Shown piece after piece: positions 1 through 64,000 of a stretch of 64,000 nt of DNA. A program made the translations under genes and the position numbers. This DNA is from Halicephalobus mephisto. Its lineage: Eukaryota > Nematoda > Chromadorea > Rhabditida > Panagrolaimidae. A model generated the notes under the pieces. It did not search any database. It saw nothing but the letters and a program-made list of their open reading frames with translations, and had not been told where the DNA came from. Within the stretch, counting starts at the first letter, position 1, and each line of letters begins with the position of its first letter. The DNA lies in NCBI GenBank assembly GCA_009193035.1, contig SWDT01000121.1, forward strand, positions 1-64,000. The letters run 5' to 3'.

Positions 1-202
1 ATTAACTCCTTAAACCTGAGCGGCGTGGTCTTTTTTACTAATAGTGTAATAGTAACTAGAACATTCTAGAATATTTTGGAAGATATTTTTAGAAGACTGG
101 CTTTTCCAGGAAAATTTGTAAAAAATTTCAAAAGTGTCCAAAGACTTTCTGACCTCACGATAATATAAGAGACATAGTATAAGAGGGATTGTTGTTGGTT
201 GG

Positions 203-485
203 ATGTCGATAGAGTGACATCTTAGGAATTCCTTGATTGGGCGGAGAACTGTTGGTTCCTACTATTAGCAATTAAGCTTGTTTATCTTGACATAAACATG
301 GAACAAAGGAGGAAAGATCCTCGTTTGACCGAAATCAAACTCGGACCAGTTTGATGCTGGAATTTCTCAAAGACTGACTCTCTAACACTTTAGTCTCACC
401 TCCCAGGCGTCGGCTGACTGGACAGAGCTTTGGGCATTCTGTCTAGGCCGTTCCGGTTTAACTCCGATCTTTGTGCCTACACCTG
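203..485 (+). repeat. Left arm of long inverted repeat bounding a 12-kb island
   Basis: This stretch matches the reverse complement of 11955-12245 over its whole length. Shared blocks include GATTGGGCGGA, AACTGTTG, CTTGTTTATCTT, GGGCATTCTGT and TGCCTACA. Identity is roughly 70-75% by eye, so the arms are old. No target-site duplication could be fixed. Bases 1-202 to its left and 486-904 to its right show no gene. Confidence 0.75.
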
Positions 486-904
486 TAATTAATTTGCCAT
501 ATTTATAATGTCTTAATTTGTCAATGGTTTTAATTTTTAATAAACATTTTTCAAGTGGAATTGCTGAATTTTTTGTTGTTTATAATCATGAAAATTTAAA
601 ATTAATTATAGATCTATATTTTAAGGATTTATGTGTTTTAGAGTAAAATAGGTATAAAATAAGAAAAAGACGCGATCTTTGGAGATCGGGTGTATAGGGA
701 TGAGTGTCTTAGAGAGTATATAACTATTCTCATGTTGTGATGTAAAAAAGTCGAGTTCTTCCATACAACGAGTACACTAAAAACAGGGATTTCTTATAAA
801 TATATGTTTTCCAGTTGACAATATTAAGGTGTCAATTTCAGGTTTTCGAAATGAAGAACACAGGTATCACCATCAATATTGAACAACTTCTTTGTCCAAT
901 TACA

Positions 905-1004
905 GACTTTCCATTACGAAAGCAATCCAAAATTTAACTGTGTTCACCACAAGACTTTACCAGAGCGAAATTAAATGTTTACCTCAAATTCGGGTAATTA
1001 AACC
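905..1004 (-). ncRNA. SL1-type RNA: Spliced-leader (SL1-type) RNA gene, copy 1
   Basis: SL RNA donates its 5' leader to pre-mRNAs by trans-splicing and works as an Sm-class snRNP. Read on the minus strand, the leader runs 1004 to 983 and is 22 nt. It matches nematode SL1 except at leader positions 14 (A to G) and 16 (G to A). A GT donor (GTAAAC) follows directly, as in SL1 RNA. An Sm site (TAAATTTTGG) lies near 931-940. A short 3' hairpin (CTTTC loop GAAAG) closes the RNA near 905-923. Total length is about 100 nt, the usual SL RNA size. It is divergently paired with the copy at 1293. All expected parts are present, so it is probably functional. Confidence 0.88.
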
Positions 1005-1024
1005 GAACACAGTGTTCTGATTTT

Positions 1025-1045
1025 CTGTCTTTTGGAAGCTAAGTG
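1025..1045 (-). promoter_or_regulatory. Proximal promoter block of SL RNA copy 1 (PSE-like)
   Basis: On the minus strand this reads CACTTAGCTTCCAAAAGACA and starts 41 bases before the first leader base. The divergent partner has a near-identical block at exactly the same distance. snRNA-class genes use a proximal sequence element in this position; calling it a PSE is inference from conservation and spacing. Confidence 0.6.
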
Positions 1046-1251
1046 ATTTCAGCTGAATGAACCCTATTTTACCCCATCTCTTCACTAAGAAATAGGTAAG
1101 AAAGACGAGAGTCAGAGCGACAAACACAATGCATAATTTCCCAGGTTTGTTTTTAATCGAGAAATGTCTTTTTCTAACAATTCAGTTATTTTCCCCTTAT
1201 ATCTCGTCGTTCACACAATCCATTGTCCACCTGTATTCATCTACCCCAATT

Positions 1252-1272
1252 CACTCAGCTTTCAGAAAGTTC
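1252..1272 (+). promoter_or_regulatory. Proximal promoter block of SL RNA copy 2 (PSE-like)
   Basis: CACTCAGCTTTCAGAAAGTT begins 41 bases upstream of the leader at 1293 and matches the block serving the divergent gene. The 206 bases between the two blocks (1046-1251) would be a shared bidirectional promoter region; no TATA box is evident. Confidence 0.6.
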
Positions 1273-1292
1273 AAAATTAGGAAGTTGTATTT

Positions 1293-1391
1293 GGTTTAAT
1301 TACCCAGGTTTGAGGTAAAGATTGAAGTCCGCTTTTGAGAGATCTTGTGACGGGAATGTCTAAATTTTGGAATACTCTCGAAATGGAGAGT
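1293..1391 (+). ncRNA. SL1-type RNA: Spliced-leader (SL1-type) RNA gene, copy 2
   Basis: The 22-nt leader at 1293-1314 equals nematode SL1 except for G instead of A at position 15. It is followed by GTAAAGATTGAAG, which resembles the start of the Caenorhabditis SL1 RNA intron half. The Sm site TAAATTTTGG is at 1361-1370. The 3' stem-loop is ACTCTC, loop GAAATG, GAGAGT at 1374-1391. Length is about 99 nt. This is the closest copy to canonical SL1 in the window and the best candidate for an active gene. Bases 1392-2319 downstream hold no recognisable gene. Confidence 0.92.
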
Positions 1392-2319
1392 TTAGTTTCA
1401 TAAGTATGATTTATACTTTATTTATTTAATAAGTGAATATTACATTCAATTCAAACAATTCTTATTATCTGTTGTCATTTTGATTTAAACGTCTTCCTGA
1501 GTCACAATGGAAGGAAAATTTAGAGAAAATAGAGTCGAAAACAGATTAATTGCTCCTATTCTTGTTTTTTAAAATATTTTTCAGCTTTTTAAATTACTGA
1601 AGGGATTATCCGAACCATTAAAAGTAGAATGGAGTGAACTTTTCATAGCTATTTCAATTATAAATTCCATAGGATCTTGTATAATCTCTCTACATTATAT
1701 TTCATGAGTATAGAGGAATTTAGTTATATAAATTAATATGAGAATGGGAATTTTGAAAAAGACTTTGATTTAGTCCTCAGATATTTATTCTGATTGAAGA
1801 GCTGAAACCTGATCTCAAATTCACTGCGCTTAAAAACAGTTCATCTATGGATACTAGGTTTTATCAATTTCCATTAGAATTTTTATTAATTGTCCGACCC
1901 ACCCAATCATTTCAATGAGATTTGTGACATTCTCTTTGAGGATAATAGTTCTCAACTAAAAATGTCTGTTCTGATTGAAACAAATAACTACTTCGGATCC
2001 CAGATACTTCTTGATTTTCAGATGATTGTGATATATTCTATCTGATTGATCAACTGATTAATTGGTTTAAATGATTAAAATCAATCAGTGGAAGCCAGAT
2101 CCACTGAAGAACAAACTCTTATTTTCACATCATGATGAAATAGTTGCTTTCTCTCAATCATTTATTTATTAAAGACATAATAAATGAATCAATTTCTCAG
2201 AAAACACCGGTGTTGCAAATAATATGATGAAGTTATTAATTTCAAGAGTTATTCGTCAATTAAATCTACTAAACCTTTCGATAAAATGGGAATCATAAAA
2301 GAACTCAATTTCCAATTAA

Positions 2320-2419
2320 AAGCTCCTGATCAGAAGAGCAGTCCAAAATTTAAACTCACCACCACAAGATTACTCAAGACCGGGATCAAATGTCTACCTC
2401 AAATTTAGGTAATAAAACC
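2320..2419 (-). ncRNA. SL1-type RNA: Spliced-leader RNA gene, copy 3 (variant, promoter displaced)
   Basis: On the minus strand the leader is 2419-2398, 22 nt, differing from SL1 at positions 6 (A to T), 13 (C to T) and 16 (G to A). A GT donor (GTAGAC), an Sm site (TAAATTTTGG near 2343-2352) and a 3' hairpin (GCTCTT, loop, AGGAGC) are all kept. The conserved upstream block (2481-2501) is 82 rather than 41 bases away, as if 41 bases were inserted. The RNA could fold and assemble, but transcription may be lost. Confidence 0.8.
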
Positions 2420-2480
2420 GAAGAAAACGTTCTAATCGGGAACTTTATTCAATAACTATATCTCTGGTTAGGTGAATGCT

Positions 2481-2501
2481 GATATTTTTGGAAGCAGAGT
2501 G
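2481..2501 (-). promoter_or_regulatory. Displaced promoter block of SL RNA copy 3
   Basis: CACTCTGCTTCCAAAAATAT on the minus strand is the same block seen at 1025-1045 and 1252-1272, but starts 82 bases upstream of the leader. Sequence nearer the leader (AGAACGTTTTCTT) still aligns with copy 1, which indicates an insertion of about 41 bases between the two. Confidence 0.45.
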
Positions 2502-2723
2502 CAAAATAACGATGATGGTAGAGAGCGAAAGAACTGGGAATAGAAGAGATGACAATAACTGGCTCGTTTATTTCCTGAGAGAACACTCATCACTTCCTCT
2601 TCCGATCGGTTATTGTGTCTATCTTCCTATTATCTATATACCGTTATCTTGCATTTCAAAGCCTTCAATACTTGTCTGACAAGCTATTCATAAAGTAAAG
2701 TCTGAAATCAGAATGAGTTCTTC

Positions 2724-2830
2724 GGTTTAATTATCCAAGAGTGAGAACAATAAGTCAATGATTTATTTCAGATCCTAATCCTGCAACGAATTCACTACTT
2801 TTAAGTCGAACACAGTCGATCAGTTATTTC
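2724..2830 (+). pseudogene. Degenerate spliced-leader RNA copy 4
   Basis: A leader-like 22-mer at 2724-2745 differs from SL1 at positions 11, 17 and 18 and still ends in GAG. The donor is destroyed: AACAAT follows where GT should be. No clear Sm site is seen (ACTACTTTTAAG is the nearest) and no clean terminal hairpin. It sits divergently to copy 3 just as copy 2 sits to copy 1, so the two pairs look like a duplicated unit of about 1.4 kb. Without a GT it cannot serve as a trans-splicing donor. Confidence 0.65.
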
Positions 2831-4438
2831 AGTGAATTGTATTGTCTAAGAAATCGACTATTAGTATGGACAAAATTGGATAGATTCGACGAATAAAGGA
2901 TCCATGTTTCGTATTACCATCGAATACAACAGTGAAACATCCTGTCTTTTTCCCATGAATGAAGAAAACTTTCTTCACTAATAACTAGTAGTTATCAATT
3001 GATAACTAAAATAACGACGATATAAGTGAAATCTGCAGAACCGATGTATTACTTAACTTTTTACTTTTATTGTTTTCGTTTTATAAAGTAATTTCGACCA
3101 GGAATCTGTGATGTGTATTATCAAAGTCAGAGGTCAGGGTTCGAAATCGAAATCTGGACTTTTAGTATTAAAGTGCATCTATGAATTTTTCTATCTGAAA
3201 AATCTATTTCATCTAAATTGATAGTAGAAACTCAACTAGATTTTTTAATTCCAACATAACCCATAAGTTGCGTTTTAACATGGAAAATTCAGATTTTAAC
3301 TTCCAACTCCAACCGTCGATTTTGATAATACGAAACACTATATCATATCAATTTCTACTGATTCTAACGATATTTTGGCTTTTTAACGTTTCTTTCAGAA
3401 TGCATAGCTAACATGGATAACTCCTTCGGTTCCTTAAGAACACTTTAACTACACCTAGTTCCTCAACATCGTTCCAATTTCAAATTACAGACCTTTTCAA
3501 TCCGAGATGAGAAATAATGCCCTTGATTCAAACTCGGATCAGGTATCAGATCAGAATGAATATCCAGATGATATCAAGAGTCGTACTTTTGTACTTCTCC
3601 AGTGCATCGAATACAGATCCACAACTGAACTCATGGAATACACTATAAATGTTTCTTCCACCACAGTAGATGAGCTCAAGAATGAAGAAAATGATATCCG
3701 TCTCCTGATCATGATAAATCAATGTTTTCTCCTGATTGTAATTTAGAAGAGACTACTGAACATTATCATGACTGAAATCCATTGCTGAAACAAGATGAAA
3801 TATCCCTCAATAACATGAGAAAAATGTCGATGAAGAACTAAATTAATTCTCAGTAATGGAATGTCATTATTGGATCAACTTTCAGGAAGGAATTTTCATA
3901 CAGAAACAGAAATGAGCAATAATCGAACTATTCTTCATCCCCACCGACGAACAACGGAATGAACTTCCATCAGATGCATTTCTTGTGCTAAATCTATAAT
4001 CGACAATTCAGAAATCATTATTAATCAATAGAGTACTTTTTTGAATTAATTTATTGATACAGTTTTATTCCTAAATTATTATAGGTTTTACAATAAAATG
4101 CTGTATATGGTTTTCAAAAATATACTCAGAAAAATGTTCTCCATAGTAGAAATTACATTAAGAAATATTTCCTAACAACTAATTCTGTTGATCATGAATG
4201 TCTCTTCTTGACCCCTCAGAGACGGACGACAATCCAAAAATTCAACTTTGATTTTTGTCTCTATATCGTGTTGTTTTCAAAAATATCATTGTTACTATGT
4301 ATATTTAAATGGAATAGTTTTGTGTCATACAGAAAAAATAAATAATCTTAATGCCTACCATTTCTATAATTTTTACAACGAACAATAAAGTATGTTTTAT
4401 TCTTCTGTCAAAGAAAACCGATCCAGTCAGAAAAATTT
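2831..4438. other. Gap without a supported gene
   Basis: No convincing exon is seen. A 79-codon open frame at 3507-3746 on the plus strand begins just after a possible acceptor (AATTACAG) but has no recognisable domain and no downstream partner exon, so it is not called. Confidence 0.4.
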
Positions 4439-4563
4439 GCTATCGCCAGGGGTCAAACCAGGGTGAAAGCACGCCATCCCGTTCGATCTGGCCAGTGAAA
4501 CGCCCTAGGGCTCGATTAGTACTTGGATCGGAGACGTCCTGGGAATCTCCAGTGCTCCTAGCT
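4439..4563 (+). rRNA. 5S rRNA: 5S ribosomal RNA gene
   Basis: 5S rRNA is a pol III transcript of the large ribosomal subunit. The central and 3' parts are strongly conserved: CACGCCATCCCG, CGATCTGGCC, TTAGTACTTGGATCGGAGACG and CCTGGGAAT in order. GCTA at the 5' end pairs with TAGC at the 3' end, giving about 120-125 nt. A short T-run (CCTTTTTG, 4565-4572) follows as a pol III terminator. The segment after CGATCTGG, usually AAGTTAAGC, reads CCAGTGAAACG, and the 5' strand is also diverged. It may therefore be a variant or decaying copy. Only one copy is seen here. Confidence 0.85.
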
Positions 4564-4565
4564 TC

Positions 4566-4571
4566 CTTTTT
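4566..4571 (+). terminator. Pol III T-run terminator of 5S gene
   Basis: Five consecutive T residues directly follow the 3' end of the 5S gene, the usual pol III stop signal. Confidence 0.55.
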
Positions 4572-5059
4572 GAACAAATTCAGTAAATTGGAATTATTAG
4601 AAAACTGATCAGAAAGGGATGATAATTACCTCTGAGGGAAAATAGGAAATCGCCAATTTCACAATTTTTGAATTTCCTTTTGCCCTTCAAAAAAGAAATT
4701 GAATATCAAAATTTTCGCTTTCTAAATCTTAACCCGATATATAATCCTTTTCTATTGTTCAACCTATATGATTTGTAATCCAATGATTGATTTCAATAGT
4801 GACAGTATTAAAAACTACTAGAATTGGTTTAAATTACACGTAAGTTTATGAGGAAATAAATTTCATATATGAAGAATCATCGAAAGCCTCTTCATAATCT
4901 CATAACTATGAAATTAGAAAGTTTAATAATCTGTAAAAGTAAAAATAAAATTATATATAAAATTTCAGTTCCAATAAAATAGAACTTTGAATGTCTGTTG
5001 AAGGACTATGTTATTAGAAAAATGAAGATTAGGAACAAGAAAAATACTACAAATATTTA

Positions 5060-5195
5060 CCTAACCAAAAGTATAGACCAACAATATATGTGCACAGCAG
5101 ACAGCCAAAAGTGTCACTCATGCCCTACAGTATTCCAGGGTCCCTGATATTCAAGCTGTCTCTTCAGGTCCTCTCTTTCTATTATAATTTCTGTC
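5060..5195 (+). repeat. Dispersed repeat, copy A (TATTCCAG...CTGATATTCAAGCTGTC)
   Basis: The block CTCATGCCCTACAGTATTCC then CCTGATATTCAAGCTGTCTC recurs at 46290-46380 and 46530-46610. It is AT-rich without coding potential; likely a short transposon remnant. The rest of 4572-6858 shows no gene. Confidence 0.55.
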
Positions 5196-6858
5196 CCAAT
5201 ATCTTTCTCCGAATGATGTGAAGTCTATTGTCAAAGATAAATTCAGCAATGAAATACGGATGTCATTGAGGAAGTGAAACAGATTTGACTAGATTTGGAG
5301 TGATGAAATTTCAAATTCTAAAAAGCTTGAAGTGTTAACTAAGAACTGTACATTCTTATTTTCGAAATTGAGAAAAATGAAGTTTCGATGTAATTGAATA
5401 ACTTCTATTAGAAGTAATTGATTCTTTGTTACTCTAATTCTTCTGAATTCAAAAATCAAAGAAATCTCTCGTGATCTCGAGAAATTACAGAATATTTTGA
5501 AGATGAAATTATTTCAATTGTTTTCTTCTTTTAAACATGTAATGGATTTTATTCTCTAGGAGGAAATCACTGATTACACTTTGCAATATATATTTTCAGT
5601 GATTGATTACAAGAAAATTGAAAAACTCACTTTCAGACAATATTAAAAACGCGTTGAAAAGTGAAGAAGTTTAAAGACATGAAATTTAAAAAAAGGATCT
5701 TTATTCACTTTAGGAAATTACAGAAAGTTTACAGAATTCTACGTGTTATTTCAATAAACAGATAGATGAAATTGGTTCAACAGAAATTTCTAGAAATTGC
5801 TGAAAAGAAACAGTTTATGTAAAAAGTTTGATTTCCCATAGTTAATGTTTTGTAATAACATTTCACAAATGAATTTTTATTGTACATATTGCTTAAATAG
5901 GTGTGATAATTTGGATCAAAGTCATGTAAGATATAAAATATTGTTCAGTTTTAGATATTACTTGTTATTTAGTATATTACTGAAACTTTTTAACAAGACT
6001 ATAATCGAAATCACAGTATTCTATTAATAACAGGTTGTTTTTTTGTAGATAATAACAAATTGTGGAAGATGAGATATTTAATTATTTCGGAACTTTACAA
6101 ATGAATTAGTTGATTAATTTCAACAAGATCATTGGATAGGTTCTGACCATAGAATCTGGTAGACTTCAGATATTATAAATGAATGGTAGAGAATTCAATA
6201 CTGGTTTTGCAAGTTCCCTTAATTAGATATGTCTGTACTTATTTTCGCACATATTGTACAAATTTACAGAATACGAAAACTTCTGCTCATTTATCTCAGA
6301 TTTTACTGTCATATTTGGATATTTCTACGAACAAAACATTTGAATTAGGGCCAAATCTCATTCGATGTTATTTGTATTTTGTCAACATAAAAAAACTATT
6401 TGCTTGTTGGTTAGTTCTTTCTTCAAGATAATTTTAAATAACTACATAAAATAGAAGATATAAAGCAGTAGATTAGATCCATAATATGCAAATCCAAGTT
6501 TGTCATTCTCTTGTGATTCCTTCTGTTTCTACTGTTCTTATTCTCATCTGTGTTAATGATTAAGATTCCTATTAAAATTATCTTCTGACTTTCGTCTGCT
6601 ACTACAGAACGGGAACATGAGTTTTAAGTCAGTTTATGGTTTTATTTTTCTGTATTGGTTGAAAATTGACCTTTGGAGAGTTTTCTGTCATGGAAGGGAG
6701 TGTCTTAAATCATGATCATTGAAAGATGGCTAAAGTTCATTTTAAGTTGTCTTTCTGTGATAAGGTATTGGTTAGTTTTGTAAAGTTGGGTGAATTCATT
6801 TATTATTTTTATTGATTGTTCTATGATTATAAAATATTAAGTCATTATTAGTAATAAA

Positions 6859-8759
6859 ATGAATTGGGATTCGTGTTTTGGCCGTGAATGTAAATTAAGA
6901 TGGGGATACAATGATTTTTCGGGTCGATTGATACCGATTGAGGGAGCACCTCCGAATGTTACATCGGAAGTCAAGAATGAGTGGTTATATGAAGCTTTTA
7001 ATTTGTCATCGATTGATATTCTATATTGGGCAAGTTTCTTGTTTATTGAGTAAATTCATTGTAAATATTTCAGCCGTTGATAAGTCTTTCTCTAGAACCA
7101 AGCTGCAAAAAACTTCTTGATTTCCAGATTATCTTCGACGATAATGAATATTGGGAAGTTAATTGTTATTTTATAAGACAAAGAAAAAGATCTGAGAAGC
7201 TTCCGAAGTATCCACCCAATTGCAGTCATTTTGTCAATGGGATCATTTATGGCGTGGATTTGTGGGTGCAGTTTCCAAAAAGGGGGTTTCCAGAAGATAG
7301 GTATGAGGTAAGATTTACCAACATAGATCTCATACATTGACAAAGAATTTATTCTGATTTGATTAAATTTCTGACAGATCTTCAAAAGATAAAATGAATA
7401 GTTCTGAGAATAAGTTTTTGACAGGAAATTATGCAATTATTTGAATTACTTTTGTCTATCTACTTTAACAGGAAGTTCTTTCAGATAGAAAATTTATTTG
7501 AAGGTAGAAGTTTCAATGAAACTCAGAAGAGGGCCAAATGCAGAGCTTTTTTTAACTATGATGAAATTAAAGAAATGACTCTGGAGGAACTTCTGAATTT
7601 CATGGATGAGATAAAGAAAGGTAAGCATTCTCAAGACAATATTCCTGTCTCGTTTTGGTATGGAAAACTGAGTCAGGAAATCCAAGAAACTGTCATCAGT
7701 AATGAAAGGGAATTTGGGAAATTTCTCTCATACCTCTACTGTGTTTACCGAAAAATTGAAATGAAAATGAAGAAGACTGGGTATCCGGGTATTCTTCAAA
7801 ATATGAAATCTCGACAGAAACCATCAATGGAGATCTATGCTAACCTAAATAAAGCAAAAGAAAACTACAGGTTAATGAATAGAAATGATTTCTTGGAAAT
7901 GTATCTAATCTTAAAAAGACTCTTTTTCTGTTACACTGATTACATCAAATATGCAATGGACACTATGAATGAGATTGATGAAGGAGACCATCTTCCGGGA
8001 ACAAAAGAGGAAATTAAACCTTGGCTGGAAGAACTGAACAAATGGTTCCCGATGAAGGTGAATGGAGAATGGATCAACTGTACAGGACTCTTCATTGCAA
8101 CTCCTCGTGATTATGAGCAAGTTGTGACAACATTACGTAACACAACCAAATTAAGAAATTGCCAAGTGATTATTGACAATGATGCAGATGAGCCATATGT
8201 AGGAAATGAAAATAATACAAAGATCCTATTTGGGTTAGTGGACATGAAAGAGGCTACGGCAAATCAAAGCTCATGCTATTTTAATGTGTTGGAATTAGAA
8301 TGCCCAGGAGAGTGCACTCCAAATCTAAAGAGATGGATATGCACCAAGTGTGGGGAGTTTGTCTCTCAGAAAGATATGATTCTGTTCTGCTGTTGTGGAT
8401 CAAAGAAATACAAAGAAAAATTTTTCATTTGTCACCATCCAAATCATCGACTAAGACAGCAAAGAGAAATACAGAATCAACCGGAAATTGTTCACCCACC
8501 AGTCCCCGAGATGGAAGCAAATCAAAGTCAAGTGCGTAATGAAGATAATTTATTGTCTAGAATCTGTGAACAACTCCAGAAAATAAAAATTAAGAAGAAG
8601 GAATCTGCGAACCCTAAAGTCCTCCTTGCCCTCCTCGATCTTCAGTCTAAGAATAAGAACAAAGAAGAAACAAAGGATATTTTAAGACCACTTCAAGATT
8701 TAAATCTGGGTGGAGATACTAAGCATCTTATCCGTCAGTACTTGGATGAAGATAATTAA
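6859..8759 (+). CDS. Unrecognised Cys-rich protein, three exons, 579 aa
   Basis: Exons 6859-7029, 7074-7307 and 7425-8759 join in frame. Intron 1 is only 44 bp and uses a GC donor (TGG|GCAAGT); intron 2 is GT-AG. The protein has no signal peptide or membrane segment. Around residues 427-475 there is a Cys/His cluster: CPGEC, then WICTKCGEF, then FCCCGS and a C-H-H-N-H tail, spaced like a zinc ribbon. Residues from about 490 are charged and helical (KIKIKKKE, LLALLDLQSKNKNKEE). The middle (residues 150-330) is rich in Glu, Lys and aromatic residues. I do not recognise the family. Codon use is less AT-extreme than in CAND1. It is the only sizeable gene between the inverted repeat arms, so it could be element cargo or an ordinary gene. 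No acceptor is seen just before the ATG. Confidence 0.72.
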
Positions 8760-11700
8760 ATGAACGTTTAATTTACTAATTTCACTATTACTCTATATTT
8801 ATACGTTTCTCGAAGAAAGATTTGGTTAATAATTTAATCTTGTTCATTTTTCTTAATTACATTTCAGACTTGTATAGTTCTTAAAATTTATTTTGTTTCT
8901 TTTATTAGTTTACTGTTAAGAATAAAGTGGACTAAATAGCCATCCACTTTTGATTTTGATAAAAAAACAGCACAATTGAAATTACTAATCAAGCTGTTGA
9001 GTAGAATGGTCTTTATGGAATAGTCACCCTAGAACTTCCCCGGTCAAGGAAATGAAGTGAGTGTTCTCTTTGATTGTTGTTAAAAAGGAACCTAACTACT
9101 AGAGAATTAGAGAATGTCATCATAACGAAAACCTCTAGAACTAGCATTCTGTATTTTAGATAATCTCTGTGTTAGTTATATTAATGGAGAAGACAACTAA
9201 CAGTATATCTTATTAGTATCCAAAAATAGTATTGATATATAAGAGCGGAGATAAAATATATTAACAGCTTTCAATATTATTTCATTACTGAAGAGTGGTT
9301 TATTGTATTCTAGTAATAAAACGATTCTACTCCACGAAAGAAAAGAACAAGAAGTTTTACAAGATTACATTCACGCTGATCACGAGAAAAGTGGAAAACT
9401 GATTTCTTCCAAAGTAAAAAGAAATGTGCGTTAATTTCAACAACAAACGAATAAAATCTCTCTTATATCGGTATTTCTGTAAATGAAAAAATAAATCTGT
9501 CTGAGTGATAAGCGGGCTCTTTCATCTGTTGACTGATATTCCTTTAGGGAAACGATAAATCTGGTCCACTATTGAATTTTGGTTAATAAAAGTCAAACAA
9601 TTTTCCCCTCCTACATTTAAATTTGTATAGTGATATTTAGTTGTGTCTACTCATTTATCTAACATCCATCTTGATCTATTTAGAGACAGGGTTTGTTCAA
9701 AAGTAAAGCTAGAAAACCTTGAACGCGAAAATCTGAATCTTTTTGAAACTTTCCTTTTATGGTTTTTCAAAGTGAAACAAATGTAAGAATACTCAAATGA
9801 CTCCACATCATTGCTTTTGAGGTATCCTTTATTTCTACGAGCCCGAAATCAACTCTCATCACAATTGGGAACTTGGCTGGAATGCAGTCCTTATTCTGAC
9901 AGACACGAATACTTGAGGAAGACAGTAAATAGAACAGAACTAGACTGAACTCTGATTTGAAGTAACTGGAATCTAAACACCTTGAATTAGATCTTACTGA
10001 TGTTCTCAGAGTAGCATTACTCTCTTCTCGCTATATGCTCTCTTTCGGATTCGCTTTACTCACGAACACCTTCTCTAAGAGGAGAATTAGAAATTTGTCC
10101 TAAAGCAATTTCACACCACTAATCTTTCTGATCGTATTCATAAAAAGCAGAAGTGGTTTGTGCAGGAATTCAAGAAAATTAAAAAATCTCCATAGCAAAA
10201 TAACTTTTTTTATTAAGTTCATATTGAGACCCTTGGAATGATACAAAACTCACTCAAATCCTATGAGGATTTACACGGCTTCCCTAATTTGATTACGAAA
10301 TCCGGTAGGTAGTCAATCTGTAACAGACCCGTTCGTTGCATTTTTGGCGCACTGTTTTGAGATTGATATGACTGTGGTTCGATCTCTCATTCAAAAAAAT
10401 TGGTTTCTCTTTTGTTGACTGCCCACATCTCCCATTCCTTACATAACTAAATTACTTTCTCTAAGGATGTGAGAGTATGAAAGAAGAACTGAGTAATTGT
10501 TATCACTTAGTTACTGTATTGGTTTCAATCTAGGTGATAAGTGAGAGAATAGTCAGAAGTTGTGCTTCAATTGGGAATGGAAATCTGAAGTTCTATAGGA
10601 ATTATTAGGTTTAGTAAAACTGTGGAAGACATCAAAGCAATAGAAGACGGGAACTGTTGTTAAGTAATCTTAACACCGAAAAATCTTGACTCATTAACTA
10701 TTAATAATAAGACTGTTCAGGACTTCCTGGGGAAGAGAAACTATTTCCGGCACAGAAATTTAGAAGTATTTAAATTAAGGTAAAAAATGTATAGAATACT
10801 GTAATGGGACCGGCAGATTCTCAATCTGACGTCAAAATCGAGGGTTAGACTGTAGAATCCAGAGATTCAGAGTCCTGGATTCTAAAGTTTAAAAACAATA
10901 ACTCCATTAAATAAGTTCAATTGACTTTGTTTCTTTTAAAATCATATCTACCTTCAAAAATCTCCAATTTTTTGGAAACTGACTTTTAAAGTCGTGTCTC
11001 AAGGGGAATTCTGAAGTCTGTTTTCCTGTGTTTCTATTTATTACCATCTAAATGAACAGTAAGGCCTATCAATTTCATGTATTGATAACCTTAAAATTCT
11101 CTATAATGAAAAATAGGATGCGATATCAGTGTCGTGTCCGAAAAAATCAACATCAGAAAAACTACTTCTGACGATCGTCTGAGAGGTTAAGAATAATATT
11201 CTGTTTATCTGGAAATTATTTATTGGGGGATGACAGATGTTGATTATAGGGTTTTTTGGGAGTACTGAATTCCTTCATAGTGGAGGTTTTAAACTAGAAC
11301 TCTATGTCAGAGATTTAAAATTTAATAGAAGGATGTAAATGAATGATTGTCGGATTTCTAGGTGTACGAATAGCAAAGATGATAAGGTTTTTGGATTAGG
11401 ACACCGGGGATGGGGGGTGTGGAGATAATCGAGTACTAATATACACAAATTCGACAAGAAATCACTAATGAGTGATCAAGTATAGGGTTTCCTGGCACTA
11501 GAAATTCACTGATGTTGACATTAAGTCAAAACCTCGGGGTAAGACTTAAAAGCCCAGGTTAACTCATAAATAGATGGTAAGATATCGGATTTTCCAGCAT
11601 AAAAAAATTTAAAAATAATGTTATTTTCGCTCTAGGACTACTACTAAGTGGCTTTTCCGTGTTAGGACAGAACACTAGACTAGAATGAGAGCACTCGAGG

Positions 11701-11954
11701 AGATAACTTGAATATCAGGGAGAGTAGAATACTGTGGAAAATGAGTGAGACCCTCAGTAGTCTTTGGTGTATGATATATGTTTATTGTCTGTGTCTTATT
11801 ATTTTAAGTAAAGATTAGTAGTATTCTTTCTATTTCTATCTTAACAGTGGTCTTACAGAGAATTTTATTATTTCACTATTTCGGTGTGGGAAAACCACTT
11901 TTGAAGCTCTAAGATAGTTCTATAATGAAAATTGCTTCATTTTCGAATTTTGAA
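8760..11954. other. Gap without a supported gene inside the island
   Basis: No exon, RNA gene or tandem array is evident. Base use is milder (fewer A/T runs) than in the rest of the window. A tRNA-like box A/box B pair near 10335-10390 was considered and rejected. Confidence 0.4.
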
Positions 11955-12245
11955 GACACAGCTCTGTAGGCATGAAGTCAGAATTAAATCACAAATGGCC
12001 TAAACAGAATGCCCAAAATTTCACCTAATCAGCCAACGTTTTCGAAATGAGATCAGTATCACAGAGTCAGTCATTTCAGAAAATTCAGCTCTGAATTGGG
12101 CTGAGTTTGACTCCTGCCAAACAAAGACCTTTCCTTTCTTTGTTTTGATTATGTTAAGATAAACAAGTTTGAATTGCCAACAGTAGGAATCAACAGTTTT
12201 CCGCCCAATTAAGAAGCTTTTAAGGTGTCATATCGTCGGTACTTC
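11955..12245 (-). repeat. Right arm of long inverted repeat bounding the island
   Basis: Reverse-complement partner of 203-485; it carries TCAACAGTTTTCCGCCCAAT and AAGATAAACAAG near its outer end and GGCCTAAACAGAATGCCC near its inner end. The two arms enclose about 11.5 kb. The 330 bases beyond it (12246-12576) contain no gene and run into the 3' end of PEX14. Confidence 0.75.
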
Positions 12246-12576
12246 ACATTTCACTACCATCTTTTACTACATGATTGTCTGTAGATAGAATGTGTTAACC
12301 AATCTGCTCAAATGTTGATCACAAGACATAATTTTTATATTGATTTCGTAATCTTTATAAAAGTAGACATAAAATGTTATTTTGTTGTAAATTGCAAATT
12401 TTATTTTTAAAACCTTTATGAACCTCGACACTGATATTTTTACTTATTTCGAATTATAACTCGTATCTTGATGAAGGAGATTAACAAATACTGATAGAAG
12501 TGTACACTTCTGTAACCGCAGTAGTTTTCTGCTTTTTGGTGAAATTAGTATAACTTTGAAGTATTTCCAAACGTCA

Positions 12577-13766
12577 TCAAGCATGACCGTTGGAATCTGC
12601 TTCGTGGAAAAGTTCGTCTTCACTTTGGATCCGTTCAGTTTCTTCTGAATGGCCGTTAGATGAAGATAATCCATTTGTTTCAGCAGTGGTTCCAGAAGCC
12701 AACTGCCACGATGGAGGAGCAATTGATAAATTTGGTTCCCATCGAACTGTTTTCACTGGTTTTACGATGCCGTTGTAATTTTCTGGAGTACTAGTTGGAA
12801 TCGGAGGAAATTGGTTCTTGTTAAGTAAGAGGGATTTCACTACTTCCATATCCTGGAGCAATTTAGACATTTCTCCATCTAAAAAAAATAAAATTAATCA
12901 TACAGTAATGGAAATTAAAAGTTAAAGTAGTTTTGAAACGAATTTAAGAAATTTCGTAAAATATTACAAAATTCGTCATTTTTCACTTTTGTAAAATTCC
13001 AAACATTAAAAATTACAAGACTTAAAAAATATCTCGACATGAATTTTCCAAAATTTAAAAAGCATTTGATTTTGTAATTACTGCGAAAGTTACCATTTTT
13101 TCATTCTCGATCATTTTGTGTAAAAATCCAAAAATGACAAAAATCATTTTTGTTTAAATTCGAGAATGAAAAAAATCATACATCATTTTTTGTTCAACTA
13201 TGACGTTTTGAAACCGCAAACATTTAACCTTTAGGACCATTCTGGTTGGACATGAGTAAAAGGGCTCTGTTGAGCTGTTCCTGTTGAGCGGATACTGTAG
13301 AAAGGGTCTGTTCTACAGAATCCATGATGAACTTTGTCGAGTTCTGGAGCTCGTTCACTTGATTCTGAAGAACAGCCAACTTCTGGTCCTCCTCGTCGGG
13401 GTAGTTGAAGAACTTCGGAAGCACCCAGGACCTCATAAACCTGTACATCATGTAACTCGCCCCTCCGATAACGACGACGGACTGAGTCAAGGAGTACAGT
13501 TTGCCTCCGACCGTCGGTGGAGGAGGTTCATAGTATACTCTCTGTTCCTGAGGATACGGTACTGGGTTGACTTGGGGGACTAATTTCCTGGCTTCTTCGA
13601 TTTCGACTTCGGTTACGCCTTTTTCAAGAAGAAATTTTCTTTGGTCTTCGAAAGAGGTCCCTCTAACTTTCGGATTCGACATGAATTGCTTGGCCGCTTC
13701 GATCATATCCGCTCTGAGAGCTGTCGAAGAAGCCGGGGAAGAATCAGGTTTATCGTCTTCTGACAT
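12577..13766 (-). CDS. PEX14: Peroxisomal membrane docking protein PEX14
   Basis: PEX14 docks the PTS1 receptor PEX5 at the peroxisomal membrane and helps form the import pore. Exon 1 is 13766-13229 and exon 2 is 12878-12577, giving 279 aa. Residues 18-60 are the conserved PEX14 N-terminal domain (RADMIEAAKQFMSNPKVRG, then a KxFLLEKGVTEVEIEEA stretch) that binds the WxxxF/Y motifs of PEX5. A hydrophobic segment follows near 94-115 (SVVVIGGASYMMYRF), then a coiled coil (LAVLQNQVNELQNS). Near the C-terminus, QFPPIP and IAPPSWQ resemble the Pro-rich tail of animal PEX14. The start has an acceptor (TTTACCCAG) 18 bases upstream, fitting trans-splicing. Shorter than human PEX14 (377 aa), mostly in the C-terminal tail. 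Confidence 0.92.
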
Positions 13767-14415
13767 GTCAGTCTAGAATGGATCCTGGGTAAAAAATTCA
13801 TGTTTTTATAGAAATAAAAATTTTACGAAATTCTCTCGAAATAAATTTTTAGAAATCTTCAAAAATCCGAAAATTACACTATTGTGGAATTTTTCAACGA
13901 AATGGTCTCGACACGAATTTCCAGAAAACTCCAATTTTTTAAAATTCCAGATTTTTGACGATTCTGAAGTTCCTCGTGAATTCTGAAAAGCTCCAGAAGA
14001 TCTCAGTAATCCTTACTAGATTCTGAAAAATCTTAAAAACTCTCGTAGAATTCTAATCATGCAATTATAAAAATCAAAAATAAATATGTTCACGAAATAG
14101 TCTCGACACGAATTTTTAGAAATTTCCAGAAACAAAATTAGTTTTTCTAAATTTTAAACAATTTCTAAATCAATGTTTTTAAAAAAATATTCATCTGAAC
14201 AAATTTGATACTTTCTAGACTAGGGCCACACAGGGTACACAACCCCCCACCGACCCCATGTGTCAATAATCGAACAACATAGTACTCACATGTATTCAGA
14301 AAAATCACAACTATCCTTGCAACTTCCTGAAGACAAATATATTGTTTTTATAGAATATTACTTTACAGATAAAAATATTTTCGATAATCCTAGCACGATA
14401 CACGTTTGACAACAA

Positions 14416-17036
14416 TCAACGAGGACACATGGCGTGTCTGCCTCCGTCAACGGGCAACGTGACTCCAGTGATGAAAGAGGCGGCGTCAGAAGCCAGAAAA
14501 GCTATAGCTCTGGCGACTTCGATTGCTTCCCCAGGTCTCCCCAAGGCATGAGTACTTTTACTGTGTTCCAAAAAACCAGCATATCTAGTTTCATCCATGC
14601 CTGATCGTTTGTGTAGTTCCGTTACTGTCACGCCAGGACTAAAAATAAAAAAAATTATATAAAAACCTAAAAAAATAAATATCTATATATCAAACTGAGA
14701 ATCTTCTGTCAAGAAAAACATATTTTTAAGATTCCAAACTAGAGTACCAAAGATAGTGAAGATCGAAAAAATGGAGATCAATATTTGGGTCATTTTCGAT
14801 AACGATTTGAGAAAACTGACAACACAGCAGTTTGGAGAAAAAGAAACATTTCCTTCAAACATGACTTAGTCTCATGCGGCTACGATTTTTGTTGCGAACC
14901 AAAAAAGACATAAGATTTGTAGTTGTCTTCACAGAAGATATAGTATTACAATAAACAGTTTATGACAGTTGCTTCTTATTTCGTGAGCCTTATATAATTT
15001 CTTTCGTTTTTATATTAATGTTTCGGTAGTTAAATTAAATTAAAATCATAGGTTAAAAAAGTTAATTTTAAAAGAAAAAATTCCGAAATCAGCGCGAGTC
15101 AAAGAGGAGCAAATATCAGTGAAAAGCAACTGTTAGCGGGGGGAAATATTACTAGGGATAAATATTACTAGGAAGTAACTGCCGCTGGGATACAAATATC
15201 ACTAGAGAATACTATTACTAAGGGTAAATATTACTAGGAAACAACTATCACTAAGAAGCAACCGCTATTGAAGAGCAAATATCACTAGGAAACAAATATT
15301 ACTAGGAAGTAACTGCCGCTGGGGAGTAAATATTACCAAAAGTAAATATCACTAACAGGTAATATTACTAGGGAGTAACTGCCGCTGGGGAGTAAATATT
15401 ACTAAAAGTAAATATCACTAACAGGTAATATTACTAGGAAGCAGCTATCATTAAGAAGCAACCGTTATTGAGGAGCAAATATCACTAGGAAGTAACTGTC
15501 ATACAATTTAATAAACTTACTTGACGCAGTTAATACGGACTCCTTTGCTGGCCAGATCAAGGGCAACACAACGGGTCAGATGGTCAACTCCGGCTTTGCT
15601 TACATTGTAAGCAAGGACATTCGGAAACTGAAAATAACCATACGTAAAATCACAAACGTTACAAATAAATTTTTTGCGAAATTATCTCGACAAGACTTTT
15701 TAGAACATTTGGGATAGTTTTAAAACATCTATTTCATATATTAATTTCTATCGTAATATTACAAAAATCGAAAATTCTTTACAAAACTATTTCAAGGAAA
15801 ATTTTCAGAATTATTAAGAAGATTTTGTAATTTAAATTTCATATATGAATTTGAATTATAACATTATAAAAAAGTAATTTTTTATGAAACAGTTTTGACA
15901 TAAATTTTAAGAATTGTTAAGAAGACTTTGTAATTTAAATTTCGTATATGAATTTCCAATTTTGATTAGATTTTGGGAGATTTTAGGAACTAATAAAATT
16001 CTAGAAAGTTTGCAAATTTCCACAATACTTCAAAAGTTACCTAAAAAGTCCGAAAAGTTCCTATTCTATTCCAGAGAATTCTGGAAATTTTCAGTCTTCT
16101 ATGTGATTGTCGAAAATTAAAAGTGTTAATAGGATTCTGGGAAATTTTGAAAACTTTAATAGGACTCAAGAAAGTTCTACAGAATCCTAATTTTGAACCA
16201 AAAAATTAATCCTTACAGATCTCATTCCGTTGACACTGCTCACGTTGACGACGTTTCCTTTGGCCGAAATCAGAAGCGGAGCGGCGTGATGAGTGATGTT
16301 GTAAACAGCCCGAAGATTGATGTCCATCACCCGGTCGTATTGTTCCATGTTCGTGTCCAATATGGATCCTGATTCCAGAATTCCCGCATTGTTCACCTAA
16401 ATTAAAAATAAATAAAAACAAAAATAAAAAACTCACTAAAATATCAAGTTTGTCTCCGAATTTTTCTCGAACAACTTTGAAAATATTTTGAACATCGGAT
16501 TCCTTGGTGACATCGGCTGAGACAGCTTGTACAATTCCCTGAAGAAGATTTATAAAATCATAATCAGGAAGATAAAATTCAGACGGATTAAATTTAGAAA
16601 ACAGATATTTGAAAAGATCGAATTAAAGAGAATCGGATTCTAGAAAATAAAATTTAGAAAGTTGAGATTCTTGAGAACTAAATTCTGTAGAATCGGATTC
16701 TAGAAAAAATAAAATTTAGAAAGATAAGATTCTGGAGAATCAGATTTTAAAGAATCCTAATTTGAAAAATAAAAATCTGGAAAATTAGATTTTAGAAAAC
16801 TTACTTCTTGCGATATATTCTTCAGTTCGGTGGCTAGTTCATTCAGACGAACTTCGTTTCGAGCTACGATGACGACAGAAGCCCCCAGCTGCCGAAACAA
16901 CAGAGCCGTCACTCGACCGATTCCGGAAGAAGCGCCTGAAATTGGATTAATTTTTTCATATATCAATGTTCAAAAAATAACCTGTAATCAATGCAGATTT
17001 CCCAGTCAGATTGATTATTTGAGGAATGGAAGTCAT
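14416..17036 (-). CDS. Short-chain dehydrogenase/reductase (classical SDR)
   Basis: Six exons (17036-16982, 16935-16805, 16538-16437, 16396-16217, 15627-15521, 14638-14416) join in frame to 265 aa, the normal size of a classical SDR. The Rossmann cofactor loop TGASSGIG is at residues 18-25, NNAG at 98-101, the catalytic Ser at 150 (NVSSVNG), and the Tyr-x3-Lys pair at 163/167 (AYNVSK). The C-terminal part (LGRPGEAIEVARAIAFLAS, then FITGVTLPVDGG) is typical of FabG-like and DHRS-type oxidoreductases. It should oxidise or reduce a hydroxyl/keto group with NAD(P)(H); substrate unknown. An Arg in ARNEVRL after strand 2 suggests NADP(H). TTTTCAG lies 6 bases before the ATG. Closest relatives are likely the nematode dhs genes. 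The last intron carries a minisatellite. Confidence 0.93.
15140..15505. repeat. Minisatellite in SDR intron 5
   Basis: Irregular units built from ATATTACTAGGAAGTAACTG, CCGCTGGGGAGTAAAT and ATCACTAACAGGTA repeat about six to eight times. A related phrase (CAAATGTCACTAGAGAACTG) occurs at 51735-51770, where the bases just before it (CAGTTAAGAAAAAATAATT) also resemble 15045-15085, so both derive from one dispersed repeat. Confidence 0.8.
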
Positions 17037-17905
17037 CGTTAGCTGAAAATAAAAATAAAAATAAATTAACATTATTGTGAAAATTAAAATTTTTACGGAA
17101 TTTTCTCAACACGAGTTTTTAGACAATTTTAAAATTTTCTGAAATCTATGATTTTAAATTTAGATGTTTATTCTGTTTTCACTGGATTCTGGAAGTGTGG
17201 AAGAATTTTAAAAAATTTTAAGAATTTTTAGAAGTCTCCAGAATTCCTAATTGGATTCTAGAAGATTCTAAAAATTTTCGCTAGATTCTGGAGATCTCCG
17301 TTCGAGTTTCGAAGGCTCCGGAAGCTTCTGAGATATTCATAAAAGTATTAAACTCTAAAATTCTAAAAGATCTAGAAGGCTTTCAAAAATCCAGATTTCA
17401 TATATGAAAATTTAAAAATTTCCGAAATTTTCCCAACACGAATGTTCAGAATTCTCTAGATACTTCCAGAAACCTTAACTTCAGATCAAGGATACAGACT
17501 TTATTAACTTCTGAAGAACTGAACATTCTCGAAAACCCAAATTTCATATATGAAAATTTAAAAATTTCCGAAATTTTCCCAACACGAATGTTCAGAATTC
17601 CCTAAATATTATAGAAATCATTGATTCTAGATGCTGGATATAAAGTTTTACGAAATTTTAGAAAATTTCCGTTGTTTAAATCGTGCAGAATCCAGGGAAC
17701 ACCATGGGAGAACACTCGAAGATTACCCAGAGACCATTCTTTTTTAGAGAAAAATAGCCTGTACGTGGTTTATTTGTCCTATCACTGACACACATCGAAT
17801 TTTGCTGAATCATTCTTTAACTTCTGAATTTCGAAATTTTCAATTTTTTACTGCACTTTTAAATATTTGCTTTTTAATGACATTATTCGATTGATTTTCA
17901 GGAAC

Positions 17906-20900
17906 ATGCAGGGGGATACGGGTGACGAAGAAGACGGACTTTCCGGAGGGACCTTAATCGACGGCCTGAAGGACCTGGCAACGGACCAAAGATACAAAAC
18001 CTTCGATGAAGTGAGTCCAACTGATTCGAATTACAGTTATTCCAGCAGCGGATGTGTGAATTCAGCTTCGACATCTTCCAGAGGTCGGGTTCCTCCTGGA
18101 TCCAATGTGAATATATCAGTAAATGTTTCGACTTCCGGACAAAGTGCCAATTATCGCAGTGATGACCTAGATGACAAAGTTAGTTTAATTTTTATAGTAT
18201 TTCCATATATGAATTCTTGAATTTTATAGTATTTTCATATATGAACTTTTTTGAATTTTGTTTTTCTACTACTTTTATATATGAACTCTTTTATTTTTGA
18301 CTTTTATAGTATTTCCATATATGAACTTTTTCGAATTTTGTCTTTTCCATTACTTTTATATATAAATTCCTTACTTTTTTAAGTTGATATTTTCGAACCT
18401 ACTTTTTAAATATTAGTTCCATATATGAACTTTATAAGTTTTGCTCTTGTTGTTTTTATTCATATATTTTTGCAGGTGTCCATCGGAAGTGACGATTCTT
18501 CGGATATAGATGTCGAAAACGCCCTTGCTGCAGAAGAAGGCTGGAGGGGAGAACCAGAAATCTACTTCCGAATGACGAGGATAAAATATGAACAAAGTGA
18601 CTTACGGCCGATGACGGATTATAAATCTGTTTCAAGAGACGAAAAAGACGGAATAATTCTGTCTGACGTAGAAACGGACTATAACCAGCACCGTGAAATC
18701 GAAGCCAGATGTAATGCTGTCTTAGGCCGGCCTTACAATCATTACTATGCTCATCAACGTCGTCAGAAGTCAAATTTCCGACCAGAAAGATGTTTTAAAA
18801 ATTTAGAAGCTTCCGATTGGCGTATTCGTGATTCCGACGTCATCGAAGAAGGTCCGTTTCTTGACTACGATCAAGAAGTCGTTGTTGAAGGAGGATCCGG
18901 CGGAGAATTGCCGAGATACGAGTAAGTTTATTTTTTAAAATTTCTTTTATGAAAAATCCGCTTTCGAAGGCAATTACTGTAGAATTAAGCGTGATTTTTG
19001 AATATTTTGCACATAATAATTAACTTTCAAATGTAGAAGATTTTCCACCGTATATAACTTATTTTAAAATTTCTTAAGTTTTCCAAAGTACATCTTTAAA
19101 AAATTAATTTCAAAGTACTGTAAGCACAGTAAACTTTTACAAAAAGTAAAAATTTCTATTTTTAACAAGATTTAATTTTAAATTTTGGAATGAGATGGTT
19201 AAGAAATCGTGAAATTACAGCTTAAGACCAAAATTGTCACATCAGGTGTTTTAATTTTTAAACAGTTTCAAAAAGTTCTTTCGAGATTGTTTTCTGAAAA
19301 AATTACTTTAGTTTCTAAAATAACGTTATTTATAAAATTACATAATTATTCACAGATTGTCTGAAATCAGGTCTAACTGAATGGAATGAACATTTAAGAG
19401 CTTCTGATTAGGATTTCACATTATTTGATTTTAACTGAGTACAATCTATGGCAGAATTGCATTCCAAAGAAGATTGAATAAAACTAAGTGTAATCAATGT
19501 ATTTAAACGAAGTTTATTTTTAGTTAAAAAGATATTATCACGTTGATTACATTCAGTTATATTCAATCCTCTTTAGAATACAATCCTGCCATCGATTGCA
19601 CTCAGTTAAAATCAATTTATGTGAAAACTATGGTCAAAAACTCTTATATGTTCATTCTATTCAGTTAAACCTGATTTCAGAAACCTACGTTAAATTTCAC
19701 ACTTTTGAATCTCAACTGAAAATTTTCGAAATTTCCTTTCAAGACTACTTTGTAGGAAAATTTAATTTTAATTTTATAATTGCTTAAAAAATTTTAGATT
19801 TCTTCAACAAGCAGATCTCCATGAAAAAGTTGCAGAGTACTGTGTTTCTTTGAATATTACGAAATTCCGTCCGATTCAACAGGTTTTAATTCCTCTGATT
19901 CTGAATACTGACAACGATGCGGTTGTTTTTGCCCGACCTGGATCTGGAAAAACCATGTCTTACTTGATTCCTCTTATTAGTGGATGTTACAAAAGATGTA
20001 CAGGTCGTGGACGAGGAGATCACAGATATCCGAATGTCCTAATCTTAGTTCCAAATGACGTCATCGCTCAAGTCATATGTGATCGTGCTGCGAAACTATC
20101 TGGGAAACTCAACTGTTCTCCTGTTGTTACTTATGCCAGTATGTATGAAGGACCCAATTCCAATCAGATGGAACTTCTGAAGCACGTCGGATGTGATGTC
20201 TTAATTTCATCCACTGATCGGTTCATGGAACTTTTGTCCAAGAGAAGTAGTTGTGTAAGTTTTTATTTTTTAAAAATTAAAATATAATTTTAAATTTAGT
20301 GAGAATTTTTGGAGTTTTTAAGAACCTTAAATATTTTAAAAATATAGTGGAAAGTTTTCAATTTTTGGACAATTTTATAGAAACTTGAGGATTTTTAGAA
20401 TTTTTATGGAATTTTAAAATAATTTAGTTTTATTTTCACAATAGTTAAAAAAATAAAATTATTATGAAAATAGAATTTCATTTTCACAATAGTTAAAAAA
20501 ATAAAATTACTATGGAAATAGAATTTTGTTTTTACAATAGTTTAAAAAGTAAAATTATTATGAAAATCAAGTTTTTTATAATTATTTAAAATTTAACTTT
20601 TTAAGGTTAGGATTCATGAAGTCCGTACTATTATTGTTGATGAGGCAAATGAACTGATTTGGTCACGTCATAAGGATATTTTCGACTTGTCTGAAGTTCG
20701 AGCTCGTGCTGATCCGAAAGTTAGGACTATTGTTTTTTCTTCTTCTTATTTCTCGCTGATCCAGAATCCTTTGAAGAAATTTAAACAATTACGTGATGGA
20801 TTTTGGAAAATCACGGGGAATATGAATCAAATCGACAAACATGTTCGTCATGCTTTCATGGATTGCCGGAGGACTTCGTTTTTGAAAGTTGTCAGTGATT

Positions 20901-21391
20901 TTGTGTTTGGAAATCTCTACGAAACTGAATTTGGACAAAAAAGAGTTAAAAAAACAATTATTTTTGTAGATAAATATCCCGTTATTGACTTCATTGCCAG
21001 ATTTCTGAATCTTCAAGCAATTATTCGGAAAATTAATTGCTTAACAGTTGTTTTGTCGGATCACGTGACGCCGAGTGCCAGAGGACAAGGATTAAGAGCT
21101 TTTAACAGAAGTTTTGAAAATTCGGATATTTTGATTTCTAGTCCTGGATATGCCAAAGGAATTGATTTTTTAAATACTTGTTTTATAATTAATTTAGATA
21201 TTCCGGAAATTGAAGAATATATTTATCGAATTACAAGATTGGGAAAAACTGGTCATTCTGGTGATATTTTAACAATTATTTCAAAAAAATTAAATTTAGA
21301 AGAAAAAAGAAATTTAACGAAAATTATGGATATTTCTGAAACTGCCGGATCACGTGTCCCTGGATCTCTGAAGACTTCTTTAACTACTTGA
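17906..21391 (+). CDS. Degenerate DEAD-box RNA helicase-like protein (DDX3/vasa group fold)
   Basis: Exons 17906-18178, 18476-18921, 19798-20254 and 20606-21391 join in frame to 653 aa. Residues 1-239 are acidic and low in order. From 240 the two RecA-like domains of a DEAD-box helicase follow. The Q motif is intact in outline (ITKFRPIQQ, 260-268). Motif I is ARPGSGKT (285-292), so the P-loop Lys and Thr are kept. Motif II is DEAN (404-407) instead of DEAD. Motif III is SSS instead of SAT. Motif V is SSPGYAKGIDF. Motif VI is YRITRLGKTGHSG (599-611) where HRIGRTGRAGHxG is normal, so the first arginine position and the arginine finger are replaced. ATP may bind, but hydrolysis and unwinding are doubtful. 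TTTTCAG lies 4 bases before the ATG. The galectin gene follows closely. Confidence 0.85.
18195..18430. repeat. CATATATGAA repeats in helicase intron 1
   Basis: At least five copies of a unit of about 45-60 bases containing the palindrome-like TTCATATATGAA or CCATATATGAACT. The same word is scattered in other introns of the window. Confidence 0.8.
20425..20560. repeat. Short tandem repeat in helicase intron 3
   Basis: About three copies of a 55-base unit, TTTTCACAATAGTTAAAAAA followed by ATAAAATTAYTATGRAAATAG. Confidence 0.7.
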
Positions 21392-21523
21392 TTAATTTGT
21401 GTAAATATTGTACAATATCCGAATCGAAATTGACGATTTAAATATTTTTAAATTTTTAAGGGTTTAATTCCCGTTTTTATTTTTTAAAATAATTTTTTAT
21501 ATTTTACAGTATTTTAGATTAAA

Positions 21524-23689
21524 ATGTCCGATTCTGCTCCTCAAATGTCTCTCACAAGAATCAGTGATCCGGTTTGTTTTTTAAATTATAATTTTCAAAT
21601 TATAAATTTTTCGGAAATTTTAATTTTTTATTTAAAAAACCTAAATTACAGTAATTAAATCTGCAGACTCAGAATTTTAGACTAAATTAAAAGTTTATTT
21701 TTAAAATCTAAATGTACAAGATCTTTAGTTTTAATTTTCGAAGTTTAAAATTTATATTTTATTGAAATTAATTATTTTTGAATATGTTTATTTTTTGAAA
21801 TTCTCAATTTTATAGTCAAATTATAGAAATTCCATTACTGTATTTTGGATACTTTTTGTTCAAATTTGAAAACTGAAATTGAAGTTGATTGTCAACTTTT
21901 ATATTTTTCAAAAAACTTAAATTTTAATTTCTGAAGTTTAAAATTTATATTTTATTGAAATTATTTATTTTTGAATAATGTTTATTCCTTGAAATTCTCA
22001 ACTTTGGAGTCAAATTATAGAAATTCCATTACTGTATTTTGGATACTTTTTGTTCAAATTTAATAATTGGATTTCACTTAAAAATTATAAATTTATATGT
22101 ATAGTTTATAGTTGCACGATATTTAGTAAGATGGATTTTTTTAGGTTCTTCCGTTTGTTAACGCTATTCCTGGAGGGATTTTCCCTGGTAAAGCCATCAC
22201 GATTCGTGGAGCAACGACTAATACTGCTGATAGATTCGCGATTGATCTATGTTGTGGATTACTGGTCCAAGGAGATCATCAGGACGACAAAGCTCTGCAT
22301 GTTAATCCTAGATTTATCAAGAAAAAAGGACTTTTTGGGTCAAGTGATGAAGACATAGTTTTGAATTCGTTAATTAACAACAAATGGGGTGGTGAAGAAC
22401 GTTACAGAAATATTATTGCAGAAAATGGTCCATTTAATATTCGAATTTTGATTTTGCAAAATTATTTCAAAATTGCCATCAATGGAAAGCACTTGGCCGA
22501 TTACGTTCATAGAATTCCACTTGAGAGGATCAATGTGATATTTATCTACGGAGGAGCAAAAGTCGATGTTATTGAATTCGAAGGAAGCAACCCGAACCCC
22601 CCGAATCCGATCGAAAATGTACCTATAGGTGAAGGCACAAATTTTCCAACTGCAGACGTGATTATTAAAAAACCGACTGTTCCGTTTGTTCATTCTTTTA
22701 AGTCTGGTTCGTTGTTTCCTGGAAAATCAATCACATTGATTGCGACTCCGAAGATGCATGCTACAGTATTCAGTTTCAATATCATGCGTGGAGGAGACCA
22801 CTTTTTCCACTTAAGAGTCGATTTTCCAAAGGACCATAAGGGATCTGTAAGTCGTTTTGGATAATCTCGGAAGTATTAGTGGTTTTGGAAATTTTTACAT
22901 AGGAAATTATTAATTTTAAATTTAATTAAAAAAGTGAAATTGAGTAATTATGTTTTTAAGTCAAGAATTGGGAGCAGTAATTAGTAGTAAAAGTTAGGAA
23001 ATTTCGGAATTTTCCCTTAGGGCATGATTTGAGAAATTAGTGCCTGAAAATTGGAAATTTCGAAAGTTGAACATCAGTAATAATGATTAAATTAAATTAA
23101 TTCAATTTTTGGAAATTCAAAAAAGCGAAATTTTAAATTTTTTTAAATTTTAAATTTTTAAATTTTCAAAATTAACTTTTATTTTTTACTTTGGATTGGA
23201 ATCTGAAGTTAGCAATAAGTAATGAATGCTGATAAACTTCAGAAATTTCCCTTAGGGCATGATTTGAGAAATGAGTGTCTGAAAATTGGAAATTTCGGAA
23301 GTTGAACATCAGTAATGATGATTAAATTAATTCAATTTTTGGAAATTCAAAAAAGCGAAATTTAAATTTTTTTTTATTTTAAAATTTTATTTTTTTTATT
23401 TTAAAATTTTATTTTTTTTTATTTTTAAAATAAATTTTAGCCGGCTGTTGTTCGAAATAATTGTCTCAACAAACAATGGATGACAGAAGAACGTGAAGTT
23501 TTTCGATTCCCGTTTTCTCCAGGGATTACTTTCGATCTTGATCTCCAGTTTGAAGAAGAGTTCTTGACCGTTCGTGTCGATGGAGAACATCTTTTCAAAT
23601 ACACTTATCGGCCAAAAATAATGATCGAAGAAACCAATGTGATCAGTATCCAAGGAGATTTGACGGTCCAACGCTTCGAATTGAAATAA
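21524..23689 (+). CDS. Tandem-repeat galectin with two CRDs
   Basis: Galectins are secreted or cytosolic beta-galactoside-binding lectins. Exons 21524-21571, 22145-22846 and 23441-23689 join in frame to 332 aa, the length of nematode 32-kDa tandem galectins. CRD1 keeps the sugar-binding set: H68, N70, R72 (HVNPRF), N90, W97, E100 and R102 (NKWGGEER). In CRD2 the first strand reads H238-L-R240-V-D242, so the Asn and Arg of HxNxR are lost, while W263 and E266 (NKQWMTEER) remain. CRD2 probably binds a different ligand or none. The linker is Asn/Pro-rich (NPNPPNPIENVP). No signal peptide, as usual for galectins. The acceptor before the ATG lies about 120 bases after the helicase stop, suggesting an operon. 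Confidence 0.93.
21695..22070. repeat. Tandem duplication in galectin intron 1
   Basis: Two copies about 180 bases apart share TTGAAATTCTCAA, TCAAATTATAGAAATTCCAT and TGTATTTTGGATACTTTTTG with few differences. Confidence 0.85.
23010..23345. repeat. Duplicated dispersed repeat in galectin intron 2
   Basis: Two copies about 215 bases apart contain CCCTTAGGGCATGATTTGAG and TCTGAAAATTGGAAATTTCG. Related copies occur in the SKP1-like intron (54905-54960 and, inverted, 55215-55290) and at 58575-58645. Confidence 0.75.
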
Positions 23690-23699
23690 AAAATCGGAA

Positions 23700-24180
23700 A
23701 ATTTGTAACATGTGTTAAATTTTTATTTTTTAATATATTATAGTCGAAATAAATGGTTCGGGAATTTTGAATAAAAATGGAAAAAATAAGTTTAATAATT
23801 AATTTAAAAATAAACTTTTTTTTACAGTAATTGAAAAAATTTTTAAATTATTTTTTAAAAATAAATTTTTTATTTTTTATAATTTTAAAAATTTAAAAAT
23901 AAACTTTTATTTTTTTACAGTAATTTAAAAAATTTTTAAATTACTTTGTAAAAATTAATTTTTAAATTACTATAAAAAAATTAAAAAAGTTTATTTTTTA
24001 ATTAACTATTAAATTTAAAAATTTTTTTTACAGTAATTTAAAAAATAAATTTGACAATTGATTACGAAATTAAATTTTATAAAAATAATCCAAAAAAATT
24101 ATTTCGTAAAAATTTATTTTTGATTTTTATAATTTTCAAAAAAAAAATTTATCATTTAGTTTGTGATTTTTTTGTCTTTT
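23700..24180. other. AT-rich intergenic spacer
   Basis: Runs of A and T with the recurring word TTTACAGTAATTTAAAAAA. No gene seen. Confidence 0.5.
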
Positions 24181-24189
24181 GAGAGAAAA

Positions 24190-24365
24190 ATGGTCACGAT
24201 TGAGTGTTCTTGTTAGATAAGTGTGACTCAATTTTGCCCTGCGGGCTTTTGTCCGTACAAGGTTAAACCGGATTCCGCGACAAACAGAAAAGAAAATTCC
24301 AATGTTCTCCTGGGATTCTGAATCGAGAGAAAACTTGACCGGTAGACCGTGTACCTATAGGGTTA
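24190..24365. other. GC-richer patch of unknown nature
   Basis: A 175-base stretch (CCCTGCGGGC, CCGGATTCCGCG, GACCGGTAGACCG) stands out from the surrounding A/T-only sequence. Neither strand gives a good exon that would splice in frame to the gene at 24966, and no known ncRNA was recognised. It may be a 5' untranslated exon or promoter. Confidence 0.3.
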
Positions 24366-24379
24366 TTTCTTGTTTGAGA

Positions 24380-24830
24380 ATTAATTCATATAAAATTTTT
24401 AAAAAACTTTAATTATTTTAGAAAAAAATAAAATTTTTAAAAAATATGGATTATTTTAGAAAAATACAAAATTTTTAAAAATTTGAATTATTCTAGAAAA
24501 AATATAAAATTTCAAAAACTTTAATTATTTTAAAAGAAAATATAAAATTTAAAAAACTTTAATTATTCTAGAAAAAAATAAAATTTTTAAAAAATATGGA
24601 TTATTTTAGAAAAATATAAAATTTTTAAAAAACTTTAATTATTTTAGAAAAAAATAAAATTTTTAAAAATATGGATTATTTTAGAAAAAATATAAAATTT
24701 AAAAAACTTTAATTATTCTAGAAAAATATAAAATTTGAATTATTCTAGAAAAAATATAAAATTTAAAAAATCTAAAATTAGAAAAAAATTTAAATTTAAA
24801 TATTTTTGAAAAAATATAAATTTAATTATT
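24380..24830. repeat. AT-only tandem repeat
   Basis: About ten units of 38-45 bases built from AAAAAACTTTAATTATTTTAG and AAAAATATAAAATTT. Confidence 0.85.
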
Positions 24831-24965
24831 TCTTAAAATTATATTATTTTTGGAATTTTTTAAAATTTTGTTTTTTAAAATTTTAATTATTTTAAATTTT
24901 TTTTTATAAATTTTAATTATTTTAAATTTTTTAAATTTTCAATTTTAATTATTTTAAATTTTAGA

Positions 24966-26192
24966 ATGATTCCAGAATTCCCGATTCCCCCAGGCGTTTT
25001 GACTGATCCGGTCGAAAAAAGAATCTACAGTAATTACTGTATTCCACGGGAAATGACCAGGGCTCTAGAATCGTCTTCCAAAGAGTACGGTATGAAATTT
25101 GAATTTTTATAAAAATTACGTAATTTAAAAAAATTATTTTCGGAAAATTGTCTCGAATACGGTAATTGAAAAAAACTACACAACATTGTAAAAGATTCTA
25201 GAAATTTCCAGCATCACGTAAACTTTAAATTTTTCACTTTTTGGTCCTGACTGGAAAGTTTAGAATTTTTTTCGAAACAATTTTTTGGAATTTTATAAAA
25301 AAATTTTTATAATAAATATAATTTTCAATTTTTTTATCAATATATAAACATTAAATTTTCCATTTTTTGGTCCTGACTGGAAAGTTTTAAAAATCCTTTC
25401 GAAACAATTTTTTAGAATTTTATAAAAAATACAATTTTCAATTTTTCAATTAATATAAAATATAAAATTTTCCACTTTTTGGTCCTGACTGGAAAGTTTA
25501 GAATTTTTTTCGAAACAATTTTTTGGAATTTTATAGAAAAAATTTTTTATAATAAATATAATTTTCGATTTTTTTTATTAATATATAAACATTAAATTTT
25601 CCATTTTTTGGTCCTGATTGGAAAGTTTTAAAAATCCTTTCGAAACAATTTTTTGGAATTTTATAGAAAAAATTTTTATAATAAATATAATTTTGAATTT
25701 TTTTATTAATATATAAATATTAAATTTTCCATTTTTTGGTCCTGATTGGAAAGTTTAGTATTTTTTTTTTCGAAACAATTTTTTGGAATTATAAAAAAAT
25801 TTTTATAATAAATATAATTTTAAATTTTTCAATTAATATAATATAAAATTTTTCACTTTTTGGTCCTGACTGGAAAGTTTAGAATTTTATAAAAAAATTG
25901 TTATAAAAAATATAATTTTGAATTTTTTTTATTAATATATAAACATTAAATTTTCCATTTTTTGGTCCTGATTGGAAAGTTTAGAATTTCTTTTTTCGAG
26001 GGAATTTTCAATTTTTTGTAAAATTTTGTTTTTAATAATATGATTTCAGACAACTCCAAATTGGCTTCTCACTTGACGACGGAACTTCCAGAGATGATGA
26101 CGTGCTTGTTTGTCCTCCATATGGCTAATTATTCTACATCATTTTTTTTTCGAAATCATATTTTTTCTCCAAGATCATTGATTATTTATTGA
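24966..26192 (+). CDS. Small two-exon gene of unknown function, 88 aa
   Basis: Exon 1 (24966-25089) and exon 2 (26050-26192) join in frame. Exon 1 is much GC-richer than its surroundings, has an acceptor (TTTTAG) one base before the ATG and a good donor (CG|GTATGA). It encodes MIPEFPIPPGVLTDPVEKR and ends in SSSKEY. Exon 2 follows GATTTCAG and encodes DNSKLASHLTTELPEMM. The last residues run into AT-rich sequence and the stop overlaps an AATAAA, so the true 3' end may differ. There is no signal peptide or recognised domain. The intron holds seven tandem repeats. Exon contrast and splice sites support a real gene; the function is unknown. Confidence 0.55.
25130..26030. repeat. Tandem array in the intron of the small gene
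   Basis: Seven units of about 110-130 bases, each with TTTTTGGTCCTGAYTGGAAA and TCGAAACAATTTTTTGGAAT. The unit is a relative of the widespread GTCTCGACACGAA repeat family, in which 'ggtcctgac' also occurs. Confidence 0.88.
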
Positions 26193-26199
26193 AATAAAA

Positions 26200-26475
26200 T
26201 CTAAAAATAATCTATTTTTGAAGATTACTGTAAAATTAAAAATAATCTATTTTTGAAGATTACTGTAAAATCTAAAAATAATTTATTTTTGAGGATTACT
26301 GTAAAATTAAAAATAATTTATTTTTGAAGATTACTGTAAAATTAAAAATAATTCATTTTTGAAGATTGTTGTAAAATCTAAAAATAATTTATTTTTGAAG
26401 ATTGTTGTAAAATTAAAAATAAATTTAAAAATTATTTATTTTTGAGGATTACTGTGAAATTAAAAATAATTCTTC
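26200..26475. repeat. 38-bp tandem repeat
   Basis: About seven units of AAAAATAATTTATTTTTGAA followed by GATTACTGTAAAATC. 26476-26690 then shows nothing recognisable. Confidence 0.85.
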
Positions 26476-26689
26476 AAAGATATTCAAGTACTGTATGTAC
26501 AACTACCAACCCCTCAGGGCAGAGAGCGTCCCACGTGATTGCTGGTGTAAAATCCTCCAAAATTTAAAAAATTAATTAAAAATTATTTTCAGAAAATTTG
26601 TAAAAAAATATTTTTAGTTTTTAATGACGGATTGCGAAATTGCACAAAATCTGAAATGTCACATAAGTCAACTTATTTTCTAAAATCTT

Positions 26690-27290
26690 CTAGAAATTCG
26701 TGTCGAGACCATTTCGTGGGGAAATTTATCTTTAATCTTTTTTATAATAACGTAATTATAATCGTATCCTCACAGAATCACATTAAAAACAAATTTTATA
26801 ATCTTTAGGTCCCGAATGGAAAATTCTGAATTTTCGTGTCGGGATAATTTTGCAGAAAAAGTTTATTTCTAACTTTTTTATAATAGTATAATTATGATTG
26901 GATATTTGTAAACTCACAAAAACTAAAAAAACTCAACTTCGGGTCCCGACGGGAAAATTCTGAATTTTCGTGTCGGAACCATTCCGTACTAAAATCCACT
27001 TTGAACTTTTTTACAATAGTATAACAATGTCTAAATGTCTTTAGAATCACATAAAAACTAAAAAAACTGAATTTTAGGTCTTGACGGGAAAATTCCAAGA
27101 TTTCGTGTCGGGACCACTTTGTAGAAAAAGTTCATTTCTAACTTTTTTATAATAATATAGTTATTGTTATGTCCTTTTAGAACCATATAAACATTAAATT
27201 TCACAATTTTATGTCTCAACTGGAAAGTTGCAAAAATTCGTGTCAGGACTATTTCGTAACGAAATTTGTTTTCAAGTTTTATGATTTCTG
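26690..27290 (-). repeat. Inverted repeat left of the ZP gene (about 135-bp units)
   Basis: Four to five units, each with TTCGTGTCGGGACCATTTCG-like cores. Read on the minus strand, 26890-27100 is nearly identical to 31612-31818 on the plus strand; a chance open frame in both differs at only two of 68 positions. Confidence 0.9.
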
Positions 27291-27299
27291 AATTGTCAA

Positions 27300-28010
27300 T
27301 CAAGTTCTCAAAAATCGTTATTGTCGAATTTGAAGGACATCCTGATTTTTAGGATTCTTCAAAAAAAAGAAAAAATGGCATTTGTGAAATGAAAGAAAAT
27401 CGAAAAATCAAAAATTTGAAGATTTTTTTTCAAGTTGAACGTCTCCGAAAAATCCACTTTTCTTTACGCAATGTAGTTTCCAATTATTCCAATCCAGAAT
27501 CAAGAAGCAATTATTTGCCATTCTTGATTCCGACGTCTTCTGAAGTAGGCGGGAATCCAAATTGCTTTCCTGATGACGTTGGTTTTTTATTTTTGTTTTA
27601 AGTACTGAATATTTCAGAATCTAGTGGAGATTTACGGAACCGAAATTAAAGTCTTGGAAATTTTTAAAAGGATCTGGGAAATTTTTAAAGTACTTTTTAG
27701 CTTTAATTTTCGAAATATCATAATTTTAAAAATTTTTAAAAAAGTAAAAATTCGTTTTTAAAGTACTTTTTAATTTTAATTTTTGAAATATTATAATTTA
27801 AAAAATTTAAAAAAAAGTAAAATTCGTTTTTAAATATTTTTTAGTTTTAATTTTTGAAATATTATAATTTTAAAAATTTAAAAAAAAGTAAAAATTCGTT
27901 TTTAAATATTTTTAAAGTACTTTTTAGTTTTAATTTTTGAAATGTTATAATTATGAAATTTTTTTAAATTTAAAAATTCGTTCTGGAATGTTCTTGAAAC
28001 AATTTTTCGA
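27300..28010. repeat. Spacer with AT-rich tandem repeats
   Basis: 27300-27640 has no convincing gene: a 70-codon frame at 27389-27601 lacks supporting splice partners. From 27690 there are about four units of 75-90 bases with AGTACTTTTTAGTTTTAATT and AAAAAAGTAAAAATTCG. Confidence 0.65.
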
Positions 28011-28640
28011 TTTTGTATAGTAATTTAAAATTAAAAATTAATTTTTTTAAAATTCGTGTCAGGACCATTTCGGAAAAAATTAAATTTTTATATGGTCATT
28101 TAAAAGTAAAAATTTAATTTTTTTTAAAATCCGTGTTAGGATTACTTTATAAAAAAAGTTTATTTTTTAGAGTAATTTAAAATTTAATTTTTTTATGGTA
28201 ATTTAAAGTTAAAAATCAAATTTTTTAAAATTCGTGTCAGGATTACTTTATAAAAAAAATTTATTTTTTTTTAAATTCGTGTCAGGACCATTTCGGAAAA
28301 AATTTAATTTTTTATAATAATTTAAAAATAAAATTTTAATTTTTTTATGATAATTTAAAAGTAAAATTTTATTTTTTTCAAATTCGTGTCAGGACCATTT
28401 CGGAAAAAATTTATTTTTTACAGTAATTTAAAAGTAAAATTTAACTTTTTTTTAAATTCGTGTCAGGACCATTTCGGAAAAAATTTATTTTTTACAGTAA
28501 TTTAAAAGTAAAATTTAACTTTTTTCAAATTCGTGTCAGGACCATTTCGGAAAAAATTTATTTTTTAGAGTAATTTAAAAGTAAAATTTAACTTTTTCTT
28601 AAATTCGTGTCAGGACCATTTCGCAACAATGAACATTTTG
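28010..28640. repeat. 75-bp tandem array with TTCGTGTCAGGACC core
   Basis: About eight units, each with AAATTCGTGTCAGGACCATT then TCGGAAAAAATTTATTTTTT. The core is the same as in the dispersed CGACACGAA family, here amplified just upstream of the ZP gene. Confidence 0.88.
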
Positions 28641-28879
28641 ATTCTTTACAATCATCGGACTCGAAGTGTCTCATCGAGAAGAGGGTTCTTGATGTCGAAC
28701 ATTTTAATTTTTTTGAAAGGTCAATTGCGGATTTTTGTTTTCACACGATTTCCTTCGTTTTTGAAGAACTAGAATTTTAAATTCGAACAAATAGAAACGC
28801 GATCATGATCGTTGTTTGCAGACAACTTGAGAAAAATCTTTTTTAGGATTTTCATGGGTCTTTCCTGAGCCCTGGCCCC

Positions 28880-31483
28880 ATGTTGATGGTTTTACTGTGC
28901 CTTTGGGCATCCACAAATGCCCATTTTTCTGTGAATTCTCCTTATCACAGAAATTTTTTTTCAAATATCCGCCGGATCAACGGGATCAAGTCGGACATCC
29001 TCGATCCAGTCGAACCTGACTATGCTCGTAAGTTTTTTATGCAAATTTTTTGTGTAAATTCCTATATGCAAATTTCAGTAAGAGGAAAAGTGATCTGCAA
29101 CGACAAGACGATCGGGATTGAGTTCCCCGGAAGTGGATTCAGCGGCGGCCGGATTTTCGTCAGCAAACACGAAAACGATCCTAATTGCATCAGATACATC
29201 TCTTCTGTAAGTTCTTTGTGTTTTTCACACATTAATATTCATCTTTAATATATCAAACTTAATTTTCATATATCAATTTTCATATTCATATATAACTTAT
29301 AACTTTCATATATCAATTTTCATTTTCATATATCAATTTTCATTTTTAATATATCAATATTCATTTTTAATATATCAATTTTAATTATTATCCGTGAATA
29401 TTCATCTTTAATATGTCAAACTTAATTTTCATATATCAATTTTCATTTTTAATATATTAATTTTAATTATTATCCGTGAATATTCATCTTTCATATATCA
29501 AACTTAAGTTTCATATATCAATTTTCATTTTTATATATTAATATTCATTTTTAATATATCAATTTTCATTTTTATGCATCAATTTCGATTTTTCATATAT
29601 GAACTTTGACTTTTATATATCAATAGTTATTTTTTATGAGTTTTTATTTTTATCTTTTATGTGAATTTTTATTTTATTTTTTTGTTTTTATTCAAATTGT
29701 TGCAGGTAGAGGACAAGGCGCGTCTGGAACTTCCACTTCAGTTTCTGCCCTGCGGCATCAAGTCCAGAAGACTGGACCACCCGAATCGAGGAGTGGAGTA
29801 CTCCATGAAAGTGGTGGTATCTTATGACCACAGTAAGATGACGGAAGAGGACGAAATGTTTCTTCTTTCTTGTCGGTACTTTGCCAAAGAAGTAACTGTC
29901 GGATCCGTCATGGAAGTTTCGCCGTTTTCGAAGACGTATCTCATCGGAAGCGACGAAACTCCCAAGTGCAGGTTTGTTCGGATTTATATGTTTATTAAAG
30001 TAACTAAATTGCTGTAAAAATAAGGAATAATTATCAAAACTACTTTCAACAAAAATGTTCGCAAATTTCTGCAATCCTAACTTTATAAAGATAGTTTTGA
30101 TTTTTTAGGAAATTCTAGAAACTTCTAGAAAAATTTCAAAGTTCCGCAATTTGAGTTTAAAAATTTTTAGAAGATTTCACGGAATTCTGGAAGATTCTAG
30201 AATATTCTAGAAAAATTATAAAATTCCGGAATCTGAATTTTAGGAAGTTCTGGAATGTTATTTTTTTTAATTTTAGATATTTTGAAGAAGTTTATTGTTT
30301 TTAATTCTAAAGAAATTTATTATTTTTAATTTTAAAGAAGTTTATAATTCTTTATTTTGAAGAAATTTATTGTTTTTTATTTTGAAGAAATTTATTGTTT
30401 TTAATTGCAGATATTCTCTTCATATGAACTCGATCGACGGTCCGCCGGCGGACAGCGCGCAACTCGGGAACCGTGTCTACCACGTCTGGGAATGCGACTC
30501 CAGGAATTACGCCGTCAAAGTGTACAATTGCTTCATTCACGACAAAACGGACAAAAAGTACATGTTAATCGACGAAAATGGCTGTTCGACAGACAGAACA
30601 ATCATGCCGGAATTGACCTACGATCAAAATTTGAACTTTATCTACGTTTCCAGCAAGGTTTTTAAATTTTCGAATTCGAACAAAATGTACTTCAATTGTT
30701 TACTGTATATGTGCCCCAAAAACGACCAAGAATGCAGGGACAATATTCCACCCGCTTGTGGGTCCTCGAGAAGACGGAAGAGATTCAGCAGCCTCAGAAA
30801 CGGCATGATCCAGCTCACCCTCAACTCCAGCATCCCTTACGAGCAATTCAGGGATCTTCGTCGAGGAGACATCGTTTTCCAGGACGATCCAATGGATCCG
30901 GAAGGATTTCTCCATGCAATCGAACAACCAGTTCTTGAATATAAAAGTCGGGAATTTTAATTTTCATATATCAAAACTTCATTTTCATATATCAAAATTA
31001 ATTTTCATATATCAAAACTCGATTTTCATATATCAAAATTAATTTTCATATATCAAAATTAATTTTCATATATCAAAACTTGATTTTCATATATCAAAAT
31101 TTAATTTTCATATATCAAAACTTCATTTTCATATATCAAAACTTTATTTTCATATATCAAAACTTGATTCTCATATATCAAAACTCGATTTTCATATATC
31201 AAAAAGCTTTGATTTTCATATATCCAAAACTTCCGTATATGAAGAAGAAAGTATTTTTATATCAAAAACTTAATTTTCATATATGAAAATTGACTTTCTA
31301 TATATTGAAATTGATTTTTCAGCGTCAAGTCAGAGAAGCTGTCCGGAAGAAGGTTACAGTGACGCCGCTTTCCTTGTTCTGATCGTTTGCAATCTGATCA
31401 CTCTGACGATCAGCACAATCAGCATCTGGGCCCTTTACAGACGGAAATTCACAGCCAAGTTGTCCATTTCGGATAAAATGTAA
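28880..31483 (+). CDS. ZP-domain cuticlin-like transmembrane protein
   Basis: ZP-domain proteins polymerise into extracellular matrix; in nematodes many build cuticle or line lumens. Exons are 28880-29027, 29079-29206, 29706-29971, 30411-30946 and 31323-31483, total 412 aa. A signal peptide (MLMVLLCLWASTNA) opens the protein. The ZP domain starts at VICNDKTIGIEF, with GRIFVSK, then C-terminal motifs YNCFIHD, ENGCSTDR and VYF-like MYFNCLLYMC. A furin-type site RRRKRF follows, as expected for release of the polymerising ectodomain. The last exon adds a membrane helix (AAFLVLIVCNLITLTIS) and a short basic tail. Its donor (AAAA|GTCGGG) is weak; if it is not used, translation stops at 30960 and the protein lacks the anchor. 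Confidence 0.87.
29220..29640. repeat. CATATATCAA repeats in ZP intron 2
   Basis: More than ten copies of TTTTCATATATCAATTTTCA-type units of 20-30 bases, with TAATATATCAA variants. Confidence 0.9.
30960..31300. repeat. CATATATCAAAAC repeats in ZP intron 4
   Basis: About 14 units of roughly 20 bases, AATTTTCATATATCAAAACT, nearly head to tail. It lies between the readthrough stop and the membrane-anchor exon. Confidence 0.92.
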
Positions 31484-31574
31484 ACTTGACTTGTTTCGTT
31501 ACGAGCCATTATATGCAATTTGTATTTATTTCCATTTATAATAAATAGTGTAAAAATATGTCATTGTAGAAAGC

Positions 31575-32030
31575 AAAAATTTTTTCCACAAAGTGGTCCC
31601 GACACGAAATTTTGGAATTTTCTCGTCGGGACCTAAAATTCAGTTTTTTTAGTTTTTATGTGATTCTAAAGACATTTAGACATTGTTATACTATTGTAAA
31701 AAAATTCAAAGTGGATTTTAGTACGAAATGGTTCCGACACGAAAATTCAGAATTTTCCCGTCGGGACCCGAAGTTGAGTTTTTTTAGTTTTTGTGAGTTT
31801 ACAAATATCCAATCATAATTATACTATTATAAAAAAGTTAGAAATAAACTTTTTCTGCAAAATGGTCCTGACACGAAAATTCAAAATTTTCCATTCGAGA
31901 CCTAAAGTCAAGTTTTTTTAGCTTTTGTGAGTTCACAAACATCTAACAATAATTACACTATTATAAAAAAATTAAAAATGAATTTTTTTGAACAAAATTA
32001 TCCCGACACGAAATTTTGTTTCTAAAAATT
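31575..32030 (+). repeat. Inverted repeat right of the ZP gene
   Basis: Reverse-complement partner of 26690-27290, with about three units carrying CGACACGAAAATTCAGAATT and CCGTCGGGACC. The two arms enclose about 4.3 kb with the whole ZP gene. Confidence 0.9.
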
Positions 32031-32390
32031 TTCAAAATTCTTGAAAAAAATTAATTTCGAAATCAGTTATGAGATTTGTCGCTTTTGCGCGGGAATTCAA
32101 AAAATAAACTTTTTTACGAAATTCTGTAATTTTTACAATTTTTTAAATTTCGTAATAAAAATGATTAAAAATTGATTTCGAAATTGTCATTTTTTATTTT
32201 TACTTTTTTCATAAAATTTAAAAATTACAAAAAGTGTATTTTTAATTATAACTTTTGTTTACAAAAAATGAAAAGTGTAATTATTTGAAGTCCTCTTTGA
32301 TCGACGAGTCGGTCATGTTTAAAAAACTTGATGAAAGTCGGTAAATGAGCACATTTCGTACACTCAAAAAATAGATCTTTACAAATTTTT
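32030..32390. other. Intergenic spacer
   Basis: AT-rich; a GC-richer patch at 32290-32345 (CCTCTTTGATCGACGAGTCG) is the only landmark. No gene. Confidence 0.4.
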
Positions 32391-32790
32391 GAATTTCAAT
32401 TAATTTAAAAAAAAAGAAAATTTAAAAATAAAAACAAATTTTTAAATTTCAATTAATTTAAAAAAAAAGAAAATTTAAAAATAAAAATAAATTTTTGAAT
32501 TTCAATTAATTTTAAAAAAAGAAAATTTAAAAATAAAAACAAATTTTTAAATTTCAATTAATTTTAAAAAAATTTAAAAATAAAAATAAATTTTTGAATT
32601 TCAATTAATTTAAAAAAAAGAAAATTTAAAAATAAAAACAAATTTTTAAATTTCAATTAATTTTTAAAAAATTTAAAAAATGTCTAAAAATTAAATTTAA
32701 AAATAAAAACAGATTTTTAAATTTCAATTAATTTTAAAAAAAATTTAAAAGTAATTTTTCGAAATTTTAATTAATTTAAAAAAAGTAGTT
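32390..32790. repeat. AT-rich tandem repeat
   Basis: About seven units near 50 bases: AATTTTTAAATTTCAATTAA then TTTAAAAAAAAGAAAATTT. Confidence 0.88.
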
Positions 32791-32929
32791 TAAATTAATA
32801 GAAATTATTTTTTCAAAATTTCAGAAATTGTTATTTTTAATTTTTTACATTTTTTTGATTTTTATATTTTTTATATTTTCTTTATTTTGTAACAAAATTG
32901 AAAAAATTTAAATAATTTTTACGTAGTAA

Positions 32930-33340
32930 TGGTTGCTTCCCCTCTATTTCGTAAAATTCATTTATTTCGTTTTTATGTTAATTTTTTTATATTTAGATTA
33001 ATTTAATATTTTAATTAAGAAAAAATTAATTTTAAAAAATTTCGAAAAAGAAAAAAAATGAACTGTACGGTATTTTTCCTTTTTTATTTCGCAAAATTTA
33101 TTTCGTTTTTATGTTAATTTTTTTTAAATTAAATAATTTAATAATTTAATTAAGAAAAAATTAATTTTAAAAAATTTCGAAAAAGAAAAAAAATGAACTG
33201 TACGGTATTTTTCTCTTTTTATTTCGCAAAATTTATTTCGTTTTTATGTTAATTTTTTTTAAAGTAAATAAATTAAATAATTTAATTAAGAAAAAATTAA
33301 TTTTAAAAAATTTCGAAATAAGTAAAAATTGAAATTTAAA
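32930..33340. repeat. Three tandem 125-bp units
   Basis: Units share TTTCGTTTTTATGTTAATTT, TTTAATTAAGAAAAAATTAA and ATGAACTGTACGGTATTTTT. The first half resembles the dispersed sequence at 15005-15085 and 51300-51720. Confidence 0.88.
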
Positions 33341-33349
33341 AAAAAACGA

Positions 33350-34080
33350 ACGTCGTGCGGTCCGTAGTGGCAAAAGACCCGTTTTGCCACAGTTCTTCTT
33401 TGATCTCGTAAATTATTGATAAAATCAGTCGAAATTACACGTTACACATAGATAAAACTGACTTTTTTACTTTAAAAATAAGTTTCATAATACATCAAAA
33501 ATACCCTTTTTTCATTTTTAATTCTTGTTAATTTATTAAAAATAAGGAAAGTCTGTCCATTAATATTCCTCGCGCGCTGGTAGAAAAACTTCTTTGCCAC
33601 TTACGCTCTCGCCTTTGATCACTTCTAAAAAGTAAGGAAAGTCTGGCCATTAATATTCCTCGCGCGCTGATAAAAAAAACCTTTTTGCCACTTTCCTTGT
33701 AATTTTTGTCAAATTGTAAAAACCTAGGGAATATCTGTCCATCGATATTCCTCGCGCGCTGGTAGAATAGACTTTTTTGCCACTTGTATTCTCACCTTTG
33801 ATGACTTTTGAAAATTGAGGAAAGTCTGTCCGAAAGTAAACCTCGCGCGCTGGCAAAATGGGTCCTTTTGCCACTTGCGCCCCGCTTTTGATCACTTTGT
33901 AAAAATACTAACGAAAGTCTGTCTATGACTAAGTCTTATGTAATGATAAAACGGATCTTTTTGCCAGTTGTTGTTTGTGTGCTTTTAATTAAAAATCACG
34001 GAAAGTCAGTCAAAAGTACATATCGTGTACTGGCAAAACGGGTCTTTTTGCCACTTATACTCTCGCTTTCGGTTCTCATT
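33350..34080. repeat. Satellite of about 90-bp units upstream of CAND1
   Basis: Six to seven units of 86-95 bases carry GGAAAGTCTGTCCATTAATA, CCTCGCGCGCTGG and CTTTTTGCCACTT, then a CTTTGATCACTT-like tail. It is the most CpG-rich repeat in the window. It ends about 60 bases before the acceptor of CAND1, so it may overlap the CAND1 promoter. Confidence 0.88.
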
Positions 34081-34184
34081 GTCCCGGAATCTCGCAAGCT
34101 TGTTTGTACTTTCTCGATCGCGGCTTAATTTTAAATAAACATTTGTTTTTTGTTTCAGAGAAATAATATCAAAGTTACTTGATC

Positions 34185-37100
34185 ATGACTGCTATCCGAA
34201 ATGCGGATCTCATCGACAAGATGAATTCTTCTGACAAAGACTTCAGATTCATGGCCGTCAACGATCTGATGGAAAACATCAAATCTAAATCGATCACTTT
34301 AGACGATGCCACAGAACAACAGGTAATTTTCATTTTTTAAACGTTTCCATATATGAATTTTTCACTTTCCATATATGAATTCTTTAAATCCTCACATCTA
34401 GATTTTTTATGTTTTCATATATGAATTTTTCACTTTTCATATATGAATTCTTTACATTTCTGCATCTGAATACCTCGAGATTAGCATTTAAGGATTTGTA
34501 ATGTTGTCATATATGAATTTGTAATGTTTTTATATTAATTTTTCACTTTTCATATATGAATTCTTTACATTTCTGCATCTGAATACCTCGAGATTACCGT
34601 ACAAGGATTTGTAATGTTATCATATGTAAAGCTTTAAAATTTTCATATTCAAATTTGTTAAAGTTTATATATTTAGATTCTACAAGTTTTGTAAACCTCC
34701 CGGAATTTCTTGTGTGAACTTTTCGATGTTCCTACATGCAAATTTTTATATATGAATTCTCCATTCTTTGATTTTTCAATTTTTATTTAATTTTATGTTT
34801 TAGGTCGTTAAGAACTTGTTCAAGATGCTGAATGATCCAAATGCAGAAGTCCAGAATCTCGTCGTTCGCTGTTTGGGTCTGTGTTTCAGTAATGTTGGTA
34901 ACGGAAGGCTGAAGTTGATGGTTGATCAGCTCTGTTCCGATATGAACAACACAAACGAAAATATCCGAGATGCGGCTTCAATGACCTTGCAATACGCTTT
35001 CAAGGACTTCAACTCAACTAAAGGAGTTCAGTTTATTCGTCTTGTTCAAATTACCATGCCGCATTTGATCACGATATTAGGTAAGTGTTTTTTGAAGTTT
35101 AAATTTCGTTTTAAAACTGAAATAATTCACTTTTGGGAGTTTTTTCGATGTTTTAGATGATTTTTGGAGATTTATGTGATATTTGACCTTCGAGAGCAAG
35201 TAGAACGCTCGTCACCTCATGTAATTTCAATTCGCAAGTTTCCAGATATCTTCGGGCATAGTGTATTTTTAAAAACTTAATTACATAATTGTCACATAAG
35301 CTATTTCAGTTTGTAGGATCTTCTAAACGTTTGCGTCAAGATAATTTTGTAGAAAAAATGATTTTCATAATAGTATAATTATTTTCGAAATTGTTTACGA
35401 TTGCGAAATAACTATTATACAAGTTTTTTTAATTTTGAAAATTTTTTAAAACAATTTCACAAAAAAATAGTTTTAATGATTGTCAAATTTGATTAATTTT
35501 GAAAAACTGATTTTAATAATTGTAAAAGTTTCAAATTTTACAAAACTCGCTATTTGAAATTGAATGGTATTTTTCTATAATATGTCCCTAAAATTAGTTT
35601 TCTGTTAGTACTTTTTGTCTTTTGCGGAGTTTTTCATTTTATCATGGGTTGATAGTTCTTTGATCGAAGGGATAAATCTGTCTAATCAGTGCTTTTTTGA
35701 TTGACAATCGGTTTACGTTGTTTTTTCCAACTAATACTCAATTCTATGTTAATGGAAAATTCGGTGATGAAAGTAATATTTTAAAATTCTAGAAATAATT
35801 GATTTTTGAATATTTAAATTATTTTTTTCAGAATCAAGCAAGGATCACAATGTGACTGATCGTGTTTTGGATGTTGTTGCTCTTATTTTTAGTACGTCTG
35901 GTAATAATACCGATTGGGCATATAACAATCTTTCGAAAGTTTTGTTCAATCATGCTGAAAGTGACAGAGTTGGAATAAGAAAACGAGCTCAGCAAGCTTT
36001 AAGTGGTTATGCTGAAGTTGTGGATAGTGATACATATGGGGAAGTTTTAGAAACTGTTTTTAAATCTTGTCAGAAGTACTTGAATGATAATGGAAGATTG
36101 AAAACGTATATTTCAACAGCAACAGCGATTTGTAAGAATTCAGGATCTAGATTTTCAAATAATTTACCGAAATTTGCACAATTATTAATTGATATATGTC
36201 ATAGAAATACCGATGATGAAGTTCGTGAAGCAGCTCTTGGTGCATTTGAAGTATTTTTTCAACGATGTCCTCAAGCAGTGGATGAATATACGAAATCAGT
36301 AACTGAAATTGCGATTAATTTACTTTCGTATGATCCTAATTATTCTTATGATGATAGTGATAACGAAGATGCGATGGATGTTGATGGTGAAACAGGCACA
36401 GGAAGTGATGATGATGATATGAGTGATTATTCAGATGATGAAGATGTAACTTGGAAAGTTCGACGAGGTGCTGCGAAATGTATTGAAGCAATTATAACTT
36501 ATAGAAATGATCGTCTTCATGAAAGTTATGTTACTTTTGGACCATTATTAATTAAAAGATTAAAAGAAAGAGAAGATAATGTTAAACATGATATATTGAA
36601 TGCTTATATGGCTTTACTTGAACAAGCAAGAGTTTTACTTCCGGAATCTGTAATGCCGTTTACTTTGGTAAGTACTGTAAAATTTTAATTTTTTATAATT
36701 TTAAATTTTTTTAGCGTGGTGATTTTAATTATGAACAAGATAATTTTTCTTGTGAAAAATTCTTAAAATTTATTAATGATGATCCAGAAAGAAAACAAGT
36801 ATTTACAGATCTTCATGAACAAATCCCATCTCTTGTTAGGAGATTATCAATTATTCAGAAAACAAAAAATATGAAAATAATTGTTCAAACTTTTACTCTA
36901 CTTGGAAATCTTTTAAGAGCTTATCCTGGTAGTATTGGATCTTGTTTGCCAAATATATCTCGTGGAATTAAGTATTCTCTAAATGATCGTGATGGTAATT
37001 TGAAAACTTCAACATTGAGATTTTTGTCGTTATTTTTTGCTACACATTGTTATGAGGATTATGCTCAACATTTGTCACTTGTTTTGGATGAAATTTTTCG

Positions 37101-40100
37101 TTTAGCAAATGATTGTTTTTCGAAAGTTGCATCTGAAGCTACAGAAGTAATTAATTTTTTAACTAGATCTCTTGGAATGGCAGATAATCCAGATCCAAAT
37201 GTTGTATATCAAGTTTATCAATTATTTTTGCAAAAATTACAAGTTGCAGATATGGATCAAGAAGTTAAAGATAAAACAATTCTTGGAACTGGATTTTTAA
37301 TAAGTGGTTTTGGTGACAAAATTGAATCATTAAATTCGACATTAATTTTATTATGTGAAAGATTGGATAATGAAATGTCAAGACAAGCAACATTGAAATG
37401 TTTAACGATTATTGCGAAATCAAAAAAAAATTATTCAATGAAATGTATCGTATCTGATGCTGTTAATCATTTTGGATCATTTTTAAGAAAAACAAATAGA
37501 AGTTTGAAAATTTATACATTAAATTTGGCATATTCATTAGCTATACGTGATAATGATGGCGGATTGACGAATAATAATTTAAATGATATGGTATCTGAAA
37601 TGCCAAATTTGATTAATGATTGTGATCTTCAAATTGCACAACTTGCTCTCAGATTAATGACGTCACTTGTTAGTCAATATTCAGATAATCTTGGTGATAT
37701 TAATGCAACAGTAAATGCTGGTATTAAATTATCGAAAAGTTCATTAGTTCAAAGTGGTCCACAAAAATCGTTATTAGAATTTTTTGCAGCTTTTGTTCGT
37801 AGTCCTATTGGAGGGGATTATGAGGTTGGTGTTTATTATTTTTAAAGTAATTTTTGGAAATTCATTTTTCTTAAAAGAAAATTCTGTAATTTTTAAAATA
37901 ATTTTTGGAAATTAATTTTTTTTAAAAGAAAGTTCTGTAATTTTTAAAATAATTTTTGGAAATTAATTTTTTTAAAAAGAAAATTCTGTAATTTTTAAAA
38001 TAATTTTTGGAAATTAATTTTTTAAAGAAAGTTCTGTAATTTTTAAAGTAATTTTTGGAAATTAATTTTTTTAAAGAAAGTTCTGTAATTTTTAAAATAA
38101 TTTTTGGAAATTAATTTTTTTTAAAAAGAAAGTTCTGTAATTTTTAAAATAATTTTTGGAAATTCATTTTTCTTAAAAGAAAATTCTGTAATTTTTAAAA
38201 TAATTTTTGGAAATTAATTTTTTTAAAAGAAAGTTTTAGTTTTTGTAGTTTAAAAGAAAATTCTATAATTTTTAGTTTTTGGAAATTTACTTTCTAATTT
38301 TTGCAATTTTTAATAGTTTATTTCTGTAGTTTTTAAAGAAAATATGTTTTTTTAAAATTTCTATAACTTTTTTGTTGGAAAATTTGTAATTTTTGATTTT
38401 TCAGGCATTGGTGAAGGAATTTCTCTCTATTGTTACAGAAGACTCGAATCTTCATAGAAATGCCTACGTCACTATTTCTAAATGTATTGCTGCTATATCT
38501 CTTGCTAAAGGGAATATTCCTCAAACAATTCAGTTAACGAGAGAGTTACAAAAGTGCGTTACTAATGGTCAAAATGATTCAATCAAAAGTTTGGGTGTTT
38601 TGTCTCTAGGAGAATTGGGACGTATTTTTCCGGCTGTTTTTATGGATAATTCTTCTATCGAGTACGTTTTTTTATATTTTTTACAGTATGTAAATGAAAT
38701 TTTAAAATTATTATTTTTGAATAAGTAATTGGTCCTCAAAATGGAAGATTTTAAATTTTGAGATTGATTTGGAATTTTTAAAATTTAAAATATTTAAAAA
38801 TTATAGAATTTTATGGTTTTTTTTAAATATCGCGCGAAATTTAGATTATTATTTGAGATACTGTAGTTTTGAGCAAGTTTTGTGTGTTCCGTTTTATCAA
38901 AGTTAATGATCAAAGTTCGAAATCGAGATTAGAATTTTTCTTATAATTCCTAGATTATTTTTTGATTAAAAAAAGTTTAAATAAGTTGTATAAATTTAGG
39001 TAAAATAACTTTAAAAAAATTATTTTTAAAACGAAAAGTTTAGATTTTAATCTAGAACTTTAATCAAACAGATTTCTGAGAATTTTTAAAATAGTTTTGA
39101 ATTTTTTGTTTTTATAATAGTTTTTAAGTAACTGGGCAAAATTTGGGTTGTTATTTAAATAATTTTAGTTTTTGTGAAATTTGTCTTCAGAGCATTTTTT
39201 GGGTTTTTATATTTTTGTATCTCAATTGAATTATAAAAACATTAAATTTTATAATTTTCAATATTTAAAAATCCTAAAAATTTGTGACAAAGTTATTTTT
39301 GAACGATATTTATTTTGATTTTTATAATAATGTGGTTTTAGTCCTGCGACTGTTGCCATATCCTGTTTCAAATCTCAATGTGAAGATCTGAAAATGATGA
39401 CAAGTCATGCCCTTGGTGCTCTTGCTGTCGGAAATATACAAAGATTTCTTCCATTTATTCTTAATCAAATTGAAGAGCAACCAATGCGTCAATATCTTTT
39501 TATCTATGCATTGAAAGAGGTATGTTTGATTTTAGAACTGGTTTTTGCTTAAATATATATTTTTCAGTTGATCACGAGTGAAACAGTGGACGAAGATGGA
39601 CAACAACTTTTCACAGAGAAGATTGATTCGATATGGGATGTTCTTATTCGTCATGCAGGATCACAAGAAGAAAGTACTCGTGTTATTGTTGCGGAATGTT
39701 TGGGAAAATTATCCATCATGAATCCGGAGAAATATCTTCCTGCACTTGTTGAATGTTTCCAAAGTAAAGAATCAAGAGTTCGTTCAACGTCGTTAATTGG
39801 TATTAGATATATGATTCATGATCAACCTATTCCTGCTGATGATGATATTTTACCTGTTTTGCCGTTTTTCTTACAAAATGGAATTAAAGATGATGATATT
39901 GAAACTCGTCGTTTGGCAATTGTATTACTTAATACAGTTGCTCATCATAAACCACGTCTTGTGAGTTTTTTAATAATTTAGATAAGATTGTTTATGATTG
40001 TTTTAGATTCGTGATTTATTGGAATCGCTGTTGGGTGATATTTATAGAGAAACAATTCCACGAACGGAATTACAACATGAAGTTGAAATGGGACCTTTTA

Positions 40101-40549
40101 AACATCTTGTTGATGATGGATTGGAACTTAGAAAATCGGCATTTGAATGTTTATATTCATTAGTTGAACATTGTTTGGAACGTCTACAACTTAGTGAATT
40201 TATAAGTCGTGTAGAAAATGGACTAAATGATCATCATGATATTAAACAACTTGCATATTTGACTATTATTAGATTGACAGAGATTTGTCCACTTCAACTT
40301 GCTCCTCATGCAGATAGAATTGCAGAAACAATGAAAATTCATTTGATGATGAAACCTAAACAAAATGCAGTTAAATTGGAAAATGATAAACAAGAAGAAA
40401 TTAAAAGATCTGTTATTAAAACATTGTTAGCAATTATGAATATGCAAGTTCATGAAAGACTTCCTAGAATTAAAGAAGTTTATGATATTGTTTGTAATGA
40501 TTATTCAACATTATTATGTGAAGTTCGTGCTGAATTAAGTGCTCGTTAA
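34185..40549 (+). CDS. CAND1: CAND1, cullin-associated NEDD8-dissociated protein 1
   Basis: CAND1 wraps around cullin-RBX1 and exchanges substrate-receptor modules of SCF-type ubiquitin ligases. Eight exons (34185-34322, 34804-35080, 35832-36667, 36715-37824, 38405-38661, 39342-39519, 39568-39960, 40007-40549) join in frame to 1243 aa; human CAND1 is 1230 aa. The protein is HEAT repeats from end to end. The acidic insert at about residues 311-343 (DDDDMSDYSDDEDVTWKVRRGAAKC) lies where the animal protein has its DDDDMSWKVRR segment. The start matches the family N-terminus (LIDKMNSSDKDFRFMAVNDL). TTTCAG lies about 25 bases before the ATG. Exons 3-8 use strongly AT-biased codons compared with exons 1-2. 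The ABHD12-type gene follows in operon-like spacing. Confidence 0.96.
34335..34640. repeat. CATATATGAATTC repeats in CAND1 intron 1
   Basis: Three diverged units of about 120 bases with TTTTCATATATGAATTCTTT, TCTGCATCTGAATACCTCG and AGGATTTGTAATGTT. Confidence 0.85.
37850..38240. repeat. 49-bp tandem repeat in CAND1 intron 4
   Basis: About eight units of AAAGAAAATTCTGTAATTTT then TAAAATAATTTTTGGAAATT. Confidence 0.92.
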
Positions 40550-40749
40550 GTTAAATATTTAAAAAAATATTATTTTTTGTGGTTTTACGGGAATTTTTCC
40601 GAGAATCTGTGTGATTTTTATAAATTAATTTTGGAATTTTTGAAGAAAAAAAAATGTTTAAAAACATTTTTATATTTATGAAATTGGTTTTTGTTTGATT
40701 TTTAGATAGTTTTAGTTTTCAGTTATACTGTAATTTTGTATTTTGGAAA

Positions 40750-42601
40750 ATGGGCGGAAGGTATGTGGTTTTTTAAAAAATTAAAAAAAAATGTTTTTTT
40801 TAGTTCTGTGATATCTGGAATATTGAGAAAAACAATAATAATTGGAGCTGTTCCGTTGGTTTTTTTATATATTGTTGTTCCAATTTTATTCTTTGTTTTT
40901 CCACACTTTATGCAACATATATTTTTTTTGAATTTTGTCAAAGTTCCGTTTTTGGATTATAAGAATTTGACAGCACATGGTGTTAAGTACATAGGAAGGC
41001 CGTTTTATTTGGAAGAAAAAGGTGCAAAAGTTGTTTGTGGAGGAAAAGAACCAATTTTGGGTGTATGGCATATATTACCTAAAGTATTAAGTGATAAATA
41101 TGAACGACAAATTAAATTGAAAAAACGTGGAAAATTGACAGATGTAGAATTTGAAAATTTGTTAAATACAGGAAATCAAGGAATTGTACTGTATTTTCAT
41201 GGAAATTCATTTGATAGAACTAATTCTCACAGAACGGATTTGTACAATAGTCTTGCTAGTATGAATTTTCACGTATTGGCAATTGATTATAGAGGTTATG
41301 GAGATTCTACAGGATCACCGTCAGAAGATGGATTAATTGAAGATGCACATTTTATTTATAATTATGCAAGAGAAAAAGCGCCTAATAAAAATATATATAT
41401 TTGGGGTTTGTTTTTTTAAATAAATTTTGAATTTATAATTTTTTGTGAAATTTTTTAATTTTGTAGTCTGAGGATTTTAAATTTAGTAATTTGTTGTTGT
41501 AATTAATTTTTTGTAATTTTGGGAAAAAAATAATTTTAATTTTTGTTTTCTAATTTTTGAAAAAAAATAGTTTTAATTTTTATGTTTTTGTTTTTGAACT
41601 TTTATATTGGAATGATTTTGAAAAAAATAATTTTAATTTGTTTTCTAGTTTTTGAAAAAAATAGTTTTAATTTTTGTTTTCTAGTTTTTGAGAAAAAAAT
41701 AGTTTTAATTTTTATAATATTTTTGTTTTTGAACTTTTAATTTAAATATTTTTTTCAGGACATTCGATGGGAACAGGTGTGGCATCTAGATTTGTGGCTG
41801 AGATATCTGAAAAAGGAATTCCACCGGCTGGGACTATTCTGGAATCGCCATTCAACAATATTCACGATGTTGTCAAAAATCATCCATTTAGTAAACCTTT
41901 TAGATGGCTTGGATCTTATTTTGATATGTTGTTGATTAATCGATGGGTAGATTCGGGACTTGTTATGAGATCAGACAAGTCGATTACTCAATTTAAATGT
42001 CCTATTTTGATTCTACATGCTGCTGATGACCATATTATTCCTATTAATCTCGGAAAAGCCCTAGCTGATTCTGCGAAAAAAGCAAAAAAAGATGTTAAAT
42101 TTGTCGAATTTGAAGCAAACTTGAATTTGAGACACAAATTCATCCATAAAGCTCCCCATTTTACTGAAATTTTGACGTGAGTTTTTTAAAAATATTTTAA
42201 ACTTTAAAATTTATATACAGTAGTTAATTTCAAAAATGGATACAAAGTTTTAATTTTTTGAATTTAGAAGTTTTTCGACATTTTTAAAAATAATTGTAAA
42301 ATTTTATTTTGTAAGTTATTTAGTTTTTAAAATTTTCTAAAAAATTGTATGGAGATAATTTTGTAAAAATTGATTTATAATTTCTATAACATCGTAGTCG
42401 TCTGTGAAATCACATAAGATGACGGAAAAACTGCCACTTAACATACTGTAATTTGTAATATTATGAAAATTTGTATTGGACAAGTTTGTAAGAAATTATG
42501 ATTTTTATGTTTATTTTAGTGAATTCTTCAACCATTGTGAAATCCCTAATCGCTCAAAGTACCGACTACCCCGTCAGGAAGAAGTACATATTGACAAGTA
42601 G
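40750..42601 (+). CDS. ABHD12: ABHD12-type lysophospholipase (alpha/beta hydrolase)
   Basis: ABHD12 is a membrane serine hydrolase of the ER that degrades lysophosphatidylserine and oxidised PS. Exons 40750-40760, 40804-41405, 41759-42176 and 42520-42601 give 370 aa; human ABHD12 is 398 aa. Intron 1 is 43 bp and starts 11 bases into the frame. A membrane helix near residues 13-40 (IIIGAVPLVFLYIVVPILF) is followed by a lumenal hydrolase domain. The oxyanion region is YFHGNSFDR. The nucleophile is S207 in GHSMG, formed exactly across an exon junction. The Asp is in HAADDHIIP and the His in RHKFIHKAPHF, both matching ABHD12. An acceptor (TTTTCAG, ending 40722) lies about 170 bases after the CAND1 stop. 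Confidence 0.93.
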
Positions 42602-42804
42602 TGCTACGAGTTGAAGGAGGAAGGGTATTTGGAAATATTCATTATCTTCGAAATTCTGGTCGCTTTTATCTAGTTTTGCATTATGAGGTTTTTAGCGAAG
42701 TTTATTTACCTGTGACATTTTTACTAGAATGAGCTTTTAAATTTAGGTGGCCAAAGATTTATGATTTTTAATGCGTTTTATATAATAGAAATTTTTTTTT
42801 AAAG

Positions 42805-45072
42805 TTATGGAACAAAACCTCCAGATCTGATTGATCTGAATTTGTCAGCTTGTCTTCTGCAAGTAGTGTCTCTGAAGGAACACTTGACTCCGAATTCTTT
42901 GGGTGGAAATTGGATTCCTTTTATGCCTTGAGATGACATGATATATCCGGGGTCTTTGATCATCCAAATTTCGTCAATTGCTTTACCTTGTTCGACAGAA
43001 ATTTGCTGGATGTTGACATGAGTGTGATTATATACAGTAATTAGAGAATATCCGAAATCGTCGGATCTGAAGGCGGATGCAGGATTGGGAGCTCCGAATG
43101 ATGCCTTAGGGGTGTGACATCCGGCAGATCCGGATATGATATATGATGGAGCAGGGGCGTTATGATAAGGATTGACGGAATTGTTGTAAGCAGTTCTGTT
43201 ATTTACAGGAAGAAATCTTTCATAACTGTGTTCATGACCCCAGAATCCCAAATCCATATTGTATTTGCTGAAAATAGGTTCTAATCCAGGCATTTCCTCG
43301 TAACCTATTCTGACGAGACTGTTTTCGAAAGCTCGACATTCGTAACTGTTGTCGTTGGAGCAGTAAAATGGTCGATGTTGGAAACTTACTATCCATGGAA
43401 CGTTTTTTCGATTGTTGTTAGCTTTTTGAAGATCGTTTTGAAGCCATGTGTACTGATTCAGCACTGGTTGATGACCGTACTCGTAGAAGTATCCGTAGTA
43501 TTCTGTGCTTACTGTAACGAAATGGACAGGTCCAACATCGAAACTGTAAAATTGGTTATCGTAACCAGGCATTTTGAATCGATTTTGATAATGTGAGAAA
43601 TTTTTTCCATCATCTTCGTGATTTCCGGCAACGACCATATAAGGTACCCTGGAGGCTAGGCCCTCTAGTTCTTGCATGTAAAGATCTCCTCGTTCTCCGT
43701 TGTCAGTGTGGAGATCGTAAGCAATGTCCCCCACATGAACCACCATGTCGAAATCCCCTCTCTGTGCGGCGTTGATCAAGAATGGCAAGGAGGTTCCGTT
43801 CAGGTACCCCAAGTCTCCGAAGACACAGAATCTGAATTGGAAATTGTTTCCTGAAGGGAATGTTTTGAATTCGAATTGTTGACTCCACGTTGTAATCGAT
43901 CCGACTTTGTAATCTGTAATTTTGAGGATTAACAAAAATGAAAATTTTCATGGAATTGTCTCAACGTGATTTTTCACTTTTTAAAAACCTAAAAACCGAA
44001 ATTTTGGAAGATTTTAGTTTAATAAAAAAGTGAAAATTTTTACGAAATCGTCTCGACGTTGATTTTTGACTTTTTAGAAACTTCTAGAATTCCCAATTTC
44101 AGATGGTTTCAATGTTTCCACAAAGTTTCCGAATATTTCAGAATCTTCCATTAGAATCTGAAGTTGTCTAGAACCTCGTGGAAGTTTGGTGAATTTATAA
44201 AATTGAAACAAACAGTAAAGCGTAGCCGGAAGGAGGTTGGTCAGGGTTACGGTATGCATGTATTTGTGGACTCCATTGTACTCAAAGTCTACTGTAGTTC
44301 CGTCTTGCATCAGATTCAGGGATTGAGGACCGTACCAGACACGAGGAGTCCCGGCTGAAAAAAATTGATACAATTTTTAGGATTTTAAAATTTTCAATTT
44401 TGCTTTTCCGGAAATTTTACATTTTAGAATTAACAAATTGTTGAATCTGACATTCCATCCTTAGTAGGAAGCGTAACCAACAGGGAATACCTGATTTCGA
44501 ACGGATTACCTTAGCATCGATAAACATGTCCTTGGTCCTGAGTAGATTTCCTTAGTATTGAAAGGGAATGCTTGATCTTGAACGGATTTCTTTAGTATTG
44601 ACAAGGAGCGCTTGATCTCGAACGGATTCCCTTAATATTGAAAAGGAATATTTGATCTCGAAAGGATTTCCTTAGTGTTGAAAGAGAATGCTTGATCTCG
44701 AACGGATTTCCTTAGCACCGACAAGAAAACATATAGTTCCTCTTGACGGAAATTATTATATTTGTTTGTATCGACTTTGACACAGTATTTTGCATTGTGC
44801 CTTAGGCATCTGTTAGATAAATGTTTTCTACAATATCCACTTCGTCATCGGTACACGGACCATTTGGACTGGCAGATTCAACACAAATATTTGTTAATTT
44901 TGAAAATTCGATTTTACATGAAAACCAAAAAACCCGATTTACCTGGTTCCTGTGTGACCCAGTTGATAACCATGGTCGACACATCCTTGCCTAAGGCAAT
45001 GTGGACTTGTTCAGGTCCAGTAGCACTCAAAACTGTCGGTAAAAAAAGAACTAAAAAAAATACGGTCTTCAT
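42805..45072 (-). CDS. Secreted purple acid phosphatase-like metallophosphoesterase (ACP7 type)
   Basis: Exons 45072-44943, 44354-44214 and 43913-42805 join in frame to 459 aa. A signal peptide (MKTVFFLVLFLPTVLSA) is followed by a fibronectin-III-like purple acid phosphatase N-domain (VSTMVINWVTQEPG, PRVWYGP). The dimetal centre is complete: GDLGY (D124), VGDIAYD, AGNHED, SFQHRPFY and GHEHSYERF. This set binds Fe and Zn/Fe/Mn and hydrolyses phosphomonoesters, probably outside the cell or in lysosomes. The order and length match animal ACP7/PAPL proteins. TTTCAG is 16 bases upstream of the ATG. It converges with ABHD12: the two stops are about 200 bases apart. Confidence 0.94.
44480..44735. 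repeat. 60-bp tandem repeat in phosphatase intron 1
   Basis: About five units of CTTGATCTCGAACGGATTTC then CTTAGTATTGAAAAGGAATG. Confidence 0.9.
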
Positions 45073-45329
45073 CACACCGATGATCACCCTGAAATGAAGT
45101 AAATTCAATTTTTTTTTGTTTTTATAGAAAAATTGAATGATTATAATCCACGTTGTCAAAAAAGATAAGCCAATTTCCGGAAAACGAAAAAAATTTTATG
45201 ATTTTCAGACTTTGATAAGGTGGAATTAGATAACAACGGTTTAGGAGATTAGATCGGCCATGAATTAAAAGAATAAAAGACCAAATGCCAAGTTTTAAAG
45301 AATAAACATATTTAAAATTCCATCTTATC

Positions 45330-45995
45330 AAAGTTGATCGTCCAAGTTAATGGTTAAAATTCAATACGAAAGTTTATAGTCAAATTGAAAATCAAAGTTG
45401 ATAGTAAAAGTTGGATATCAAAGTTGATAGTAAAAGTTCGAAATCAAAGTTGATAGTAAAAGTTCGACATCAAAGTTGTTAGTAAAAGTTCGACATCAAA
45501 GTTGATAGTAAAAGTTCGACCTCAAAGTTGTTAGTAAAAGTTCGACATCAAAGTTAATAGTCAAATTGAAAATCAAAGTTGATAGTAAAAGTTGGATATC
45601 AAAGTTGATAGTAAAAGTTCGACATCAAAGTTGATAGTAAAAGTTCGACATCAAAGTTTATAGTCAAATTGAAAATCAAAGTTGATAGTAAAAGTTAATG
45701 ATTAAAATTCGATGTCAAAGTTAGTAGTCAAAGTCAATATTAAGATTGAAAATCAAAGTTGGTAATCAAAGTTCGACGTCAAATTTTAACTATTAACTTA
45801 AACAATCAATTTCGACTTCAAAGTTAATACTCAGATTGAAAATCAAAGTTGATAGTAAAAGTTCGACATCAAAGTTGATCGTCCAAGTTAATGGTTAAAA
45901 TTCGATTTCAAAGTTGGTAATCAAAGTCAATATTAAGATTGATTACTAACTTTGATTTTCAAAATTGATCAAAGTTAATCGTCACAGTTCAAAAT
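45330..45995. repeat. 27-bp minisatellite upstream of the phosphatase
   Basis: More than 15 units of AAAGTTGATAGTAAAAGTTC plus GACATC, with higher-order blocks (TCAAATTGAAAATC variants). It fills the region just 5' of the phosphatase gene. Confidence 0.92.
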
Positions 45996-46229
45996 CAAAA
46001 TTGATCGTTAAAATTCAGACTTTTCGCGTTGAGACAATATTCATTAATATCTTTTTTCCAGAAATTAGAACTTGAAATGACGGAATTTGTTTGAATGAAA
46101 ATACGGTTTATAAGTTTTAACACGAAAAGTCCGAAATTCAGCTTGTAATTCTGATTGTCAACTTTGATAAAATAAAATACATAAATTTATGATTGTAATA
46201 TTAATTTTTGGAACAGAAAACAGTAGTAT

Positions 46230-46625
46230 AATAATATTTTTTACAAGCACAATAATATACGAACATAACTTTCATATGTGTATCCCCTACAAGACTACCA
46301 AGAGTCTCATTCACTTTCTACAATATTCCACACCCCCTGATATTCAGGCTATCGTTTTAGGTCTTCTTTTTCTATTTTACTTTATTATTTTAATAGTAAT
46401 CTAATAATAAGTAAGATCGTAATGATTAAAAAGTACTTACTAAGATACAAAAACAGAAACATTTTAATGATCTTTACTAGCACAATAAGACATACAATTA
46501 TTATATATTTCTGACACAATACAATCAAAATTCTCACTCATGTCCTACTGTATTCCACACCTCCTGATATTCAGGCTATCACTTCAATTATTCTTTTTCT
46601 AATCTACTTTTATGTCTTAACAATA
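46230..46625 (+). repeat. Dispersed repeat, copies B and C
   Basis: Two diverged copies about 235 bases apart, each with TATTCCACACC, CTGATATTCAGGCTATC and TTCTTTTTCTA. They match the copy at 5060-5195. 46626-47160 has no convincing gene; see rejected items. Confidence 0.75.
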
Positions 46626-47161
46626 ATAAAAAATTATCCGAGAATCTCTAGAACCTCAATATTCAGAAGTTACAAGAAAATTCAAAACTTCAAAAATAAA
46701 TAATTTTCTAATATATTGAGTTTTTTTAAAAAAATTGTTCAACGAAAAAATAAAACTAAACTTAGGTCAATAATTTGATAGACGAACTTTGAATTGAAAG
46801 TGTAAAAAATCAAACATCGACTTTTTTTTTAAATGACGTTTAGACAGACCTGTAACTTTGGAAACATCCATCAAAATTTTCAAGAATATTGATCTCCAAA
46901 AATCACAGAAGCTAGAAAAAGATTAAAAACACCGAAGATAAGAAATGTCAGTTATGTTAAATTTTTTAAAGTCCAACGTGACAAAAAATTCCGATCAAGG
47001 CCAAAGTGGTTTCGAGGTTGAATCGATGGACTTATCAATTAGGAGTATCGAGAATCAAGTTCCGGTTCGGGAAATGTTTCTCAGGTGGACGTATGATTGT
47101 AAAAACACTAATCAAATGATTATATGGTATTTTTATCCCAGGTATTCCTGTCCCAAATGTT

Positions 47162-47430
47162 TATAATCCAATTTTAGAGAAAGAACTCTGCAAAAACACA
47201 TATTACTGTAATAAAATCTATAGTTTCTGAATCTAAAATCAGAATCAAAACTCAATCTTCAGAATTCAAGATTCCGAGTTAAATAATATTTATATTTGAA
47301 ACATTTATGTTCCAATTTTAAAGATAGAACTCTGCAAAAACACATATTACTGTAATAAAACCCACAGGTTCTGAATCTAAAATCAGAATCAAAACTCAAT
47401 CTTCAGAATTCATGATTCTGAAAACTAACT
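47162..47430. repeat. Tandem duplication of about 147 bp
   Basis: Two copies share AACTCTGCAAAAACACATAT, TACTGTAATAAAA and AATCAAAACTCAATCTTCAG almost without change. 47431-48009 beyond it has no gene. Confidence 0.9.
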
Positions 47431-48017
47431 CTGAATTTTAAAAATAAATCAAATTTTATATAAAAACTTTATTAAAAAATTGAAACTTACCTAAAATGAC
47501 TTTTAAAACATGTAACGGATTTAAAGTTATTCAAAATTATTTATTTTTTAATTTTTAAATTAAATTTGTAAAAATTAGAACAAAAACATCTGGGACAGAA
47601 ATTTCCTCTCACGAATCACGTGGTAATTAAAAATTTTTCAATATATTGGTCTTCGAAAAACACGATAAACTAAAAACTTTAAGATTTTAGAAATACAAAA
47701 TTAAATAATAAATTGGGTATTTTTGGAAAAAAATAAAAAGATAAAAATCATAATATCGGACAGTTTAGAGATTGAAGGATAGAATGTGAGTTCGAAGACA
47801 CGTGGAATTTATTTATTAACTTTATTATCGAAAATACGTAATTTCTAAGTGTTTGTCCTTCGACGAGGAACTTTATTTGTAACTTTTGTATTACAAATAA
47901 ATAGGATAATACAAACAAGAATAACAACTAGGATGCAACTCCATATATGAAAGCAACTGACAGAAACATTCGTGTTGGCACCGAGGTTGGTTATTCAAGG
48001 ACAACTTGGTAGCTAAT

Positions 48018-48556
48018 TAGTGAAGCCACTAGAATGATAAATTGTATTTTGTATTGTATTTGTAATTTTATTTTGTATTTGTATTTGTATTTGTACCGAC
48101 AATACAAATACAATTGTACAATTGTAAGCACTATCATTGTTTTCCTAATTTTGATGATATATTTAAAACAATGTAATGATCTATTTTTAACTAAACTTCA
48201 TTAATCATATGCAAAGAAAATAATTAAATAATAAAATTTGCATTAAATTAAGATTTATCACAGATTCTCAGGACTCGACAATAGTGCGTTCTCAGAGTTC
48301 CGTTGCAACAGTCAGCAACCGACGCAGGTGGTTCCGATGATGCCGCGTTTACGACGTGGAATCAACACAGATTCCTCTGTGCAGATGGCACCACCGCTTT
48401 TCCTCAACCGATCAACGCAGGTGAATCCATGTCGAGTGATACAAAATAAACAATTGTATTTTTGTTATTGTTTTTGTATTTCATCCTTATTTTTGTATTG
48501 TAAAATATAATACAAATACAAAATACAATTGTTTTTTTGTTCTAGTGACTTCACTA
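48018..48556. mobile_element. Non-autonomous hAT-type MITE carrying a GC-rich captured segment
   Basis: Terminal inverted repeats of 17 bases, TAGTGAAGCCACTAGAA at the left and the complement of TAGTGAAGTCACTAGAA at the right, one mismatch. The start TAGTG fits the hAT end consensus. Eight-base flanks TAGCTAAT and CAGCTAAT match at seven positions, the hAT target-site size. Subterminal regions are rich in TTGTATTTGTA words in opposite orientation. There is no transposase. The middle (48255-48440) is GC-rich with an open frame on the plus strand, bounded by an acceptor-like TATCACAG and a donor-like GCAG|GTGAA. Confidence 0.8.
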
Positions 48557-48604
48557 CAGCTAATGCACGCCCGTGAACACTAAGCAGACCGACGATCGTA
48601 CGTA

Positions 48605-49135
48605 AGAGAATCTGATTTTTCTTTTTAGTTAACTAGTCCTGCATGAATTATAACTTCTCGATTTATTCGAGTAACCAAATGATACAAAACTACTTAATTA
48701 TAACTTTGAACGATTCAATGACGTCGTTAATTTTTTACTTTTCAATGACGTCATTATTGCTCCAAATTAGCGCGCAAGTTGAGTCCTTGTATTTCAAAAA
48801 TTTTCGTCCTGAGAGTCATAATTTTCCGTGACAACATTGTTACACACTAATAAAAAACATCTTTTTTGAAAAGTTACTGTAATGATAGTTATTGTAAGAA
48901 AATCTAACTTGTTCTCTTAATTAACTAGTTCTGCACGAATTACAACCCCTGGATTTATTTGAGTAACTAAACGATACAAAAATAAGTAACTATAACTTCT
49001 GATGGTTCAGCTTTGTCGTTAGTATTCTCTCTGAACGACATCACTGCTGTAAATTGACGCAAGTTGGGTCCTTGTATTTCAAAAATTTTCGCCCTGAGAG
49101 TCATCCGTGACATTGTAAAATTACCTATCGGAAAG
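48605..49135. repeat. Diverged tandem duplication of about 290 bp
   Basis: Two copies share AACTAGTYCTGCAYGAATTA, GATTTATTYGAGTAAC, GTCCTTGTATTTCAAAAATT and CCTGAGAGTCAT. No coding potential. The last piece of the second copy leads into the pogo-type element. Confidence 0.85.
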
Positions 49136-49155
49136 TAACTATAAATTTCCTAGTA

Positions 49156-49397
49156 CAGTGAAATCTCGATATAAGGCACCCTCAAGGGACCGGACAAATC
49201 GTGCCTTATATCGTGGGGTGCCTTTTATCGAGGGTCAAATATGATTAAAATTCCTTAAAATCGTGTCTTATATCCTGGGATGTCTTATAGCATGGGGTGT
49301 CTTATAGCATGGGGTATCTTATATTGAGGGTGGGTAATAGCGAGGCGCACTGAATCCGTGCCTTATAGCCTGGGTGCGTTATATCGAGATTCTACTG
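49156..49397. mobile_element. pogo/Tigger-type MITE
   Basis: A 242-bp element flanked by TA on both sides. The left end is CAGTGAAATCTCGATATAAG and the right end, complemented, is CAGTAGAATCTCGATATAAC, the typical end of Tc1/mariner-class pogo elements. The interior is a set of degenerate GCCTTATATCGTGGGGTGCC-like repeats derived from the ends. No transposase. Confidence 0.9.
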
Positions 49398-49399
49398 TA

Positions 49400-50620
49400 C
49401 ATTAGTCCTCAGAAAACATTACAAACTATAAGAATATTTAAAAATACGAAATTGTTGTATTGAATTTTCTTCAAAATACATAATGAAGAAAAATTTATTT
49501 AAAATAAACGCGATTCAATGGCTGAATATACTTATAAAAAGCTCCAAAGATCGAGTTTTATTTCTAGAGATATCTATTTCTCAAGTAGACAGACGATTGT
49601 AAAATTATCCATTAAGAAATAACCAAATATGTTCTAGTTTATCGACATTCAGAAAACTTTGGAAGTTATGAAATTTCAAAAATAAAAATTGAATTTTCTT
49701 TGGATTTTTTTCAATAAAAATATAAAAAAGATGGGCCTGATCTCACGTTATTCGGCCAGATCAGATAAGGGTCCTCGAATGATTAGAGAGTTCCTATTGG
49801 CTTCTGTTTTCTTATCAGAAGATGAAGGAAACAAGTTGGCCAAACTGGAACTTGCGGGTTATCGATTTTCGGGATGAGCACATTCAATCTCATTGAAAAT
49901 AAAATGAACCGATCAGCGGAATTTCGATTTATCGTTCTTCCATATCTTAAAGACGCTCAAAATACAAAAATAATTATAATTGGAATTTTGTAGAAGTTTT
50001 TGGAATCTTCGAAAGTCATAGAAGCTTTTAAATCGTTTTAGAATTTAATAAAAATCCCTATTGAGACTTTTAAACAATATGTATGTTAATTATAATACAA
50101 GAACGCCTAAGGCATTGCTTAATCAACCAACTATTCGAGAGGTTCAGCTAAGGAACAAGACTTTAGAATATAATTTTAGAACTTAGTGTCTGAAGAAAGT
50201 TGTAAATTCCAAAAAATGGATATCATCAAAAACAAAGTCAATCAGACGTTTTTGACGAAATTAAAAACTCCAGACTTCAGAATTTTGAACGCTAACCTCT
50301 AATTTCAATTTCAGATTTAGAATCTACAAGTTCGATTTCCCTATTTTTGTTCAACTTTAAAGATATTTAACATTTCTGCATCGAAAGTCTACGTAAAAGT
50401 GCAAAGTTACATAGAATAGTTCTTAACCACTTTAATCTGTTTTGAATTTACGTGTCAACCGGCTCTTACCTGATCCTAACTCAACCCTCTTCTTTATCTT
50501 TAACTACAGTAGGACAAATAAAGCATGGCTGAAACTTACAAGTACAGTGGGAATCTATTTTCTTCTGCGCGATAAAGGAGCTTCCAATAATACTACCACG
50601 AGCAAAAAAAGGTATATTAA
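49400..50620. other. Gap without a supported gene
   Basis: No multi-exon gene. A 48-codon frame at 49731-49877 has locally better base composition but no partner exons. The rest is AT-rich non-repetitive sequence. Confidence 0.4.
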
Positions 50621-50629
50621 GTAGCTCTA

Positions 50630-51200
50630 ATATATCGGATACACTATATTTAATGTATTGATACACTAAATACAATACATTAATATTGTACTTAATATAT
50701 CGATATATTACACATATTTCATACATCAAAGTCGTTTCAATATATCAATACAACAAATACAATGTATTCGATACATCAGAATTGCTTTAATGTATTCATA
50801 TATTGAATACAATGTATCTCATGCATTAGAGCCGTTTTAATGTATTCATACATTAAATATAATTCATCGATATTATACGTAATATACCAATATATTGAAT
50901 ATAATGTATCTGATGAATCATGATTCTTTTAATGCATTGATATCAACTTAATGTACCTATATATTGAATATAATACATCTGATACATCATACTCATTTTA
51001 ATGTACTGGTATACCGAATATAATATGTCGATATTACATTTGATATATCGATGTATTGAAAATAATGCATCTGATCCATCAGAAGTGTCTTAATGTATCC
51101 ATACATTAAATATAGTGCACCAATATCAACTTGATGTACCTATATATTGAATATAATACATCAGACCTGCTTTGGTGTATCCATACGCCAAATACCATGT
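50630..51200. repeat. TATATTGAATATAATGTATC satellite
   Basis: More than ten irregular units of 45-60 bases built from ATATATTGAATATAATGTAT, CTGATACATCA and TTTAATGTATCCATAC, many locally self-complementary. 51201-52030 beyond it is unannotated apart from a stretch at 51300-51770 resembling 15005-15130. Confidence 0.9.
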
Positions 51201-52029
51201 AATAATTTGTTATGTGCACTATTTTTATTACAATAAAATTACTATAACGTGAATAAGTTTTCATCTTTTCCTTTGGTAAATTGTATACAGTAATAACTAG
51301 TGAAATTCACTTCATTTTTTTCGCTTTTATATTGATTTTGCGGTAGTGAGATTGACTTAATACATCCGTTAAGTAAAAATTACTTCATCAAAATGGCGAT
51401 AACGCCACTGATCCAAAAAGACAACTAACAGTCCTGACAAAGATTTACCGATCGTGTTGCATTTGTATTTTATAACTTGTTTATAATAATCGTTTAATTA
51501 TCCAAATTTTAGATATGCGTTCGGAATAAATCGAAGAAAAGACGAAATTTCGAACATTATTAAAAATCAAAAAATAAACATACGATAGTTGATCCCTTGA
51601 GGCATTTTTTTATTTCATAATATTTATCTTTTTTTATTTTTAAACCGGTTTTTCTGGTAGTTGAATTAATTTAATACATCAGTTAAGAAAAAATAATTTA
51701 AAAACGAAGAATTTTAAAACTAATACAAGTCAAAGGGCAAATGTCACTAGAGAACTGTCATACAACCGATTTTCTGACATAACTACTCACGTTCTGTATA
51801 TTTTATTACTTTTTAATGATAGTTAAATTTCCAACAATCAAGAAAGTAATCTGAATGTTGAACAAAGGAAAATGACTTTTTATGTTTTACAACTCTCTTT
51901 TTTTCAAAGATAACAATAGTCCATTTCCAAATCAATTCATTCTGTCTCATGAATTGTTTCCGGAACAAATAGTTTTTTTCGACGTCAGTTATAAGCTTCG
52001 TGATATTTATTCAAAAAATAAAATTTTAA

Positions 52030-52345
52030 AGATTCTCGAAACGAAAATTGGAGTTTTATTTTTTATCTGAAAATCGAAAATTTTAAAGATTCTCGAAACG
52101 AAAATTGGAGTTTTATTTTTTATCTGAAAATTGAAAATTTTGAAGATTCTCGAAACGAAAATTGGAGTTTTATTTTTTATCTGAAAATCAAAAATTTTAA
52201 AGATTCTCGAAACGAAAATTGGAATTTTAATTTTTACTTAAAAATCGAAAATTGGAATTTTATTTTTTATTTGAAAATCGAAAATTTAAGAAATTCTCGA
52301 AACGAAAATTGGAATTTTATTTTTTACTTAAAAATCGAAAATCAG
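52030..52345. repeat. 56-bp tandem repeat
   Basis: About six units of AAAGATTCTCGAAACGAAAA then TTGGAGTTTTATTTTTTATC. Confidence 0.92.
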
Positions 52346-52790
52346 AATTTTTTGAATATGAATCTCAACTTTCGTGATTTATTTACAAAATAAGATTAAT
52401 TTCCCAGGTTCCTAAAACGAATAATTTAATTTTTTGAATCAAACATTTCGTGTTTTTTATTTACAAAAAAGATAAATTTTCTAAGTTTAAAAATAAAAAG
52501 TTAAATTTTCTGAACACGAATCGAAAATTTTATTTTTTCATTAAGAAACGTTTCTTCGGGTCCTGTGCCGAAGTCTATAAAAAGATCGACATCAAAATCA
52601 GATTTAATTTTTGCATAAAAATCGGATACATCATCTTGTCTGAATGTTGCAAGCAAAGTGCAAATTTTATTCCGATTTCGTAATTTTCACAAATATAGAA
52701 ATACCAATTGATCTGCTTGAATGTTGCGGGAAAAGTGCTAATTTTACTTCGACTTTGTGATTTTCACAAATATAAATATAAAAATACTAC

Positions 52791-53250
52791 TAAGGGAGCT
52801 TGCCTAAAATATGCAAGGCTTATATGGTGCTTTTCTGGGACCCCCTCCCCCTGTAAGCCTTACATATTTTAAGAAAGCTCCCTAAATTAAAAAAAGGATA
52901 AAATAATCTATAAGGAAGCTTTCCTGAAATATATAAGGCTTACATGGTGCTTTTCTGGGACCCCCTCCCCCTGTAAGCCTTAGGTATTTTAGACAAGCTC
53001 CCTAAATTTAAAAAAAGCTACAATAACCTATAAGAAAACTTGCCTAAAATATATAAGGTTAACATGGAGCTTTTCTGGAACCCCTTCCCCCTGTAAGCCT
53101 TACATATTTTAAGAAAGCTCTCTAAATTTAAAAAAAAAGCTACAATAACCTATAAGAAAACTTACCTAAAATATATAAGGTTTACATGGAGCTTTTCTAA
53201 GACCCCCTCCCCTTGTAAGCTTTATATATTTTAGACAAACTCTCTAAGCT
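52791..53250. repeat. Array of four tandem hairpins, about 120 bp each
   Basis: Units start near 52791, 52911, 53031 and 53152. Each has a left arm like GGGAGCTTGCCTAAAATATG and CAAGGCTTA, a loop with TTTTCTGGGACCCCCTCCCC, and a right arm CTGTAAGCCTTACATATTTT then AAGAAAGCTCCC that pairs with the left. Stems are about 35-38 bp with small bulges. They could be tandem copies of a foldback MITE or processed hairpin RNAs; the sequence alone does not decide. Confidence 0.85.
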
Positions 53251-53814
53251 GCCTGAATGTTGCATGCAAAGTGCGAATTTTACTCCAATTTTGATGTTAT
53301 TCTTGGTGCTGAAACAAATTGTCAAAATTTTGTAACTTTTATTTAAAAAATAAAATAAATTTCCGAAATTTTTGAAATAAATCGTAGAATATTTTTGAAC
53401 ATAAATAAAAATTTTTGTTTTTTTCATTAAAAAATGTTTTTTTGGGTCCTGGAACGAATTATTCGTTTTTTTCAGATGCGAGTTGTTCGAATTTTGTAAT
53501 TTTTATTTTAAAAAACAAAAATTCCTAAATTTTTAAAAGAAATGGATTTTTTAGATTTAGATCGAAAATTTTTTGTTTTTTATTCGCGAAAAAACGTGTT
53601 TCAGGTTCCCGAAACGAATTGTCGATTTTCGTTTTTTACGAGTTTCAACTTTTTCGATTTTTATTCAAAAAAACAAATTTCTTAATTTAGAAATTTGAAA
53701 TACTTTATATTATGTTTTATAGCTTTTAGAATGATCATTTATATTATATATTTAATTTTTACTCAATCTTCTTTAAAAATTAGAAAATTAAAAAAAGTAA
53801 AAATTTCATATATC

Positions 53815-54085
53815 AAATTTTAAAATTAAATAAAAAAATAAGTTTTGACTTATTTTGTAGATTATTATATATCTGTTTAGAATATATTATTTATTTTTAT
53901 TTAATTGCTTTCTGAAAATAAATATAAAAATTTTAAAAAATCCATATATCGAATTTTAAAATTTAATAAAAAAATAAATTTTGACTTATTTTGTAGATTA
54001 TTGTACATTTGTTTAGAATATATTATTTACTTTTATTTAATTGCTTTCTGAAAATAAATATAAAAATTTAAAAAAATCCATATAT
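53815..54085. repeat. Two tandem 130-bp units
   Basis: Copies share TTTGACTTATTTTGTAGATT, TTTAGAATATATTATTTA and TTGCTTTCTGAAAATAAATA. 53251-53814 and 54086-54640 are AT-rich spacers without a gene. Confidence 0.88.
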
Positions 54086-54652
54086 CGCGCGTCGAAACAA
54101 CGCGCGGACATCCTTTGTTTGCAGAATTTCAATCATTCGATTTTATAACTGCTCTTTTCGTACTTCAATTCCGCCAAATATTAGTAATTCTTCTTCAAAA
54201 ATGGGGTGTACTTTTCCTATCCATCAATTCTCTATTTTTTAAATGAAAAATTCGAAAAAAATAAAAATTTAATTTTTCCGATTTTTTTTAAATCGAAAAA
54301 AATTTAATTTTTAAATTGAAAAAAATAAATTACGTGTTTTAAATTAATTTTTCAGCGTTAGTAAAATTCAGAAATTTATATGCAAATTTTCTATTTTAAA
54401 TGTTTTAAAAAATAAAATTATTTTTTGTTCATTTTTTAAAATTTGTTTAAATCTTTTGTTACAAAATTTTCAGTTTTATATTTTTGCTCCCATAATTAAA
54501 ATTTTTTCTGTCAATTTTATGTAATTCAGTTTTCTGATTTTCAATTGTAGTTTTATTTTTTTCGAAAAATCATTTTTTATTTTTCAAAGATTGCTTATTT
54601 TTCGTTTTTAAATATTAATTGTTTAAAAATATTATTTTTAGTTTTTTCGAAA

Positions 54653-55824
54653 ATGGCTACTCTGGTCAGCAAAGACGACGTCGAAGTCCAGATCAGCGAA
54701 AAGAGCATGAACCAGTGTCATCTTTTCATAGATATGAAAGACTGTAAGATTATTTTTTCCTTAACATCCATATTGCGTAATGTAGATTTTTTCGATATCA
54801 AAATTTCCACTACTATTAGATTCCGACGAAAAGCATCCAGAATACAGCGATCAAACTTGTATATTTGAGATCTAAAATTAAAGATATTAGTGAAAATTAG
54901 CAAAATTCAGAATTTCCTCTTAGGACATGACTTCGGAAGTTAATATCTGTTAAAAATTAGGTATATTAAAAGTAAATATCGTTCGATAAATAAATTTTTA
55001 TTTAGTAGATTTACGAAATCTCAAATATCAAAACCCAAAGTTTTCGTTTATTTGAATTTTGAAGATCAACATCAAAGTCAGATTAGTAAATTCTAAATGA
55101 AAAATAAAATTGATTGTTGATTTCCGAAATTCAGACATGTGGGATTTTTGATTTTGATATTTGAGATTTCGTAAATCTACTAAATAAAATTTATTTTTCG
55201 AACAGTGTTTACTTTTAATATATCTAATTTTTAACAGATATTAACTTCTGAAATCATGTCCTAAGAAGAAATCCTGAAGTTTGTTAATTTCCACTAATAT
55301 CTTTAATTTTAGATCTCAAAAATACAAGTTTGATCGCTGTATTCTGGATGCTTTTCGTCGGGATCTAATAGTAGTGGGGATTTTGATATCGAAAAAAACT
55401 AAAATTTCTTAATAAAAATACTGATTGAATAATTTCAGCTTTGACGAACATGGACAAGATTCCTCTTCCTGAAGTCGATGGTGAGATTCTGAAGCTCATC
55501 ATCGAATACCTCAAGATGTATGATGATGCTGAATCTTACACTCCTGCTGAAAACTACAAAGCTCAGATTTCTTCCAAGGACAAAGAATTCATGGAGAAAA
55601 TCCCTCACGACAAAATCGTACCTCTTCTGAATGCTGCCAACTACTTGAATATTCCTCGTTTGACTGATGCTGGTCTTCTGTACATCCGAGGATGGGTCTA
55701 TGGTCGATCACCCGAAGAAATCCGATACATCCTCGATCTCCCTGATGATTACACCTCCGAAGAAAAACATCAGATGGCCAACGATTTCACTTTCTACAAT
55801 CCCAACGACGCTCAAAGAAATTAA
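54653..55824 (+). CDS. SKP1: SKP1-related protein (SCF adaptor)
   Basis: SKP1 links the cullin CUL1 to F-box proteins in SCF ubiquitin ligases. Exon 1 (54653-54743) and exon 2 (55439-55824) join in frame to 158 aa; human SKP1 is 163 aa. The N-terminal BTB/POZ-like fold is shorter and diverged (VSKDDVEVQISEKSMNQCHLF in place of QSSDGEIFEVDVEIAKQS). The PLPEVDGEILKLIIEYLK helix, the KEFMEKIPHDKIVPLLNAANYL core and the C-terminal YGRSPEEIRYILDLPDDYTSEEK F-box-binding region are clear. The usual C-terminal WCEEK is replaced by FYNPNDAQRN. Divergence fits the expanded nematode skr families rather than the conserved core SKP1. TTTTTAG is 11 bases before the ATG. Confidence 0.9.
54786..55397. repeat. 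Long foldback (inverted repeat) in the SKP1-like intron
   Basis: The left arm 54786-55035 pairs with the right arm 55147-55397 over about 250 bases with high identity (about 85-90% by eye); the spacer is about 110 bases. Matching blocks include TCGATATCAAAAT, CGACGAAAAGCATCCAGAAT, CTTAGGACATGA and ACGAAATCTCAAATATCAAA. It fills almost the whole 695-bp intron. Confidence 0.93.
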
Positions 55825-55984
55825 ATCTGTGAAGTTATTTATGCATTTACGTGGTCAGATTTTATCCGAGTAAATTGATTTCGAATTTGAGATTTGGATT
55901 AAATGGGATTATTTTGGAAATCAGAAGTGGGAGTTTTTGCGAAAGCATCTTGAGACGAATTTTCAGAGATATATAGGATTCTGG

Positions 55985-56310
55985 ATTCAGATGTCGATTT
56001 CAGAATTGTATAGTCGTAGAATTAAAGATAGATATTGTTAAGAAGTAATCCAGAAGTGGATTTCTGGAAACTTTCAAAAATTCGGTTTTCAAACATGTTC
56101 TGAAATCATTATTACAGAACTAGAAGTTGTTGCGAAATAATTCTGAAATGACTTCTGAGAAGTTCCTAAATCTTTGATTCTGAGATGCTGACTTTAAAAT
56201 CATATAACCATAAAATCAGAGGTAGATATTATTAAGAAGTAATCCAGAAGTGGATTTCTGGAAACTTTAAAAAGTTCGGTTTTCAAACATGTTCTGAAAT
56301 CATTATATAA
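55985..56310. repeat. Tandem duplication of about 185 bp
   Basis: Both copies contain TTAAGAAGTAATCCAGAAGT, GGATTTCTGGAAACTTT and TTCGGTTTTCAAACATGTTC. The remaining 56311-56820 is non-coding; an 83-codon AT-rich frame at 56423-56674 was not accepted. Confidence 0.88.
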
Positions 56311-56995
56311 ATCAGAAAAAAGTTGTTGAGAAATAGTTCTAATACGAATTCCTAGAAGTTTCTAGAACTCTGATTCTCAGCCGTTCATTCATTAATATTA
56401 CTACAGTAGAAAATTAAATTAGATGTTGCGAAATAACTTTGAGAAAATACTTTTGCAAATCTCTAAAATCCTAGCTTTTGATCTTATCCAAAAATCTTTT
56501 ATTGGATTTTCAAGGATCAAGAATTTTTGTCAGGTTTTTGAAGATTTCAAAATTTTGTATCAGCTTACAGAAGATTCTAGAAACTTCTACGACATCCTGA
56601 AGTACTACATTCACTCCTACAGAACTCTAGAAACTTGTGAAATCCTTGAAAAACTAGTTTTATACGATTCTTAAAGATTTCAATTTTCTATTAGATTTTG
56701 AATTCATCACAAGTGTAAAATGATCAGTGAATTTTTCACAAGATCCAAAATTACTTTCGAAAATTTAATTTTATTCGGTAAGTTTCCACAAAATTCCAAT
56801 ATTGAAAGTTAAATCATCCACCATTTTCCTTTTCATTTGCATAAATACACAAATCACTGTCAATGAATTCTTTTTTGGGTTTACGTTTATCTGATCAAAC
56901 AAATTTCACACCGGAAACCGACCTTCTATTAACCTCTGGTTTTTTATTCTAATATAGAATAAATAATTGGTGAATTTTTAATGTTTTCAAAACGG

Positions 56996-57003
56996 TATAT
57001 AAG
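56996..57003 (+). promoter_or_regulatory. TATA box of ShK gene 1
   Basis: TATATAAG lies 56 bases before the ATG inside CAAAACGGTATATAAGCGCA, a segment identical in the second gene at the same distance. No splice acceptor separates it from the start. Confidence 0.8.
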
Positions 57004-57051
57004 CGCAGGATTTTGGGAAAAGGTATACTAATTGGAAATTGTCTTCTGAAG

Positions 57052-57663
57052 ATGATCGCTAAGCTTATTGTTGTTTTGGCTCTTGCTGGATACGCCTATG
57101 GACAGACTTGTCTTGCCATCACTGGTGGCTGTATTTTGGGAGAATGCCCTTCTGGAAACACATGTATCCAGAACATCTGCTGTGTCACTGACGCATCTAT
57201 GAACTGCAACAACACCCAGAGTGAACAATTCTGTGAAGCTAACGCTGCCAAGTGTACGGATGCTACTCTTGGAACACAGATGAAACAAGTCTGCCCTCGT
57301 ACTTGCAAAGCCTGTACAACAGTCTCGACCACTGCTGCTCCTGGTACTGTTACTACGGTTGCTCCGTCTTCAACGACTTGTGCCGATAAGGTCAATCCAA
57401 CTACTGGAGTCTCTGATTGTCCCCAAAATGCCAATCTCTGCACCAATCCCACCTACAAAACTCTTATGCAAGAACAGTGCCCTAAGACCTGTGGATACTG
57501 CACTTCTTCATCTTCTGGAACTCCATCTTCAACTACCTGCGTCGATAAAGTCAACCCAGCCACCGGAGTTTCCGATTGTCCTCAGGATTATTATCTCTGC
57601 ACTAACCCCACTTACAAAACCCTCATGCAACAACAATGCCCCAAGACCTGTGGATACTGTTAA
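57052..57663 (+). CDS. Secreted protein with three ShK domains, copy 1
   Basis: Intronless, 203 aa. A signal peptide (MIAKLIVVLALAGYAYG) is followed by a small Cys module (CLAITGGC, CPSGNTC, CCV) and three ShKT-type six-Cys domains joined by Thr/Ser-rich linkers (TTVSTTAAPGTVTTVAPSS, TSSSSGTPSSTT) that are likely O-glycosylated. Domains 2 and 3 end in CPKTCGYC and are near copies of each other. ShK domains are common in nematode secreted and cuticle-associated proteins and the fold does not by itself imply toxicity. The first in-frame Met with a good signal peptide is at 57052; an upstream frame extension lacks an ATG. AATAAA at 57716. Likely a single abundant transcript from a TATA promoter. 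Confidence 0.9.
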   Translation: MIAKLIVVLALAGYAYGQTCLAITGGCILGECPSGNTCIQNICCVTDASMNCNNTQSEQFCEANAAKCTDATLGTQMKQVCPRTCKACTTVSTTAAPGTVTTVAPSSTTCADKVNPTTGVSDCPQNANLCTNPTYKTLMQEQCPKTCGYCTSSSSGTPSSTTCVDKVNPATGVSDCPQDYYLCTNPTYKTLMQQQCPKTCGYC

Positions 57664-57715
57664 ATTCAATATACTGATAATTTTTGAATTGATGCATTTC
57701 CACGCGATTGTTCCA

Positions 57716-57721
57716 AATAAA
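57716..57721 (+). promoter_or_regulatory. Poly(A) signal of ShK gene 1
   Basis: AATAAA 53 bases after the stop codon; the paralogue has one at 59911-59916, 53 bases after its stop. Confidence 0.75.
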
Positions 57722-57899
57722 TCCTAGTCATTTTCAAAAGATACATCTACCACAATAAAATCAAAATTTTCCTTTATTGTGGGTTGTGATATGGTTTATA
57801 TTATTTTCTAAAATTCGATCGATTAGATAATGTTCTATAAAAGATTATATTAGAGTAGAAACGCCAGTAATAGTAGTGACATATAGGAAATGTGATATA

Positions 57900-58990
57900 G
57901 AAGGTGAAATATGGTCGATGGGAAAGCAATGACAAGATTCATTGTAGTTTAAAGACTTCCTTGGCTAGAATTGACTTTACTTTCTTCTTTGCTTGCTTAC
58001 ATAGTGTTATATTTTTATCTTAGAATCAGATACTTCTGCTCTTGAGTAACAATTTGAACTCGACAGTTAAAATTAAATTAGCTTTGATAATTGATCCTCC
58101 AATTACAAGTGTATAATCCTTCAATAGTTATTTGATAAGTTTCATTCCATTACAACTGAAACTTTGCATGTAATTTTAATTTCTTTAATGTTTTGTGAGT
58201 GGTAAAATCTAGTAGTTCTATATTCTTATGAGGTTATAAATAACTTTATATGTGAATATCTCTCCTGCTTGATATATGACATTATATAACGATATACTTA
58301 CATTAACAACATTTGGATGTCAATGAAAACTCAGAATAAACTTATAAAATCATATACAGTAGCAAAACAAATTTGACGAAGTAATTTAACGTTTGCCATG
58401 AATGAGGAAAATTCACAAATCAATATAGTTATAGTTTTCAGAATAAGATTACTGATTTGGGACACAAATATCTGATTCTGGAACAGAAATGCTCTGTAAG
58501 CAGAAAAAGTATCTGTAATAATATAATCAGATTTGTAGATTCCAAATCTGCGGTTAGAATTAGAAGTTAAATTTCAAAATCCTCATTAGGACACAACTTC
58601 AGAAATCGGTGTCTGTAGAAAAAGTGGAAATTTCAATAAATGCACATTACCGAAAAAATCGATTGCACTTGTTTGATAAACATGATTTTCAACTTCATAA
58701 CTAAGAATCCTGAATCTTTGAATTTCAGGATTCAATTTTAATTTGGATTTTAGATTTGGCATCTACGGGTAATATTATTTCGTTCTAGATATCTTTCCTC
58801 AAATCTGAAAATAATAATTTTTTCTGCACAAAAACTACACTAAAAAGTGCAAAGTTACTCGTAATAGTTCTCAGGAATTTTCAATTATATTCAAGAAACT
58901 TTTTCGAAATGTCAAAAACCTTTTAAAATTCACATAATATTCTAAAAGAATTTAGCTTTTATATTTCGAACCTTCCGTGAAATTTTAGCG
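57900..58990. other. Spacer between the ShK duplicates
   Basis: No gene. It includes a copy (58575-58645) of the dispersed repeat with CTCATTAGGACACAACTTCA that is also found in galectin intron 2 and the SKP1-like intron. Confidence 0.45.
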
Positions 58991-59184
58991 CTAAAAATAA
59001 AATCACTCGTCTTTTTCCTTCTCATTTACATAAACACAGAAAGCTCTGTTAGTAAATCTTTTTTTGGATCTACGCTTACCTGATCAAACAGACTTTGTCC
59101 CGGAAACCTAATCTTGCGGTATTCTTTATTTTTTATTCTAATATAGAACAAATAATTGATGAATTTTTAATGTTTTCAAAACGG

Positions 59185-59192
59185 TATATAAG
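59185..59192 (+). promoter_or_regulatory. TATA box of ShK gene 2
   Basis: TATATAAG, 56 bases before the ATG, in a promoter segment almost identical to that of gene 1. Confidence 0.8.
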
Positions 59193-59240
59193 CGCAGGAT
59201 TTTGGGAAAAGGTATATCAATTGGAAATTGTCTTCTGAAG

Positions 59241-59858
59241 ATGATCGCTAAGCTTATTGTTGTTTTGGCTCTTGCTGGATACGCCTATGGACAGACTTGT
59301 CTTGCCATCACTGGTGGCTGTATTATGGGAGGATGCCCTTCTGGAAACACATGTATCCAGAACATCTGCTGTGTCACTGACGCATCTATGAACTGCAACA
59401 ACACCCAGAGTGAACAATTCTGTGAAGCTAACGCTGCCAAGTGTACGGATGCTACTCTTGGAACACAATTACAAAAAGTCTGCCCTCGTACTTGCAAAGC
59501 CTGTACAACATCTACAACTACGACTACTGCTGCTCCTGGTACTGTTACTACGGTTGCTCCGTCTTCAACAACTTGTGCCGATAAGGTCAATCCAACTACT
59601 GGAGTCTCTGATTGTCCCCAAAATGCCAATCTCTGCACCAACCCCGCCTACAAAACCCTCATGGAAGAACAGTGCCCTAAGACCTGTGGATACTGCACTT
59701 CTTCATCTTCTGGAACTCCATCTTCAACTACCTGCGTCGATAAAGTCAACCCAGCCACCGGAGTTTCCGATTGTTCTCAAGATTATTATCTCTGTACCAA
59801 CCCCGCTTACAAAACCCTCATGCAACAACAATGCCCCAAGACCTGTGGATACTGTTAA
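59241..59858 (+). CDS. Secreted protein with three ShK domains, copy 2
   Basis: Intronless, 205 aa, tandem paralogue of the gene at 57052. Signal peptide and Cys framework are the same. Differences are few: IMGG for ILGE in the first module, LQKV for MKQV in ShK1, a longer Thr run in the first linker (TSTTTTTAAPG), and Ala for Thr at two CTNPxYKT sites. Most differences lie in the linker and exposed helix positions while all cysteines are kept. AATAAA at 59911. The duplicated block runs from about 56820 to 57900 and again from about 58995 to 60090, so promoter and 3' flank were copied too. Confidence 0.9.
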   Translation: MIAKLIVVLALAGYAYGQTCLAITGGCIMGGCPSGNTCIQNICCVTDASMNCNNTQSEQFCEANAAKCTDATLGTQLQKVCPRTCKACTTSTTTTTAAPGTVTTVAPSSTTCADKVNPTTGVSDCPQNANLCTNPAYKTLMEEQCPKTCGYCTSSSSGTPSSTTCVDKVNPATGVSDCSQDYYLCTNPAYKTLMQQQCPKTCGYC

Positions 59859-59910
59859 ATTCAATATACTAATAACATTTCAAATGACGAATTTTCATGT
59901 GATTAATCCA

Positions 59911-59916
59911 AATAAA
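59911..59916 (+). promoter_or_regulatory. Poly(A) signal of ShK gene 2
   Basis: AATAAA at the same distance from the stop as in gene 1. Confidence 0.75.
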
Positions 59917-60294
59917 TTCTAGTTAGTTCGAAAAAGACACATGTGTGACAATAAAATTCGAATTTAAATGTTCGCTTTATTACAGCGAGTTTGACGTGGT
60001 CCGCAATTTCATTTAAAACTTCATTGGTCGAGTCATTTTCCAGAGAGGGTTTATATTAGAGTAAAAACGTCAGTAACGGTGCTAGGAAATGAGGAAAGTA
60101 ATCTGAATAGTGAACTATCAGAATTTCGAATTTTTTTATTTTGGGTTTGATGTTAGACGAAATTCCACTCCTATTAAGAAAGAAATAGGCTTATTCTCTT
60201 CTTCAAAAACTTGTAATGAGAGTACTTTGTTCTCTCACGTTATTCATCACATAAAGTATACTCGCACTAAAAAAGAGATCACTTTATTTTCTTC

Positions 60295-60890
60295 ATGAAG
60301 AACTTTCGCGATGGGAGTTGCTTTAATTTTGTTTGATTTTTCACGTGAACTTTTCTTTATACAAATAAAGTAACAAATGTATCATAACTATAGTGATCTT
60401 CGCGATGAGAGTTGATCTTGTTCTCCTAAATTTCTCACGTGAAATTCTACTTATATTTGTAGAATTACAAATGTATAATGACTATTACCAACTTTCGCGA
60501 TGAGAGTTGATTTAATTTTGTTTGATTTTTCACGTGAACTTTTCTTTATACAAATAGAGTAACAAATGTATCATAACTATTTCTAACTTTCGCGATGAGA
60601 GTTGATTTCGTTTTCCTAAATTTTTCACATGAACTTTTCTTTATACAAATAGAGTAACAAATGTATAATTACTATTACCAACTTTCACGATGGGAGTGGA
60701 TTTAATTTTGCTTGATTTTCCACATGATCTTTTTTTTATACAAATAAAGTAACAAATGTATAATTACTATTTCTAACTTTCGCAATGAGAGTTGATTTTG
60801 TTCTCCTAAATTTTTCACGTGAAATTTTCTCTGTACAAATAAAACAATCAACATATCGTAACTTTTTCTAACTTTCGTGACAATAATCGA
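60295..60890. repeat. Satellite of about 95-bp units
   Basis: Six to seven units of AACTTTCGCGATGAGAGTTG, then TTTTTCACGTGAACTTTTCT, then ACAAATAAAGTAACAAATGT. Each unit contains a CACGTG-type E-box (sometimes CACATG). Confidence 0.92.
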
Positions 60891-61128
60891 CTCGATTTCT
60901 TAACATGCTCATTTTCTTCCATAATTACTTCAACGATTAAAATAACATCATTATTACCATAATTATCAGGGATTTTCACGATCGAAATAAATCACTTTTC
61001 GCAACACCATAAAAAATCCAGCAAAGCCGGATTTTCTCTTTTTTCTTCCGGGAAGAAAAGGAACAAGGCAGCTGATCTGTTTGTCTGTCAAAGTGCCATT
61101 TGTTTTTTGTCCAGGATCAGTTTTCAAA

Positions 61129-61148
61129 CAAGACTGGCGCCAGTCTTG
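61129..61148. promoter_or_regulatory. Perfect 20-bp palindrome upstream of the BMP gene
   Basis: CAAGACTGGC followed by its exact complement GCCAGTCTTG. It combines two AGAC/GTCT Smad-box words around GGCGCC. A further GTCTG lies about 45 bases upstream. It sits about 700 bases before the BMP-type start codon. Regulatory function is inferred, not shown. Confidence 0.45.
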
Positions 61149-61189
61149 CCCTTTTTTCTTACTCAACTTTCGATCAATGTTCAATTTGA

Positions 61190-61660
61190 CATTTTATTTT
61201 TTGACTGATGAGCCCATCAAAATTATTTTTGGACAAGTTTTGACAATTTTTGCTCTGTGGATTTTTGTTTTTTTTGACAAAATTGGTAGATCGAAAGTAT
61301 TAAAAAATATTTAATTTTTTCATCTTTGATTTTTATAAAAATTCAATTTTTTTATAAAAAAAATTAAAAAATAAAATTTAGTTTTTTTTTAAATTAATTT
61401 TTTTATTTAAAAAAATTAAAAAATATTTAATTTTTTGATCTTTGATTTTTATAAAAATTTAATTTTTAAATTAAAAAATCCAAAAATAAAATTGTTTTAA
61501 TTTTTATAAAAATTCATTTTTTATCATTTTTGATTTTTGTGTAAAATTTTTGAAATAAAAATAATTTTAAAAATATTTTAATATTATTGAATTTTGTTAA
61601 ATTTTATTTTACATAAAAAAGTCGAAATATTAAATATATAAAAATTATATTTTTTTTATC
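61190..61660. other. AT-rich spacer before the BMP gene
   Basis: Mostly A/T runs with short repeats of AAAATTTAATTTTTT; no gene. Confidence 0.5.
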
Positions 61661-61843
61661 GATCTTCGTGATACTTTTTTTTATAAAAATGGTAAATTGA
61701 AGGTATCAAAGCAATGGTACTTTGCTTTCGCCATCGCCGATCCCCGTGAAAGCTTGTTTTTTGATCCCAATCTTGCTGTTGTATCTGTTTGCTCACGGAA
61801 TTAGCAGTTTCTCGAGAAACTTTGATTTTGTCAACTTGAATCA

Positions 61844-64000
61844 ATGGCTTCCGTCGACAAATTTCTTGTTTTTTGTATTTTATTCATTATCAAAGGATCT
61901 TCCACAACGGAAATCTTCATGGGAGATGAGAATCAGATGACAGTACCTGTCATGATCAGCAGGTAAGGACATCTTAATTAAATAAAATTTTTTCCAAGTT
62001 TTCTGGAATCAAGTAGATGTTTAAAGTTTTTGATAATTTTAAAGAAATTTTTGTAGTTTTCTAAAATCTTATATAAATTTCTCAAAACTGTTAGAAGTCT
62101 GATGAAACTTCTGGAATCTAAGAAATTTCGAAATTTTCGACAACTTTAAAGAAATTTTTGTAGTTTTCTAAAATCTTATATAAATTTTTTAAAACTGTTT
62201 GAAGTCTGATGAAACTTCTGGAATCTAAGAAATTTCGAAATTTTTAGAACTTTCTAAAATCTTGTATAAACTTCTAGAATATAAGAAATTTAAAAATTTT
62301 CGATGACTTTAGAGAAATTTCATAATTTTTTAAATCTAGTATAAATTTTTAAAACTTGTTAGAATTCTGATGAAATTTTTGAAAACTATAGAATTTTCTA
62401 GAATCAAATAAAATTTTGAATCTGAAACTGAGATTCTGGAAAATTCTGTTAAAACAACTTTAAAATAAATTTTTTAAAAAGTTTTATAAAATTGAATATT
62501 TCTAATTTTTGTAAAATTAAAATTAAATAATTTTACCGTAATTAAGGGACCAAATCAAGAAGCTCCAGAATCAGATGCTGGACGCCTTCAGAATCCGGAG
62601 ACCTTCGAAAAACGCTCATGTTCCGGATGAATTCGTTTCGCGATACATGACGAGTTTGTACAAATTCATCGGAAGCAAAGAAAGCGTGATTCCGACGATG
62701 AATCCCGCTTTCAGTTATCTCGACAAATCCACCCATGACAACGATTTCGATTTTAATAAGATTCTTTCGGATTCTAACGAATTCGATTCTATCGTAGGAT
62801 TTGTTCCTAAAAAAGTTTCAACAGAAACAGAAATAACAAAAATTTTCGGAAATGATCTTGCTGAAGTGGATTTCGGAGGATCTGAAGACTCAATAATCGA
62901 CGACTCCATGAGACTCATCCACGCCGAATTGTACTTCGCCGTCGAAAACGATTCTGTTCCACTAGATTCCATCCAAGCCTACAGTACCAAGGGAGAAGAC
63001 TTGGTCCCCATCGCCGAAGGCCAAGTGACGAGGATGAATGACACTAAACTTCTGGCCTTCAACGTCACGAGGATCGTTCAGCAGTGGATTCTGTGGCCCA
63101 ACGTTGAAAGAAGAATCTTTGTCAAATTGGTAAATTCTGACGGTGAGGATTTTCGTAGAAAATTTAAGAATTTTCTTATTTACAGTACTTAAAAATTTTT
63201 ATCCACAATATTTAAAAACTTTTTTATCTAAAATATTTAAAAAATTTTTTGTCTACAGTATTTGAAATTTTCTTATTTACAGTACTTAAAAACTTTTATC
63301 TACAGTACTTAAAAATTTTTTATTTACAGTATTTAAATTTTTTTATTTACAGTACTTAACTAAAATTACAGAAAACTCTGTGAGATTCTAGAAGTTTCCA
63401 GAACTCATTCAATACTTTTAGAATCTTCAAAAATTGCGCAAATATTAAATTTTCTAATTTTTAGTCTTGAAAAAATTGAAAAATTTTAGTTTTTTTAAAA
63501 ATATAAAATTTCGTAATTTCTGGTTTTGTTTGAAAAAATTGAAAAATTTTAAAATTTTATTATAGAAATTTGTGATTGTTTATTTAATTAACTTCAGGCG
63601 AATCTATGCCTCTGGAGCCTTTGTTGAATAAAATCCACACTTTCGGGGTGGGATTCCTGGTGGAATCGGAGGAGGATGAAGACGAAGATGGAGATTCATT
63701 TGGTCGACAAAAAAGAGAAACATCTTCGGATAACGAGATCGAAGAAGAAGCGAATCTGGAGGAGCCCCCTACCGTAGTCAACTCCTTCAACCAAAGACCC
63801 ATCGACATTCTGACAAGACCGAGGATGGGCAGATGTCGTCTGAGGACCCTCTACATCAACTTCAACGACATCGGATGGAGCGATTTCATTCTGGCCCCTC
63901 TGGGCTTCCCGGCAAATTACTGTGACGGTGTTTGTTCATTTCCTCTGGATGTCAGTTTCAATCCCAGTAATCACGCTACAGTACAGACCCTTGTTCATCT
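61844..64000 (+). CDS. BMP-family TGF-beta ligand, 3' end cut by the window
   Basis: Secreted dimeric ligand of the TGF-beta/BMP class. Exons 61844-61962, 62547-63142 and 63598-64000+ join in frame. The first exon gives a short hydrophobic signal ([14 protein letters not shown]). The prodomain shows the family motif with [15 protein letters not shown] and later the IVQQWI strand. A furin site GRQKR precedes an acidic linker and the mature domain, which begins [20 protein letters not shown], then [11 protein letters not shown] and [11 protein letters not shown], as in BMP2/4 and BMP5-8/60A ligands. Remaining cysteines lie beyond 64000. By analogy it could be the body-size/innate-immunity BMP of nematodes (DBL-1 type), but the subfamily cannot be fixed from the part seen. 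Confidence 0.9.
61970..62530. repeat. Repeats in BMP intron 1
   Basis: Three to four diverged units of about 110 bases with AAAGAAATTTTTGTAGTTTT, CTAAAATCTTATATAAAT and GTCTGATGAAACTTCTGGAA. Confidence 0.8.
63170..63360. repeat. 23-bp tandem repeat in BMP intron 2
   Basis: About eight units of TTTACAGTACTTAAAAATTT or its TATTTAAA variant. TTTACAG words inside it look like splice acceptors but are not used by the frame. Confidence 0.85.

Follow-up and report, generated by a model that had tools for sequence, protein, structure and literature searches.

The window analysed here comprises bases 1–64,000 of contig C57 in a genome of 59.9 Mb and 331 contigs. Close to its start lie four 22-nt sequences resembling the nematode spliced leader SL1, arranged as two head-to-head pairs, A/B and C/D (Table 1). 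Four SL1-like 22-mers in the window compare with none in 100 shuffles. Both their places and their differences from SL1 (position 15; positions 14 and 16; positions 6, 13 and 16; positions 11, 17 and 18) agree with those given in an earlier sequence-only reading. That reading had assigned a complete set of SL gene features to all four copies. Three of them (1004−, 1293+ and 2419−) do have it: a GT donor after the leader, the Sm site AAATTTTGGA about 45 nt past the donor and then a hairpin. The fourth, 2724+, has neither donor nor Sm site. Judged by these parts, A, B and C are real SL RNA genes of the nematode SL1 type. All leaders of the unit are SL1-like and none is SL2-like. The B leader ends in CAGG in the window and in CAGC at the ten other sites listed, indicating a change private to the window.

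Table 1. Features of the SL RNA and 5S rRNA region in the window
Feature	Position	Strand	Details
SL RNA gene A	905..1004	-	leader 983-1004 GGTTTAATTACCCGAATTTGAG; donor GT 981-982; Sm site 926-935; 3' hairpin 906-923
SL RNA gene B	1293..1394	+	leader 1293-1314 GGTTTAATTACCCAGGTTTGAG; donor GT 1315-1316; Sm site 1362-1371; 3' hairpin 1374-1391
SL RNA gene C	2319..2419	-	leader 2398-2419 GGTTTTATTACCTAAATTTGAG; donor GT 2396-2397; Sm site 2342-2351; 3' hairpin 2322-2339
Relic D of SL RNA gene	2724..2830	+	leader-like start GGTTTAATTATCCAAGAGTGAG (2724-2745); no donor, no Sm site
A/B shared spacer	1005..1292	.	candidate promoter elements 1046-1059 - (A, ~-55) and 1234-1247 + (B, ~-59)
C/D shared spacer	2420..2723	.	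starts 305 bp apart; candidate promoter element of C 2465-2478 -
5S rRNA gene	4445..4563	+	RF00001, 98.3 bits

The nematode origin proposed earlier was borne out by a purple acid phosphatase frame at 42805–43947 (−), whose best match, at 82% identity, is a protein of Halicephalobus sp. NKZ332. The same frame is 85% identical to an ENA-sourced protein, and 62% and 66% identical to the two best Panagrolaimus proteins. By this one protein tested, the host is placed in or near Halicephalobus. Elsewhere in the window, two nearly identical cysteine-rich frames lie 2.2 kb apart (56974–57663 + and 59163–59858 +) and probably represent a recent tandem duplication. The G+C minimum among 2-kb steps, 0.18, was observed at 24001–26000.

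Covariance-model scores

Twenty-one SL genes of the host genome, A, B and C among them, served to train a covariance model, R1. Over the 64 kb it found these three genes alone, with scores of 110.4, 108.5 and 102.8 bits in descending order and the next best match at 17.8 bits; the three scores are high partly by construction. With the Rfam SL1 model RF00198, which had been proposed as a check, 1293+ scored 33.8, 2419− 27.5 and 1004− 23.4 bits, below the cut-off of 75, and there was no match at 2724+ at E values up to 10. Canonical SL1 genes of the host, of which seven at five loci were scored, reached just 40.5–47.5 bits. The cut-off therefore does not discriminate here and the check is not decisive; RF00198 looks too narrow for the host lineage. 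At the gathering score, Rfam yields the 5S gene only from the window.

A repeated unit linked to 5S rRNA

Ten other B-gene loci align to window positions 850–2850 with a mean pairwise identity of about 93%, the SL-part copies differing by about 7% on average. Gene order in the aligned loci is A− B+ C− D+ or the reverse, and one locus stops before D. The adjoining stretch 3000–5200 recurs at 83–92% identity at no fewer than 20 other loci, a lower bound given that 40 of 754 candidates were scored. At 20 other loci the match runs from query bases 3000–3009 through the 5S gene, and 16 of these are adjoined by copies of A, B, C or D (C102 by D alone); the remaining four (C36, C37, C198 and C214) have no SL or relic copies in the SL lists. 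The 5S gene, earlier taken as a lone copy, is thus part of the unit, which weakens the contrast that had been drawn with Caenorhabditis, where SL1 genes are 5S-linked. Canonical SL1 occupies none of the four slots in the units seen.

We conclude, with a probability of about 0.78, that positions 905–4563 represent one copy of a unit made up of a 5S gene, three SL RNA genes of variant SL1 type (A, B and C) and the relic D.

The scatter of the units may be an effect of assembly, in which a single tandem or subtelomeric array, or a small number of them, was broken into pieces; this would change the layout and not the identity of the genes. We give this slightly less than even odds. Of the 18 units assessed, 16 are no more than 7.5 kb from the end of their contig, including eight of the ten on contigs longer than 50 kb, and the window itself starts at base 1 of its contig; the units may accordingly belong to arrays fragmented in assembly. 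Against this, one unit lies 60 kb inside C329 and another 8.7 kb inside C256, and two full units on one contig appear neither among the strict-pattern genes described below nor among the 3000–5200 matches (40 of 754 candidates scored for the latter), assembly breaks limiting what contigs can show.

Genome-wide SL gene set and head-to-head pairs

Allowing up to three mismatches, SL1 matches 517 places across the genome, against none for the backward-read control pattern. A strict gene pattern (GGTTNNATTANCNNNNTTTGAGGT, 35–60 bases, AATTTTGG) returned 96 SL RNA genes on 47 contigs, again with zero matches in the backward-read control. They divide evenly into 48 canonical SL1 genes and 48 genes with 16 other leaders, giving 17 leader sequences. 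The commonest variants are GGTTTAATTACCCGAATTTGAG (A, 11 genes), GGTTTAATTACCCAGCTTTGAG (B, eight) and GGTTTTATTACCCGAATTTGAG (C, eight), the remainder occurring one to four times each. The total of 96 is a lower bound, because other leaders, such as the 21-nt ones on C326, escape the strict pattern.

Three further SL RNA genes were observed on C326 (L076:3549–4528), scoring 82.7–99.7 bits with R1; two 21-nt leaders, GGTTTAATTACCCAATTTGAG and GGTTTAATTACCCAGTTTGAG, occur there, and two of the three genes are paired divergently at a distance of about 289 bp. Another divergent pair, on C16 (L041:1474–1989), has the leaders GGTTTTATTACCCAATTTTGAG and TGTTTAAACACCCAAGTTCAAG, the latter strongly deviant yet followed by GT and an Sm-like site.

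Divergent pairing was confirmed, yet it is common genome-wide and not peculiar to this spot: 36 of the 96 genes form 18 head-to-head pairs with starts 288–324 bp apart. On the loci fetched, 40 of 49 genes had an SL start on the opposite strand 288–324 bp upstream, counting relics, allowing up to six mismatches and using a non-random sample rich in A/B/C units. The controls of this test, placed at random positions, were in part real SL genes, and only high values serve as background. Seven of the nine genes lacking a partner are canonical SL1 genes; the other two are C copies, on C42 and on C126, the latter contig having a small inversion in its D slot. Across A/B loci the starts of A and B are 288–291 bp apart. 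This near-constant spacing suggests that the paired genes may share bidirectional promoters. A 14-mer shared at −59 by six of ten representatives gave a weak signal, scoring 97 against a maximum of 91 in 30 rotations. The literature matches listed contained no description of a head-to-head layout for nematode SL genes.

No 5S gene was detected at the Rfam cut-off near canonical SL1 in 24.5 kb covering three loci and nine SL genes.

The fourth copy is a gene relic

From 2724–2745 (+) the sequence continues into AACAATAAG, with no GT at the end of the leader and no Sm site; an Sm site was likewise absent from D in related copies. The D slot in C164, C329 and C102 retains the leader GGTTTAATTACCCGAGTTTGAG, with GT in two of the three, and scores 35.7–42.5 bits with R1, again without an Sm site. 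The leader kept in these three slots argues that D was once an SL gene and has since died, and by its sequence D is an SL gene relic in all copies seen. Over 11 copies, 7 of the 22 columns of the D leader are polymorphic, which indicates no constraint. On contig C126 (L068), about 26 bases at the start of the D relic run in the opposite orientation to those of other copies.

Constraint and folding of the variant genes

In 11 aligned copies, the leaders, donors and Sm sites of A, B and C together show 11 polymorphic columns out of 102, against 345 out of 1488 in the spacers (p = 0.0015; columns treated as independent and relatedness among copies ignored). This lower variation favours function. 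A stronger figure, 5 of 78 columns (p = 1e-4), was obtained for the A and B leaders and donors with the three Sm sites; that subset was picked after C had been seen to vary, and the figure for all three genes is preferred. By gene, the polymorphic leader columns number 1 of 22 in A, 2 of 22 in B and 6 of 22 in C, the C leader being as variable as background. Tests on single features were mostly non-significant, with the lowest p, 0.024, for the A leader, and constraint on the bodies of A, B and C was non-significant.

For SL RNA of the nematode SL1 type, a three-stem fold of the whole molecule is expected. Three hairpins are likewise mentioned in a paper on Heterodera glycines (PMC6362198), in the passages available. 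Among 21 sequences, three of the six pairs of the 3' hairpin have changed on both sides with pairing kept, and none of the other 15 pairs, which make up further stems of the predicted consensus fold, has a change on both sides. Single folds differ among A, B and C.

The units could instead be mostly decaying SL RNA pseudogenes that ride on duplicated 5S segments, only the canonical SL1 elsewhere being used. D is dead in every copy seen and the C leader is unconstrained, as this would have it; units differ from one another by 7% to 8–17%, and single A and B copies have damaged donors or leader ends (on C326, GC replaces GT in the A copy and the last bases of the B leader are AAG; on C329, the B leader ends in GAA). 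Set against such decay are the leader, donor and Sm columns, which vary half as much as the spacers, the A leader, identical in 10 of 11 aligned copies, the compensatory changes in the 3' hairpin, and the occurrence of variants of the same type on mRNAs of Aphelenchus avenae, as given in the available text of PMC2825203. On balance we regard general decay as unlikely and favour functional A, B and C genes.

For such genes, RNA polymerase II would start at the first G of the leader on either side of the spacer, A/B and C/D forming head-to-head pairs with starts about 290–305 bp apart. The resulting RNA of about 100 nt would assemble Sm proteins on AAATTTTGGA, and GU past the 22-nt leader would provide the 5' splice site for trans-splicing, giving some mRNAs a variant leader in place of canonical SL1. 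Transcription, snRNP assembly and the presence of the leaders on mRNAs are what we infer from the genes themselves.

Variant leaders outside SL genes were searched for as a record of use, and none was found. Of 34 matches carrying G at position 14, the only one outside SL genes and A/D slots is C24:266718, which has no GT after the leader, an Sm-like match at +55 and 26.6 bits, and is perhaps another relic. The B-type matches (14 rows, 11 sites) are all SL genes, their pattern also demanding ATC within 35 bases. Since the matches of both types are nearly all SL genes or slots, they leave no record of use. Use of the variant leaders on mRNAs appears likely.

SL1 sequences inside LTR-like elements

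The genome contains at least 101 exact SL1 22-mers; among the matches listed, 48 fit the gene pattern and 49 others are followed by AATAAA 2–18 bases on. SL1 was observed in LTR-like elements of at least three families (L010, L012, L013, L016, L018–L020, L022, L024, L027 and L031; L009, L011, L015, L021 and L030; L023 and L033, where the third family lies). These elements are termed LTR-like by their ends and target duplications only. One family has ends from TG to CA and a length of 148–177 bp, with SL1 ending 37–50 bp before the element end, and perfect 5-bp target duplications accompany 5 of its 11 copies. In L010–L031, where SL1 stands at locus positions 1501–1522 (match strand), the bases flanking it vary in length between copies; these aligned copies had been chosen for an exact SL1. 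At five loci, LTR-like SL1 copies scored 19.8–29.3 bits at the leader, against 102.8–110.4 bits for A, B and C.

A leader-free pattern for the TG..CA family returned 59 rows (some sites twice), all but one with an intact or decayed SL1, and one row in the control; that for a second LTR-like family returned 11 rows, every one with SL1, and none in the control. SL1 was intact in many of the TG..CA copies retrieved without requiring the leader, as if it were renewed in each element cycle. The position of SL1 just before AATAAA is what would be expected if the R region began with SL1, and suggests that the R region of the element RNA may do so. Either the RNA would be trans-spliced in each cycle, or the SL1 sequence would itself be the start site.

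The Ascaris element Tas may carry the SL sequence in its LTR; the texts consulted give Tas by name and reference only. In the Brugia malayi genome, according to the available text of PMC7181701, SL1 sequences occur in the neighbourhood of PAO elements and in some cases flank an element on the same strand; the inference drawn there is that expressed elements acquired leaders and carried them along on integration. Here, a search for the Pao peptidase family gave no match in the genome, but none in the controls either. At L071, two SL1-bearing repeats enclose a 7.7-kb interval, which was rejected as a candidate, having no clean LTR pair and no frame longer than 147 aa. No coding family linked to the LTR-like elements was found in the peptidase search or among the L071 frames.

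With so many SL1 22-mers of this genome lying in LTR-like elements and not in SL genes, the four 22-mers of the window might be thought to be chance or retroposed leader sequences. For A, B and C this is refuted by donor, Sm site and hairpin, which recur at fixed spacing in three copies, and by their R1 scores of 102.8–110.4 bits. It could apply to the fourth copy alone, for which a gene relic is the better reading, and as an account of all four it is extremely improbable.

Comparison with known systems

The genes resemble nematode SL1 genes (RF00198; Caenorhabditis elegans) in their 22-nt leader starting with GG, GT donor, Sm site and 3' hairpin. In C. elegans, SL1 genes sit in the 5S tandem repeat (PMC1657053, as far as its available text goes). 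A 5S gene shares the repeated unit with SL genes here too, but the units seen carry variant leaders only, in head-to-head pairs. Unlike the homogeneous tandem array of C. elegans, they are 83–92% alike and none was seen in tandem, within the limits set by assembly breaks; and no 5S gene reaches the Rfam cut-off in the 24.5 kb around the three canonical SL1 loci. Variant SL1 genes associated with 5S are mentioned for Brugia malayi as unpublished data in PMC1657053; the likeness extends to the 5S linkage, the mention giving no details or divergent pairs.

Families of numerous SL1-like leaders are known from nematodes of the Tylenchina. The accessible passages report 19 SL1-like leaders in Strongyloides ratti (PMC1657053), 12 leaders on mRNAs of A. 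avenae, including GGTTTTATTACCCAAGTTTGAG (SL1b) and GGTTTAAATACCCGAATTTGAG (PMC2825203), and at least 21 leaders in H. glycines (PMC6362198). The host resembles H. glycines in having many leaders, and S. ratti and A. avenae also in that most are SL1-like, with changes in the same places. In A. avenae, SL1b (GGTTTTATTACCCAAGTTTGAG) and variant 4, ending in CCCGAATTTGAG, show the change types of C and A, and A6T, as well as A14G with G16A, also occur at mRNA 5' ends (PMC2825203, Table 3). The leaders of these three species were seen on mRNAs, whereas those of the host are known from genes alone.

The suggestion that the leader set may be new stands in part. The four full 22-mers of the window and the other common variants were not found in the open full-text literature (supplements and most subscription journals lie outside it), and the four differ from the A. 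avenae list in the text available; very similar leaders nevertheless occur on A. avenae mRNAs (PMC2825203). In the literature search, Halicephalobus and spliced leaders came together in one paper, in unrelated passages. The leader set and its layout are new in detail and of a known kind, with no new mechanism.

It is conceivable, although we consider it doubtful, that the genome holds two separate classes of leader locus: head-to-head canonical SL1 genes without 5S, as at the three loci examined, and 5S-linked units with variants only. On this view the variants would derive from SL1 and form a dedicated set serving particular mRNAs, for example those downstream in operons, as with SL1-like leaders in S. 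ratti, and the 5S linkage would have persisted in the variants while SL1 lost it.

The analysis provides a catalogue of SL genes across the genome of a nematode near Halicephalobus (17 leaders in the 96 genes that fit the strict pattern), and the exact 22-mers can be screened in any RNA-seq of the species. The possible split between canonical and variant loci makes it testable whether SL1 variants are a functional class or noise.
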